DNA of 64,000 nucleotides, from positions 1,507,501-1,571,500 of the forward strand of contig JAGTXX020000006.1 of the NCBI GenBank assembly GCA_019044685.2, given 5' to 3'. The stretch is from Nannochloris sp. 'desiccata' (Eukaryota; Chlorophyta; Trebouxiophyceae; Chlorellales; Chlorellaceae). Below are positions 1-64,000 of the stretch, piece after piece. The position numbers and the translations under genes are program-made. Below the pieces are notes generated by a model. That model made no database searches. It had not been told where the DNA came from and worked only from the letters and a program-made list of their open reading frames with translations. Numbering within the stretch: position 1 is the stretch's first letter; the number at the start of each line of letters is the position of its first letter.

Positions 1-1
1 C

Positions 2-379
2 GGCGACGGTAACATTCTTGTTTGGAAGAGAAGAGCAGAAGCCTACCTGTTAAAGAGTGGACTGAATTTCACCGTCATTCATCCTGGTGGTTTAAAAGAC
101 GACGAAGGCGGTAAAAGAGAGCTTGTGCTGGATGTCGATGATAATTTAATTTCATCCAAGTCTAAATATCGTTCTATTCCTCGGGGAGATGTGGCAGAGC
201 TGTGCGTTCAAATGTTGCGTGTTGGCGGTGCAGCATTTGATCGCAGAGCGATCGATGTCGTTGCAAAAGACGTAGGTGATGGTCAGCCTACGACTGATTT
301 TGTGGGGTTGTTGGAGAAGATGGACAAGAATTGTAGCTATAAGGATATGGAAGGAGACGAAATACTGGCTAAGTTTTAG
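2..379 (+). CDS. Atypical short-chain dehydrogenase (NAD(P)-binding, At2g37660/At5g02240-like), 3' part
   Basis: The frame is open from the window edge to TAG at 377-379, giving the last 125 residues; the start lies outside. The text WKRRAEAYL, then IHPGGL, GGKREL and SIPRGDVAELCVQML matches the C-terminal half of the plant atypical SDR family (NAD(P)-binding Rossmann proteins, several plastid-located). The Rossmann glycine motif would be in the missing part. The SIPR.DVAE.CVQ signature is the most diagnostic stretch. The precise substrate of these proteins is not well established, so no reaction is assigned. The following gene, psbY, is on the same strand about 350 bases downstream. Confidence 0.8.
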   Translation, partial: GDGNILVWKRRAEAYLLKSGLNFTVIHPGGLKDDEGGKRELVLDVDDNLISSKSKYRSIPRGDVAELCVQMLRVGGAAFDRRAIDVVAKDVGDGQPTTDFVGLLEKMDKNCSYKDMEGDEILAKF

Positions 380-732
380 AAAGGGAACAGGGCGTGAGCC
401 TAAAACCGGCAGAAAGTATTTTTAATTTAAATTTCATTTTATTCTTTTAGAAAATAGCCGAATACTGATATCGAGGCGAACTTGTGAATACGTAGCAGAA
501 CAATTTAATGGCATGTTGACCTCGAATTAGTAAATGCAGAAATGTAGCAGCTTGAGCCCAACTCAAATTGGGCCAGCCTTTGCAAAGTTTGTCCCTGGAG
601 AGAACCTCGATTTTGGAAGCTCGCTTGGATTGAAGCTTTCATCTTGATTATTTGCATCGATTCCGCTGAACGTAAGACTCTAATCTTTATACTTTGTAAT
701 TGGTTCATTTGATTTCTTTATAAAAGTGCAAG

Positions 733-1633
733 ATGGTCGCTATCGCCTCTGCTCCCGTGGCATTCAAGCCTGCTCTCTTGCAGCAAAAGGGTGTTCGCGC
801 CTCTAGGGCACAGAGAGTGGCTGTGTGCGCCTCTAGCAACAAGAGTGTCACTCAGGTATGTGAAATGCGTTCATCTGGCGTGCGACAAACACCAGTTAAG
901 CATTTTACAGCGTCGATCTGCAACTACAGAATTTATAAATTCCGAGTTTCCTTTATTTTTAGCAGTTTTACTGACAAATTGCACTATTCTGTTACAGGAC
1001 GCTCTCGTAAAGTCTATTGCTTTCGGCTCTGTTGCCACTTCTTTCCTTGCTGCTGGCAATGCTCAGGCTGCCATGGAGGTCGCTAACATTGCTGGTGGTG
1101 ACGGCCGTGCTGGTCTCCTTGTCCTTCCCTTAGGAGCTGCAATTGCATGGGTAGGAATCAACATCCTTCCCGGATTGAAGAATCAGATCGATGCCATGAG
1201 CGAGAAGAACAAGTCTGTTGCCGCCGGTCTCGGTCTTGGTGCCGCCTCTTTACTTGCGGCCCAAGGAGCTGATGCTGCCGAAATCATGGAGCTCGCTGCC
1301 GGTGACAGTCGTGCTGGTCTCCTTCTCCTTCCTTTGGGAGCTGCATTCGCATGGGTAGGTGTCAACATCCTTCCCGGATTAAAGAACCAGCTTGACGCCA
1401 TGGCTGAAAAGAACAGCGGTGCTTTCGCTGCTGGACTTGGCCTCTCTGCTGCTACTCTCCTTTCTGCTCAGAGTGCTGATGCCGCTACTGAAATCATGGA
1501 TCTTGCTGCTGGTGATAACCGCTTTGCCCCCGTCTTGGGAATCTTTGCCTTAGTACTTGGATGGGTTGGCTTCAATATGTTGCAGCCTACCCTTAACCAG
1601 TTGGATGATATGGCAGCTAAGAACAAGAAGTAA
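733..1633 (+). CDS. psbY: Photosystem II PsbY polyprotein precursor with three PsbY units
   Basis: Exon 1 is 733-855 and exon 2 is 998-1633, joined in phase 0 across a GT-AG intron, giving 252 aa. Residues 1-41 look like a chloroplast transit peptide (Ala/Ser/Arg/Lys-rich). A hydrophobic thylakoid signal follows, ending near NAQA. Then come three PsbY units. Units 1 and 2 are nearly identical around GD.RAGLL.LPLGAA.AWVG and ILPGLKNQ.DAM. Unit 3 is diverged (FAPVLGIFALVLGWVGFNM). Each later unit is preceded by its own Ala-rich hydrophobic signal ending in ADA-A. PsbY is a single-span subunit of photosystem II near cytochrome b559. Plant precursors are known to release two PsbY proteins; three units is unusual. 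The ATG at 733 follows a T-rich leader and gives the expected transit peptide. Confidence 0.93.
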
Positions 1634-2049
1634 ATATTAGGAACTAGATATAAAGAAGAACATATAATCCGAATCACTTTTCGGGCACCGGCAAAAAATA
1701 CCGTCTTTGCCTTGATCCCCCACCTTTTCTTTTAAATATAAGAAGTACCCTCACGTAAGAGAAATAAGCTCTGAGATGATCTTTAAAGAGTGATGTTTTC
1801 TTTTGCAGTATATTTTCACTGCTGTATCACAGTTCACTTTGATTGCTAAAAACGCTGTAAAAATTTTAATGTTTTTGAAATTTCTGGGCGCCGCTATGAA
1901 GATTTTCTGTGAGCCAATTTAGGGAGCAACTCGGGCCTGTTGACTAAACAGTAGTATAATTCTTTGAGAACGAACGTAATAGGTAGCCACTCAGTAGGCC
2001 CCTGCGGGTTGCATCGCTCCTTGCTGCCGTGGGTTTTAATTTCACCTCG
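1634..2049. other. Intergenic tract between psbY and the CID gene
   Basis: This is AT-rich sequence without a convincing ORF. It should hold the psbY 3' UTR and the promoter and 5' UTR of the next gene. No repeat or RNA gene was recognised. Confidence 0.5.
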
Positions 2050-4315
2050 ATGCCAAATATAATTGATTCGCCCAAAGGAGAAGAAGTTAAGGGCGGATTT
2101 AATAGCTCCAATAAATCAGATAGTTTTCGCAAAACGATGACAAAAGATTCCAAACGGAGAGGGCGGCCCCCGGGCTCTAAAAATAAAATAAAACATAGTG
2201 CACCACCGGCAGATGGAGCACCAAAGGCTGAACCCCTTGTTAAACAACAACCTCCCACACTACTTTTAAGTCAAAATGCTGCTTCGGTAGAGCCTCTCAC
2301 CAAGCGCGCAAAGATTCAAGCAGAACTACAGCAAGGCTTACAGCCTGTTGCTATTGGCACTGCAGGTACTGCATCTGGCAGTAATGTCCCTGGACCAGGA
2401 GGCACAAAGCCACCAGTTGTTCCAATTCGACGACCTCCTCAACCGCAATCCGGTCCAGATCTTGGAAAACTATCTGCCAAACAATTTCCTAGAAGTCCTG
2501 CGACGACAGCAGCAGCAGAGACGGCATCAGAATGGGTCCCCCGCCCTGATTCTTGCCAACAACCAGCTCTGCGTTCCCCTATCCAAAAAGATCTTCCTCC
2601 TCCTCCTCCTCCTCCTCCTGAACCTTCCGCTATCAATAATAGCAACATTACTAAATTTCCTGGTAAAACGTCTGATTTAGCTCCCGGCGAGGCACTAAGA
2701 ACCTGGCTAGAAGAAAATGAAGTTGTTATAGAAGAAGAAAAGCTAATAGAAGAATTACCCGAGGTGGAGGACATTCCACTACACCAACCCTCTGCTGAAG
2801 AACTTGCATCGAACGCAGCTTGTGCAGAATTTCAAGCTCTTTTACCTGGTCTAACTTCTGCTCGTGAATCTATCAGTCACGCAGCTGCAGCTGCAATCAA
2901 AGTGGCTGCAACAGGGGCCAGTGCTCGTGCTCGTGCGGTTAGGATGGTCGTAGATGCAGCTTCCGATGCTTCCGGACCTCCTGAACGCCTACCTTACCTG
3001 TATTTACTCGATTCTGTTCTTAAATTGGAGCTACGACAAGCCCAAGAGCAAGATGGAAAACAAGAAGACAAAAAAGAAGAGGGAGTCCAGTCAGGTTTTC
3101 GCCGAGCTGTTGGTGCTGCCTTGCAACGTTTAGTTCATCTTCTTTTAGGAGACGATCTAGTTAGAAGGAAAATATATAAATTATTGGGTATCTGGCAACG
3201 AGAAGGACTCATTGCAGCCTCTTTAATTGGCCCAGTGATGGAGTCGCTGGAACACGATGCTTTAAGGCGCAAAAAAGAAGTGGCAGCTACGGAAGGACAA
3301 AAATTAAAAGCATTGCTAAAAGGAACGCCAATGAACGCAATGATGAGAATTACATATGCAATGCCTAGTGGAGAAGAAGTAGTAGTAAGACCACCTGCTC
3401 ATCTCTCAGAACCTGACGATTGGAGTACGCCTGGTGAGTTGGGAATAGAGGTGCCTGCTCCAAGGCCAGGAGCGGTACGGAAAATGAATTTTCTTTCTTC
3501 CTCCTCGGCTTCTATATTACCTCATTCTCAGTCTATTGGAGCGTCTCTTGGGACGAATCAGGCCCAGAAAAAGCCGCTTCCACCGGGGTATACAGAGGGA
3601 GAGATGAGTCCTTGGTGTAGAGAACAGCAATATGAAGCCAAACATGCTGAAATTTGCCTTGACGGTGGGAATTATAAGGGAAGCCTTAATAATACTGATG
3701 TTTATTTCCAGACGCAACATTACCAGCCACCTCCTATGCCACCTATAGAGCAGCAGCCTGCTGTTGAAGATGGAGAGCTTGATGAATTTGATCAAGGTCT
3801 ATTGAGAGATGCTTATGGGATCGGTGGGGGTGTCGAGGACGGGGAGGTGGTTGTTAATCCTCCTCCTCCAGTGCCTCCTTCTGCACCTCCTTATTATTCT
3901 ATGAATAATAATATCTTCGGGGTCGATGGTATGAATGCTGCTCAGTGTGGAGCAATGCCGATGAACGATGCTGCCTTTACCGGTGTTGGCGTTGGTGCTG
4001 GATCATTTGACATGATGCAGCAGTGGCAGCAACAAGCTCATATGCAAGAACAATTGATGATTCAGCAACAAATGATTATGGCTGGAGGTCCTACGGGCAT
4101 GCATATAAATATGAATACTATTCCATTGCAGCAACAGCAGGCAATACATGGTGGATTTGGCGCTGTCCCACCAACAATGGGAATGGAACTACCCTCACAG
4201 CAGCAGCAATTTGCTATGATAAATGCCTCCATGATGGGTGGAAACGATTTTGGCTACGGATATGCTGGAATGGGGATGCAGCAGCAGCAGCAGCAGCAGC
4301 GGCAGCAGCAGCAGC

Positions 4316-4391
<76 letters not shown>

Positions 4392-4554
4392 TGGTGGCGG
4401 CACCGGCGGAGGGTATGGAGGAGGAGGCGGCGGTGATGGTCAGCATGGTAGGCAAGGCGCAGGACATCATAACCAGCATCAGAGGGATAATCATCAGCAT
4501 CAACAGCACCCGCGGCAGCAAAATAGACACGATTCAAGGAATGCTAAGAGGTGA
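2050..4554 (+). CDS. CID (RPR) domain protein with AT-hook and polyglutamine tract, HUA2/PCF11-related
   Basis: Starting at the first in-frame ATG (2050; the frame is open slightly upstream from a GTG) the product is 834 aa without introns. An AT-hook (RRGRPPGSKNK) lies near residue 45. Around residues 250-400 there is a helical repeat domain with RMVVDAASDASGPPERLPYLYLLDSV and later RRKIYKLLGIWQREG, typical of the CTD-interacting domain that binds the phosphorylated tail of RNA polymerase II. The C-terminal half is Pro/Gly/Met/Gln-rich, with 35 Gln in a 37-codon tract and a His/Gln/Arg-rich tail. The plant protein HUA2 combines CID with PWWP; no PWWP domain is seen here. A role in pre-mRNA processing or transcription is inferred from the CID. 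Confidence 0.7.
4279..4389 (+). repeat. CAG trinucleotide tract coding for polyglutamine
   Basis: There are 37 codons: 7 CAG, CGG, 4 CAG, CGG, 23 CAG, CAA. The uninterrupted CAG run is 4318-4386. It lies in frame within the CID protein. Because the tract is pure it should be length-variable between strains. Confidence 0.97.
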
Positions 4555-6052
4555 CCAACGAGGAAAGTTTTTACCAAAATCTTATTACTGCGAGAACAGA
4601 CGGAAAGAAAGTATCATCATTCCTAAATTCGTCTAATCCCTACAATTTCTCCTACAAAACGTCCTTAGTTCGTTAAAAGTTATATATCGTCGAGGTGGAA
4701 CGCTGCTGCTGCAGCGACCAGTCCAAAAAAACTCGTGTAAAACTTTAAATTCGTTCGAAAATTGCAACACAAATTCAACGAATCTCCCTGCCTGCGTCAC
4801 AGAATCCAAATCCCATTCTTATTTCTGTGGGGACCGATCTCCGCTACCGAGAACGTCGGCCGAGGCCGCAAAATTTTGCTTCTGTTAGGACTACATAGGT
4901 TTAGCGTGAGTCAACGATGTCGGTAAGTGGGTCGCCTTGCGACCAAAACCGCCGCACATCTATACATCCAAAATCGACTCATATTTCTCGATGCTGATGC
5001 ACGTAAAATGTTGGAGAACATGATCAACGAACATGAAAGCATGCGGAAGGCCATCAAACGAAGCCACCGCCACCGCCGACGAAGACGACAGCCACCAACG
5101 AAGATGGAGCAGACGCAGAGCCTAAGCCGAGCGTTGCTAGCCGAAAAGTGTGAATACATTGATAGTCTACCGCCAGGCACTTCGACCCATGCAGTCAGTA
5201 CGCCAAGCTTTAAGGAAGGTATTACTAAATTGAATCATTATAAATGCCGCCCTGATGCTCCTCAACTTTAATCTATCTCCTTTAAGAACTATTACAGGTG
5301 CCAGTGCCCAACCTTAGAAAAAGCTGGCGCCGCCTTTTCCGCTTTTCAAATCCTTTAGATTCTTATATATTCATTTACATGTTTGCTGCTGCTCCACGAG
5401 ACCTGTATATGCAACTCTGTTGCCAAACAACCTCCCCGCCTTCGTTTGTTTACATATACACAAGCTACATTTACTTCACGTCCCACTGCCTCAGTTACTC
5501 TGTCATTCTTCTTCTCCTTCTCTGTAACGCCAAACAAACATAATCGCCTGCAGATCTGAAACCATAGATTTCGGCCATCCTAGCGTCCTCAGAGGTACAA
5601 ATTGACTTTGCTGAGACCAACCTTCACTTGTTTGGCGAGATTACTGTTTTTCTGAGCTCTATCGATACGATTTTCTCATCTAGAACTCAGATTAGATCCC
5701 TTTAAACCCCCGCATTGGGATGAAGGCTGGCCGACATCACAACACACACACCCAAAATGGCGCAAAAACAAGAAAGCATGTGTACTAATGGAGTATTATA
5801 TATGCCTGCAGGTATTGACGGTGCTGCAGGAGGGATTAGAGCAACAGGAAGAGCAAGGATAGTTATTGGCAGAGCTGAGCAAAAGAAGTGCAGGTGGTGT
5901 TACTGCACCAGAAGGTGGCGCGGTGCATTGCTGGAAGCAAAGGAGAGCAAATAAGAGGATAAAGATTGGAGGTGGTGCGGCAGTGAGTGCAGCAGCAGCA
6001 GCAGCAGCAGAGAGAATTTTAGTGGGTCGTAGTGCAGCAGCGGCAGAATATG
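4555..6052. other. Gene-poor tract with unresolved short ORFs
   Basis: No family was recognised. An ATG at 4917 is followed after two codons by a donor-like GTAAGT. The frame 4927-5271 (114 codons, no ATG start) has a helical segment (KMLENMINEHESMRKAIK) followed by a His/Arg run. That segment has a weakly similar counterpart in the frame around 7377-7440. The segment 5511-5539 is repeated inverted at 7536-7564. An Ala codon run (GCA)n at 5990-6010 sits just before the fold-back element. The tract may hold an intron-rich or decayed gene into which the element inserted, but I could not assemble a coherent product. Confidence 0.3.
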
Positions 6053-7168
6053 CACCTCGTCTTACATTTTGGCACCTAAGGAGCGGCGAATCCTCCTCGC
6101 TCTGTTTTCGGCTGTCCAAAAAAGATCTAACATCTTACCTCAACTTTTTCGCCCTAGTAACAAGTTATCTGGGGTTCTTATACCTACATATCTGGTTTAA
6201 CCTCCGCTGCTCATCTGTTTTAGCTTTAACTACAGATTTGCAACCCTTGGTTTCTCCACGTTGACTTTTCGACTCCTCGCCTCCTCGTCTGACAAGCCAT
6301 TATTTAACATGCCTCCTCGTGTTTCTAACACTGCCCAACGTACTGTCACTCGCTCTGGTGCTCAGTATGCGGCTACTGTTAATGCTGCTACCAATGCTGG
6401 CACTGCTATTCCTGGTTCTGGTCAAGCTCCTGCTGGTCCGCCCACCGCTGGTCGAGCACCTGCGGATCAAACCCCTGCTGGTCAAACCGCTCACAGAAGC
6501 GCTCCTTGAAAGTATCCCAGTCAGAGCTGTCCCAGTCAAACTCAGAGAGGCAATCTTGATTAAAATCGAAAGCACCACCTTCAAGTTTGAAAGCAAGAGC
6601 GCTCACCCAGTGAGAGAGAGGAAGCTGAGAAGTTTTGAAGATGACTTCACACTTGTCCATTTAGGGATTAGGAGGTTGATGGCCATCGTAGGACTGCAGG
6701 TGTTTAGAAACTTTCATGGTAAAGGAGGAATCAAACGCAGGAGCGGTGGTTTGATCCGCAGGTGCTCGACCAGCGGTGGGCGGACCAGCAGGAGCTTGAC
6801 CAGAACCAGGAATAGCAGTGCCAGCATTGGTAGCAGCATTAACAGTAGCCGCATACTGAGCACCAGAGCGAGTGACAGTACGTTGGGCAGTGTTAGAAAC
6901 ACGAGGAGGCATGTTAAATAATGGCTTGTCAGACGAGGAGGCGAGGAGTCGAAAAGTCAACGTGGAGAAACCAAGGGTTGCAAATCTGTAGTTAAAGCTA
7001 AAACAGATGAGCAGCGGAGGTTAAACCAGATATGTAGGTATAAGAACCCCAGATAACTTGTTACTAGGGCGAAAAAGTTGAGGTAAGATGTTAGATCTTT
7101 TTTGGACAGCCGAAAACAGAGCGAGGAGGATTCGCCCCTCCTTAGGTGCCAAAATGTAAGACGAGGTG
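6053..7168. mobile_element. Fold-back fragment of an LTR-retrotransposon 5' end and gag
   Basis: Two nearly perfect inverted arms, 6053-6473 and 6748-7168 (about 421 bases each), flank a 274-base loop. Each arm begins with the same outer sequence. TTACA-TTT-TGGCACC occurs near 6063-6076 and its complement in the right arm; this resembles an LTR end (CA) followed by a tRNA primer-binding site (TGG...). Both arms then carry the start of the same ORF (MPPRVSNTAQRTVTRSGAQ), from ATG 6309 on + and ATG 6912 on -. The loop continues the minus-strand ORF. No target-site duplication was found. The LTR/PBS reading is inference; the inverted arms are directly visible. Confidence 0.75.
6406..6912 (-). 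pseudogene. Retrotransposon gag-like ORF with an in-frame stop
   Basis: Reading down from ATG 6912, an Ala/Thr/Gln-rich N-terminus is followed by FTMKVSKHLQSYDGHQPPNP and an in-frame stop at 6661-6663. The same frame then continues with MDKCEVIFKTSQLPLSHWVSAL and an acidic/aromatic stretch ending SSDWDTFKERFCERF. Such W...F....F patterns are typical of Ty3/gypsy or copia-like gag regions. The frame then runs into the opposite arm (DQQGFDPQVLDQ), so it is cut off by the inversion junction. No protease or reverse transcriptase is present. It is a broken fragment. Confidence 0.5.
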
Positions 7169-8332
7169 TGCTGAGATAGCCTGAAGGCGTAGCAGTGTCA
7201 CAATAGTATATGAAAAGATACAGAGACAGATGGAAAAGGTGGATTTATAGTCAAGTCAAGATGGCAAATAGAAAGAATCCAGGGTCAAGGTATTGATATT
7301 GTTGCAGAATAGCAGTGTAAATCACCACTGTCTGCGACCACCCCATCAACCTGGCCCCCTCTTTTCCCTTCATGCTACAGAAAATATGCTGAACGCCATG
7401 ATCGAGCAACATGATGCGATGCAAATCGAGGCAACCCAAGGCACCGCCTGCTCCGAAGACGACATAGTAGCATTAGAGTCATTGTCTTGGCAATTGTATT
7501 GGAGCTGTGGAGGAGACCTAGGTAATGGCACTGTCGTTTGGTTGGCGTTACAGAGAAGGAGAAGGTCACTGGGACGGTAACAGAGGGGGAAGCAAAGTAG
7601 TTGATAAATACAAATACGCAACGCTGAGAAACCGCAGATTTCCTTGCCAGCCGTAACAAGAATGGCGCCATTCTTGTTACCGAAATCTTATTATAGCGAA
7701 TAGAAAACACGTACCTGATGATGCCAAACCTTTGCAAAACGGAATGACTTGCCATGCATCCAGATCGTTCAAATCGTACAGCAACCTGCCCAGCAAAATG
7801 TACATAGTTGGTGGCGTGGCCGCAGGCCGTGGTAGTTTATAAGTAATTACCTGATGCGATCTTGCCCATTTGCAAGACATTTTTGGTGTTGTTCTCGTTG
7901 AGGACTTTGTAGTAGGTGAGGAACGTGCCGAAAGTTTGGTAGGTTATTCCCACGCTACAAAAAGAAGGCGCATGCCTACCAGTGGTAATGGAAATGCGAA
8001 TCAGCTGAAAATAAAGAGGGGCGCTGAGCCCGAGGGCGTCCTTACCTTTTGGTTTTACAGGCCTTGACTTTGCCATCGTGCGTCTCAGGCACCGCGTCAA
8101 TCAGCCCCCCAACTCAATGACTCTTTCAAAGCTTCCTTAGAGTCTTTGAGGCGGTCGCCCATTTGAATCTTGGATAGAAGTATAACTGATGATACATTTG
8201 TTTTTCTATTGAAAGAAAACTAGTAATTTTTAATTTTAGAATTGTTTGGCAGTTGTTTTATATAGCGACTGGCTGGTATTATTCTTTCTGCAACAGTAAT
8301 TTCGCAAATTGATAATAAATTAAGTTAGAGCT
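7169..8332. other. Unresolved tract with possible minus-strand exons
   Basis: On the minus strand the frame 7837-8076, from an ATG at 8076 (MAKSRPVKPKGKDALG...), is open and ends in a donor-like GTAATT. Further donor and acceptor look-alikes follow toward 7380. The pieces I could read (TYQTFGTFLTYYKVLNEN; LLYDLNDLDAWQVIPFCKG) look protein-like, but their phases do not join with the visible GT-AG sites. No family was recognised. A small spliced gene or a decayed one is possible. The 28-base perfect palindrome at 7653-7680 also lies here. Confidence 0.3.
7653..7680. repeat. Perfect 28-base palindrome
   Basis: GTAACAAGAATGGC is followed immediately by its exact reverse complement, with no loop. 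It is not inside a recognised gene and is not one of the retroelement ends in this window. It could extrude a cruciform or bind a dimeric protein; neither is shown. Confidence 0.9.
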
Positions 8333-9125
8333 ATGCAGGGACTACGTCCCCTTCAAGCACACCAGGATGAAAATAACGGGTTTATTGCACGGAATACATT
8401 GCCTGGGAAGAGTTTTGGAGGAGAGGAAGGTCGTAACGGAGTCATGGGACCGATGAAAACACCCAAAGGTGCTGGAATGCCTTCAGCTCGTAAAGCTTTG
8501 GGAAACATTACAAACCACGGATTACACGCCACAAATATTCTCCCTGGAAAGACTTCAGCTGCAGGCTCTGTAGCCCGGAAACCTCTTGGCAACGTCACTA
8601 ACTCAAAGGCATCACAAGCCCAAGCCACTACCCAAGATGTAGCATCTACAGAAGACCGTATTGAAAAGCTGGCAGAGGACGGTGTGGAGACATCATTTGG
8701 TAAAGGCTGGGAGGATCTAGAGAGTGATAGAGAAGACCGTATCGACGAAGAAATTTCTCAAAGATTGTCGGTAATGGCGTCATTAGGCCGTCGTGGCCTG
8801 CCCACCTACTACCCCCACTGGGTAAGTCCTTAGAATCTACTTTATATTTGACACGTTGAAGGGATTCAAATTAGTTTGACTATAGTGATATACCGATCTG
8901 TTGCTTATAAATTTATGTTTCCAATTTTTGCAGGCTTCTTCTTCAAGCAGTGCCGCCACCACTGCTGCTCCAGCGTTCGAGCAAGAAAAGATCACTGATT
9001 CTCTCCCATCCCCTGTAAAGATGCCTGGCGTTGGTGCTAGTGTTAGTTCGTTTGGTATTTATGAATCTGATTTTAGCGATCTTTCCTTTTTGCCTAACGT
9101 TGGCGATGATCAGCCATTGCCTTGA
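8333..9125 (+). CDS. Securin-like protein of the PATRONUS type, with DEN box and two D-boxes
   Basis: Exons 8333-8821 and 8934-9125 (phase 0, GT-AG intron) give 226 aa. Near the N-terminus is a DEN box (residues 12-14), then two destruction boxes fitting RxxLxxxxN: RKALGNITN (53-61) and RKPLGNVTN (82-90). Arabidopsis PATRONUS1, the plant securin, has the same order of DEN box then (G)ARKAL..ITN, which the first box matches closely. A short motif, A-(R/T)-N-(T/I)-LPGK, is also duplicated. The middle and C-terminus are acidic and low-complexity, as in securins. Inferred role: APC/C-degraded inhibitor of separase protecting sister-chromatid cohesion. Securins evolve very fast, so the assignment rests on short motifs and their order. 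Confidence 0.68.
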
Positions 9126-9383
9126 CAGAATATAAAAAAGAAAGTTTATTTTTGCCGATTAGATTTCCCAACCCGGTACCCTTGTTATTCTATCCCCAAC
9201 CTTTAATGTTGTATCTACATGGCCATTTTGACGTTGTATTCACAGTTTTTGACTTAAAATATTAAACACGGTAGAGATATAAAAAAGTATTACAGGATAG
9301 GATGATCCGCACAAAAATTGTATCCGTCTATGCCAAACGAGAAACTTTGTGTAAATAAAATACGAACACGTAATTTAGGGCTC

Positions 9384-10259
9384 TCAATCATCTTGTAAGT
9401 GGACACCCACAGCTAAATCTTTCCTGCTATCGACTAACAAACTTTCTTGCCGTGCTTCAAACAATGGTGCTAACGCTAGACTCACGGCATGACTCAAGGA
9501 TAAAGATTCTTGAAGACGACCTATCGGGATACTACACGCTGCTGAGCATGCTGCGACTTCTTCAGGTCGAAGACCTTCTTCTTCTCGACCGAATACTAAT
9601 ACAAGCTTATTTTTACTGCTCGCTTTATCACTATCATTTTGAGCTTCTTGTCGCCCGCTATTAATATGTATACATTCTTCTACCACACCCTGCTGCTGCT
9701 GCTGCTGCTTATTAAGGTATACAAATGAAGATTCTAAGAATTCTGCCATAGAACGGTACGATGGCACCCCATGGAGTCCATTCAACCACCTGGTAAAGGC
9801 TACCGTCGCACTTGCTCCTTTCATGGCGTCTTGTAAACTTTCATGTTTAGTTGCCCTCCACAAGAGATATTGAGCACCTTTACTACCATTTCTAGATGCT
9901 CTAGCGAGATGATCACACCGCGGATTGACTAATCTAAGGTCTATGCATTCAAAGCAACTAAGGGCTCGAGCTACCGAGCCCACTGAGCTTGGGCGTTTGG
10001 GGGAGACGAGTACAACAGCAACGTCAACAAGGAGCGGTGGAGGGTCGAGAGATAAGTGAGGTGCCCAAAGACGATGCTTTACACGTCCTGTGGTGTTTCG
10101 GACGCTGGAGACCCACTCATCGCGTTCACTCGTTGCAGTAATGGCAGACCGGCGGCGAAAGCAGCGACGGGGGGGAGAACATAGGTTGCCAATATTTGGA
10201 CTAGGAAGAGTGCAGTATTGAGGGGCGTTGAATCTATGATGGGATGATAGCGACGCCAT
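9384..10259 (-). CDS. SPOUT (TrmH/TrmJ-type) RNA 2'-O-ribose methyltransferase, probably organellar
   Basis: This is a single-exon ORF of 291 aa from ATG 10259. Residues 1-50 are Ser/Arg-rich with few acids, like an organelle transit peptide. VLVSPKRPSSVGSVARAL followed by LRLVNPR matches motif 1 of TrmJ-like SpoU enzymes. VFGREEEGLRPEEV and SLSLSHAVSLAL match motifs 2 and 3 that form the knotted AdoMet site. A poly-Gln insert (CAG/CTG repeat near 9690) separates the halves. Expected reaction: AdoMet-dependent 2'-O-methylation of tRNA or rRNA; the target nucleotide cannot be told. It is convergent with the securin gene and divergent from SYP7. Confidence 0.85.
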   Translation of the reverse strand: MASLSSHHRFNAPQYCTLPSPNIGNLCSPPRRCFRRRSAITATSERDEWVSSVRNTTGRVKHRLWAPHLSLDPPPLLVDVAVVLVSPKRPSSVGSVARALSCFECIDLRLVNPRCDHLARASRNGSKGAQYLLWRATKHESLQDAMKGASATVAFTRWLNGLHGVPSYRSMAEFLESSFVYLNKQQQQQQGVVEECIHINSGRQEAQNDSDKASSKNKLVLVFGREEEGLRPEEVAACSAACSIPIGRLQESLSLSHAVSLALAPLFEARQESLLVDSRKDLAVGVHLQDD

Positions 10260-10737
10260 TATTTGAAATATAGAGTCTAAAGCTAGCTTGTACTAGGATA
10301 CTTGCGACTGCATGTCGGAACCTTTAAGAACTGGGTTTGAGATCTAGTGAAAAGACAATGTGGCAGTAATTGTGACTCTACTTGATTAACTTGGCAATAT
10401 TAGACTGCGCAGATGCACTTATAATGGCAGTTCGCTTCTTACGCTCCCTATATACCGACATTTTTCAACTGCGCCTAAAGTTACCCCGGCCGTGTTAGTT
10501 TGAAAGTAGCTGCATGTAAAAGCTATTTTGCTCCATTTTGGCATAATAATTATTATTATCATCTTTGTTAAATTTGTATAAGACCCGAAAAGCTTGCCTT
10601 GCTCTTCCAATTGCCAGCAATCGTTGAGCCTTTTTCTTGAATTCCTTTTTGCAACCGAGCAAATATAGGCTCAGCAGCCCTTCTTTATGCCTTGTTGATA
10701 GTTGATAAAAGCACTTGAAGCAGGCAGCCTTATAAAC
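10260..10737. promoter_or_regulatory. Divergent intergenic region between TrmJ-like and SYP7-like genes
   Basis: The 478 bases between two divergent start codons must hold both promoters. The sequence is AT-rich and contains no convincing ORF or repeat. No specific motif was identified. Confidence 0.4.
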
Positions 10738-11827
10738 ATGTCTGCCTTTACAGATATATTAACGAGAACCGATGCGATCCTCGCAAAGTGAGTTGCTGGC
10801 AGCTACCCAGAGGATGTCCACCACCTTTAAAACTGTTATTTGTGTTCTTATTCGTGAAAATCACGTTTCCTTGTAGGTACGAACACTATGATGAGGCTGC
10901 AAACGGCTCTAATCGGAGCCCATCGCGCAAAAATAAGTCAGAAGACGCCTTCTCTGACAAATACTTTGACATTATGGATAGAGTTCAAGAGCTTAATTTG
11001 GTAAGTGCCGATTTGAGCGTAATCAATTTCCCTCCTCAAAACCAAAGAGCTTTTTTGGATTCAACTGCCAGCAGTTCCTCGACTCCCCACCGCCCTGGTC
11101 CCTTTTTATTTACAAGCTTTCTACCTTTATAACACCTCCATTTCAACTTGTGCAGAAAGCTGAAAGTTTAGTTGGCGAGAAAAATCGCGCCTTGCGCGCC
11201 GCCATGAATGCAGAATTGAGAAAAGAGAAGGCATTGTTATTAGATGAAATTCCCGCCCTAGAGCAGCTTCTACGCTCAACTCCTTCCAAAAAGAAACCAG
11301 TAACACCTGAAATGGAATATGAACGCCATGAAAGACTTGCAGAAGTTATTAAAGCAGTTGAAGATGTCCCTGATGGTCTTCCAGGTGGGCCATCATTGAA
11401 ACCTCAACGCCTCGAAACAAATGGCAGTACTTCTTACTCTGGACGCGTGGTACTGGATGCATCCAACTTATCCACTTCAATAAATAATCCCAATGCATAC
11501 GAGCATACCCAGGAGACTGCTGACTTTGTACGGGATGCCACAATGGCAAAAGAAAGACAAGATTTGGCATTAGATAACATTGAACGAGGAATTTCAACGT
11601 TGAAAGAAATAGGAGCAGCGATGGGTGATGAATTAGAACGCCATGATGTAGCCATCGATGAAGTAGGTGCTAAAATGGATACAGTAACGAAAGATTTGCA
11701 GAATAATAATATGAAATTGAAAGGACTGGTGACTCAAGTGAGGTCTTCACGAAGTTTCTTTATTAATTTGATTTTGATCTGTGTACTGCTTGGATTAGGG
11801 TTGTACATCTTCAATATGGTATCGTAA
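10738..11827 (+). CDS. SYP71: SYP7-family Qc-SNARE (plant-type syntaxin)
   Basis: Three exons, 10738-10787, 10877-11000 and 11156-11827, join to 281 aa. The N-terminus MSAFTDILTRTDAILAKYEHYD is the SYP7 signature (DILTR.D.I..KY..YD). The second block, ESLVGEKNRALRAAMNAELRK, is also family-typical. The SNARE helix runs from about residue 190 (ERQDLALDNIERGISTLKEIG) and is followed by the C-terminal anchor FFINLILICVLLGLGLYIFNM. The conserved Gln at the zero layer is not obvious by eye. The protein should act in ER/plasma-membrane fusion in complexes with other SNAREs. The family is restricted mainly to green plants, supporting the lineage call. Confidence 0.92.
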
Positions 11828-12282
11828 TAACTTTAAGAACTGATTTACTTCTCTAATTGATTTTATACGTTTCCTTTTTAATGGAGAGAGAAGGAAAATT
11901 ATTTATTCTGCAGCAGTTGTGGCTGTAGTACGTCTATGTCTCTCTCCCGCAAAGACCGGAATGAAAATTCATTAAATTTCATTCAATTTACTCACCTGTT
12001 GCTATCGTGATGCAATTTATATCCTTTTGATGTAATCCGAATGCCTTCTGAAAGCGAGATTCAAGTTTTCTTTACTTTGTGTTGTCATTGGGCGTCATTG
12101 GGGTCTGAGGCTTGTGCTTCATCGTGAGCTGTGGCATTTTTTTCTAGGCGCCTTTGCGCTAGTTTCAGGCATTAGTTTTTAATTCAAAAACACGGAATAA
12201 ATATATTGAGATACATCCAATGCAGCAGTCATCATTAGCAACAATAATTTTTACCTAGATCACTTTTTAAACTAAAATTGCA
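11828..12282. other. Intergenic tract between SYP7-like and seipin genes
   Basis: This AT-rich spacer lies between two genes on the same strand. It should hold the SYP7 3' UTR and the seipin promoter. Nothing else was recognised. Confidence 0.4.
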
Positions 12283-13959
12283 ATGGGCGCACCAAGCGAG
12301 CGCACGGCTTTCACCACTCCAACCTTGTTATCTCTCAAGGTAACATAATATATTAAAGTAGCAGCAATGCAGCTGTTCAAAACTTACGTGCTGAAATTCT
12401 CCTTTAAATTAATACTTTCCCGACGTTCGTCCCCCAAGCCAATTTGCTAACCTCCCTCTTTCTTATTAACCTATACGTACAGGAGCTAGAAGAAACAACG
12501 AATGCCACATTCACAACAAACATTTCCACAACTCCATCTACATGGATCCCATCACAGACTCCGTACTATTTGCGCACAGCATTGTTACTTCTTGTTACTT
12601 CAATCTCTGCCACCGTCGCCTTTAGTGGATTTGTTGTCATAGGATACCTCCTCGCCACACATTCTCTTACCCCTCGGCAATTATGGTACTCTATTCCACT
12701 TCAATTAGACCTTGCAGGCAGAGAACTTGTATCCTCTGCCTCGATGTTAACAGCGCTACGGGGCACCGGCACCAACACACCCGCCACCGCCTTAGAAGCA
12801 ATAGCAGCAGATATAAAAATAGATCCAAATTCTCGTTTTCTTCCTCCAGGACAGAGAATGGACGTCTGGCTTGACTTTACAGTCCCTGCGCTAGGTGATG
12901 GAACCAGAGAAGCAGCTGAACTCGCGTATATAGTCGCGGAGTTGAAATCAGTTGATAACCGGTCTGCTGCACGTTCGACACAGCCTGTATTACTGAGAAG
13001 CCACAGTGCAATCTTATGGTAAGTGCCTATTTCCTTTTTTTTATACATGAAAAGTTGATATATTATTTAGTTTATTTCACAGTGCAGTTAAAGCGGAGAT
13101 ATTAGATACATTGCGAGCTTAATCCACTTTATCTTTTTACAGGCGGGTGTTGTCAGCACCGCTTCACTGGACTGGCCTTCTTTCCGACGCTCGTGTCGTC
13201 TCTGTCAAAGTCTTTTCAAATTACATAGAACGCCGTGACATACCTTTCGCTAATTTCAAAGTTACAATTAAATCTAGGGGCGAGACGAGCCCAAAAGTTC
13301 TTTCTGCATCCTTGAGAATCCACCTCCGGGTCGGTTTTATAAGAAGAACTTTATACCACCTCCGTCCTCATTCTCTTATAGCCTTAGCAATGGGCGCTGG
13401 TGCAATCTGTGCAGTAGTAGGAGGTTCTATTGGAGCAAGTCTCTGCATTGCTGTGGTGGTGTATACCTTTATAAATCGTTCTAGACAAGAAGGCGACGAA
13501 GCAGCGGGCGGAGGGCGAAGGTTCGGTGTCGGTCATGGCAATGGCGGGAGGTACAGTCGGCCTGGAAGTTCTGCTAGTGGTGATTTGAGTAGCGAAGCAG
13601 GGTCCGATCTTCTAGATGGCGGTACAAGTAGTGGCGCAGGAACAACACCGAGGCAATTTGATCTTAGTGAAGATGACAACGAAGGTGGTGCTACAGCAGG
13701 TGGTGCTGGGGGTGGTAGTTCGCCGCCGTCGCCATTGCCGTCATCAAAAAAGGAGAAATCGTGGCAGGTGTTATTAAAACAAATTCCTTTCCCCAGTCCT
13801 CGGCAAAGACCTGCTATCGGAGACGATGCTCCATTTATGGGCAGCGAGGCTGGTGATGCGAATAGAAAGACGGAGCTGGGGGGAGCAGGAATGAGATACA
13901 GAGGCGGTGGTACTGGTGGTGGTACTGCTACTGATGAGGCTGCACGAGACGATTTGTAA
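12283..13959 (+). CDS. Seipin, ER lipid-droplet assembly protein
   Basis: Exons 12283-12339, 12483-13018 and 13143-13959 join in frame to 469 aa. Two membrane helices flank a lumenal domain: TM1 near residues 40-68 (LLLLVTSISATVAFSGFVVI) and TM2 near 300-330. The lumenal part carries the seipin pattern: FLPPGQRMDVWLDFTVP, then VAELKS and QPVLLRSHSAILW. The last 150 residues are a Gly/Ser-rich acidic tail not typical of the family core. Seipin forms rings at ER-lipid droplet contacts and controls droplet budding. The ATG at 12283 gives a short cytosolic N-terminus joined in phase 0. Confidence 0.87.
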
Positions 13960-14191
13960 GCTTGACCTTTAGATGTGTATGACTATAAATAAGTTGACTT
14001 TCTTTGTACTTTTAAAATACGATGTATTTTGGCTTGTAAAACAGAATTTAAAACGTATCTTTACCCAAATGGCACACTCCCTAAAACATGAAATTAGTGT
14101 CTCTTACATCCAGCTGTGTAACATGTAGGGCAAAAGCTACAAGCTGCACCAACCGGTGTGATCTTTAATTCTGTCAAAAAAAAAAAAAAAA

Positions 14192-16231
14192 CTAATCCCA
14201 AGGGTTGCGTCCATTACGTTTTGGAGTCGGTGACCTTCCACCTACACCCGCAAACAACTCATCTGCTGCATCAGCCCCACCATTACTACCACTAGCAGGG
14301 TAATCAGATCGTATATGGCTACCACCAAAGAGCGGTTGCCGAACATTAGATCCTCCCGCTCCTGAAGCCACACCATCCGATTTTAAACTACTGCCACCGC
14401 TACCACCACCTTCTCCAAGCTCTATTTCACGTCTATATGAGCCAGATACACCAGCAGCGCTACTAGTACCTCCAGGGCCACCGGTGTACCTCCGCTGCTG
14501 TCTCCCTGCTCCTGCTGCTCTTCCTGCCACGTGTTTCAACATTCCAAACAGTTCCGTACCTTCCCCCAACTCCCCTCCAGATCTTACTGCGTCATGTTCT
14601 GCTGCAATGCATCGCTGCCCTTTTCCTATACTTTCCTCTTCTGGTCGTTCTCCATTCAACCTCAACCTGGCAGGCAATAAAAATTTAACTAAACTCGAGT
14701 TGCAGATCCTTGCAGCACACGCTCCACACACATCAAAGGTTAGAATAGCAACGTATGCGACCATAATTAATGGAAACCAGGTGTTAAAGCCAGCTCCGAG
14801 TAAGGGGACGTCCTCCATCGCCATCAGTTCAACGAATACCATGTGCCGACTGCCACGCTGCCCCCCCGTCATTCTAATTACATGTAGATAATTAAACGCC
14901 AACGGCGCCGCAAAACGGGCGAGAAGCGATCCGTTGAGAAGTAATGACCAAGACCAGGTAGCACGTGGGACCATGTGATAGGCACCTAGGCTACCAAGTT
15001 TGAATAAAGAGAAATACATAGCAGTACAGCAATATGCCAAAGGGAGTGCAATTAACAATTGTGCGCTCCATGGACTATCTAGAATTGCATGTTTATGTAT
15101 TGCTAATGAGAATGGGGATAAGTCAGGGTGTCGACCAGATCCTATTGTAGCCTCACACCACACAATGGTAATAGAAAGTCCAGCTAAAAATAAGGCGCTA
15201 AAACGCTGGACATAGGGTCTGACTGTGCATTTATATTGCCATTCCGCCATTGCAACCCATGTAGATTGTCCATCTGGAGGCAAATATACACCTAATTGTC
15301 GGGATTTGCATATAGATTCCAGCTCCATTGCCTTATTCACAAAAGAGAGATAGTCACCTCGTGATCCTACAAATTCTGCAATTGCTAATTTGACTCTGCC
15401 ACGTAAGCGTGCTAAGCCTGCTGCGTTGGTTGCATAGTCTAAATCATTCTCTTCTAACGCTTCCACATCTACCTTTGATGCGGCAAGTGCTGCTAGTGGA
15501 ACAGGGGAATGGGTGTCTGCATACGACACAAGACTGTCGGCTATTTTCCTCAACTCTGGGTCTGATCTTGGGACTTGTTGCGAGGTTATTATTACCACAG
15601 CAAGGCATCGTTCTAATTCTTTCGATGCATCTTCTAATCGTACTGCTGCCCGACCGACACGGTGCAAATGCCACGTCAGACGAGATTCTGGGAAGGATCT
15701 ACGCCACATGACACGTGGCACCTCTACAAGGCCATACCCCAATAACGCTACAACAGCTACTAAACCATAAGTATTAGAAAGCAATACAATAAGTTGGGGT
15801 AGGGTGTCGATGTGGAGTTTACCCCAGGCTGCTGCGAAGAGTATTCCTGCGATGGCTAAAACCCCCACAATGATCCAAAATCGCCATAATCTCCTCGCTG
15901 CTGATTTTAATCGACCTGAGACGGTGAATGAGCCCGAAAGGACGTAGCCTTGAATAATAGGAATAATAGCCCAGGTTAACGCTTGTGTGGACCAGTATGA
16001 GATTTTCCAGAGGATAGTGATTGCGTGAATGTGGTTTTCAGTGCCTAGAAGGGTGGTGAAGGCGTCCACTGGGACGAGGGCGACGACAGACAATGAAGTG
16101 AGCCATGAGTAGCCAGCAACAAGGAGGACTAACAGGCTTACTCTGAAGGGATCTGCGTATCTGCGGAGGAGCATGACTGACAGCAATGCTGCGCCAACCA
16201 TGCAGACTGCGTAGAATGCAAAGAGAGCCAT
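14192..16231 (-). CDS. LMBR1 domain-containing membrane protein (LMBRD2-like)
   Basis: This is an intronless 679-aa ORF. N-terminal membrane spans are followed by WKISYWSTQALTWAIIPIIQGY and TYGLVAVVALLGYGLVEVPR, close to the LMBRD2/plant LMBR1-like signature. More membrane segments lie near residues 360-500. The C-terminal 180 residues are Gly/Ser-rich and polar. About nine helices are expected. Family members are multi-pass membrane proteins; LMBRD2 has been linked to GPCR signalling in animals, but a function in algae is not established. The gene ends tail-to-tail with seipin. A 15-base A run at 14177-14191 abuts the stop codon. Confidence 0.85.
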   Translation of the reverse strand: MALFAFYAVCMVGAALLSVMLLRRYADPFRVSLLVLLVAGYSWLTSLSVVALVPVDAFTTLLGTENHIHAITILWKISYWSTQALTWAIIPIIQGYVLSGSFTVSGRLKSAARRLWRFWIIVGVLAIAGILFAAAWGKLHIDTLPQLIVLLSNTYGLVAVVALLGYGLVEVPRVMWRRSFPESRLTWHLHRVGRAAVRLEDASKELERCLAVVIITSQQVPRSDPELRKIADSLVSYADTHSPVPLAALAASKVDVEALEENDLDYATNAAGLARLRGRVKLAIAEFVGSRGDYLSFVNKAMELESICKSRQLGVYLPPDGQSTWVAMAEWQYKCTVRPYVQRFSALFLAGLSITIVWCEATIGSGRHPDLSPFSLAIHKHAILDSPWSAQLLIALPLAYCCTAMYFSLFKLGSLGAYHMVPRATWSWSLLLNGSLLARFAAPLAFNYLHVIRMTGGQRGSRHMVFVELMAMEDVPLLGAGFNTWFPLIMVAYVAILTFDVCGACAARICNSSLVKFLLPARLRLNGERPEEESIGKGQRCIAAEHDAVRSGGELGEGTELFGMLKHVAGRAAGAGRQQRRYTGGPGGTSSAAGVSGSYRREIELGEGGGSGGSSLKSDGVASGAGGSNVRQPLFGGSHIRSDYPASGSNGGADAADELFAGVGGRSPTPKRNGRNPWD

Positions 16232-16479
16232 GTTTGCTTTCGAGTTATAATTAATCGAATCGATCCATAAGTTAATAATTGATTTAAGGTGTTTTGGGGA
16301 TTAGAGATTCATTTTCAGATTTTATTAGTTTAACTAATGTGCAATAAGTTTAAGAATAGCTGCTGAATTGCAATCTTTATTTCAAGTTTTTCAAATTTTT
16401 AACATTTCAACTTGGCTATTAGGTGACTTGAAATGAAATTATGCATTACAATTAACACATTATTTATAGTTGATGTGAC

Positions 16480-18564
16480 ATGGATCCCGCGTTGGCAGCC
16501 CTGCAGGGCCTCAACTTTGGTCCTCCAGGCAATCAACAAAACTTAAATCAAATTAATGACCAGAATAGATTATTAAGCCTATTACAAAATGCTCAAGGAC
16601 AGCAGCAGCAACAGCGTCCATTAGGTCAAGAAGGACCTCCTCCTCCCCCATCTGTTGGCCCTCTATGGGGTGGGGCACCTCCACCTCCTGGAATGCCACA
16701 TCTCAACGGCGGCGTTCTTCCTAATACCCAATACCAACAGCAGCAGCATCAAAGAACTCCCCCAGGGTTTAGTATGATGCCCCCTCTAGGTCAACGCCCA
16801 CCTCATATGCAACAGCAGCAACAATATGATCCTCTTGCTGGATTACCAGGGTTTACAAGCGAGCCTACGAGAGGTGGACTAGACGGCCCTCCTGAACAAC
16901 TGCCGCCGCCACAGCAACAGCAAGAGCAAAATCAAATGTTGCGACCTGGTCCCTCCCAAATGCCGCATCAACAACCTCCCCCAGGGTTTGGATTGTGTGG
17001 ACCACAACGGCAAGGAGGTCCTCCTCAAGGTTTCCCTCCTCACCCGCAGTTCCAAGGAGGGGCCAGGCCGATGCCAGGACTGCCGAATCCACCATCGCCG
17101 CAGCAACAGCAGCAGCAGGTGCAGCAGGCGCAGCCTCAAGCACAACAGCTATTGGATTTACTAAACCAAGCAGGTGGTGTTGGAAACCCGAATTTAGTAC
17201 AGTTTTTACAACAGCAGCAATTTATCCAGCAAATAGGCTCCGCTGTTGGCGCCCAACAACAGCAGCAGCAGCAGCAGCAGCAGCAACCTTCAATGGAGCA
17301 GCTTCTCCAAATTTTAAACAACCAACGTGCCCAACAACGTGATATCACCTCCCCTCGATCTCCGTACCCTAGACCATCAAATGGTGAAACAAACTCTACT
17401 ACACCTCTGCGGGTACCTGCTTTTAGAGACCATCAACGAGGTCATGGCAGTGGTGGTGGAGGTGGCGACCGTGGTAATCCTTCTCATCGCCCTTCCCCTG
17501 CGCCAGGGCGCGAAGGCCGCTGGGTGGACGTGATGGATCGGTCCCACGATGGCAGATCCCCACGGTGTGATATGAATCAACTCAACACGTCTCTTCTTTC
17601 TTTAGCAGAAAGTTTAATGCCAACTGCCGAGGAACGGGGAACATGGCAATCTGCTTTCGAGTCAGTAAAGAAAGTTCTACTAGCTAAATGGCCAGAAGGC
17701 CGTGTCATTTTGTTCGGATCTGCTGCAAATGGCCTTAGTGTGCGTAGCAGTAATGATATTGATGTGAGTTTACTGATCGATGCTGTGGGGGATGATGCAA
17801 CTGGAAAGTCTGAGATAGTCGAAGAGGCGGGAAAATTATTGGAGGACGCAGGGATGACTGAAATCTTATGTTTACCAAAAGCACGTGTGCCCGTAGTCAA
17901 ATTTACCGTACCATCTACCGGTACCAAGGTAGATATCACTGTGAATAACACACTTGCGTGTGTTAACACCAAATTATTGGCTGACTATTGTAGAGTGGAT
18001 CCGAGGTTGGCGCAGCTGGTCGCCGTGGTCAAACACTGGGCAAAGAAACGAGCGGTTAATGATCCATATCGAGGGACCTTATCGTCATATTGTTATGTAC
18101 TCATGTGTATCTACCATTTACAGAGTCGGTCTCCACCTGTATTGCCTGTATTGCAAGCATTACCTCCAACAATTTCAGTCCAGGTGCGGGAATGGAAGGC
18201 GGAATTTTTTGATGATGTCGAAGCTTTAAAAGGCTTTGGAAATGAGAATAAACAGAATTTGGGTGAACTAGTATGGCAGTTTTTCGAATACTGGGCTTGG
18301 AGGCATGACTATATGAGCGGAGTGATTAGTATCAGAACAGGAAGCGTGCTTCCGAAAGATGAGAAGGATTGGACTCGCCGAATCGGCAATGAACGGCATT
18401 TGTTGTGTGTAGAAGATCCGTTTGAATTGAGTCATGATTTGGGGAGGACTGTAGATAGGCAGACACGTGATGTGATGAGGAAAGAATTTCTGAGGGCAGC
18501 GACATTGTTGAGAGATGCTGAGGATCCTTTAGAGCAAGTGTTTGAAGGGTTTAAAAAGCGGTGA
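16480..18564 (+). CDS. Terminal uridylyltransferase (URT1-like) with long disordered N-terminus
   Basis: This is an intronless ORF of 694 aa. Residues 1-350 are Pro/Gln/Gly-rich with several CAG/CAA runs and no fold. From about residue 366 there is a nucleotidyltransferase core: FGSAANGLSVRSSNDIDVSL (GS motif and the first two catalytic Asp) and the third Asp in KVDITVNNT. The PAP-associated domain follows, with GTLSSYCYVLMCIYHLQ and CVEDPFELSHDLGRTV. This order and the disordered N-terminus match plant URT1, which uridylates oligoadenylated mRNA. The start codon lies 248 bases from the divergent LMBR1 start, so the two may share a promoter region. Confidence 0.88.
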   Translation: MDPALAALQGLNFGPPGNQQNLNQINDQNRLLSLLQNAQGQQQQQRPLGQEGPPPPPSVGPLWGGAPPPPGMPHLNGGVLPNTQYQQQQHQRTPPGFSMMPPLGQRPPHMQQQQQYDPLAGLPGFTSEPTRGGLDGPPEQLPPPQQQQEQNQMLRPGPSQMPHQQPPPGFGLCGPQRQGGPPQGFPPHPQFQGGARPMPGLPNPPSPQQQQQQVQQAQPQAQQLLDLLNQAGGVGNPNLVQFLQQQQFIQQIGSAVGAQQQQQQQQQQQPSMEQLLQILNNQRAQQRDITSPRSPYPRPSNGETNSTTPLRVPAFRDHQRGHGSGGGGGDRGNPSHRPSPAPGREGRWVDVMDRSHDGRSPRCDMNQLNTSLLSLAESLMPTAEERGTWQSAFESVKKVLLAKWPEGRVILFGSAANGLSVRSSNDIDVSLLIDAVGDDATGKSEIVEEAGKLLEDAGMTEILCLPKARVPVVKFTVPSTGTKVDITVNNTLACVNTKLLADYCRVDPRLAQLVAVVKHWAKKRAVNDPYRGTLSSYCYVLMCIYHLQSRSPPVLPVLQALPPTISVQVREWKAEFFDDVEALKGFGNENKQNLGELVWQFFEYWAWRHDYMSGVISIRTGSVLPKDEKDWTRRIGNERHLLCVEDPFELSHDLGRTVDRQTRDVMRKEFLRAATLLRDAEDPLEQVFEGFKKR

Positions 18565-18755
18565 TATTGGATGTATTACGTGTTGTCATTATTGAAAGCA
18601 TCATTTCACCGTGAAGTATTATAGTTTTGTAAACTTATTGATTGAGAATGCAAGCAAGAGTCGATGACCTTTTTGAGTCAATCTTGCGCTCTGGCATAAA
18701 TTTCAACTCATAAGTAGCTGCCCCTAAAAATATGCGCACTTAAGTACTTGTAAAA

Positions 18756-20209
18756 ATGTCAAACCTAGTATTCGTGCGTTTGAGACCTTTGAAGTCTGGA
18801 GAAAAGGCGTGTTTAGGCAACGCGACGCCTGGCGCATCGAAACTAAGCTTGATCGATGCTAAAGCTGAGGAGTTTGAATTTGATCAAGTCTTGCCTTCAA
18901 ACTGTAGCCAGCAAGATGTCTTTAACGCAAGTGAAATTTACATATGATTTAATTTCTCTGCGATGCAAGATTTGAGATAAATTTTGCGTTGAGTTTTCTT
19001 GAGCAAACTTTGAAAGCTCAGAATTTATTTCTCGTCTTTCCCGTTTCTATTACTCTACAGGGCGTTAAACACATCGTTCAGGATGTTCTTGAACACGGCT
19101 TCAATGGCACTATCATGGCATACGGCCAAACCTCTGCTGGGAAGACCCACACAATGTTTGGCAGCGGCTCTGGTGCTCTGCGTGGCATCGTTCCTCGTGT
19201 TGCAGGCTTCGCTTCCACCATCGTCGCACGCCCTGGAGACTGCACTTTTAAAATATTAGCTTCCGTTGTGGAAATCTACAACGAAAAATGCAGAGATTTG
19301 CTCAATCCCGCTCAAGACAACATGCAAGTTTTCCAAGACGCGCAAGGAGTTCATGTTCCAGGAATGACCTCAATAGAAGTCCCCAGTGAAGAAGACTGCT
19401 TAAGAATCGTTCAAAAGGGTATGAGTGCTCGTGCAGTTGCAGCGACAGATATGAATGAAGCATCTAGTAGAAGTCACTGCCTTGTTATTCTTACTGTGGA
19501 GAAGAGCTGGAAAGATGGTTGCAAGCAGCGCAGCAAGCTCTGTTTAGTAGTAAGAAGTACATAACACAAGTATAGTACACCTGCCTGCCTGCATAGTATT
19601 TAAACGTTTTAATAAAGCCTACATGTTTTCTTCACCATTTCACATTGTTTTTCTGTGCAGGATTTGGCTGGTAGCGAACGTCAAAGCAAAACTGGCGCTT
19701 CTGGCATCACCTTGCAAGAAGGCCAAAACATCAACAAAAGCTTGCTTGTCCTCGGTAGCGTCATTAACGCTCTGAATGATACTGCTAGTGGTGGTTCTAC
19801 TGCCTCCAAAACTCGTGTTCCCTATAGAGATAGCAAGCTCACTAGACTGCTTCAAGACTCTCTGGGAGGCGCTGCTAAAACATGCATCGTTATTTGCTGT
19901 TCCCCGGCAATGAGTAATAGCAGTGAGACGCTCTCTTCTCTTAGATTTGGTGCACGCGCTCGCGCTATCCAGAGTAAAGCACAGGCGAATGTCATTTCCC
20001 AGCGTCCAGCTTCTTTGGCAGCTGCTCAGGTAGAAATTAGCGTTTTGAAGAGGGCGGCGCAGGTGGGGGAGAAGGAAACCGCGAGGTGTGTAGCACAACG
20101 TGATTCCCTGCAGGCGATGGTGTGGGGCATTGCAACAGTCATTCAGGCTGCTGGAGTGCTTGTGATTATTGCACTAGATTGCTTTTTTGCAAAGTACTGT
20201 GAAATTTAA
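18756..20209 (+). CDS. Minimal kinesin: motor domain plus C-terminal membrane-like helix
   Basis: Exons 18756-18926, 19061-19549 and 19661-20209 give 402 aa. Motor motifs are all present: VFVRLRPL (strand 1), [13 protein letters not shown] (P-loop), NEASSRSHC (switch I) and DLAGSERQ (switch II). The text ends soon after the neck linker with a short helical stretch, then [17 protein letters not shown], a hydrophobic segment, and KYCEI. No long stalk is encoded before the next gene starts at 20317. Intron 1 needs a GC-AG pair (GCAAGT donor at 18927) to keep the frame; the usual GT alternatives introduce stops. Closest in feel to kinesin-1-type motors. The gene could be truncated or alternatively spliced. 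Confidence 0.82.
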
Positions 20210-20316
20210 TTTCCAAATGTATCGTTGATGGCGGCGCTGTGAATGCTTTGATACAATAATTCCTTTAAATACTCTCCCCTTCACTATAGCTCTATAAGAT
20301 TTTTATTTTCAACACT

Positions 20317-22500
20317 ATGGCACAAGAAGAGGAAAACGGATCAGGGGGAGGGCAGCTCGTGGCTGTAGGGCAGGCTCGCTCAGCCCTTTCCCATGGTGTT
20401 ACAGGGGAGGGGATGGAGACACACACGCATGTAATTGGTGTGATCGCTCCTCCACCTGACATCCGTGCAATTGCAGATAAGACAGCTGCGTTTGTAGCTC
20501 GAAATGGTACGTTCTTACGATCAAGTATAGCGAATGTTTGATTTGATTATTTACTTTTCTTAAATTTGTCCTTGATGAGGCATGACACAACACTGATGTT
20601 ATCTTGAAAAATCAACACAATTTCTGATCATGTTTCCATTTTATTTTCTGCAGGTCCTGAGTTTGAGAATCGTATATTAGCCAATGAAGCAAATAATGCC
20701 AAATTCAATTTTCTTAAAGCTGGCGACCCATATAACGCATATTATCAGCATAAAATAAAAGAATTAAAAGCTGCAGAAAGCGGGGAAGCTCCTGCTGCCC
20801 CTGCAGCTGCAGTTCCTGCACCGCCGCCTGTTGCTGCCGTCGAAGCTGCTCCCAAGCCTGTGTTGCCTCCAAGCAAACCAATAGAAACCCCTGAGGAGGA
20901 GCACTATTCTGCACACGTTCCAGAAGGTATGACAATACTGGATGTAGACGTCATTAAGCTCACAGCTCAGTTTGTAGCTCGCAATGGCAAATCTTTCCTT
21001 ACCGGCCTTGCTTCCCGAGAGCATGCTAATCCTCAGTTTAATTTCTTAAAGCCAACGCACTCTCTATTCACCTTTTTCACCCGTCTTTGTGACGCATATT
21101 CTCGTGTATTAATGCCCCCCAAGGGCGTTATCACAGCTCTACAAAAAGATATTGAGGACCGATCAGCACCATTACAACGAGCATTGAATAGACTAGAATT
21201 CGAACGAACGAAAGAAAAACAAGCTAAAGACGCTGCGGATGCTGAAGAAGCAGAGCGTATGGCTATGTTAAGTATCGATTGGCATGATTTCGCTATTGTA
21301 GAGACAATTGATTTTGAAGAAGGAGAAGAAGCGGGGTTACCTGTGCCCATCACGAAGAAAGAAATCATGCAGATGGCACGTGCAGCTGCCTACGAAGCTG
21401 GCCAAGCACCTGAAGAAAGAGGAGAAGAGGAAGGAGGTAAAGAAATTGATGCAGAAGAGCAAGCGATGATCGCTGCTGGAACTGGTGCAGCTGCGGCGGC
21501 ATTGCCGCCGCCACCAGCTGCTGGTGATGTTGACATGGATGTAAGTGATGAAGAAGAAGCTGCCCCTATACGTGTAGTCAAGAATTACAAACGTCCCATT
21601 GCTGGTACAGCTGGCACTGGATATGACCCTACGAAATACGTCATCTCGCCTATTACTGGAGAATTAGTACTCATCGAGAATATGGCTGAGCATATGCGTG
21701 TTTCTTTGATAGATCCTAAATGGAAACAGCAAAAGGATACCATGTTGTCTAAAATTAAAGAAACAACAAAGGCTTCTGATGAAGAAATCGGTAGAAATTT
21801 GAGTTTATTAGCAAGGACAAGGCCAGATGTATTTGGAGCAGATGCAGCTGCGGTGTCTTCTGTATTAGAGAAGCAAATACAGGATGAGAGAAAGACGGTG
21901 GTGGCGCAGCCACCACCACCTGCGTTTGTGCCACCGCCACCGCCGGCTGCAGTGCCACACTCGGCAGTCCCTCCTCCGCCCCCAGTTGCCCCGCCACCTC
22001 CTTCTATTCCCCCTCCTCCTTCAGCACGTGTGCCTGAAGAAATAGAGGAGCAAGAAGCCAAACGTAGGAGAACAGACGAGGCTCAAGACGTAGAACCTGA
22101 AGAAACGGACGGAGATGATCATGATGCCACAGAAACTGATGCAGATGCCGAGGCTGGTGATGGTAATGGTGACAGTTTAGTTTTAACCCCCGAAGTTGAA
22201 TTCTTAGCTTCTCACCCCGGTGCAGTCACCATTCAAGTTCAATGCCCTACAGTACGCGGTGGCTCTAAATTAAAAGGTCAACTTCTTTCTATAGAGGTCC
22301 CGTCTTTAAGTGAGATGGTATTAAGTTTTAAAGAAAGAATTCACGGTGCTACGAGTGCAGCTGTGAATAGATTACGGTTAAGCAGAGATGGCGTGGGTGT
22401 TATGGATGATGGATTAACTTTAGCTCATTATAACGTGAGTAGCGAGGTGCAGTTGCATTTGGGGTGGAAAGAACGAGGCGGCATCGGAATGAAAAAATAA
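20317..22500 (+). CDS. SF3A1: Splicing factor 3A subunit 1 (SF3A1/PRP21)
   Basis: Exons 20317-20506 and 20654-22500 join to 678 aa (split Gly codon). Two SURP modules are evident: IADKTAAFVARNGPEFENRI (residues about 51-105) and VIKLTAQFVARNGKSFL further on, each ending in F.FL. A charged helical region with DWHDFAIVETIDF follows, as in PRP21. Proline-rich linkers lead to a C-terminal ubiquitin-like domain ending in WKERGGIGMKK. SF3A1 is a subunit of U2 snRNP and contacts U1 through its ubiquitin-like end. The domain order is complete and canonical. Confidence 0.95.
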
Positions 22501-22745
22501 ATTCCGTTAGTTTTTTTAGAAGTCATATGATGCTAGGTAATTACATAATTACATATACAATACAAAGCACAAAAATATACAAATGCAAAGACATGCAAGA
22601 TTTAAAAATGCAGCTTGGAACAATGCAAACAAACAAACAATCGAAAATTAAAAAAAGAAAATGCAACAGAAAGAGAAAGAGAATACAAATCAAATCAAAT
22701 TAAAATACACCTATACAAAACAACACAATCTAGTTTTTGACTTCC

Positions 22746-24691
22746 TCAAGCCTGCATCTTGCTATTATTATCATTATCGACACCTGCACCAGTGTCTTTC
22801 ATCTCTTCCAACAACTGAGTCGCTCTCGTTAATTGTCTGCAGGCCTCCACCGCCACCGCCGTCACTTCTTCCTTCCCCAAAGTAGCAAAAGACTCTGCCT
22901 TTGTAATAATGTCAGGATGAGTGACTATGAAATCAAGAGCTACGGTTGATAAATGAGACAAACCTTGATTATGGGCCAATGAAAGCAACGTTGGTGCAGC
23001 TTCCGAAGCATTTTCAACCGCTCTCGGAGACCTATAGGCAGATTTCAAAACTTTAGCCAACATATGCTCGCACAATTGCGCACATCGAGGGACTCCAAAA
23101 TACTGTGCAACGTGGCAGGTTTCTACAGCTTCTTCGGCGGCACAATCCAACTCATCCCGGTACAAATAATTCAAAAAGGAAGATACCGCCTTCTCCGAAA
23201 AATGCTCGGGTACAGCAACACTGGAGACATCTGCGTCAGCCATTCCACTGTTGCAACGAGCGCGAAGGACGTCACACCGCCGGCATAATAGCGCTCTGTG
23301 TGCTGGGAGACGCCATTTTCCAGAACTGCTCTCTAAATAGCAATCATGGTCGCCCAACGCATCAAGAAGAGCAGCATGAAGGGTTTTCAAGCTCGAAGGA
23401 GAAGAGTTTGAAGAAGAGAGAAAGGAGCCTGAGGTTCCGGCACCTGCTGCCTGTCTTTGTAAAGCATACGGGCTTTGTGGTAAGCCATCCAAAACTCCAG
23501 CAGGCGAGGAAGAAAGCAGCCCAGTATGAGTATCGGAGCTGCTGCCCCTGCCTCCTTTCTTCCATCTTTGACTTTCTTCAACAATACCTGCCACGTCAGC
23601 ATCATAATTCGATGCAGCAACATTGTCACTCATCCTCATCTTTCTTTCCGCTTTCATTGCACATAGGACAATGTCCGCATCATTAGGCACCTCTAACTCT
23701 GAGAATCGCACCTGCGACAGGACCTTTTCCGATTTTCTGCCGTTGGCATGGACCGTCAATAATCGAAGATCCGAGGGATTTACAGGCACAACAATAGACC
23801 CTCCTTGTGGTTTTAACAAGTGTACTATTGGACGTAGATGCTCAGGTGGGCACGAGGCACCCACATGAACCCGATCGTACTGCCCCACGTGAGCAGTACC
23901 CTTCAAAAGAAAGGCATTTAAACATTCAAATTTGCACTCGGCAGCACAGGAAGCGAACTCAGGGGAGTTTTCTCTTAACTTTTCAACACTTTTCTTAGCC
24001 ATTTCACAGGTGTCTCTGCGAATATCGATACCGAGGACAGATCCGTTTTTCCCTGCTAGGACTGATAAAGCTGCAGTGACAATCCCACTTCCAGAGCCAA
24101 TATCTAAAATTCTAGCACCTGGAAAGACATCTAAGGCTTCTACCATGGTAGTTTGGACATGTGGAGCGCTGATGTTAAATTCCATATTCTCAATTCGTAA
24201 AGGTGCATCGATTAGCGCATCTTCTTTGTACTCCTCGGGCACAAATTGGTCTCGAGGTACAAGACGAAAAGCAGTTGCTACTGCATCGTTGGTAATAACA
24301 CCAGAACGCTGCATATTTCTGACCAGATCGTCGTTGGAAGCAGCAGGAGCATGGTCCACCATGAGGCCAGGGGCACCTCCAGCGATAAGACGGAGGAATT
24401 GGTGGAGGGGGAGTTGTTGACCTGGACGGCCGTGACGGGCCCCACCACCAGGATTATGGTGCGCGTGCATCTGCAGGTGATACATTTAAGAAAAGACAAA
24501 TAAGAAAATATGTATAGCAAGAATGTAACGCGAGGCTGCGAAAGTAGGGTAGTCACAGGGCTGCAAATTTATGGGGTTCATCTCGCTTGGTATTGCGATC
24601 TGAAGGTTTGTGAAGGACGGTCCAAGACAGATGCATACATTCTACGCACCTGTTGATCGTCTTCGGAATCAGAATCGGTGAAGGGGTCCAT
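22746..24691 (-). CDS. Protein-L-isoaspartate methyltransferase (PIMT-like) fused to a BTB domain
   Basis: Exon 1 is 24650-24691 (MDPFTDSDSEDDQQ) and exon 2 is 22746-24470, phase 0, giving 588 aa; a reading from 24485 without the intron is the less likely start. Residues about 45-290 form a PIMT-type AdoMet methyltransferase: VPRDQFVPEEYKEDAL, ISAPHVQTTMVEAL, ILDIGSGSGIVTAAL (AdoMet loop) and YDRVHVGASCPPEHL, all retaining PIMT core residues. A Ser-rich linker follows. Residues about 375-490 form a BTB/POZ domain (DCYLESSSGKWRLPAHRALL..., FLNYLYRDELD), followed by a helical BACK-like part. BTB proteins commonly serve as CUL3 ubiquitin-ligase adaptors. The fusion is in one exon, so it is not an annotation join. 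Confidence 0.85.
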
Positions 24692-25049
24692 TTTTTTAAT
24701 GGATTACTACACAAGCGAGGCTTGGCTTCAAATTCAACTTCGAATTTGAGGAAATAAAACGTGACTAGCTTAGAAATGGACTCGTCTGTTGCAAACCCAT
24801 TTGCATTAAGTTAAGAGAATGCAGAGTAAGCGCATATTGGCGGGTTTGAAGCTCTTTTACAGCAGCCCGATACTGTTTTCTTCAAGCCTCAGGCTCTCAG
24901 TTGAAGCTGCCTCGATCCAATATCCTTATTTTCAAGAGCAACCATTTCACTGGAAACTGGAGTTAGTTTATCATACAGAGTGAGCTTACAAGAAGGAGTT
25001 ACACATATTTTAACGATGTATGATTATGAAATGCAACATATAAAATCAA
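24692..25049. other. Intergenic spacer upstream of PIMT-BTB
   Basis: The spacer lies between the AP-4 epsilon stop codon and the PIMT-BTB start, both on the minus strand. It should contain the promoter and 5' UTR of the latter. No ORF or repeat was recognised. Confidence 0.4.
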
Positions 25050-28048
25050 TTAACCCAACAAATTAGCAAAGGGATCTTGCGGGGGTCGTGGGGCACCTCC
25101 ACTACTGCCTTGTTGTGGCGGCGGCGGGTGCCGCCCTGGTTGCGCTGAAGGAGCAGCTAGTCCACCAAGCAGATCAAAATCAAGAGCAGATGCTGCAGCA
25201 GGAGATGGCGCAGGTGAAGAATCGAAGCCAGACATCATATCAAGACCAGCTAACGCAGCCATCGGGTCAGTGGGTGCTGCTGCAGGGGTGGACGTAGTAG
25301 TATCAGATGACGCCATTAGATCTCCAAGAAGATCTACTTCCGGCGCTTTTGCAGTCGGTGAACGGGTAGCAGCCCTGACCCCGCTACCCGCAGCGCCTCG
25401 ACTGCCGCCAGCTCCTCCACCAAAAAGCGAAGCTGCCAGGCGCTGCTGTGCTGGGTCCAACGTAGAAGCACCAGTGGAAGTTTTTCTTTTAGGAGATGCG
25501 GTAGAAACAGCTCCTCTTGGAGAAGCTTGAGTATTCCCAAAAGCTAAAGAAGACGAAGACGGGGTTGCACCAGTACCAATATTAGCCAAAGGTGAAGGTG
25601 AAGATGGTTGCCGTGCTTGTGGTCCCCATTTGCGTCCTCCAGACTTATTAACTCTCAACTGTTGTTCTTCAGCAGCAACCGCACTACGCGGAGATGGTTG
25701 CACTGCCTGATGTGCTTGTCCTTGTACTGCTGGTCGTACTTCACTTATTACTAAGCCACCTAGATCCAGATCATCAAATAAAGACGGTCCTACAGAAGTT
25801 GTACCAGAAGCTACAGGAGCACTACTAGAAGATGCTGCCATTGGCAGATTAGTTGTAGGGTGCTGTGCTCGTTCATACGCTTGGAATTTCAATGCACCAT
25901 GAGATGCACTCGCTCCGCCGCCCATGCCACCGCCACGACTGCCAAGAGCAGAAGGGAACAAGCTATGTGGGGTTCGCGTGACTCCCATAGCCACTCTATC
26001 TTCTAGTGACAAGTATGGAGGTGCTCCAGCGTTTTCAGCTGCTGTAACATAGGCGTCCAAGCATTGCAAAGGTGTACCAACACCAACCACCTTTGTACTG
26101 CTGGTCTTGTCAGAGAGCACCGCTCTTTGAGCCGCAACCGACGCTTTCAACAACGCAGACATCTCTGCAGCGACTTGCTGTACTTCCAAGCACTCAGATC
26201 GAGTCAAGCCTTCTAACAATACTGCTGCGTCAGATGGCAAAGGCTTTCCAGCACGAACGGCAAGCTGCCCTAATGCTCCCACGACCGCTGTTTGCACTAA
26301 TTCATTCACAGCCTGCGTTTCTATAATACCTACAAGCTTATCAACAATAGTCGTATATGATTGTCCCGCTTGCAAGCTATATTGTCCTAGAATTAAACAC
26401 GCAACACGAAGTAAGAGAGAAGGCAATTTCGGTCGATCCAATAAAGCGAGATATTTATTGACCACGCTGCGCTCGAGCGCAGCATGCACGCCTAGATCCT
26501 CTCCTCCAATTCCCTCAGCTAGTACTTTTAACAGAGCGTCTGCTGCCTTAGCGGGTGCTACATCACTCGAAGAACCTTCAAGCAACGAAGTCATTGTCTC
26601 AACAAACCACTGACTAGACGGAGCCAGCTGCTCTGCAATTTCAACTAATTGCACTGCTGCTTGCTTTCTGGGCCCCACATCATCCCCTCCTTCTTTCAAG
26701 TACGCCAAAACTTCCTCTGCAACGATGTCTACATTTCCAGGACCTGCCATTTTAAACAACAAATCCAAAGTCTTCCTTTTCAACGTCACGTCGGGGGAAC
26801 GGAGACATTCTACAATCGCTAATTGATATTGTTCGACTCGGGCAGGATCTCCATCAACTAATCTAGATAAGATATCAATTCCCGCACACCGGAGATTGTT
26901 ATTTTCTTTAAAATTCAAAAAACGCTGTGCGCTTTGTAAAGACATCGCTAACAGAGAGTCGTCAAGGTGGATGGTAGTTGCGGTTTTTACGCATTCGAAA
27001 ACTAAAGCATTGCCTACAGTGGATGCTAATGCATCTGCGCGCCTCCATACCTCTATAATAACAGCTTTCATATTCTCACTGGCTTCTTGGTCACCTGCGC
27101 CTAGTAGAGCAAGTAATCGAAGCAGTTCAATCTGAACAAAAGGAGCTGGCGCTCGATGATAATCCCACCCTCGCCCTAGCTTTCCTTCGCTAGCTTGCTT
27201 TAAAATGTTGGTGAAATAGTGTACGAGGTTACGGTAAGGAATAGGATTCGCACGAGCGAGTTCATGAAGTCCACATAGCGCTGCAACCATCACAGAAGGC
27301 TCTTTATAACCAAGCTTATCGATAAGGTGGCGCTCAACGTCTGGGGCTATACTGGAATCAAGCTGTAATAAGCGATGTAACGCAAGTAAAGCTTTCTTTT
27401 TCACATAATCACGGTCATGGCGAAGAGCAGTTACGACTTGGGGGAGGAAAACGGTGACGAGCTCGGGCCCAGCACAGCGTGAGATGGCTTGCAGAGCGGT
27501 GCAAACTATGAGGAAATTATCGCTTTTGAGGTCTGCTTGGATGGTGGCCGTGACCATAATAGTGAGCTCGCTGGAGGGGTCAATCAGCAAAGATGTTGCA
27601 AGATACGCAGCCTGTGGAGTCATACGGAAACGTTATATTATTAATAAAATTATATTTTCTGGCGGTGAGAAAACAAGATCGATCTTGGGGGAAAAAGTAA
27701 TCAGCTAGTTTGCGACTCGGTATCTCAGCTCACCTTTTTCACGATCAAGCTCTTATGACTGCAGAGCTGAATGACAGCCGCAGCAGCCCAGGATGTGTCG
27801 TGGCCGAGCATATCAATATAAATTAAATAAACGAGTAAATCCTTGAGTGCCTTGGTGTTGTCTCCCTTTCTCGGCAACCCGTCTTTGATTTGCTGTTTAC
27901 TCATACTGATCATGCGTAGAACTATCCCATCTTCTTCAGCTTTACTTTTAGCCTCCCCTATGGCCCTGATCAGTGACTCTAATTCTCCAGCTACTAGATT
28001 GTTGGTATGGCGTTTCGCCAACCCCGCCAGCTTCGATGAGATTTCCAT
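25050..28048 (-). CDS. AP4E1: AP-4 adaptor complex subunit epsilon
   Basis: Exon 1 is 27734-28048 and exon 2 is 25050-27611, phase 0, giving 958 aa. The N-terminus has IRAIGEAKSKAEEDGIVLR and VYLIYIDMLGHDTSW, the AP-4/AP-3-type large adaptin signature. Armadillo-like repeats follow (KSDNFLIVCTALQAISR, YHRAPAPFVQIELLRLLALLG) to about residue 600. The last 250 residues are a Ser/Ala/Pro-rich hinge. The ear domain is short or absent. AP-4 sorts cargo at the trans-Golgi network. The start is 106 bases downstream of the PIG-O stop codon. Confidence 0.88.
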
Positions 28049-28154
28049 TACGCTATAGTATTTTATTTTTGTTGGCGTTCATTCTTTTACACAGCAATAG
28101 CTTCACAAAAAGGAAGAAAACTTTGGCCCTGCTGCTGGCGCCACCGTGCAGAGC

Positions 28155-31100
28155 TCAGCACCTCGTCCACCACCCTAACACGACAAGCAATATATCCGTC
28201 AACGCTAAGAACAAGACCTCAAACACAAATCTCGGTGCAAATAACGACCAAGCATACAGATGCCTTCGCTGGATGCCTGCACTTACAGTCGCACAAAATG
28301 CGACCCCCGCTCTATTTAAACCAAACAACAACAACACAAGCCTTAAACAACTTTTTGTAGAAGACAAAGAGGCAGACTTCTCTGTACTTGTGGCTGTTTT
28401 CCTTGTTCTTGCTGTTCTCCTGAACGCATCATTTCGTTCTGTAGAAGCTTCACTTTCTTCTTCTAAACCAGCTAAATTATCTGAACACTGACTACTAATA
28501 CCCGTCGATGCCAGAACCAGACCAAGGCCCACCATTGCCACCCCTCCGAAAGTATCCAACACCACCAACGCTGCTGAACGAACTAAATGAAACTCTTCAT
28601 AACCCACAAACCCAGCGGTGTACTGTAGACCAGCAAATTCAGGCAAGTGCCCGGTAACAAAAAAAATATGAGTTTGTAAAAGAGAAAATATTGCAGCTGC
28701 TGCTGTTGCCGTGGCGGAGATACTGCTTGTAGCGCGCGCTGTTATCAACGCCGTCAGCGCCATAGATTCAAGAACACATAAAAGAGCGATAAAAGGGGTG
28801 AGTGTGTTGGATATTAACAGCATTAACGGTAGAGTGCTGCCTAAAAGAGCTATTATACTATTTTTCAAATAGTTCAATTCTAACACCTGCCGTCTTGACC
28901 TCTTTATTGTGTTTAGTAGAGCAAGCAGAAGGGATGCAGTGGCAGTAAGAAGGACCACACGAGGCAGTAAAAGACGTAAAGGCAGATTCATCGTGGCATT
29001 ATGGTTTAAAAAAAATGTAAAAGGTAATAGACAAGCCATTCCTTTTTCTTTATTCACCTCCGCTGTAAGCGGCAGTGCGTGTTTAAGCAGGCCACCTAGA
29101 GACATTTCCTCGCCATTATCACTGCTGCTGCTAATTAATTTATATATTATCTGTTCCGCTACATCATGAATTGCTAAAATGAAGAACGAGAAGCTCATCA
29201 AGGCCCTTTGAAGACGTTTTTCTTCTGCAAAGAAACTCTTCTCTGTTCTCTCAATAGGTGCTTTCTTTTTGCTGCCATTATCGTTCTTATTCAGCTGTGC
29301 TACTATCATTTGATACACCAAAAATGTAGGAATACCAAAATTAATTAGATATTTGCCTATTAGAACCGTTTCTGGCCCTACTAGATCGACTATATTGGCT
29401 AAGAATTCTTCTGTACTCGTAGCAAACACACGCACAAGCCAAGTATTTTGAGCGCTTCTATATTCTTCTTCTTGAAGACTAGTATCACCTTCTCTTGGTT
29501 CGTGAACAGTCAATCTTTGCCAGAATCCATATCCACTATGGCCCAAAAGCCCTAAATAACTAGATAATGAAATACACCCGGCAGCAAGCATCCCAAGGAC
29601 GGCACGCTTCACTTGAGAAGACACACGGAGCCCAATATTACGCCCGGTTCCACGCTTTTGAAGAGAACTACCAGCGGGGGGGAAGAAGGTTTGTACTGCA
29701 GTTAAGAGTCCAGTCACCGCGAGTAAAATAAAAGCGGTGCAGCGGCCTTCGCTGAGGAGATAAAAAAATGAGAATATTCCGAAAAAATGAATTATAACAC
29801 CCATCCAGGGCACAAAAAGAAGCAGTAGTTCTCTTTTTGTGAGCGTATTCCACAAAATAAGTTTTAATTTCCTGGGGTTTGTCGCAGAATGGAGCGAGTT
29901 GAGAGCTTGCCAGACAAACAGTATATGCAGAACGAGAGACGCTGCAAATAGTACAAGGCCTAATATCATTGATAGATCGTTGAATTGAGTCCAAACTTGT
30001 TGAGCTACGAGTTGAGCATCATTTAAGAATTTCAAATACGCATTTACTGCTCCTAATGTTGCGTTTCTGCTTTCTGTACTTTTCAATGGCAAGGCATCAA
30101 ATTGTGCATTTAATGTTTTAAGAGCTTTAGCAGGAAATCGTGCTGCTGTATGTGCCGCATAGGTGTTCAGGTATTTATGAACTTGCTCGGAGTTGACAGT
30201 AATTGCTCCTAATACAGCCTTATTTTCCTCGAGTTCGCTATCGCCAGCACTACATCGATGAGCTGCTAGAAACCACAAATCTGGAGAAAACTTGCCCATA
30301 TTGCCAAAAGGGATAGGTAAATTTAACATTGCAGCCAGTGTAGGTACTAAATCTATCTGCGGTAGATCTTCAGCGCATTGATTTTTATCTTCGCCACAGC
30401 TACAATTCTTCAAGCAAGACGACCTCTTGCCGACACCTTCGGGTGGCGCTACTTTCCTCATTATTTTCTTATTTTTCAACTTCCCAACAGCTACATTTGC
30501 TATGTCTACTGCAACAAGAACACTGTCCACCTCTTCAGGACTGCCTCCGCCGTGATCTCCACCCATTGTTTGCCCGTGATCTCCCGCAATCAAGAGCAAT
30601 GCATCTTCAAAACTACCGCCTTTGTCAGAATTTTTCACCATTTCTTCCACTACAGCTGCAATATGTTCATCCATTTGCATTAGTTTCTGTTGCATTCGAA
30701 CACTTTCTACCCCATGAGCATGTCCAGCATGGTCTACACCCAAATAATGAGCAATTAACGCGTCCCAAGTGTCAGGGCGTCGTAGTGTTGGTAAAAATAA
30801 TTTCCATATACCGTCATCTACTGTATCGAGATCTTTCACGTTAAAACAGGGAAATGACTGGGAGAAATTTGTGAAACTAGCGGGAAATAAATGTGTCCAT
30901 GTTGCATCTCCCATAAATGCTAAAGACCAGTTAGATTGCGTCATTTGATCGATGAGACTGTCTTCGTCAATTGGTCGAGCGGTAAACGCATTGGATATAT
31001 CGAAGAAAGTGGGGAGACCGCCAGAGACCATTGATTTTAAGCGTTGAGTTGTTGTGGTGGGTGCTTCAGCAATGTAACGAAAGGTGCGAGTGGCGTCAGG

Positions 31101-31522
31101 GTGGGAGGAGAGAAGCGATTGAAGCTTTGGCATTTGTCCTTGGTGAAGGCAGCTGCTGCTACCGCCACTGGCTTTGGGATTGCGCCCGCCGCTGCTGCAA
31201 GGGTATCTGTCATCAGAGACCACAAAATCGTATCTGCATAGGGAAAATTAATTGGTGTTACACTTGACCAGGTAGAAACGTTGGGCAAATTTCAGTGGGC
31301 AATCACCGCTACAAGCAAAAATTACCTAAGCGCATCTATGACTATCCAGACAAGTTTTTTGTATGGTCGCGCGCAAGTCTGATACTTATATGGTTTGCTA
31401 CGTTCAGGTAGGTGTATCCTGTTCAATAAATAGCCATTAATAAAAAATAAAAGTGAAATGAAATGAGTGATCGACAGCAAAAGCAGAGCCCACTTGGCGC
31501 CATATTGGGCACTCTGGCCCAT
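28155..31522 (-). CDS. PIGO: GPI ethanolamine phosphate transferase 3 (PIG-O)
   Basis: Exon 1 is 31326-31522 and exon 2 is 28155-31233, giving 1,091 aa with a split Arg codon in IDALRYDF. An N-terminal anchor helix precedes the catalytic lumenal domain. Its alkaline-phosphatase-type metal residues are visible: DALRYDF, the nucleophile region PTTTTQRLKSM, MGDATWTHLFP, GVDHAGHAHG and GDHGQTMGGDHGG. Many membrane helices follow to the C-terminus. The enzyme adds ethanolamine phosphate to the third mannose of the GPI precursor in the ER. The ATG at 31522 was chosen because it directly precedes the signal anchor. Confidence 0.93.
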
Positions 31523-31586
31523 CCTGGCAGACAACTGTAATTTTTAGAATATTTTATAACATCGAATTGGACGATAATCGTCCGAC

Positions 31587-32058
31587 TCGGCAGTGTAGCT
31601 GATTTCTAAAAAGATTGCTTTCTTTTTCTCTGGGGGTGGTGTATTATTGACTTCCGTTGGCGTTAGTTCTGGGAATATGATGATATCTGGTTTTGATATC
31701 ATCTGGTGTTTTAGGGCTTCTGCCGACCTTTTTCTGGGTAGAAGGTTCCTTGAGATTTTGTCTAGTGATTTTTCCACCGTCTCGGCGTCGGCAAATATTG
31801 CTATGTTTCCTTTTTTGCTATCTTTGATTATGTGTAGGATTAAGCCTGCAGCTTTGCCGTGTCTTTTGATCTTGATTTTGTGCATTAGTGTGTGTGAGCA
31901 GCCTCCCATTATGTGGCCTTGGGTTTCTCTTTTGTTGCTGGTGCAAACTGTGCATCGTTGATGTTGTTCCCCCTCTGCTGAGCTGCTGGCTTGATTCAGC
32001 TGCGATGCAAGGTGTGTTGTGTAGAGGTTCCTCATTCTGAGTTTGCATGCTAGGCTCT
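31587..32058 (-). mobile_element. Fragment of a LINE with restriction-like endonuclease, copy 1
   Basis: The 472 bases match 36531-37002 with about four differences. On the minus strand they encode the zinc-finger and endonuclease part of a non-LTR retrotransposon: CTVCTSNKRETQGHIMGGCSH (C-C-H-C pattern) followed by SKPDIIIFPEL and AIFLEISYTA (PD...E active-site-like pattern). The reading frame then enters unrelated flanking sequence. This order, zinc knuckle then PD-(D/E)XK nuclease, is that of the R2-type restriction-like endonuclease LINEs. The copy is truncated at both ends. Confidence 0.7.
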
Positions 32059-32314
32059 AAGTTTGCGCAACTCTTGAAGAGAAGCAAAAGGGCAGAGCAA
32101 ACTTTAGTTTTTCTTGCTTAACAGACAAAAATAATTTCCGAAGTTCGTGAGAGAGACTAGGCGTGTTCACACCGAGGCGGTTCCAAAAATTTTATAACTG
32201 TCAGCGCGGGGTTCCAGCAGGGTAGCAAAGCTTTTTTTTGCAACTCTCCTATTTAGCAGAGTTCCAGTTGGAACCCACTTTTTGGCTTGCCCTCTGTGAG
32301 GGTCCGACCGGCAG

Positions 32315-32360
32315 TGCCATAGAGCACGAAAAGTTTTAAATGAAGAATGATCTTTGGTAT
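32315..32360 (+). repeat. Dispersed repeat, inverted partner of 35469-35514
   Basis: 46 bases are present in reverse complement at 35469-35514 with one mismatch. The two copies flank the ATPase gene. Confidence 0.9.
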
Positions 32361-32910
32361 GATCCATGGGGTGCCGCAGTGCGGGCAGCCTGGGCTCGCA
32401 ACGAGCGCAGCGCACCCCATGAAAAGCTGCGGGCCCGCGTGCGAGCCGTGAAATGTGATGGCAGTAATTTTTGTGATTTTACAGGGGGTGCTGATGGTGC
32501 GATAAAGGCATATAAAGAATTGGCATGTAAAACTTGCTAGAAATGCTTGATCTGGAGCAGAACAACAGAAGAACAATGGCTGGCAGGAGAATGCATCCGC
32601 ATATGAAAAGATAGATGCAACACGAATGTCTCTGCGCTGCCCGCTCGCGGGCCCGCCAAGGAGGAGTCCGCCGCTGGCGGCGGTGGCGACGGCCAGCCTA
32701 CTCAGGCTGGGAGGGAGGAGGGCGGCCAGCAATCACCAGCGGGGTGCAGATGCCCACGCTGGAACACATGGGGTGCTGTATACCTGCTGGGAAGGAGTGT
32801 CAAGTGGTGACGCTGAGAGGACCACCGATTTCAAGGATCGCCGTTTTCAGAAAAGATCATTTGAAAAAGAAGGTGCTTTGAGCCCACAGAGGGCCGCAGG
32901 AGGATTAATA

Positions 32911-32975
32911 TAGTCCTGCGGAGGTCTATCTGGGACTAAATAACAAAGTCTCTCATGTCTCTGAGAGGCTAAATA
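32911..32975 (+). repeat. Dispersed repeat, direct partner of 35541-35616
   Basis: The segment begins TAGTCCTGCGGA and ends in TCTCTGAGAG.CTAAATA. A similar copy with small insertions lies at 35541-35616 in the same orientation. This may be the edge of a non-autonomous element. Confidence 0.75.
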
Positions 32976-33276
32976 TGACTTTGACCTGTACCGCCTGAGG
33001 TACAGATAATAGGTAGATAGTTTAGAGTCTCTCAGGAAAAGGCGTTGGTATGTATATATATATATATGTTCTGAAATTACGAATATCTACAGTCTCCGCG
33101 CACTCGCTTCTAAGAAAAAGTTCTTTGAGAAGATTCAAAAACAATGGATTCAATCCGTCAAGAATCTCGCTGCCACAAACGCAAAAGCGCCTTTATTACG
33201 TAGCTCTCGAATATTCTGCGTAGAATACTGCCCCTTGCAAGCTTGCTCTCTTGTTCAACAGCAGGCATTAGACTGG

Positions 33277-35079
33277 ATGTTGCTGGCTGCCCCACCCAAT
33301 GCGAGAATCCAAGCTAGTGTGCCATCCTACAGCATATGTGGACCATCTACTTTGCGTCCATTTCTGCTAAAAGCAAAAGCAACTTTGAGAGCAGGGAATG
33401 GACCAATGATTGTGCAGGCGGGGCTGTTTGCTCCCAAAGTCGCCCCGCCACCCCCACAAGATCCTTTCTACAACAGAGTTACTGAGCTGGATTATTTCAA
33501 AGAGAAGTTCAGCGGAGAAGTTGGTTTCGTTACTGTGCTAGTTGGGCCTCGTAATTGTGGGAAGTCGGTGAGTTCTGCTTTCCTTTGCTGGTCTGCCTTG
33601 CCCGGGCAACGACGACGTGTTCTCTCTCTCTCTTTTTCTTCTTCTAGATTCGTTCAAACATAGTTCTTACAATAGCTTTCTATTCATTTTTTCCTGCAGA
33701 GATTGTTGAAGGAGCTTCTTCGACAGTATGAGCAGCAGAATATTGGGCCATTGTTCCTGTACATCAACAGCCGCAAAACACCGGTGCGTAGTCCAGACGA
33801 GGTCTCCAAGGCGCTTGTCAGTAAACTAGATTCTCGGAAAATTGAAAGAATTAAAATATCCATAGGCCGGAATCGTTTCATATCGCTGTTGACTTCCCTG
33901 AAGATTAAAGTCAAGTTGTCGTCGTCTCTTCCATTTTTTAAGAGTGATCTTGAGGCAGAACTGGCAAAGGAATTGAGAGAGGATGAGGGAAAATTGGAGC
34001 CTACGATCAACAAGTTCGACAAAATTTTAGAGGCTTTGCAACCGCTGCCCAGGAAGCCTGTGATCGTTATAGGTACGATGCAAACGTATGCAAAAAGCAA
34101 CACTGAGTTTTCGGCGATGCTGTTGATATTTTTTAATTTTTACGTTCCGCTCCAACTAGCTCTTTCTAATAAATATGTCACTTGCAGATGAGGCAAATGA
34201 CCTCATGGACTGGAAGGAGCCAGATCCTTTGCAGCCAGAGCTGAAACAAGTGCTCAGCTTTTTAGTTTCCATTTCGAAAGAGGATCGCCTAGCCCACGTG
34301 ATCTTGGCCACTTCTGACTATTTCCTTGCTAATTGGCTAACCCAGGGTAGGTTGCATTTACGTTCGTTGCCCGTTTTTCTGTTCAAAAAAAACTTAACGT
34401 TTTTTTCTTTCCCTTTGCAGTTGGGATGACCGAGGACAAGTTTCGAGTAAAGGTCCTTGGAGATCTAACTAAAGAGGAAGCTGAGAAGTTTATGTATGGT
34501 GATGGTGTTGCGGGAGGTTGGCGTGGTATCGTCAATGACTCTTTCAAAACGAAGGAGGATCTAGCTAATGCAAAAGATCAGTGGTCCGAAATTTATCAGC
34601 GGTGCGGCGGTAATATTGGACTGTTGAAGCAGTGTGTGGCAGAAGCAAGGGATTTGAAGGGGGATTGGGGTTCTGCGTTGCAAGAAGTTGTGGCAGGCCC
34701 TCTTGGTGCAGTTGAGCGAGGTTTCAAACCCGAAGTATACATTCAGAAAGGCGGCGAGGACCCTCTCTGGACTGATGTTCAATGGAAGATGGTGCTGGAG
34801 CGCATTACCACATCGCCGCAGCACGCTGTGCTGGCAAGTGAGATAGAGGAAGAGTTGGGAAAGGGAAGTGAAAAGAAGGGCTCTGAAATTCTTTTGTCCA
34901 TGGTCAAGTACAATTTGCTGGCATTGCGTCCTCCCTCTACCCTTGCACGTGATCTGCCCCAGGAGGCGTATGAAAATGACGGGGTAATTGAAACGGTGGT
35001 GACCTTGCCATTGCCAGCTCACGTTTGGGCTGCAAAAGCCGTGCTCAAAAGAATGAAGGCTAAAGAAGGTAAAAATTGA
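33277..35079 (+). CDS. Archaeal-type (ATPase_2-like) P-loop ATPase, probably organelle-targeted
   Basis: Four exons, 33277-33567, 33700-34072, 34188-34346 and 34421-35079, join in frame to 493 aa. Residues 1-60 resemble a transit peptide. DPFYNRVTELDYFKEKF then VLVGPRNCGKSRLLKELL (Walker A, split by intron 1) and KPVIVIDEANDLMDW (Walker B, created by the exon 2-3 join) match the ATPase_2 family (PF01637), which is best known from Archaea. A winged-helix-like C-terminal part follows (HAVLASEIEEELGKGSEKKGSEILLSMVKYNLL). Function in algae is unknown to me. The gene stands alone inside a repeat island. The start codon is the first in-frame ATG. Confidence 0.72.
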
Positions 35080-35468
35080 GACCCTCAGCTTTAAATGAAT
35101 GTTTTGATTGATAAAGAGATGATTTTGTAGAGTTTTTATAAGGCGGGGATGGTTTTTGAATGTCAACCCTGCTTGGTTGCCCCTGCTCTTTTTTTAATTT
35201 TGTTAGTGCATCTTTTAATAATGAATAAATAATTAGCATTACGTTAACGGTTCATGTAAATAAAACATATGAATTGCTTTGATCCTGGGTCGGTGAGGCT
35301 GTGGGTTTCCGTCGCAGGGTCGGCGGCGACGGTTTATTGGGGGCAGGGAGGCGGCCAGCAGTCGGGAACAGCTGTGGCCTAGCTGAAGCGTGATGGGTAC
35401 TATCTGCCTGTATGCTGATAAGGGTGGCAAGCTGACGAAGCGAGAGGATCACCAATCAAAGATCGCTG

Positions 35469-35514
35469 ATACCAAAGATCATTCTTCATTTAAAACTTTT
35501 CGTGCTCCATGGCA
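35469..35514 (-). repeat. Dispersed repeat, inverted partner of 32315-32360
   Basis: Reverse complement of 32315-32360 with one mismatch over 46 bases. Confidence 0.9.
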
Positions 35515-35540
35515 CCAGGGTTTCGCAGGCGTAATAAAAA

Positions 35541-35616
35541 TAGTCCTGCGGACGTATCTCTGGACTAATTAACAAAAGTCTCTCCATGTCTCTCCTTGTC
35601 TCTGAGAGCCTAAATA
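35541..35616 (+). repeat. Dispersed repeat, direct partner of 32911-32975
   Basis: Shares TAGTCCTGCGGA at the start and TCTCTGAGAG.CTAAATA at the end with the upstream copy, and carries short insertions between. Confidence 0.75.
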
Positions 35617-35820
35617 ATTGTCTCTCAAGCAGAAGACTTTTGAAAAGTTTTCAGCTTCTCCTGGCTTTTCACAGATGGCCGCAAATAACTTGTGAGTCAC
35701 TTGACAGCAAGAGAGCTATTTCACCGATCACACCTAAATAATCGTCTACACAGTTAAAAAAACAAAAACAAAGGACCCCGGTGAGAGGTGACTAAAGGGC
35801 TGAAACTGGTTGGCTTGCGC

Positions 35821-36091
35821 TCGAGGGCGTCCCCGTGGGTCCGGAAGAGGAACTGGCGCCTACATGCCTACTGGGAATAGCAGAGGACGTCCTTTGGGTA
35901 GTAAGTCTAAGCGTCACGGTTTTTAATCATGTTCCTCTCTGAGGCGGTGAATATTTTGTGGCGTCGACGGCGTTTTTGGCTGTGTTTTTCCATATTCCTA
36001 TCTTAAAAGAACTGTTTTACAAATATATTTTCTCTATTATTATCTGAATCAGTTTTCTGGCAGCAGAATATATTCATATGTTAAAGGCTGT

Positions 36092-36164
<73 letters not shown>
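35821..36164 (+). mobile_element. 5'-truncated RTE-like LINE with (GA)n tail
   Basis: A 9-base direct repeat, GGCTTGCGC, lies at 35812-35820 and 36165-36173 and brackets the segment. Inside, the frame from the left edge reads RGRPRGSGRGTGAYMPTG...GRPLGSKSKRHGF then stop. This matches in style and spacing the Arg/Gly-rich C-terminus of the LINEs at 56823 and 58601. The 3' UTR ends with TGGCAGCAGA...TAAAGGCTGTAA, clearly similar to the 3' end of those LINEs. It is followed by a (GA)n tail. It is therefore a third, diverged family member reduced to 344 bases. Confidence 0.7.
36094..36164 (+). repeat. (GA)n microsatellite forming the LINE 3' tail
   Basis: About 35 GA units follow the conserved TAAAGGCTGTAA end and lie inside the target-site duplication, so they belong to the inserted element rather than to the target. 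Confidence 0.85.
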
Positions 36165-36166
<2 letters not shown>

Positions 36167-36178
36167 CTTGCGCCATCT

Positions 36179-36201
36179 GAGAATTTTGCTAGAAAATTCT
36201 C
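36179..36201. repeat. Short hairpin (9-bp stem)
   Basis: GAGAATTTT, loop GCTAG, AAAATTCTC. It lies just beyond the stop codon of the minus-strand LINE frame and could be its 3' UTR hairpin; this is inference. Confidence 0.6.
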
Positions 36202-36232
36202 ATAAACCAGCTAATTGCCCTATTTTAATTAT

Positions 36233-37138
36233 TTACCCAACACCGGATCTTCCTTGCTGTGCATGTTCCTTCCATTTAAGATATCTAAACGTTTTAATCG
36301 TTGTGTAATTAGTGTTGCACGTGTGCATTTGTAGTTTAGAAATTAATTTTTTTATTGGCCCGTTCTCAATGCCTAGTTTTGTTAACGTCGTCCTTAGGGT
36401 GTTAGTGATGCACCCTGAGTAGGTCAATATGATTGGAATAACCTCTATTGTCCATCCTTTTGTTCTTAGAAATTCAGCGTGGGCAGCGTGCTGATTTAGT
36501 TTTCTTTCGAAGGTGGCAGCGGTGAAGCCGTCGGCAGTGTAGCTGATTTCTAAAAAGATTGCTTTCTTTTTCTCTGGGGGTGGTGTATTATTGACTTCCG
36601 TTGGCGTTAGTTCTGGGAATATGATGATATCTGGTTTTGATATCATCTGGTGTTTTAGGGCTTCTGCCGACCTTTTTCTGGGTAGAAGGTTCCTTGAGAT
36701 TTTGTCTAGTGATTTTTCCACCGTCTCGGCGTCGGCAAATATTGCTATGTTTCCTTTTTTGCTATCTTTGATTGTGCGTAGGATTAAGCCTGCAGCTTTG
36801 CCGTGTCTTTTGATCTTGATTTTGTGCATTAGTGTGTGTGAGCAGCCTCCCATTATGTGGCCTTGGGTTTCTCTTTTGTTGCTGGTGCAAACTGTGCATC
36901 GTTGATGTTGTTCCCCCTCTGCTGAGCTGCTGGCTTGATTCAGCTGCGATGTAAGGTGCGTTGTGTAGAGGTTCCTCATTCTGAGTTTGCATGCTAGGCT
37001 CTTGTTTGGTTGTGGTATTTTCTGGTTCTGTAGGATTGAGGTGTCGAGGCTTGTGTTGAAGTCTCGTTGTAAGTTTCCATTATCTTGGAGCAGATCATTT
37101 ATCTTTTTTGGATTGTTGGTTAGTGTTTGGTATTCTAT
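36233..37138 (-). mobile_element. 3' part of a LINE with restriction-like endonuclease, copy 2
   Basis: The minus-strand frame is open from about 37138 to a stop at 36233-36235 (about 300 codons). It has a basic segment, then CTVCTSNKRETQGHIMGGCSH (zinc knuckle) and the nuclease pattern KPDIIIFPEL, AIFLEISYTADG and a Lys/His-containing helix (FERKLNQHAAH), ending IEVIPIILTYSGCI and GVG-stop. In R2-type LINEs the same order follows the reverse transcriptase. The reverse transcriptase itself is missing: upstream of 37138 the frame has a stop. The 472 bases 36531-37002 are shared almost exactly with copy 1. Confidence 0.7.
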
Positions 37139-37803
37139 CTAAACTCTATTTTAGGCGTAGAAATAGGCCGTCCTCCTGCACCTAGCATAGCAAGAATGAA
37201 TGGGACAGTCTATCCTTTGCTGCTTTACCCCTGCAGGGCCCTGCCGACCACAGTCTTTCACCTTGAGGGCAAATCTCCACTGCTTTTCACCTGTCCTGAT
37301 TGAAGGAAAGGCGTGCACGTGGTACACACGCGACTCGTGCTTCGTATACTTACAGCACACAGAGCAAAAGGTACTTTTCAAGCGGGAAGAATGCTCTTAT
37401 TTCGAGATTTCGATTATGGAATTGACCGTTTGGAGAGGTAGCGTCCACACAAATCATGCTGGGCCTGCAATACCAAGAAGCACGCAATGCAGTGTCTATG
37501 AGTGCAGATGCAAACATGCGGGTTTGGTGGATTTCGGGCATTTGCTACCTGGACAAATTAAGAAGATAATATGAAAGACCGACACATATCGGCATACACG
37601 TCCGGACATTTTTGATACGTTGAACTCTACATTAAAAGCGTTCTTTAAATGGACTATGAGGTCATGTACGTATGGATCTAGATGGAGATATGGACAGGAG
37701 ATCGACTAAAATAAATAAAATAAAAGAACCCCAAGGGGGTGACTTAAGGGATCGTGAGAAGCACCAAGCTTCAGGCCACCCCTATATAGATGTAAACATG
37801 TAA
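37139..37803. other. Spacer between two LINE remnants
   Basis: Open frames exist on both strands (for example 37200-37574 on +, 124 codons, Cys-rich). None has a recognisable family signature or a neighbour that explains it. Decayed retroelement sequence is the likeliest content. Confidence 0.35.
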
Positions 37804-38451
37804 TTAGCCTACACCAGTAGGCGAAAGGAGGTGAGTGCGGAGTTGAGTTAAGAGTTTATACCTTGTAAGAAGGATACTTGAGTTGTAATTAAGAATTTGG
37901 AGTTGAATTGACTTGAGGAGAGAGTTGATTGCATGGGTTGTCAAGCCACAATCAGTTAAGAAGGTTCTAAATGAGGTTGTGACGCAGCCAGAGTGCGTGA
38001 AGACAATAGGATAGAGTTTGGGCTTCCAGCCAAGAGTTTGGAGGTGAGTAAAGTAGGGGTTGTGGTGGTCCAGTTTTTGTTGGAATCTTTCTTTGACTTT
38101 GATATCGTCGGTGATGGTGAAGTCAATAAGAATGATATGTTTATCGCGTGCTGTTGGGGTAAAGAGGGCATTGGTGGCGTCAGTGCTAGCTGGTTCCTGC
38201 GGGGGAGTTGCTGCGCTATCGATTTTGGGAAAGATTAGAATGTCTGGGAGGCTTGTCGGTTTAGTGTTGCCGTTGGCGTCAATGGTTGTAGGTGCTTGCG
38301 GGTACCAAGGAATGTGCTCTGTGGCTCTTGCTGTGCGTTCTCCGCCTTCAGCATCAACAAAGATGAAGATGACTATATTAAGATAGCAGCAGAGGTGAAG
38401 AAACTTTACAGATTTTGGGGCGGAGTCCTCCTCCAAAGATGAAGGGTTCAA
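37804..38451 (-). mobile_element. 3' part of a second family of endonuclease LINE
   Basis: The minus-strand frame of 215 codons has LPDILIFPKI, then HIILIDFTITDD, a QKLDHH helix, LGWKPKLYPIVFTHSGCVT and a C-terminal GVG-stop. Each element has a counterpart in the same order in the copy at 36233-37138, but the sequence is clearly diverged, so it is a different family. No zinc knuckle or reverse transcriptase is present upstream. It ends only 76 bases before the MenG start codon. Confidence 0.6.
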
Positions 38452-38527
38452 GGAGGAACTAGAGAAGCGATTTTCAAAACAATATATTATTGGTAATCAA
38501 TGAAGTGTATGTAAACGCATAAAAACC

Positions 38528-39433
38528 ATGTTAGGAAGCACATCTGCACCAAGGATTGTAAATTTGCAATCACATGTATCAGATGCCAAACCAGTAGTTT
38601 CAAGCTACGTTTCTAGCACCCCAGGAAACAAAATACCCACAAGGTTAAGGCTATTGCGTCCGATTGCCGCGAGTAGCACAGGAGAATCATCTACTGAAAG
38701 ATTTTTCCAACAGGGAGCTGAAGGTGCCGCACGTGAACAACTATTCAGCACAATATCCCCAGTTTACGACGAGCTTAATGACCAATTGAGCTTTGGAATG
38801 CATAAAGTCTGGAAGCGAATGACTGTAAAATGGAGCGGCGCGGCTCCAGGCTGCTCTGCTTTAGACGTCTGCTGCGGCAGCGGTGACATCGCTATGATCT
38901 TAGCGGAAGTGGTGGGTCGTAGTGGAAGCGTTGTTGGGTTAGATTTCTCAGGACCCATGCTAGATGACGCTGCAGTTCGAGAAGCCTCGAAACGCAACTC
39001 CAATGGCGGTGCTGCTGCGCCTGCTGTGCAATGGATTCAAGGCGACGCTATGGACCTCCCATTTGAAGAAGGCACCTTTGATGCTGCAACCATGGGCTAT
39101 GGCTTACGTAATGTAGCAAATATCCCAAAAGCGCTTTCTGAATTGCATAGGGTGCTTCGTCCAGGCTGTAGAGCTGCTATTCTAGATTTCAATAATAGCC
39201 AAGATGGACTTGTGGATGGCGCTCAAGAATGGTTTCTAGAAAATTTAGTTGTTCCCGCTGCTGATGCTAAGGGAGTCGGTGATGAATACAGGTATTTGAG
39301 GCCATCGATTAAGAATTTCCCTCAGGGGAAGGCGCAAGAAAGGTTGGCGCTGGAGGCGGGGTTTAAGAAAGCAAAACATTTCGAAATTGGATTTGGGTTG
39401 ATGGGTTGCCTTGTGGTTTTAAAACATTCCTAA
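38528..39433 (+). CDS. menG: Demethylphylloquinone/2-phytyl-1,4-naphthoquinone methyltransferase, plastid
   Basis: This is an intronless ORF of 301 aa. Residues 1-55 form a Ser/Thr-rich chloroplast transit peptide. The UbiE/MenG core then starts with FSTISPVYDELNDQLSFGMH, followed by LDVCCGSGDIAMILAE (AdoMet loop), VGLDFSGPML, QGDAMDLPFEEGTFDA, GYGLRNV and LHRVLRPG. The extra EYRYLRPSIKNFPQG block near the C-terminus fits the plastid MenG (At1g23360) better than mitochondrial COQ5. The enzyme performs the last methylation of phylloquinone, the electron carrier of photosystem I. Confidence 0.93.
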   Translation: MLGSTSAPRIVNLQSHVSDAKPVVSSYVSSTPGNKIPTRLRLLRPIAASSTGESSTERFFQQGAEGAAREQLFSTISPVYDELNDQLSFGMHKVWKRMTVKWSGAAPGCSALDVCCGSGDIAMILAEVVGRSGSVVGLDFSGPMLDDAAVREASKRNSNGGAAAPAVQWIQGDAMDLPFEEGTFDAATMGYGLRNVANIPKALSELHRVLRPGCRAAILDFNNSQDGLVDGAQEWFLENLVVPAADAKGVGDEYRYLRPSIKNFPQGKAQERLALEAGFKKAKHFEIGFGLMGCLVVLKHS

Positions 39434-40092
39434 AGAGGAAAATCAGTTTACATGCCTGTTTGGGAGGCGAAAAGTACTCTAAACATGATCTCTACAATGG
39501 CGTCGAGGAGACGGATCTACCACCAATGCATATTCTCCTTAAAAATCGGCATTATACAGCACTTATAGAGGCCAAATAGGAGGCTTCTATCATTAGTGAG
39601 TTGAACTTGTTCAGGTTTGGCCAATCAAAACAGAAAAAGACTGAAAGAATTGACATTTTAGTTGAGGCAGCAGCAGCGGCAACTGTGGGATGACGGGGGT
39701 CATTAAAGTATCTCAATGGCATTTTATTTTTATTTTTTTTTGCACAGGCAGCTTCATGTAAGGTATAGAAGATGTTTAAAATACCAAACAAGGGCAATAG
39801 AGCTGTTTTCTACAGTTGCACTTTCTCAGGATAGGAAAGGTTATGCTGAGGACACCTCCCTCCCCCTAGTGGGTGACACAGGTGTAGCGATTGCCATTAA
39901 CGCCCACGCAGGGCATGTAAAAAAAATAAAGTGATTACCCTTTATTCAGACTAATTTTGTACTCAAATATTTCTGTTAATCGGGTGAACTAAAAATATAT
40001 GACAGCAAATTGATCAATCCACCAATTTTGAGGGGGGGGGGGGGAAATCAACAAATACTATTAATAAAACGTATTTTATCAAATAAAATGTA
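39434..40092. other. Intergenic tract between MenG and lipoyl synthase (convergent)
   Basis: 659 bases separate two convergent stop codons. The tract has T-rich and A-rich runs and a G homopolymer of about 13 at 40031-40043. No gene was recognised; it should hold both 3' UTRs. Confidence 0.5.
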
Positions 40093-41259
40093 TTATGCCA
40101 CCGCTGCCGAAGCTGCTTCCTTCTCTTTATTCCTCAACACATTATTCAAAAAGAACTCTCCAGCCCTATAACTCGACCTCACCAAGGGCCCAGATGCTAC
40201 ATACAAGAAACCCATTTCTTCTGCTGCTGTCTGGTACCTTTCAAACGCCTCTGGGGTCACATACTCATCAACAGCCATATGTCTCTTCGTAGGTCTCATG
40301 TATTGCCCTAGAGTCACCACGTCAACACCACGTTCTCTCAAAGCTCGCATAGTATCCAAAACTTCCTCTGGAGTCTCTCCACAGCCCACCATGATTGAAC
40401 TTTTTGTGATTTTGGCACCAAATTCTTTAGCGGCTTTAAGGACGGCTAAGGTTTGATCCCATCCTGCTCGTCTATCACGTACAGAGCCTTGTAACCGTTG
40501 TACAGTTTCGATATTATGAGCAAATACGTCTAATCCACTGGTAGCTACTTGCTGAATAAGATCTCTTTGACCCTGGAAATCTGGGACAAGGGCCTCTACT
40601 AATAAACGCCCTTCGGTCTTTTCTTTCAAATGTCTGATCGTTTTGGCGATATGAGCGGCACCCATATCAGGGAGATCGTCTCTATCGACAGAAGTGAGGA
40701 CGACGTAATCTATTCCCCAGGCTGCGATGGCTTTTGCGGTGTTTTCGGGCTCGTTAGGGTCAAGAGGTGGCGGGGCTCGGGAGGTTTTTACAGCACAGAA
40801 TCTACATCCACGTGTACATGTATCTCCCATAAGCATGATAGTGGCAGTTGCTGCATGGCCATCTTTACCACCCCAGCATTCACCAATATTAGGGCATTTT
40901 GCTTCTTCGCACACTGTTGATAAATTCAGTTCTCGAAGTTTATTGCGGATGTCGGAGAACTTTTCACCACCTGGGATGGTTCTTTTTAGCCATTCTGGCT
41001 TGCGAGCGCGTTCTTTGGGTTTAGGAGCATAGACTGAGTAATCAGACAAGTCTGTTCCGCGGATAAAATCGCCTAAATCTGGGCCATTTGTGAGACGGTC
41101 TCTCAAGGCGCTGACCGCTGCAGCAGAGGAAGGACCAGGGCCAACAGCAGCGGGAACAGCCTCAGGAGCTGCTTGGCTGAATGCACGTGCTAGGGGTTGG
41201 CTGCCTTCTACAGCTGCAATGCCGCTCTGGCGACGAAGAAGAGCGTGTGCTGCACGCAT
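40093..41259 (-). CDS. LIP1: Lipoyl synthase, mitochondrial type
   Basis: This is a single-exon ORF of 388 aa, normal length for a precursor. The first 35 residues are Arg/Ala-rich and acid-poor, as in mitochondrial presequences. The auxiliary iron-sulfur cluster motif [12 protein letters not shown] and the radical-SAM motif [10 protein letters not shown] are both intact. [14 protein letters not shown] and [10 protein letters not shown] follow, and the conserved C-terminal Arg-Ser-Ser-Tyr is present. The enzyme inserts two sulfurs into octanoyl groups on lipoate-dependent proteins. Plastid isoforms exist in plants; the presequence and motif spacing look mitochondrial, but this is not certain. 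Confidence 0.94.
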
Positions 41260-41801
41260 TTTAAAATCCTAGTGTGGGTGATCCTCCAAAGTAATTAATA
41301 TGGATTGCAAGGGAAGGGATCCTCTGTGTCGCTATCTAAGGTTGCTTAAGGTTGCCTTGATGATGCAAATTACGATCAACGATAAATGCGCGTGCTCAAG
41401 AGCTTAAATTCGGTCTTATCGGGCGATATGAGGCTTCGAAGGCGAAGAAAATTTCTTCAAAATCAGAACATATGGCAGAGCATTGTGGCGGCCTTCAAAA
41501 GTCGAGAAAATTGGTGACCATCATCTTTCTCCAATATATCGGAAACCTTTAGAATAATGCACTAAATTCATCAAGGGTGAGTGCGGCATATTTCTTTCAC
41601 CTGCAGATGCAATGATACATGCAAATGCAACTTCGGACTGGTCCGCATCATACTCCTTGACATTTAACCGTCAAATCAGGCTATCTAACATTTATTCATA
41701 CCGAATTAATGCAGGAATACTGACGCCCTGGAACTAGTTTCACTAGACTAATCAATTCATTCCCCAGGCGGCTGTTTGAGATTTAAAAGCATACTCTCAA
41801 A
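41260..41801. promoter_or_regulatory. Divergent intergenic region, lipoyl synthase / UTP6
   Basis: 542 bases lie between two divergent start codons and must contain both promoters. No ORF, repeat or defined motif was recognised. Confidence 0.35.
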
Positions 41802-43703
41802 ATGGCCGACACTGTGCGCCGCGTTTTAGAGGAGATGGTTCCAGAGTTGGAGGATTTAGAACAACGTGGCTATTTTAATAAAAACGAAATCAAACAAATT
41901 GTTCAAAAGAGACAAGATTTTGAGTACAATCTGCGTCGCCGTGCCGCCCTCAAAGCAGACTTTCTTAGGTACATTGAATACGAAAATAAACTAGAAAGAC
42001 TGCGCCAAATCCGCCGGAAACAGCGTAGTATTGATGGACCGTCGACTTTAGCAGATCATTGCATTGTACGGCGAACTCATTTCATTTTTGAGAGAGCTCT
42101 TCGGAAATTTCGAGGTGATTTGTCATTATGGTCCCGCTGGTTAAAATTTTGCCAAGATTCAAAAAGTACTAGACAAATCTCCCGTGTACTTACTCGTGCA
42201 TTACAACTGCACCCAAATTGCGCTTCTTTGTGGACCTATGCTGCTGCTTGGGAGTTTGAGCATAATGCAAACGCTGTTGCAGCTCGAGCATTGATGCAAC
42301 GAGGTATACGTATGTGTAAAGATGCCCCATCGCTGTGGCATGAGTATTTTAGGATGGAATTGTTGTATGCGGCACGATTAGTTGCTCGAAGACAAGTGCT
42401 AGGCCTTACAATCGACAAGGATACCGATATTGGGGCGACGATGACTAGTGACCAAGATGCAGCTGCAGCCTTGGTTTTAAAAGGAGCTGTTGCTAAGGTA
42501 GTTTATAACAGCGCCATAGATACAATTAGAGATTCTTTAGAATTTCGTGCTGGATTTTTAGAGGTGCTACAGTCAGTAGAGCTGCCTGCCAAGGAGGAAT
42601 TAGAAACCTTTATTTTAAATGACATTGCAGCTGTCTTTGAGAACACCCCTGGGGCAGTCGCTTTACAGGCGCGACGTGCTATGGCTGCCGCAGCTTTACG
42701 AGAACAGGAGGATACAGAAGCGCAAGACGAAGGGATGTCATTACATGCTATTCAAGCTGGTCTAGAGGTCTTTTCTTCCTCTCTCCAAGAATCCTCATCA
42801 CGAGAATTATATGATAAACTGATTGAATATCTCGAAGAACACATCCAAACTGCACTTGAATGGAGAAATACTACTAGTCAATCAGGACAAATAGCTGCAG
42901 TGTTGGTACAAGAGTGTATTAAAGTGATAACGGAAGCAAAAGAAAGTGGACATGCTTCGCCTCAAGCTGTGCTGACGCTGACTCGAGCTCACTTGCGATT
43001 AGGTCAGCTCAATGAAGCTTTACAAGCAGCAGGAGGAGTAAAAATAGCTGCTTTAGAGAGGCAGCATATGGGTCTACATGCCACCACAGCAAGTCTGTCG
43101 GGCACAGCAGGCACAGCAGCAGCACCGACAGCTGCTGTTTTAGAAAAAGCATTACGCGAGTCTTTTAATGGAGGAAGACGTGTTGAATTATGGTATACTG
43201 CATTACGTATTGCCGTTGCAAGTAACGAACCTTTAGAAACGTTCGGAAAGCTTCTAATTGAGCAGCAAAGTGGCTCTGCAAAAGGTCCAGTCCAAAACGG
43301 AATGGGCGGGGCAGCTGCTGCTTTGTTCACAGCCATGTGGACCACTGCAGGGCCCAAGAGCGCTCGTAAATTCTACACATCTTTATTTAAAGTGCCATCA
43401 CCTGGTGGGGAGCTTGTACACGCAATTCTGGATGCTGAGCTGGCACTTCTTCAAGCTGCTGGAAGCAGTGGGGTTGACGGGGGTGGCAGCTCGTCTTCTT
43501 GTCTTTCTTTAGCAAAGATTCGGGACGTCTTTGAAGCCGGAGTCGCTGCCCATGGACATGCCGATGAAGATCTTTGGCTTAGGTATTTAAAATTTGAGCA
43601 AATGCATGATAGTGGGAAGAAAGCAGGAACGATTCATTGGAGAGCAGTCAAGGCATTAGAGGCGCCTGATGCGTTTGTGGCAAGAGCCTCATTTGATAGA
43701 TAG
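41802..43703 (+). CDS. UTP6: U3 snoRNP-associated protein UTP6
   Basis: This is an intronless ORF of 633 aa. The N-terminus (MADTVRRVLEEMVPELEDLEQRGYFNKNEI followed by VQKRQDFEYNLRRR) is the UTP6 signature. HAT (half-TPR) helical repeats follow: FERALRKFRGDLSLWSRWLKF, RALQLHPNCASLWTYAAAWE and MQRGIRMCKDAPSLWHEYFRM. UTP6 belongs to the UTP-B complex of the small-subunit processome, acting in 18S rRNA maturation in the nucleolus. Confidence 0.94.
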   Translation: MADTVRRVLEEMVPELEDLEQRGYFNKNEIKQIVQKRQDFEYNLRRRAALKADFLRYIEYENKLERLRQIRRKQRSIDGPSTLADHCIVRRTHFIFERALRKFRGDLSLWSRWLKFCQDSKSTRQISRVLTRALQLHPNCASLWTYAAAWEFEHNANAVAARALMQRGIRMCKDAPSLWHEYFRMELLYAARLVARRQVLGLTIDKDTDIGATMTSDQDAAAALVLKGAVAKVVYNSAIDTIRDSLEFRAGFLEVLQSVELPAKEELETFILNDIAAVFENTPGAVALQARRAMAAAALREQEDTEAQDEGMSLHAIQAGLEVFSSSLQESSSRELYDKLIEYLEEHIQTALEWRNTTSQSGQIAAVLVQECIKVITEAKESGHASPQAVLTLTRAHLRLGQLNEALQAAGGVKIAALERQHMGLHATTASLSGTAGTAAAPTAAVLEKALRESFNGGRRVELWYTALRIAVASNEPLETFGKLLIEQQSGSAKGPVQNGMGGAAAALFTAMWTTAGPKSARKFYTSLFKVPSPGGELVHAILDAELALLQAAGSSGVDGGGSSSSCLSLAKIRDVFEAGVAAHGHADEDLWLRYLKFEQMHDSGKKAGTIHWRAVKALEAPDAFVARASFDR

Positions 43704-43876
43704 ATCATGGCACCGTTGCTGCTTCTTTAATTAAAAATTAGTTATTTTGTAGTCATTTTACATTCATTGACGTCAGTGATAAGTATTCTAAACAAAACAA
43801 AAAAATATAAAGTAGTCTGTAAAGTGCAATTAATATAGTACTTATATGAAATATGTTTATTTTTAATTATTTATCC

Positions 43877-44701
43877 TCACTTCCCTTGATACCGTTCGTA
43901 ACTCGGGCTCCGTCTTTTTGTCCTTCCTCCTCTATCTCTGCTTCTACTCCTGCTGCGATCGCTATACCTTCTTCTGCCTCTACTTCGGCTTCTACTACGG
44001 TTTCTTTTATCCCTACTTCTCCGGCGCTTTCTATCACGTGATCGAGATCGAGAAGGTGATCTGGTAGTTGATCGGGGTGACTGTGACGGTGACCTACTTG
44101 TTTTTCTACGTCTCTCTTGCTCTCTAGAACGACTCCGACTACGTGATCTTTTTCTTTCCAGTCTTCTATCGTCTCTATCCCATCTGCTTTTACGTTCCCT
44201 ATCCCCTGCTACAGCGTAGTCAGCTCTCAACTGCCCCTGTTTATTTCTCTCGAATTGAAGACGCTCTTGCATTTTTTGTCGCTCAACATTTCTTTCCTGC
44301 ATTTCCGCAGCTTTTTCGTCCAGGAATTTCTGTGGAATACCACTAGGGTTATTTGCGGCACTAATCAATAGATTCCATAGCTCGCTGCAGAAACAGCTTG
44401 TGTTTCTCTCTAAAAAGCCAGTGAGGTTGATTTGTAAAAGGCGGGGATCAACTGCTTTTTTACCTTCAAGCTGTTCGAACACATAGCCAATAAGAACGTC
44501 ATCTTCTACACCACCAAGTAACTCGGTTAAGCGCTTGGCTATCCAAACTTTCATAGCTTCCCAGTTAATTTTGTTCATGTCCACTTTGACGCTGTATTCA
44601 GGAGGAAATGTTTTTGCCAACGATTTTAAAAGTTTCTTTTCTTTGTTGCCAAACCTGGCATCCTGCTCTGCAGAGACACCACGGAAGGCATTCCCTGACA
44701 T
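43877..44701 (-). CDS. PWI-domain splicing coactivator (SRRM1/SRm160-like)
   Basis: This is an intronless ORF of 274 aa. Residues 10-125 form a PWI domain: GNKEKKLLKSLAKTFPPEY, VDMNKINWEAMKVWI and the domain's DD.LI.YVFEQLE. A coiled charged linker (MQERNVERQKMQERLQFE) is followed by an Arg/Ser-repeat tail of about 90 residues. SRRM1 binds nucleic acid through PWI and links spliceosome and exon-junction components through its RS tail. This copy is much shorter than the animal protein, as in other small eukaryotes. It is convergent with UTP6. Confidence 0.9.
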   Translation of the reverse strand: MSGNAFRGVSAEQDARFGNKEKKLLKSLAKTFPPEYSVKVDMNKINWEAMKVWIAKRLTELLGGVEDDVLIGYVFEQLEGKKAVDPRLLQINLTGFLERNTSCFCSELWNLLISAANNPSGIPQKFLDEKAAEMQERNVERQKMQERLQFERNKQGQLRADYAVAGDRERKSRWDRDDRRLERKRSRSRSRSREQERRRKTSRSPSQSPRSTTRSPSRSRSRDRKRRRSRDKRNRSRSRSRGRRRYSDRSRSRSRDRGGRTKRRSPSYERYQGK

Positions 44702-44895
44702 ATTTGCGGCACTTTTTGTAGACCAACACTTGCGAAAATGTAATTAAATGTTCTGATTAAAAACTATTTAATTTAGAAATTTACAACCACAGTAGCGACT
44801 TTGGTAGCTCGAAATTAATATAACTAAATGTCTATAAATTACAAAATATTTTTCTATATCCAGCAAAACTCATTCATTTTTCTAAAAACAGTTTA

Positions 44896-47190
44896 TCAAT
44901 TCAGCTTCACAGCTGCCACCGCAGCAGGCGTGAACTCCACCCTCTGACTCAAAGCTTGTCTCACATCTAAAGGACTCAATCTCCAGGCTACAGCACCATC
45001 GCTCACCAACTCTGCCGCTTCATCGGCACTTTCCAAACCTAAGACAGTAGCAGTCTGCTGCAACTGGGCAAACTTTTCTCTCACAGATCGAGTACTCATG
45101 TCCGACAGCCCAACAACGAGAGATCTAATATCTCTTTCTAGCTGCAAGCCACCTAGCTGAGTAAACCTCTTTTGAGCTACAGCAGCTTCCATTCGTGCAA
45201 CTAATTTGTCTACGGCAGAATGGATTACGGCATCGTACAGTGTCGGGGTCAAATATGATTGCAACCAACTGAAATTTGAAGCAAAGGTGACCAGCACAGC
45301 ATGGGCCCACTGCGGCGCACCACCACCTCCTGCCCCACCGACATCACTAGCAGCACCGCCAAAAGCATCATTCCCATCAATTTCGTAGCTAATTTCAACG
45401 AATTGGTCCAAAAGAGGACGTAAATGAGCAGCCAACGCGGTGCAAAGTTGCTCTGCACCTTGTGCACTAAGTTTTCGGAAATCTGAGGCAGTCTTTGACA
45501 AATCTGCCAGAACCAGCTTGATGCGATCTCTGTCGTGTGGGGCAGCAAATAATTGTCCAGCGAGATCTTCAAGTTGTTGACGGAGTTTATCCACGTACAT
45601 GGCACTCATATCGGCGTTATTAAAGGCCAGAGCAGCTACCGGAGCAGCTTCTGTCGATTTATCACCTCCAAGATGTGCTGTTGGTGCTGCAGCAGCGAGT
45701 CTTCCTGCTGCACCTTGAAGCTTACTAGCCAATGCAGATCTGTACAATGTTGACAATGCTGTATTCAGTTGATTAAGAATAGCTACAGCAGAGGGGGCAC
45801 GACCTGTAGCCAAAGCTCTCCTTCCGGCTGACAAGGCAACAAAAAAGGCATCGTCCACCATAGATGACGTCAACGCACCCGCGACCGGTTCATCAATCCT
45901 CACAGCTTTAGCTATACTCTCCTCTACATAATACTCTTCTAAAGATATATAATAACTAAGCAGCTCCCGTAAGGTGGTGCTTAAAGCCCCGCCACGGAGT
46001 GCCGTCTCCCTTGATGGCGGTAGAGGCGATGGAGCTGAAGCTTCCGCCATCCTTACAAGGAGATACTGTGTATACTCTTCCCCAAGGGTACACAAAGCTA
46101 GAAGCTCAGACAAGAAGCCTTCTACGCGGCGCGGTTCCACTGGAGCAGCAGCAGCAGATGTGTCGTCTCTTCTCCTCATTCCGATTTGCCCTGCCACTTT
46201 AGCAAGTCCTCTATGATCAACAAAGCGTTGTAATATTCTCGTTCCACGCATATCACATTCTGCATGGACAGCGTACACAGCTGTAAGCGCCATTTCAGGG
46301 CCAAAAGCGTCTCGGAAGAGGTCGATATGTTCATCGATCGCAGCGGCCACATCTCTGAATAAGTTGGTCAACGTCTCTACATAGTCAACTTTCGCGCCCG
46401 CGCCCGTTGCGAATCCGTCTACCAACGCGTCGTAATCTGCTTGTGCACGCTCAGAAAGTAATGCACGTAGATAATTTGTTAATACTTCAACACCTTCGCT
46501 CTGCATGCGTAAAGGACCATAGAGGCTAGAATACCTTGCTACAGCCCCGTGGTCTTTGGCCGCTACAGCAGCAGCTGTTCTTGCCCGAACAGCTTGTTCT
46601 ACTTTACCCTTCCACTCTACCATTGATGCAACTTGCGCGGCTTCTTGCTCGGCAACACCGCTCGAAACACTTACTAAATTGCTGCTGGTTGGAAGTCCTC
46701 CAGTATTGCCATCAGCAGTGGTCGAGGTAGACAGAAGATGATTCTTTTCCTCACTTTCTATTTCTAGGAATCGAGCCACGCATCCAGCTGCAGCTTCTAA
46801 ATCATCACGTTCTAAAGCAGATTCTACACCTTCAACAGCTCTGGATCTATCGACTACCACTTCTATTCTAGATAGAGTACCCCGGACCCGAGATTGAGCA
46901 GCGTCAAGAGCACGGACTTTACTTGAAACCTTGTCTGCTAGGGCTGCAGTGTCTGCTGTAGAAGATCGTAGCTGTAATGCTTCTGCTTTAGCCATCTGTA
47001 AGGCATCTGCTGTGTCAGATTTTAGGGATGCTAGGGCGGTGTCTATTTTAAAAGAGGACGAGAGTAGGGCTTCAAGATCAGCGTCAATGGTGCGTTCTAA
47101 AGCAACTGCATCAATAAGGAGACGATTGATGTCTGCAGGGTTGGATAAATTGCGTACAGTAGCGACATCTATCATAGTCCTCGTCGTCAT
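44896..47190 (-). CDS. COG4: Conserved oligomeric Golgi complex subunit 4
   Basis: This is an intronless ORF of 764 aa, normal for the family. The N-terminal half is coiled-coil (RNLSNPADINRLLIDAVALERTIDADLEALL...), with RFLEIE at the end of the first block. The helical rod includes YVETLTNLFRDVAAAIDEH and ELLSYYISLEEYYVEESI, both typical of COG4. COG is a tethering complex for retrograde traffic inside the Golgi. Its start codon is 283 bases from the divergent V-ATPase B start. Confidence 0.93.
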   Translation of the reverse strand: MTTRTMIDVATVRNLSNPADINRLLIDAVALERTIDADLEALLSSSFKIDTALASLKSDTADALQMAKAEALQLRSSTADTAALADKVSSKVRALDAAQSRVRGTLSRIEVVVDRSRAVEGVESALERDDLEAAAGCVARFLEIESEEKNHLLSTSTTADGNTGGLPTSSNLVSVSSGVAEQEAAQVASMVEWKGKVEQAVRARTAAAVAAKDHGAVARYSSLYGPLRMQSEGVEVLTNYLRALLSERAQADYDALVDGFATGAGAKVDYVETLTNLFRDVAAAIDEHIDLFRDAFGPEMALTAVYAVHAECDMRGTRILQRFVDHRGLAKVAGQIGMRRRDDTSAAAAPVEPRRVEGFLSELLALCTLGEEYTQYLLVRMAEASAPSPLPPSRETALRGGALSTTLRELLSYYISLEEYYVEESIAKAVRIDEPVAGALTSSMVDDAFFVALSAGRRALATGRAPSAVAILNQLNTALSTLYRSALASKLQGAAGRLAAAAPTAHLGGDKSTEAAPVAALAFNNADMSAMYVDKLRQQLEDLAGQLFAAPHDRDRIKLVLADLSKTASDFRKLSAQGAEQLCTALAAHLRPLLDQFVEISYEIDGNDAFGGAASDVGGAGGGGAPQWAHAVLVTFASNFSWLQSYLTPTLYDAVIHSAVDKLVARMEAAVAQKRFTQLGGLQLERDIRSLVVGLSDMSTRSVREKFAQLQQTATVLGLESADEAAELVSDGAVAWRLSPLDVRQALSQRVEFTPAAVAAVKLN

Positions 47191-47473
47191 CAGAAGGGAG
47201 CCTCGATGAAGTAATATTTAAACTACTTCAGGATGAATTTATTTTTTTGATCACAATATTTAAACTGCAAGCAACTATGCTTTTATTGCTGCATATGGAT
47301 GGATGTAGATCTGTCTATTATCAGTTTGCTAAAGACAAAGTTTTAATATACATAGTGTGAGAAGTAGCTTTTGATCAATCAATGAAGAGAGAAAAGCGAT
47401 TAGTAGAGCATAGAAGCTCTCTGCTCATAAATGCATAAGTTATTTAGCAAATAATTTTATACTTATCCCGAAC

Positions 47474-49264
47474 ATGGCTGCTCCTGCCGAATCAGTGGGC
47501 CCTGTCCCTGTTGAGCCTAGGCTGGGTGAGTATTACTTGCATTTTGCCCTTGATCTCCTTAGATGTCACCCTGTGTCACCTGTTTTTAACCCCATTTCTG
47601 ATCTTAATTTGCAGAATATCGTACCGTTGGTGGTGTTGCTGGACCCTTGGTAGTTGTAGAATTCGTCAAGAAACCCAAATATGCAGAGATTGTAAACGTG
47701 AAATTGGGAGATGGCAGTAAACGCCGTGGACAGGTAGGCAGCACCCTACAATTTAAAAATTGACTTTCTTACCAATCACCATTTTATTCAACGCTCACAC
47801 ATGTTGATCTCCTTGTCTTCATTCTTTCGTCAATCGCAGGTTTTGGAAGTAGATGGAGACAGGGCAGTGGTGCAGGTTTTTGAAGGCACTTCTGGCATTG
47901 ATAATAAAAACACCGTCCTGGAATTCACTGGAGATGTAAGATTGATTGTATCAGCGCAAGCATGCAGGCTATGGGGACTTGATTATTGATCGTTTTTTTA
48001 CCGCCCCGACGAGGGCATTTATTTTATAGGAGTACTCACAATATGTATTCTTTGCCTGCAGGTTTTGAAAACCCCCGTCGCTCGCGATATGCTTGGCCGT
48101 GTTTTCAACGGTTCTGGTGCCCCTATCGACGGTGGTCCTGCTGTTTTAGCTGAACATTTCCTCGATATTAATGGTGCGTCCATCAACCCTGCCGAGAGAA
48201 CTTACCCTGAAGAGATGATCCAAACAGGAATTTCTACAATCGATGTAATGAATTCCATCGCTCGTGGACAGAAAATCCCTCTTTTCTCAGCAGCTGGTTT
48301 GCCTCATAACGATATCGCTGCCCAAATTTGCCGTCAAGCAGGCTTGGTAGCTCATTCAGGAGAAGACGGTGTCGATGGCGGTGGAGAACAAGAGGATACT
48401 CAATTCGCGATTGTATTCGCAGCAATGGGTGTCAACATGGAAACTGCCCATTTCTTCAAACAAGATTTCGAAGAAAATGGGTCTATGGATCGTACGGTCC
48501 TTTTCCTCAACTTGGCAAATGATCCCACAATCGAACGTATTATCACCCCGCGCATTGCCCTCACCACTGCCGAGTACTTGGCCTACGATTGCGGCATGCA
48601 CGTGCTTGTAATATTAACCGATATGACGTCATATGCTGACGCATTACGTGAGGTGTCTGCCGCACGTGAAGAAGTACCAGGACGACGTGGATATCCAGGA
48701 TATATGTACACGGATCTTGCAACCATTTATGAGCGTGCTGGACGTATCGAGGGGCGTCCTGGGTCGATCACACAATTGCCGATTTTAACCATGCCTAATG
48801 ATGATATTACCCATCCCATCCCTGATTTGACGGGATATATTACCGAAGGACAGGTATATGTCGATAGACAGTTACACAATAGACAAATTTATCCTCCCAT
48901 CAATGTTTTACCATCACTCTCTCGACTTATGAAGAGTGCTATCGGTGAGAACATGACACGAAAAGACCATTCTGAAGTATCGAATCAACTGTACGCATGC
49001 TATGCTATTGGCAAAGATGTTCAGGCAATGAAGGCTGTGGTTGGTGAAGAAGCTTTGTCACCGGAAGATCTTCTTTACCTTGAGTTTTTAGATAAATTCG
49101 AATCGAAATTTGTGAATCAAGGTTTGTACGACAACCGTTCGATTTTTGAAAGTTTGGATTTGGCATGGAGTTTGTTAAGGATGTTCCCAAGAGAGTTGTT
49201 GAGACGTATTACAAAGGAAACATTGGATGCGTTCTATGATAGAGAAGATGCTGGCGATCTTTAG
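47474..49264 (+). CDS. VHA-B: V-type proton ATPase subunit B
   Basis: Four exons, 47474-47525, 47615-47733, 47840-47935 and 48062-49264, join to 489 aa, the usual length. [76 protein letters not shown] and [20 protein letters not shown] follow the family text almost without change. Subunit B is the non-catalytic nucleotide-binding subunit of the V1 head that pumps protons into vacuole and endomembranes. All introns lie in the 5' third and are short. Confidence 0.98.
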
Positions 49265-49439
49265 ATTTAAGACAAAAAAGATAAAGGAATAATTTGTTTT
49301 AGTTTTTGAGCTGTTTGTCATTTTTTTTGTTTTTTTCTGCCACCGGTCTAGTTTTGACTGTGAAGAAGAAAGTGTAATTTAAATTTACAACTACAGAGAC
49401 CAGATTCTAACACCTATTATTAATACATGTGCAATTCTC

Positions 49440-52400
49440 TTATGCCCAGCTAACTTTCTTTCCAGCATAGGCTTCTAAATTTTGGCTCGCTTCATCAAAA
49501 CCACCGCCACCGCCACCCTTCTCAAATTTATTATAAATAGCTGTTAATCGATCTCTCTCTGTACCAGAAACCGAAGGTCTCGCCGCATTTAACGCTTTAT
49601 CTATATGCCGTTTGGATACAACTGCTGAAATAACCCCACCAGCGTCGAGAGCTTCGTGGGCAGCAGCAAGTTGTGCATCGGATAGCACCGCCCCAAGATC
49701 TGCCCCACTAAAATTTTCTACAGCAGCAGCAACAGCGTCGAGATCTACATCCTCTGCAAGTTCAAGCCGCCTTGACAATGCACGTAAAATAGCACGCCTG
49801 TCTTCTAAAGCAGGGAATTCACAGTGTAGGAGACGATCTAATCGCCCTGGTCGAAGGAGCGCGGCGTCAATCAAATCGGGGCGGGAGGTTGCAGCGACAA
49901 CACAGACACCACGCAGCCCCTCGACACCATCTAATTCGGTCAAAAGCTGGTTGACAACTCTATCAGTGACTCCAGTGTTATCATGCCCTCTTTGAGGTGC
50001 AATTGCGTCGAACTCATCAAAAAACAACACACTTGGTGCAGCGGCAGCAGCTCTGCTAAATACATCCCTCACTGCAGCCTCGGATGCCCCAATATATTTA
50101 TTGAGCAGCTCAGGTCCAGAGACGGTGATACATCGTACACCAGTTGCAGCAACTGCAGCAGCGACGACATGCGTCTTACCACACCCAGGAGGACCGTACA
50201 GCAACGCACCAGTCCGGAGACGCAATGGTGCCGATGCCACTAACTCTGCATATTTCAAAGGTAGTTCTAGTGCTTCTGTTAAAGCGTCACGCACTTCATG
50301 CATTCCCCCAACATCTTCCCACCCTTGGACTCCTGCTTGTACGGTAGTACGGGTACCCGAGCCCCAAAAGGCAGATGGAATCATCCCATTCATTGCATCA
50401 TATAAATCTTTCTTTTCTAATTGTAATCGGAAACTTCCTCCTTCCGTACTTTGTATAATATCAGCTATATCCCCATTAGGAATATCCCCTCTAATATCAC
50501 TATTACGAGTACCATCACCAATAACCCCAATACCGTTACCACTGCCGACATTGAGACCAACGATGTCTCCACTGGTGCCATTGCTGATATCAATGTGACA
50601 AATCCTAGATTTAAGTAATTGGCGAGAGACTGCTGATGTCATGGCTCTATCCAATAGTACCCCCAGATCAGCACCATCATACCCATCTGCCTTTGTAGCC
50701 ATCTCCGTTAACAATGAAGAATCAAGTTGCAGGCCCCGCTCAGCAAGGCCTGCATGTAATATTTCTGCCCTGCTTTCTGCAGAAGGTGGTGCGACATTGA
50801 CAACAGTTTCAAACCGACCGACTTCTCGTAAAGCTGGAGCCAAAGCCGCAGCGTCTCTACAAGAGCCAATGACAGAGACTGCTGGCCAAGACCCGACGCC
50901 TGCTCCGTAGGTAAACCCATGTCGAGACCAATTCTCTCCTGCAGAAGAGAGTCCGTCTAATATCTCACAAATCCATGCAACTACAGCACCACCAGTTTCC
51001 CCACCAGCACCGCCATGGTCAACGTCGGGCGGGTGACCTCCTTCTCCGTCTGGTACGCCAGGGCAAAGCACATCGATATCTTCTAGCACGACAACTGCAG
51101 GCATGTGTGAGACAGCGCACCTAATAGCATGCGAAATGCGTTTTCCAGCCTCTTCCTCACTGTGAATTTCTCTACAGGGGACTACATGGACTTCAGCTAG
51201 GGTTTGTCGGTGGGAAGAAAGAGTGGAGCTCAGCATGCGCAGCAGAGACGATTTCCCACTTCCAGCTGGTCCAGATAATAACACACTTCCAGGACGAGGG
51301 GCACCCCAGCTCTGTAGTACGCTGCGAGGTCCAGCAGCGAGTACAGGAAGGACAGCTTCTAATAATTTGGTAGCCGCCCCGTGCTGACTAGGCGGCACAT
51401 ATGTACTACTAGCAGAGCTAGTCATGAACTTCTTATAGGTGTTTGCTAGTGGTGGCATAACAGGAGCATACCAGTTTGGTGCAGTACTACTATCCATACC
51501 GTTCTTCTCCGGGGTCACGTGGGTAGCTTCTCTTAGAGCCTTGTCTAAAATTGTATTTTTTTCTAGAGAACTTAATTTTCGAAGCTTAATCGCATCGTAA
51601 GGTTCAGCTCCCATAGCTGCACGGCCAATATCGGACAGACAGATGTGACCAGGGGCGATAAAATACGCAGAAGAGGAAGAAGAGGAAGGGGGAGTGGCGG
51701 AAAGACAAACTGTTACTGTCCCACTTCGAGGTGATGATAAAACTGCCCAATCTCCATTATTTAGGTCGCACCTATGTAAAGTAGCTTCAGAAACTCGTGC
51801 TATCAATACTCCAGACGGTAGAGATGATGTTTCTGTTTCTTTATTCCCATAATGTCCATTGATTTCAGGGGCAAGAGCAGTGTTTCTCTCCAATGCCGAT
51901 GTTAGTTTAGGCACTACGAGTAAACGTAGTGCAGTCCGTACTATATGACTAGATTCACTTGATCCAGTCATATTCCCATTTCGATGAAATTCGCCATTGG
52001 CAGTATAACCCGTTGTGCTATTATTTCTAATCCTAAGTCGAGGTGCAATGGCCACTTGACTGCCATCGACCAATCGAACAACGTTGGCATTAGGCGGTGT
52101 TGTTGCAGAAACTTTAAATTCGATCGGCTGTCCATGGACCCAAACAACTAAAGGCTGGTCAAGGCTCGCAACACCGACTTGTTCTAATAAATGGGATTCT
52201 ATCAAATCTGCATTGAGCTCTACTACTTCCCAGTCATCGGCTGAAGCAGGCTCCACCGTAATTGAGGCAGCAGCGGGAACGTGAGACTCGGTAGAAATAT
52301 ATGCAAAGCTTCCCTCTTCTAAGTTTAAGCCACGTGCTATAGCAGCGGAGATTCCAATTGATTTGGGGGTATCTGAAGCACCGCCTGCCCAGGAGAAAAA

Positions 52401-52681
52401 GAGCGGGGCTGAGGAGCTCGGTTCGCCTGAGAAATCAACGGGTTGGAGGCGGATGACCACCGGCCATGCGTCTCGGTTGGAGTTCCGGGTGAGCTGGGTT
52501 ATTAGGGAGCTGGGCAGGCTGATCCATGATGCTTTCTCAGAAGGTAAATAGGTAATGGTGTACCTGCAGAGAGGAATGTAGCATATATGTTGGGTGCAAA
52601 GCAGGAAAATAATGAGATGCAAAATGCTTACCTGTCCAGCCCTCCAATGCCTAGATCGTGTAAATCAGGAAAGAGCGACAT
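49440..52681 (-). CDS. PEX1: Peroxisome biogenesis AAA ATPase PEX1
   Basis: Exon 1 is 52632-52681 and exon 2 is 49440-52563, giving 1,057 aa beginning MSLFPDLHDLGIGGLDRYTI. The N-terminal part shows PEX1-type text (WPVVIRLQPVDFSGE, LFFSWAGGASD). D1 has Walker A VLLSGPAGSGKSSLL near residue 450 and Walker B VVVLEDIDVL. D2 has GALLYGPPGCGKTHVV near residue 810, LFFDEFDAIAPQRG, and the SRH with LRPGRLDRLL. The more conserved D2 is as expected for PEX1. With PEX6 it extracts PEX5 receptor from the peroxisomal membrane. Start codons of PEX1 and SRP19 are 191 bases apart and divergent. Confidence 0.95.
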
Positions 52682-52872
52682 CCTCTCAAGGCTTAAAACA
52701 TTAAATTGGCATGCCTCGTCTAGGGAGAGGCAGTTTTTCATCATTTACCGAGGGCCTCTCTCCGAGTCGGTAAATTTCAATGAAATTTAAAATGATTTTC
52801 TCATATCTGCGAGCATCTCACGACTTCAGGCACATTTCATAAAATAATTTGGCAAATAACCAACGCAGCATA

Positions 52873-53659
52873 ATGGAGCATGACAAGGTACGACACTCTA
52901 TATATTTTAAATGACCTGTATTAAAATTTAATGGCCTTTTCTCAACAGTATATGTTCATTCTGATTTGTGCAGCGCGTAGTAGTGTATCCATGTTACCTG
53001 AACAGCAACTATACAGTCTCACAAGGGCGCAAGATCCCTAAAATAGCCGGTAAGTTTCCGATCAAACGATGATGACTTGAATGAAGCAAGCTGTAAATAT
53101 GTCAGTTTCTCATAGAATTCTTCCCTTTTCTGCAGCCTGTGATAATCCAGCAGCACCTGAAATATACGATTGCGTCATTCAGGGGTTGAAACTCCCAGCA
53201 GATATTGAGGTAAGCTTGCATTTCACTCCCTTGACACAAGTCGGTGACGGTTACTTTCCCTTTCTAATTTTCTAAACAAGATTTTCTTTACGCTATTGCA
53301 GATGAAAAGACATCCGAGAGATTGGAAGTATCCTGGTAGAATACGTGTACAGCTTAAAGACGATCAAGGGAACTTAGTAAATCCAGATATTCCCACACGT
53401 AAGGACTTCTTTTCAAAAAAACGTGCCCACTTAATTTTCTTGCCAGTCGTTAATTTTTTAGTCTTGAAAGTTCATAACCAAATTTTTTAAATCGTTCTTC
53501 TTTTTCTTTGCAGGGCATACCTTATTTTTGAAAATTGCCGAGTTAGTACCCCGTCACCCTGGTAGATCAGGGAAGGCCAAGGCTGGCGGTCAAGCAGCGA
53601 TAGCAGCTGGACCCAGCAGCGGCGGCGGTGGTAAAAAGGGTGGCAAGAAGAAAAAGTAA
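52873..53659 (+). CDS. SRP19: Signal recognition particle 19 kDa protein
   Basis: Five short exons, 52873-52887, 52974-53049, 53136-53209, 53302-53398 and 53514-53659, join in frame to 135 aa. VVVYPCYLNSNYTVSQGRKIP, RHPRDWKYPGRIRVQLKDD and LFLKIAELVPRHPGR are the SRP19 signatures. A Gly/Lys-rich tail ends in KKKK. SRP19 binds SRP RNA helices 6 and 8 and allows SRP54 assembly for ER targeting. Four introns in 400 coding bases makes this the most intron-dense gene in the window. Confidence 0.95.
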
Positions 53660-53924
53660 ATTGATAATTTTAATTACAACTGAGAGACTTACTTGTACAT
53701 GCAGGGCTGTAATCGATAAATTGGTAGCTGTGGTTATATTCAATGAATTTTAGGATTAGGACAAGAAAATAAGGGAGAAAAGAAAGAATCTGTAGCTAGA
53801 CAAAAAGAAAGCTATGAAAAATAAAATTATAAACGGGACATACAGCGAGAAGTAAGTAACAACGAAGAGTACAAGTACATACACGGAAGCAACAAGAAAT
53901 TTTCCTTCTAATTTCAAGGAACAT

Positions 53925-55101
53925 CTAGGCTTTCCCATTTTCACCAACATGAGCACCAGCAGCGCCAGCAGCATCTTCAATCGTCACTGCTGCAGAGGCA
54001 TAACTCACGCTCGAATCTCTCTGCGTCAAACATTTATGCGACTGGTCATACTGCGTAAACTTAATTTTATGACCAACACCACTACGGCTCGCTGCTTGAA
54101 GAAATACTCCTATAGGATGCCTCCCGCAAATTGTATTTCCCGTCTTTGAAAGATACTTTGTGAAGGCGGCAGGGTCACCGCCTTCTATAATCCGCATTGC
54201 TTCATGATCTAACGCTTTAATACTTTGGTGAATATCTCCATGTGAATTTTGGTAGTACACATAGTTGAACCGGCTGCCCCAATGGCAAAAATCTGAAGAA
54301 AGTATGAAAAAATTGTCTGGATTTTCTAGATATGGCGCTAAGATTTCCCCATAAGAAGCCTCCCCGTCTGGAGTTAATGCCCCCACAACGATGGAAACTA
54401 AAGAAAATTTGTGACCCTTCATGACTTCCATTAAATATGGCATGTGAAGCTCTAAACTGTGCTCTGCTTCATCGGCCAAAGGGCTGAGCACTGGAAATTT
54501 TCCAGTGGCGTGGAGTCTCGAGTAAATTTCTGTATCGATGTGAGCTTCTCCTAGGGGGGTGGAATAGCGGGCGTGGGGGGAAAGGTGACATTCTCGGGAG
54601 AAAAAGTGATGAGATGGGCCGAGCAGGAAGACCCGTTTCCTGTAGAGGGAGTAAAAGATATTTATAATTTGGGTGAAAGGCGGTGGGAGAAATAGTACAG
54701 CTTGTAAAACAATATAATTTGAAATAAAAATTTAGATTAATTCTTAGGATTTAGCAATATTCCAATACTCACAGATACAGTTTATATAACTTACACTTGG
54801 GAGGGGTTGATATATTTGTATGCATAAGCCATAACATGGCCACAGTAACGATACCCGGCGTGGGGAGCAATCACCGCTCGCACCCTTCCGAGGTCTTCAA
54901 TAGTAGCACTGTCGAGCCAGTTTCGAATCTGAGCCGAAAGGTCTTTGGCTGAACATATAAGAAGAATATAGTTCCAATGTTAGACAAAGCGTTTTATAGT
55001 AGTTCACGAAATAATGAACAATAATCTGGCATCCTCTTACCATTGTCTTCATACCAGCTTCCGCTGTGAGTGGGGGCTCTGGCCCCTCTTTGCTTTGGCA
55101 T
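53925..55101 (-). CDS. MEMO1: MEMO1-like protein
   Basis: Exons 55041-55101, 54795-54948 and 53925-54639 join to 309 aa (split codons for Ala and Val). THSGSWYEDN, VIAPHAGYRYCGHV, FLLGPSHHFF, VLVGAL-like SIVVGALTPDG, FILSSDFCHWGSRF and GNTICGRHPIGV follow the MEMO1 family closely. The His and Cys residues proposed to bind metal in human MEMO1 are all present. MEMO proteins resemble class III dioxygenases and have been linked to copper handling and redox control; the plant role is not settled. The gene is divergent from the rhodanese gene, with 295 bases between start codons. Confidence 0.93.
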
Positions 55102-55396
55102 TATGCCTCGAACTTTCAGAAAATTTTAGATTAGGGTGTTGAGCTTCAGGTTTAGAGCTGAAGTTGGTTCAAGCACAAAACGCTCTCGTGGATACATTTC
55201 AATGCAAACCTCCGCTGATAACTCATCAATTTGATCCTTCTTCACTCAAAAGTATTTATCTTCACAAACTCTTGCTCAAATTATCAAGCATTTCCAGTTC
55301 GATTACTTTTAGTTCAAGATCTTTGATCACTTTTAAATTTTGATAGGGAAAAAAATAATTAACTTAGCCCATTCTCTCTTCCTCTAACCGACAATA

Positions 55397-56395
55397 ATGC
55401 CGTCGGTGTCGAATGCTGGTGGATCTCTTTCCAGCGCCCTCGTGCTCACGATGCTTGCATGGGGTGTGCGCTGGGTCCGTGGAGAGATGGTCCGACGAAA
55501 ACGAGAAGACACCGCCAAGCAACAAGAACGCCGTACCCCTGGGAGATACCATGCACACCTCTCGCCAGCATCTTTACGTATGCTTGTGGAAACTGGCGCG
55601 TATCCACACATCGTATTCGATGTCAGGGCTCCAGAAGAAACGAATCCATTACCTCCAGAGCTGCGTGGCTCTCTCCGCTTACCTTGTGACCTAGTAGCCC
55701 AAGCTTTATCAAGTTCTAGTTCATGGACAGAGATGTTTCAAGGAGTTCCTTTCCCAGAAACTCACTTTATGCTTGTCTTTGTAGGCTCATCTTCTAGTCA
55801 GCAGCTTCGAGCGGCAGCTGCGGCAGCGTCTCAAGGGTTCCTTAGAACAATGACCCTTGCTGGCACACTCTCTGGCTTTGCGCGGGGTGCATCTACACAA
55901 CCTAATTTACACTATATCAGCAGGGACGCAGTGGCAGCGCTGTTAAGTGCACAACAAAACTCCCCTCTAGGTCCGCCTCCACAGCGGGTAGTTATCATTG
56001 ATGTCCGTCGTGGCGATGAAAGGGCACTTTACGGGCATATTCAAGGCTCAGTACACATTCCAGTCGACCGTCTTCCTAGTGCATTAGCGCTCTCCACAGA
56101 GAACTTTGCTTCACAGTATCATTTCCCAAAACCGTCTGCAGATGATCTCCTAGTCATGTCTTGCAGGACCAACACACGCGCCGCATGGGCAGCAGCGCTC
56201 GCTCAGGATGCAGGATTAGTACGATGTGCCGTATTTAGGCAGGGTGTGTATGGGTGGAGGTTAGATTCTTCAGTGAAGGTGTATAGAGGGTATAAACAAT
56301 TTGATCCCCCACCGGAGCCTGAGCCGTTTCAGCTGGAGCAAGCTGATATAGGAGCTGGAGCTGCAGAGTTGGCTGCTTTAGGTATTGGATCTTAA
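55397..56395 (+). CDS. Membrane-anchored protein with two rhodanese domains, first one lacking the active Cys
   Basis: This is an intronless ORF of 332 aa. A short N-terminal hydrophobic segment (LVLTMLAWGVRWV) could be an anchor or signal. Domain 1 (about residues 50-155) has FDVRAPEE but VFVGSSSSQQLRA where the catalytic Cys loop should be. Domain 2 (about 170-290) has VIIDVRRGDE, GSVHIPV and an intact loop VMSCRTNTRAAW, followed by GVYGWRLD. Such proteins may transfer sulfur from thiosulfate or persulfide donors; a specific partner is unknown. Domain 1 is probably structural. Confidence 0.75.
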   Translation: MPSVSNAGGSLSSALVLTMLAWGVRWVRGEMVRRKREDTAKQQERRTPGRYHAHLSPASLRMLVETGAYPHIVFDVRAPEETNPLPPELRGSLRLPCDLVAQALSSSSSWTEMFQGVPFPETHFMLVFVGSSSSQQLRAAAAAASQGFLRTMTLAGTLSGFARGASTQPNLHYISRDAVAALLSAQQNSPLGPPPQRVVIIDVRRGDERALYGHIQGSVHIPVDRLPSALALSTENFASQYHFPKPSADDLLVMSCRTNTRAAWAAALAQDAGLVRCAVFRQGVYGWRLDSSVKVYRGYKQFDPPPEPEPFQLEQADIGAGAAELAALGIGS

Positions 56396-56809
56396 AAAGG
56401 TGCGTGGAATGAAGAGCATTAATTGTAGTTCAAGTACTTTTCTAAGTTCTTTTCTGTTGGGACGGTTCTTTTCTGGAATTCCATGAAATCGTATTTTGAT
56501 GCGTTTTATAGCGTAGTCCCTCCTCGTGGCTGTGCTGGTGTGGGTTGAGAACGTGTGGTGATGTTATTTTGTGGGTTAGATAATATTATGAAGACGCCAA
56601 TGTTCCCAAGAGGCCCTAAACGCTTGTCTCCTTAAGAGAGAATGCAAGAGGAAAAAAATTGATTCGATGCGAGAAAAAGGCCGGTTGGGGCAGTCTTTTA
56701 ATTTTTAAATGTTTTATTGAGTATTCCTTTTCTTTGTAATGGAGTATTAGCAAATTTTATAGCTTTGAAATAATAACACTCTCGAGATAATTGCCAATTG
56801 ACCCCTAAT
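56396..56809. other. Spacer before the LINE pair
   Basis: 414 bases of unannotated sequence: the rhodanese gene 3' UTR and T-rich DNA up to the left target-site duplication. No gene was recognised. Confidence 0.5.
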
Positions 56810-56822
56810 CTTGAGCCTCCTC
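56810..56822 (+). repeat. Target-site duplication, left LINE, 5' copy
   Basis: CTTGAGCCTCCTC, repeated exactly at 58381-58393 just after the (TC)n tail of the left LINE. Confidence 0.85.
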
Positions 56823-58380
56823 TGGATGTTATTGCTCGTCAAACACTAGCTGAACTTGGCCCGGATGTTGGCGTTGAACTCTTTTATAAGCGTGACTCTA
56901 AAAATTTGCGTGGCTTCCCATCTGCTCCCGCTGATGCTGACCGTGCTCACCTGGTTCACCTACTTTTAGCTGATGACGTTATTGCTTTTGCATTAACAGT
57001 TGAGCATCTCACTGAGTATCTCAACAAGTTCGAGGCTATTTGTAGACGCTGGGGAATGACAGTCAGCACCTCTAAAACAAAAATTATTGTTTTCCGGGGT
57101 GACGCTGCAGCGCCGTCCCTGCAAAATTCTCTTGTCGGAGAGTCTCAACAACTGGCAGCACCGTCCCTGCCTGAGATCCTTATCGGGGGGTCTCCAATAG
57201 AAGTTGTCTCAGCGTGTAAATATTTAGGTTGTTGGTATAGTAGTGATTGTTTAGTAGACAAAGAATTGACTGTGAGAATCGGTGCCGCCACCGGTGCTGC
57301 TCACCGCCTGCTCAATTTCTGGAAGTGTAAAGCCATTGGGTTAAAAACCAAACTCATCTACTATAAGAGCCTGGTGTTAACCATTCTCTTACATGGAGCT
57401 GAGTCATGGCCCTTAACACAGAACGACGTTGAGCGCCTGGAGGTCTTCCAGCAGCGGTGGCTGCGACGTATTCTCAGGATACCCTGGAAAGATCACATAA
57501 GTAATGAGGTTGTTTTACAGCGAGCCGGGCTCCCATCTATAGAGACTAGGACTAGGCAGCTGCGTATGCTCTGGCTGGGTCATGTCGTGAGACTTGGCCC
57601 TGACAGACTCCCTTATCAAGCGCTCTTTGGCCAGCTTGCTGGTCAGAGAAGCCGAGGCAAGGGGAACCTCCAGACACTTGGCAAGTTATATCATAAGGAC
57701 ATACTTATCCTTCAGGGTGGTACTCCTAATGGTTTACCTTGGCTGGAATGTGCTCTGGAACCCCTTGCCTGGCTCGCGTTTGTGATGGGCGGAGTTGCCC
57801 CTACCTCTGCAGCCGCCCCTGCGGGCACTCCTGTTTCTGCTGCGGTTGTTCCAAGTATACCTTTGCCCTCATCAAGCCCCCATCTCTTGCCCCGCACCAG
57901 CCCTAGATCCAAGCAACGCATGGGCCTTGCCCGTGCCGAGGAATTACTCGCTGGAGTCCCTAATGTTCGTCATTATACCGCCCCTGTTGGACCATATCGA
58001 GGCCTGCCTCGAGGCCGGAAAAACCGTGGGCTGACTCAACCATATCAGCCTACTGGCAGACCTCGTGGCCGCCCTCGTGGTTCAGGGCGCAGAGGCCGTA
58101 GTGTTAGGAATGATGATGAACTTTATCGTCCTTGAGATTAAGGACTCCAGGGAGTTATTCGCATCAATTTATTTTTGATGTCTGTTTATTCGAAGGCGAC
58201 GATGTGATTTTATCGACAGCGGCGGTGTTTTTTTGGTCTATAGTGCTCCTGATTTTTGCTGTTACATATCCTTCTTTGATTCTATATTTCTGATTGTACT
58301 TCCTTCTCTGTCTTTGCGTTCATCGCGATTGGCAGTAGAGCGCATTCTCTGTGCTAAAGGCTGTAATTCTCTCTCTCTCT
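56823..58380 (+). mobile_element. 5'-truncated RTE-like LINE, left copy
   Basis: Bounded by a 13-base target-site duplication (56810-56822 and 58381-58393). It begins inside the reverse transcriptase domain (DVIARQTLAELG) and includes the catalytic box LLLADDVIAFA, the thumb region (QQRWLRRILRIPWKDHISNE, LRMLWLGHVVRLGPD) and an Arg/Gly/Pro-rich C-terminus with AT-hook-like text ending at 58135. The 3' UTR ends TAAAGGCTGTAA then TTC(TC)n. Translated sequence is the same as in the right copy as far as compared. An ORF starting at 56798 in host DNA runs into the element by chance. Confidence 0.9.
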
Positions 58381-58393
58381 CTTGAGCCTCCTC
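58381..58393 (+). repeat. Target-site duplication, left LINE, 3' copy
   Basis: Exact second copy of CTTGAGCCTCCTC. Confidence 0.85.
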
Positions 58394-58585
58394 GCGTTCT
58401 CCTGGTGTTTTGGGAAGGCTCCATGAAAATCCTTGGATAGTAGTGTTCTATTGCTATCCTGAGCATATGCTCTTCCTTCACTTCTTGCCCGCAACTTAGG
58501 TTGCACTTTCTTTTCAGCAATTTTGAAAGAGATTGTTGCTACCACTGTGGATAAATATTGAAAGGCAAGGTGATTGAGCGCCGCA

Positions 58586-58600
58586 AACACGTGTTGGTGA
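58586..58600 (+). repeat. Target-site duplication, right LINE, 3'-side copy
   Basis: AAACACGTGTTGGTG directly abuts the (GA)n which is the complement of the element's (TC)n tail. The other copy is at 61287-61301. Confidence 0.9.
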
Positions 58601-61286
58601 GAGAGAGAGAGAGAGAATTACAGCCTTTAGCACAGAGAATGCGCTCTACTGCCAATCGCGATGAACGCAAAGACAGAGAAGGAAGTACAATCAGAAATAT
58701 AGAATTAAAGAAGGATATGTAACAGCAAAAATCAGGAGCACTATAGACCAAAAAAACACCGCCGCTGTCGATAAAATCACATCGTCGCCTTCGAATAAAC
58801 AGACATCAAAAATAAATTGATGCGAATAACTCCCTGGAGTCCTTAATCTCAAGGACGATAAAGTTCATCATCATTCCTAACACTACGGCCTCTGCGCCCT
58901 GAACCACGAGGGCGGCCACGAGGTCTGCCAGTAGGCTGATATGGTTGAGTCAGCCCACGGTTTTTCCGGCCTCGAGGCAGGCCTCGATATGGTCCAACAG
59001 GGGCGGTATAATGACGAACATTAGGGACTCCAGCGAGTAATTCCTCGGCACGGGCAAGGCCCATGCGTTGCTTGGATCTAGGGCTGGTGCGGGGCAAGAG
59101 ATGGGGGCTTGATGAGGGCAAAGGTATACTTGGAACAACCGCAGCAGAAACAGGAGTGCCCGCAGGGGCGGCTGCAGAGGTAGGGGCAACTCCGCCCATC
59201 ACAAACGCGAGCCAGGCAAGGGGTTCCAGAGCACATTCCAGCCAAGGTAAACCATTAGGAGTACCACCCTGAAGGATAAGTATGTCCTTATGATATAACT
59301 TGCCAAGTGTCTGGAGGTTCCCCTTGCCTCGGCTTCTCTGACCAGCAAGCTGGCCAAAGAGCGCTTGATAAGGGAGTCTGTCAGGGCCAAGTCTCACGAC
59401 ATGACCCAGCCAGAGCATACGCAGCTGCCTAGTCCTAGTCTCTATAGATGGGAGCCCGGCTCGCTGTAAAACAACCTCATTACTTATGTGATCTTTCCAG
59501 GGTATCCTGAGAATACGTCGCAGCCACCGCTGCTGGAAGACCTCCAGGCGCTCAACGTCGTTCTGTGTTAAGGGCCATGACTCAGCTCCATGTAAGAGAA
59601 TGGTTAACACCAGGCTCTTATAGTAGATGAGTTTGGTTTTTAACCCAATGGCTTTACACTTCCAGAAATTGAGCAGGCGGTGAGCAGCACCGGTGGCGGC
59701 ACCGATTCTCACAGTCAATTCTTTGTCTACCAAACAATCACTACTATACCAACAACCTAAATATTTACACGCTGAGACAACTTCTATTGGAGACCCCCCG
59801 ATAAGGATCTCAGGCAGGGACGGTGCTGCCAGTTGTTGAGACTCTCCGACAAGAGAATTTTGCAGGGACGGCGCTGCAGCGTCACCCCGGAAAACAATAA
59901 TTTTTGTTTTAGAGGTGCTGACTGTCATTCCCCAGCGTCTACAAATAGCCTCGAACTTGTTGAGATACTCAGTGAGATGCTCAACTGTTAATGCAAAAGC
60001 AATAACGTCATCAGCTAAAAGTAGGTGAACCAGGTGAGCACGGTCAGCATCAGCGGGAGCAGATGGGAAGCCACGCAAATTTTTAGAGTCACGCTTATAA
60101 AAGAGTTCAACGCCAACATCCGGGCCAAGTTCAGCTAGTGTTTGACGAGCAATAACATCCATGAAGAGATTCCAGAGAGGGTTCGACGCAGGACCACCTT
60201 GCTGAACCCCCCACGATGTGTAAAAGGGTTCAGACTTTTGACGTTTCCATTTAACTCTGGCGGAAGTGCCACTGTGCAGATCTATAGCAATATTGATATA
60301 TGTCTCATCGTAGCCATAGCTGCGCATAATGGCAGCTATAACAGCACGATCCACCCGATCAAATGCTTTCTCAAGATCAACCAGAGTTGAATAAAGTGTC
60401 AGAGAGCGTTCTCGGCACTGGTCAAGGATACACTGTAAGGTGAATCGTTGATCGGTGCAGCTTCTTCCCATCCGGAAGCCAGCTTGTTCATCTAGAATAA
60501 GTTCTTCATTGTAGCAAAGCATGCGTCTAGCTAAGATGAGACTTTTTAGCTGGTAGAGTTTGCAACTAATTTGAATGCCACGGCGATTTTTTGCAAAGGC
60601 CACATCTCCTTTTTTTGGAAGCGAGATAAGGTCCATAACTTTCGATAGATCAGGGAGGGAGGATTGCCAGACCTTAGATATGATGCGGTATAATAACAGA
60701 TGTGCTTCAGGGGTTGCATACTTGAGCATTTCATTGCTAACTCCATTTGGGGCCAAAGCTTTCCTGTTCTTCAACTTCTTAATAGCTGCAACAATCTCTT
60801 CCAGGGTCAACGGGTGAGCTGGAATAAGAGTTGCATCGGAAGGTAAAGTAAGGCAAGCTTGAGGGTCAGTGCCAGTTCCCTCATTGAGTAAAGTGCTGTA
60901 GAAACCACCCAAGTGCCGGACCTGGTCCCCGGTAGATGTGAGCAGACCACCATCATCATCTTTAAGTGCAACGCTAGAGCTGCAGGTGCGGCGCCAGTTG
61001 CTTCCTCCCTTAGGTGCGAGTACATCCAGAAGACGATATGCCTTACCCTGGTCGTGATGCTTGGCCGCGTCTTCGATATCCGCTCCCGTCTGCTGCCGCT
61101 CGATCGCACGGCAACAAGCAGCTTCCTTCTTGGTCGCCTTACTGAGAGCTTGGAGCGCTACTCTTCGCTGAGGACTTGATGGTGTCTCAAGTACTCGTTT
61201 CTTGTTAGCTACCAGTTCAAGAAGGAGGGGGGACGGGGGTGGTTGTTGTAGAAGACGTGATTCACAGATGGGCAAGATATCATTCG
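58601..61286 (-). mobile_element. RTE-like LINE with uninterrupted reverse transcriptase, right copy
   Basis: Bounded by a 15-base target-site duplication (58586-58600 and 61287-61301). The minus-strand frame runs open to the stop at 58849, about 810 codons inside the element. Reverse transcriptase blocks are ordered normally: LKNRKALAPNGVSNEMLKYA, RRGIQISCKLYQL, DEQAGFRMGRSCTDQRFTL, LYSTLVDLEKAFDRVDR, GVQQGGPASNPL and LLLADDVIAFA. The thumb and Arg-rich C-terminus match the left copy. The apurinic-type endonuclease expected upstream is missing through 5' truncation. The clade (RTE-like) is inferred from domain text and repeat tail. Its uninterrupted frame suggests recent insertion. Confidence 0.9.
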
Positions 61287-61301
61287 AAACACGTGTTGGT
61301 G
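61287..61301 (+). repeat. Target-site duplication, right LINE, 5'-side copy
   Basis: AAACACGTGTTGGTG, identical to 58586-58600. The upstream part of the long reverse transcriptase ORF (MMRCDPFILGAPTR...) is translated from here outward and is therefore host DNA. Confidence 0.9.
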
Positions 61302-61604
61302 CACCCAATATGAAAGGGTCACACCGCATCAATTCTGTAGATTAATAGAATGGTATTTCTAATCTTATCTCATTAGCATATTTCCTGGGCCCAAGGCATC
61401 TCAGCTGCCTTCATTGCAGTGCCTAGGGCATTTGGCATGCATGATCATAATGTTACTGGCAACAACTGGTCCCTGAAGCGAAGAGATCACTAGCCAGTGC
61501 ATTTACCAATGCGAAGCAGACACCTACAACCAATATGCCATGTTCATAAACATAAATTTCTGAATTTCTGAAATCGATCTTATCGTCTTGTGTGCAGAGG
61601 AATC
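61302..61604. other. Spacer between LINE and PAN-like gene
   Basis: 303 bases of non-coding sequence that should include the promoter of the small secreted protein gene. An acceptor-like TGTGCAG just before the ATG (about 61591-61597) leaves open a 5' intron. Confidence 0.4.
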
Positions 61605-61895
61605 ATGATCATAAAGAAGTATATTGCTGTGCTCGCCCTGGTGCTCCTCTGCTGTCAGCATGCTCAATGCAAATGGGTTGTTCAGAAGAATACCTGCTAT
61701 GATGGTGCCGACTTATACAACATCTATACATCTTCAGCAAGTAGATGTCGCAAGGCGTGTGACAAGCTTTCCACTTGCTGGATTTACACGTGGGTGAAGT
61801 ATGGTTCGCTCGCAAGAAGATGCTTTTTGAAAGGAAATAATGGCTGGATTGAGAAGCGTGAAAGCTTTTGCGACTCAGGCAGATGGTTTGAGTGA
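61605..61895 (+). CDS. Small secreted cysteine-rich protein, PAN/Apple-like
   Basis: From ATG 61605 the product is 96 aa. Residues 1-22 form a signal peptide (MIIKKYIAVLALVLLCCQHAQC). The mature part has six Cys in a pattern like PAN/Apple modules: CYDGADL, SRCRKACDKLSTCWIYTW, RRCFLKG, and a final Cys in FCDSGRW. PAN modules bind proteins or carbohydrates outside cells. Only one module is present, so the protein may be an extracellular ligand or a remnant of a longer gene. The start was chosen for the signal peptide. Confidence 0.6.
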   Translation: MIIKKYIAVLALVLLCCQHAQCKWVVQKNTCYDGADLYNIYTSSASRCRKACDKLSTCWIYTWVKYGSLARRCFLKGNNGWIEKRESFCDSGRWFE

Positions 61896-62209
61896 TATTT
61901 TGTAATGGAAATTTCCAACCGCCTCGACGGGTCGGTGCAAGAATTTGGGAAATAAATTGTGATAACCTTTGCAAATTGTGTTTCCCTATGTCGATCTTGT
62001 ATCTCCTGGTTGTTTCGTTGTCCTTAAGCCGTTGAAAGGCAGAAGAACTCACTTATTTTGCTTACTTCATGCGTGTAAATATTGCAATATACAACACTCT
62101 ATCCGTTAGTTACACCTTCAGAAAGAGCGAAAAAAAAATTCAAGCTGTCTTCTAAATTATGCGAACACTTCTACTTTTTATGACCGAAATATTGGTTGAT
62201 AGGTTTACT

Positions 62210-62446
62210 TTAACCAGCACCACCATTGCCACCTTTTGCTCGCTTAGCAGCAGCACCACCACCGTGACCATTATTACCGCCACCGCCTCTGACATGGTCT
62301 GTGATCGTTCCTCCTCCCCACTCAGGTGCTCGTGATATTCCTACCTTGTCAGGTGCCCTATTGCTATTCCTACCTTGCTGAGCAGTATAAAATGTCGTGC
62401 GGCATCCTTTCCCATCAGGTCCAGTATGTATAAACGCCGCATTGTC
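62210..62446 (-). pseudogene. Possible terminal exon or remnant, Gly-rich C-terminus
   Basis: On the minus strand 78 codons are open to a stop at 62210-62212, with no ATG in frame. The text begins DNAAFIHTGPDGKGCRTTFY and ends in a Gly/Asn-rich stretch and AAAKRAKGGNGGAG. An acceptor-like GGGAG precedes it at about 62447. A 26-28 base unit (AAGGTAGGAATA...GCACCTGA) is tandemly duplicated inside. It may be the last exon of a decayed or unseen gene; no family was recognised. Confidence 0.25.
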
Positions 62447-62708
62447 CTCCCAAAAAGACCCAAAGAAACCGAGCTCTCCGAGGGAAGGTGGCCTCGGAGG
62501 GACCGCAGAGGCCTCGAAAACTAGCCGCTGTGAGCCCCCTCCGAGGCTCGCCGAAGCTCTACAAGATTTTCTTCCAAAGCTTCGGAAAAGGGGATGTTTT
62601 TCAACTGAAGGGAAGTGGTGTCCCCTCTCTGAGGACCTCTGCCAAATAGATAATTGTAGGATCTAGACGGTCGAAAAGCAGGCAAAATACAGACCCAGCT
62701 GGCAGCAA

Positions 62709-62735
62709 GTGTGCTGAGCTCCGAGCTCAGCACAC
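62709..62735. repeat. 12-bp stem hairpin with 3-base loop
   Basis: GTGTGCTGAGCT, loop CCG, AGCTCAGCACAC: a perfect inverted repeat. Two further inverted pairs lie just upstream, 62491-62500 with 62538-62547 and 62551-62558 with 62578-62585. Confidence 0.85.
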
Positions 62736-62852
62736 AGTCGTTTAAATTTTCGTTTAAATTTCAAGAGCCTCTTTAAAAATATTTAACCATCGCGACCGCT
62801 TATTACCATTTTGTAGTATAGACATTATTAGTTTAAAACAGTTTTTAGCCTC

Positions 62853-64000
62853 ATGATGGCTGGCTTTGAGGACCTAGAGGATGACATCGAGCTTCCTCAA
62901 TTGGAGGTTGCTCAAGTACAGGAGCCACGCAAGCTCTCTCGCCTTCAGAAAAAGAAGACTATAGATGAAAATGTAAACGCTGATATGGGCATAGATACTC
63001 CGGAGAGTGAGGCTCGCGGATCTTTGTTAGCTGGAGAAGAGTTAGTCGTTGAGCCTAATGAGCCCGAATTGTCGCTTTCGGAAGAGGTAAGCTGTCCTCT
63101 AAGGTAGCAATAATATTTTTTTGATTTATACCGGCCTTTAAACACATGTTGGAGCTATTGCAGGGTGCACAGTCTGGTGACAATGATGACGCTGACGTTG
63201 TTGAAGAAGAAGTAGAGGGTGCAGCAGAGGCCGGAGAAGAGGGCAAGGTCGCAGCAGCACCTGACCAGGTGTGGGACGAAGAGGACGAGATCGAGCAGTA
63301 CTTTAAGGAGAAGTCTGAAAATGGCAGGGGCGATCAAGAGAGCGACTCTGACAGCGGAAGTGATAGCGATGAAGGCTATGCTGGTGGCACTGCTGCTATG
63401 CTGGGAGATAATCCTACCTTGGATGAACTCAATGCTGAAACCCAGCGCATCCTTAGAGGTATATTGCGCTCTTGTTTTCTCACTTTACCTTTTCAAATTC
63501 AAATTCTCAAAAAACTGACGATTCAAATTTTCTCTTTATGCGCAGAAACCGCTGCACGCGATCGCTTGGGTAAAGGTCAGAAGATTGAAATCAAGCCTCT
63601 CACTGGCATTGTTGCCAAACTCAAGGAAAGACGCGCTCTCGCCATTGCTCGTGCTCCTAAACCCCGTCAAGTTGATGCTATGCCCAATTTTGAAGATATT
63701 TTGGCAGAAGCTACAGGCAAAGACGATGGTGCTAATGATATTACTAACCAACCATCAGGTACATCCACACCAAAACGTGCTGCAAGTCCTGTTGCCGAGG
63801 CAGGTGAAAATAATGAAGGAGCCCCTGCTGATGGTGTTAAGGACACCACCGCTGCTGCTGAACCTAAGGGACTCGAAAAGTTCTTAACCACCCCCAAAGC
63901 CGTAAATGAATTTGAAGAGGATGACGAATTAGATTTGGAGGTCGTTTCTGAGGATGAAGACGATGGCGGGCAAGCATTTAAAGTTGTTGAATTGCCTAGT
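62853..64000 (+). CDS. Claspin/Mrc1-like replication checkpoint protein, 5' part
   Basis: Exons 62853-63086, 63164-63458 and 63546 to the window edge join in frame to about 328 residues; the gene continues outside. The text is acidic and low-complexity, with LNAETQRILRE at the end of exon 2 split across intron 2, then LTGIVAKLKERRALA. The ETQRLLRE-type motif followed by a basic helix is typical of plant and animal claspin-like proteins, which mediate ATR-Chk1 signalling and support fork progression. Identification rests on this one motif and overall composition. Two adjacent ATGs open the frame. Confidence 0.5.

What the first reader, a model, noticed from the sequence alone, without database searches (positions are those of the whole stretch)
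22746..24691. Isoaspartyl methyltransferase fused to a BTB domain: possible repair-or-degrade adaptor
Seen directly: one exon encodes an intact-looking PIMT core (ISAPH, GSGSGI and HVGA motifs) followed by a BTB/POZ domain and helical extension. Known: PIMT repairs damaged Asp/Asn residues; animal PCMTD1/2 join a PIMT-like domain to a SOCS box and act with cullin ligases; BTB proteins recruit CUL3. Inference: this alga independently coupled damaged-protein recognition to a ubiquitin ligase through BTB, while perhaps retaining catalysis. I do not recall a described PIMT-BTB protein, but cannot search.
Basis: partly seen in the sequence, partly recalled or inferred. Interest (0 to 1): 0.78.

Follow-up and report, generated by a model that had tools for sequence, protein, structure and literature searches.

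The report
Algal isoaspartyl-methyltransferase-like BTB ubiquitin-ligase adaptor
A green-alga gene joins a domain resembling the enzyme that repairs aged proteins to a domain that normally plugs proteins into a ubiquitin ligase, and the same join is kept in other green algae, which suggests a way of spotting and removing proteins that parallels a little-understood animal family.

Summary
The fusion is real. One open frame (window 24470-22746, minus strand, plus a probable first exon at 24691-24650; predicted 588 aa) holds a PCMT (PIMT) domain (122.6 bits), a BTB domain (46.1 bits) and a BACK-like region. A protein search returned 25 records including the window's own; 24 of 25 carry both Pfam domains, and the six named ones are green algae. 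AlphaFold models both halves confidently: the first resembles PIMTs and PCMTD1 from a solved CRL5 complex, the second best resembles SPOP. The genome has CUL3 and two separate canonical-type PCMT genes. The PIMT core is only partly intact: 22-28 of 43 canonical sites, against 30-43 in ordinary PIMTs and 18-20 in PCMTD. It groups with PCMTD at 99/94 support, but rival placements are not rejected. Best reading: a CRL3 substrate receptor that works like animal PCMTD1/2 with BTB/CUL3 instead of SOCS/CUL5. Binding, catalysis and clients are untested.

The parts
24650..24691 (-). probable first coding exon, MDPFTDSDSEDDQQ (acidic)
   Evidence: in-frame splice model GT...AG, phase 0; several relatives also start with an acidic stretch; no RNA evidence
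24471..24649 (-). probable intron, 179 nt
   Evidence: GTGCGT donor, CTGCAG acceptor after a T-rich stretch
22746..24470 (-). main coding exon carrying both domains and the stop codon
   Evidence: open frame; splice model
24375..24413 (-). conserved N-terminal motif LPLHQFLRLIAGG
   Evidence: FLRL-type motif in 15 of 25 proteins; 8 of the other 10 begin downstream of it in A1, 2 are divergent
23703..24338 (-). PIMT-like (PCMT, PF01135) domain, ORF residues 50-261
24159..24173 (-). ISAPH motif
   Evidence: SAPH in 23 of the 24 proteins that cover it, the other SAAH
24084..24107 (-). AdoMet motif I, LDIGSGSG
   Evidence: Asp128 in 25 of 25; Gly130/132/134 in 24 of 25, the other a gap
23856..23867 (-). 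HVGA motif
   Evidence: HVG in 25 of 25; the two PCMTD rows have YCG
23469..23507 (-). conserved motif in the disordered linker, SPAGVLDGLPQSP
   Evidence: 14 of 25 by pattern; pLDDT under 50 at residues 313-362
23052..23345 (-). BTB domain (PF00651), ORF residues 381-478
   Evidence: Pfam 46.1 bits; BTB fold matches
23235..23243 (-). M-A-D at the place of the phi-x-E CUL3-contact motif
   Evidence: Asp417 in 25 of 25; position 415 is M in 22 and W in 3 of 25; aligned with LKE of KLHL22 and LAE of BTBD6
22785..23045 (-). BACK-like helical region, ORF residues 481-567
   Evidence: Pfam BACK 20.7 bits, just under cut-off; helices at high pLDDT; alignment to SPOP extends to residue 559

Best explanation
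The gene encodes a substrate receptor of a CUL3-RING ubiquitin ligase. The N-terminal PIMT-like domain binds AdoMet and recognises a client, plausibly a protein with damaged Asp/Asn or another carboxylate-bearing motif. The flexible linker lets the C-terminal BTB-BACK module dimerise and dock on CUL3-RBX1 so that the client is ubiquitylated. It works like animal PCMTD1/2, which couple a PIMT-like domain to CUL5 through a SOCS box, but with another cullin and adaptor. Shown here by computation: the fusion, its conservation, the folds, the presence of CUL3 and of separate PCMT genes, and the partial loss of canonical PIMT sites. Inferred: AdoMet binding, CUL3 binding, client recognition and degradation.
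Confidence: 0.6

Rival explanations
1. An active protein methyltransferase that uses BTB-BACK only to dimerise or to be placed on a scaffold, with no ubiquitin-ligase role.
For: The motif I Asp, the post-I Asp154 and HVG are in 25 of 25 members. A D83V form of the zebrafish enzymes is called catalytically inactive in PMC7859441 (legend passage); I place D83 at the motif I Asp by its position in chain 1i1n, which is my assignment. The 5 PCMTD rows have Asn there. BCL6-type BTB domains match nearly as well as SPOP; that BTB domains can be mere dimerisers is established knowledge, recalled.
Against: 22-28 of 43 canonical sites kept; the canonical Thr before SAPH is Asn in 24 of 24; the GDG Asp is Asn in 23 of 25, though the alga's own PCMT L010 also has Asn there. 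The family profile's best BTB-half match is SPOP.
Confidence: 0.2
2. A dual-function triage factor: it methylates isoaspartyl clients for repair and ubiquitylates those that persist.
For: Partial retention of the AdoMet site plus an adaptor domain.
Against: Same site losses as above; repair is probably covered by two canonical-type PCMT genes in this genome; nothing shows that both activities meet on one client.
Confidence: 0.13
3. An artefact: two neighbouring genes read as one, or an assembly or gene-model error.
For: No transcript from this genome was examined.
Against: Both domains are in one uninterrupted exon; both domains in 24 of 25 records from different sources and in the same order in the alignment; both halves diverge at similar rates between relatives.
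Confidence: 0.03

Closest known systems
PCMTD1/PCMTD2 (animal PIMT-like domain plus SOCS box; CRL5 substrate receptors)
   Same: PIMT-like domain in front of a cullin-ligase adaptor module; best sequence match in PDB; grouped in the tree at 99/94; both depart from the canonical GDG, the Gln of QLK, the PVG Gly and a C-terminal Gln position
   Different: BTB-BACK instead of SOCS box, hence presumably CUL3 instead of Elongin BC-CUL5; keeps SAPH, HVG and the motif I Asp that the PCMTD rows lack
Canonical PCMT1/PIMT (protein-L-isoaspartate O-methyltransferase)
   Different: 22-28 of 43 canonical sites kept; extra BTB-BACK half; below the NCBIfam equivalog cut-off (98.8 against 159.05 bits)
SPOP and BTB-BACK-Kelch CUL3 adaptors
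   Same: BTB, helical BACK-like region, place of the phi-x-E motif
   Different: the other half is a PIMT-like methyltransferase fold instead of MATH or Kelch; Asp for Glu in the motif

Membership tests
Canonical PIMT / PCMT1 | PCMT domain over the Pfam cut-off | tested here: met
   122.6 bits against 20.3
Canonical PIMT / PCMT1 | NCBIfam equivalog cut-off (TIGR00080) | tested here: not met
   98.8 against 159.05 bits; a bacterial and archaeal naming model, and the alga's own PCMTs were not run as controls
Canonical PIMT / PCMT1 | conserved canonical sites | tested here: not met
   22-28 of 43 in 22 members, against 30-43 in 45 prokaryotic and 32-37 in 4 eukaryotic PIMTs, which themselves defined the sites; the human and fly rows are cut short and miss some sites for that reason
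Canonical PIMT / PCMT1 | isoaspartyl methyltransferase activity | not testable with these tools
   needs an enzyme assay
PCMTD | common descent of the PIMT-like domain with PCMTD | tested here: inconclusive
   grouped 99/94, but p-AU 0.18 and 0.24 for rivals, a long PCMTD stem, and 5 PCMTD rows, all from vertebrates
PCMTD | SOCS box | tested here: not met
   no SOCS family among the 17 Pfam matches at E up to 10 (weak matches above about 0.1 are mostly filtered out); BTB instead
BTB-CUL3 adaptors | BTB domain over cut-off | tested here: met
   46.1 bits against 20.5
BTB-CUL3 adaptors | 3-box/BACK helices after BTB | tested here: inconclusive
   BACK 20.7 against 20.9 bits; helices at high pLDDT and SPOP alignment to residue 559
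BTB-CUL3 adaptors | phi-x-E motif (recalled) | tested here: inconclusive
   phi-x-D, Asp in 25 of 25
BTB-CUL3 adaptors | binding to CUL3 | not testable with these tools
   a CUL3 gene is present

The most novel reading that the evidence does not exclude
PCMTD-like receptors are an old eukaryotic family in which an AdoMet-binding PIMT-like reader delivers clients to cullin ligases.
Probability: 0.3. Interest if true: 0.82.

Novelty: new variant of a known kind. Interest (0 to 1): 0.58.

Why it matters
The clients and purpose of animal PCMTD1/2 are largely unknown. A separate architecture that wires a similar domain to a different cullin, in a small-genome green alga that also has ordinary-looking repair enzymes, gives a simple system to ask whether these domains read isoaspartyl damage and send it for degradation. 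If the two lineages share descent, it points to an old link between protein ageing chemistry and ubiquitin ligases; if not, it is striking convergence.

Tried and rejected
Two viral-contig scans for the family gave nothing. A profile search with the 25-member alignment returned the same 25; because only the 7996 candidates sharing most words were scored, and only proteins 0.55-1.75 times the query's length are considered, this does not show absence elsewhere. The PCMTD1 search listed 120 of 860 hits; the named ones are, by their species names, vertebrate PCMTD1/2, and some are unnamed, so I had no invertebrate or protist PCMTD for the tree. The N-for-D change at the GDG motif was first thought a PCMTD-like mark, but the alga's own PCMT L010 also has Asn there, so it was dropped as a diagnostic. 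Rfam found nothing in the window. A two-genes artefact was rejected (see rivals). A search for a paper on the CRL5-PCMTD1 structure found none in the library. Tree rows dropped: P0010, P0021 and P0025 (incomplete or mis-modelled PIMT part). Of 91 prokaryotic relatives 80 loci were kept by the tool; 62 of 80 gave a usable frame and 45 of 62 were kept after removing near-copies. A first, stricter motif filter gave 18 loci, 17 kept, and was replaced. L023, labelled Microbacteriaceae, falls among eukaryotic PCMTs and may be a eukaryotic contaminant; it stayed in the prokaryotic set of 45 for the site counts.

Full report
Observation. The minus strand at 22746-24485 holds a 579-aa open frame. Pfam places PCMT at residues 50-261 and BTB at 381-478, both over their cut-offs, with BACK just under its cut-off. 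Several relatives also begin with an acidic stretch like that of this exon. No transcript was examined.

Conservation. A protein search gave 25 records at E up to 0.001 among 7994 scored candidates. One is the window's own protein; 24 of 25 carry both PF01135 and PF00651. The exception, P0021, lacks pieces of both domains in its gene model. Named sources are Micractinium conductrix, an Auxenochlorella hybrid, Apatococcus fuscideae, Symbiochloris irregularis, Pleodorina starrii and Volvox carteri. Taxonomy was looked up for four of them: three Trebouxiophyceae and one Chlorophyceae, all core chlorophytes; for Auxenochlorella and Volvox it is recalled. The other records bear no species name in the listing. 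Median pairwise identity over 22 members (231 pairs) is 0.53 in PIMT, 0.46 in BTB, 0.40 in BACK and 0.30 in the linker. Both halves therefore appear to be kept together under constraint.

Is the enzyme intact? I defined 43 sites conserved in at least 80% of 49 canonical PIMTs (45 prokaryotic, 4 eukaryotic). Counts kept per sequence: prokaryotic 30-43 (median 41), eukaryotic PCMT 32-37, PIMT-BTB 22-28 (median 26, 22 rows), vertebrate PCMTD 18-20 (5 rows). The canonical rows defined the sites, so their counts are favoured, while the human and fly rows are cut short and lose a few sites for that reason. Kept in PIMT-BTB: the motif I Asp (25 of 25), the post-I Asp154 (25 of 25), SAPH (23 of 24) and HVG (25 of 25). 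Changed: the canonical Thr before SAPH is Asn in 24 of 24, and the GDG Asp is Asn in 23 of 25. The Gln of QLK is Leu in 21 of 22, the Gly of PVG is another residue in at least 20 of 22, and a C-terminal Gln position is absent in 22 of 22. The 5 PCMTD rows depart at the same five places, with His for the Thr; they have Asn for the motif I Asp and Cys for the Val of HVG, and the two shown have SAPC and YCG. The asparagine at GDG is not diagnostic, since the alga's own L010 PCMT has it too. AdoMet binding is thus likely, and ordinary isoaspartyl repair is doubtful. PCMTD1 is described as binding AdoMet without apparent isoaspartyl methyltransferase activity (PMC10798966, passages); PMC11514484 (passages) says that one study failed to detect such activity. 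The primary paper, Warmack 2022, is not held, and I did not read it.

Relationship. In a 76-row tree the PIMT-BTB domains form one group (97/95) and group with PCMTD (99/94). Together with eukaryotic PCMTs and L023 they stand apart from the other 44 prokaryotic rows (100/98.8). Holding PIMT-BTB with PCMT, or PCMTD with PCMT, is not rejected (p-AU 0.18 and 0.24). With either group left out, the other attaches next to the alga's L010 (93/77 and 90/94). The PCMTD stem is long (2.3), so long-branch attraction is possible. I treat common descent with PCMTD as suggested, not shown.

The ligase side. The genome has an open frame matching CUL3 at 699.6 bits against 478.4 for CUL4A, and one matching CUL4 best. 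It has another cullin in two near-identical copies whose best PDB matches are CUL3 381, CUL4A 376 and CUL1 311 bits, so I do not class it. At least eight BTB stretches were found in the genome, among them this one. At the phi-x-E place of CUL3 adaptors (motif recalled; aligned with KLHL22 and BTBD6) the family has phi-x-Asp in 25 of 25.

Mechanism. The most likely mechanism is that of a CRL3 substrate receptor: the PIMT-like fold reads the client, and BTB-BACK dimerises and holds CUL3. PCMTD2 is reported to act in this way with CUL5 in mouse CD8 T cells (PMC10798966, abstract and passages), and PDB holds a PCMTD1-ELOBC-CUL5-RBX2 structure (title seen). The client is unknown. Two canonical-type PCMT genes in the genome probably cover repair, so the fusion is probably not the main repair enzyme.

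Novelty. Four full-text searches for the fusion or for algal isoaspartyl methyltransferase listed 6, 1, 8 and 7 papers. None of the listed titles and abstract starts concerns a PIMT-BTB protein; I did not read those papers. The library holds only open-licence papers. The domain combination is already visible in database records, so what may be new is its recognition as a conserved class and the parallel with PCMTD.

Noticed in passing
window 24375-24413: Conserved motif LPLHxFLRLIAG before the PIMT domain, after an acidic stretch, in 15 of 25 proteins; 8 of the other 10 begin downstream of it, 2 are divergent. Function unknown; it may be a docking motif.
   Followed up: partly
window 23469-23507: Conserved SPxxVxDGLPxSP motif in the disordered linker, 14 of 25 proteins by pattern; could be a proline-directed phosphorylation or docking site.
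   Followed up: partly
L019 and L020 (whole, 4830 bp); L003 and L004 (whole, 3336 bp): Two genes of this genome, a cullin and a small BTB protein, occur twice on different contigs at 99.94% and 99.97% identity: recent segmental duplication or an assembly with both haplotypes.
   Followed up: partly
L010 1486-2151: A second canonical-type PCMT of the alga has Asn in place of the GDG Asp and is the closest canonical row to both PIMT-BTB and PCMTD in the reduced trees.
   Followed up: partly
L023: A PIMT on a contig labelled Microbacteriaceae falls among eukaryotic PCMTs; probably a eukaryotic contaminant in the metagenome bin.
   Followed up: no
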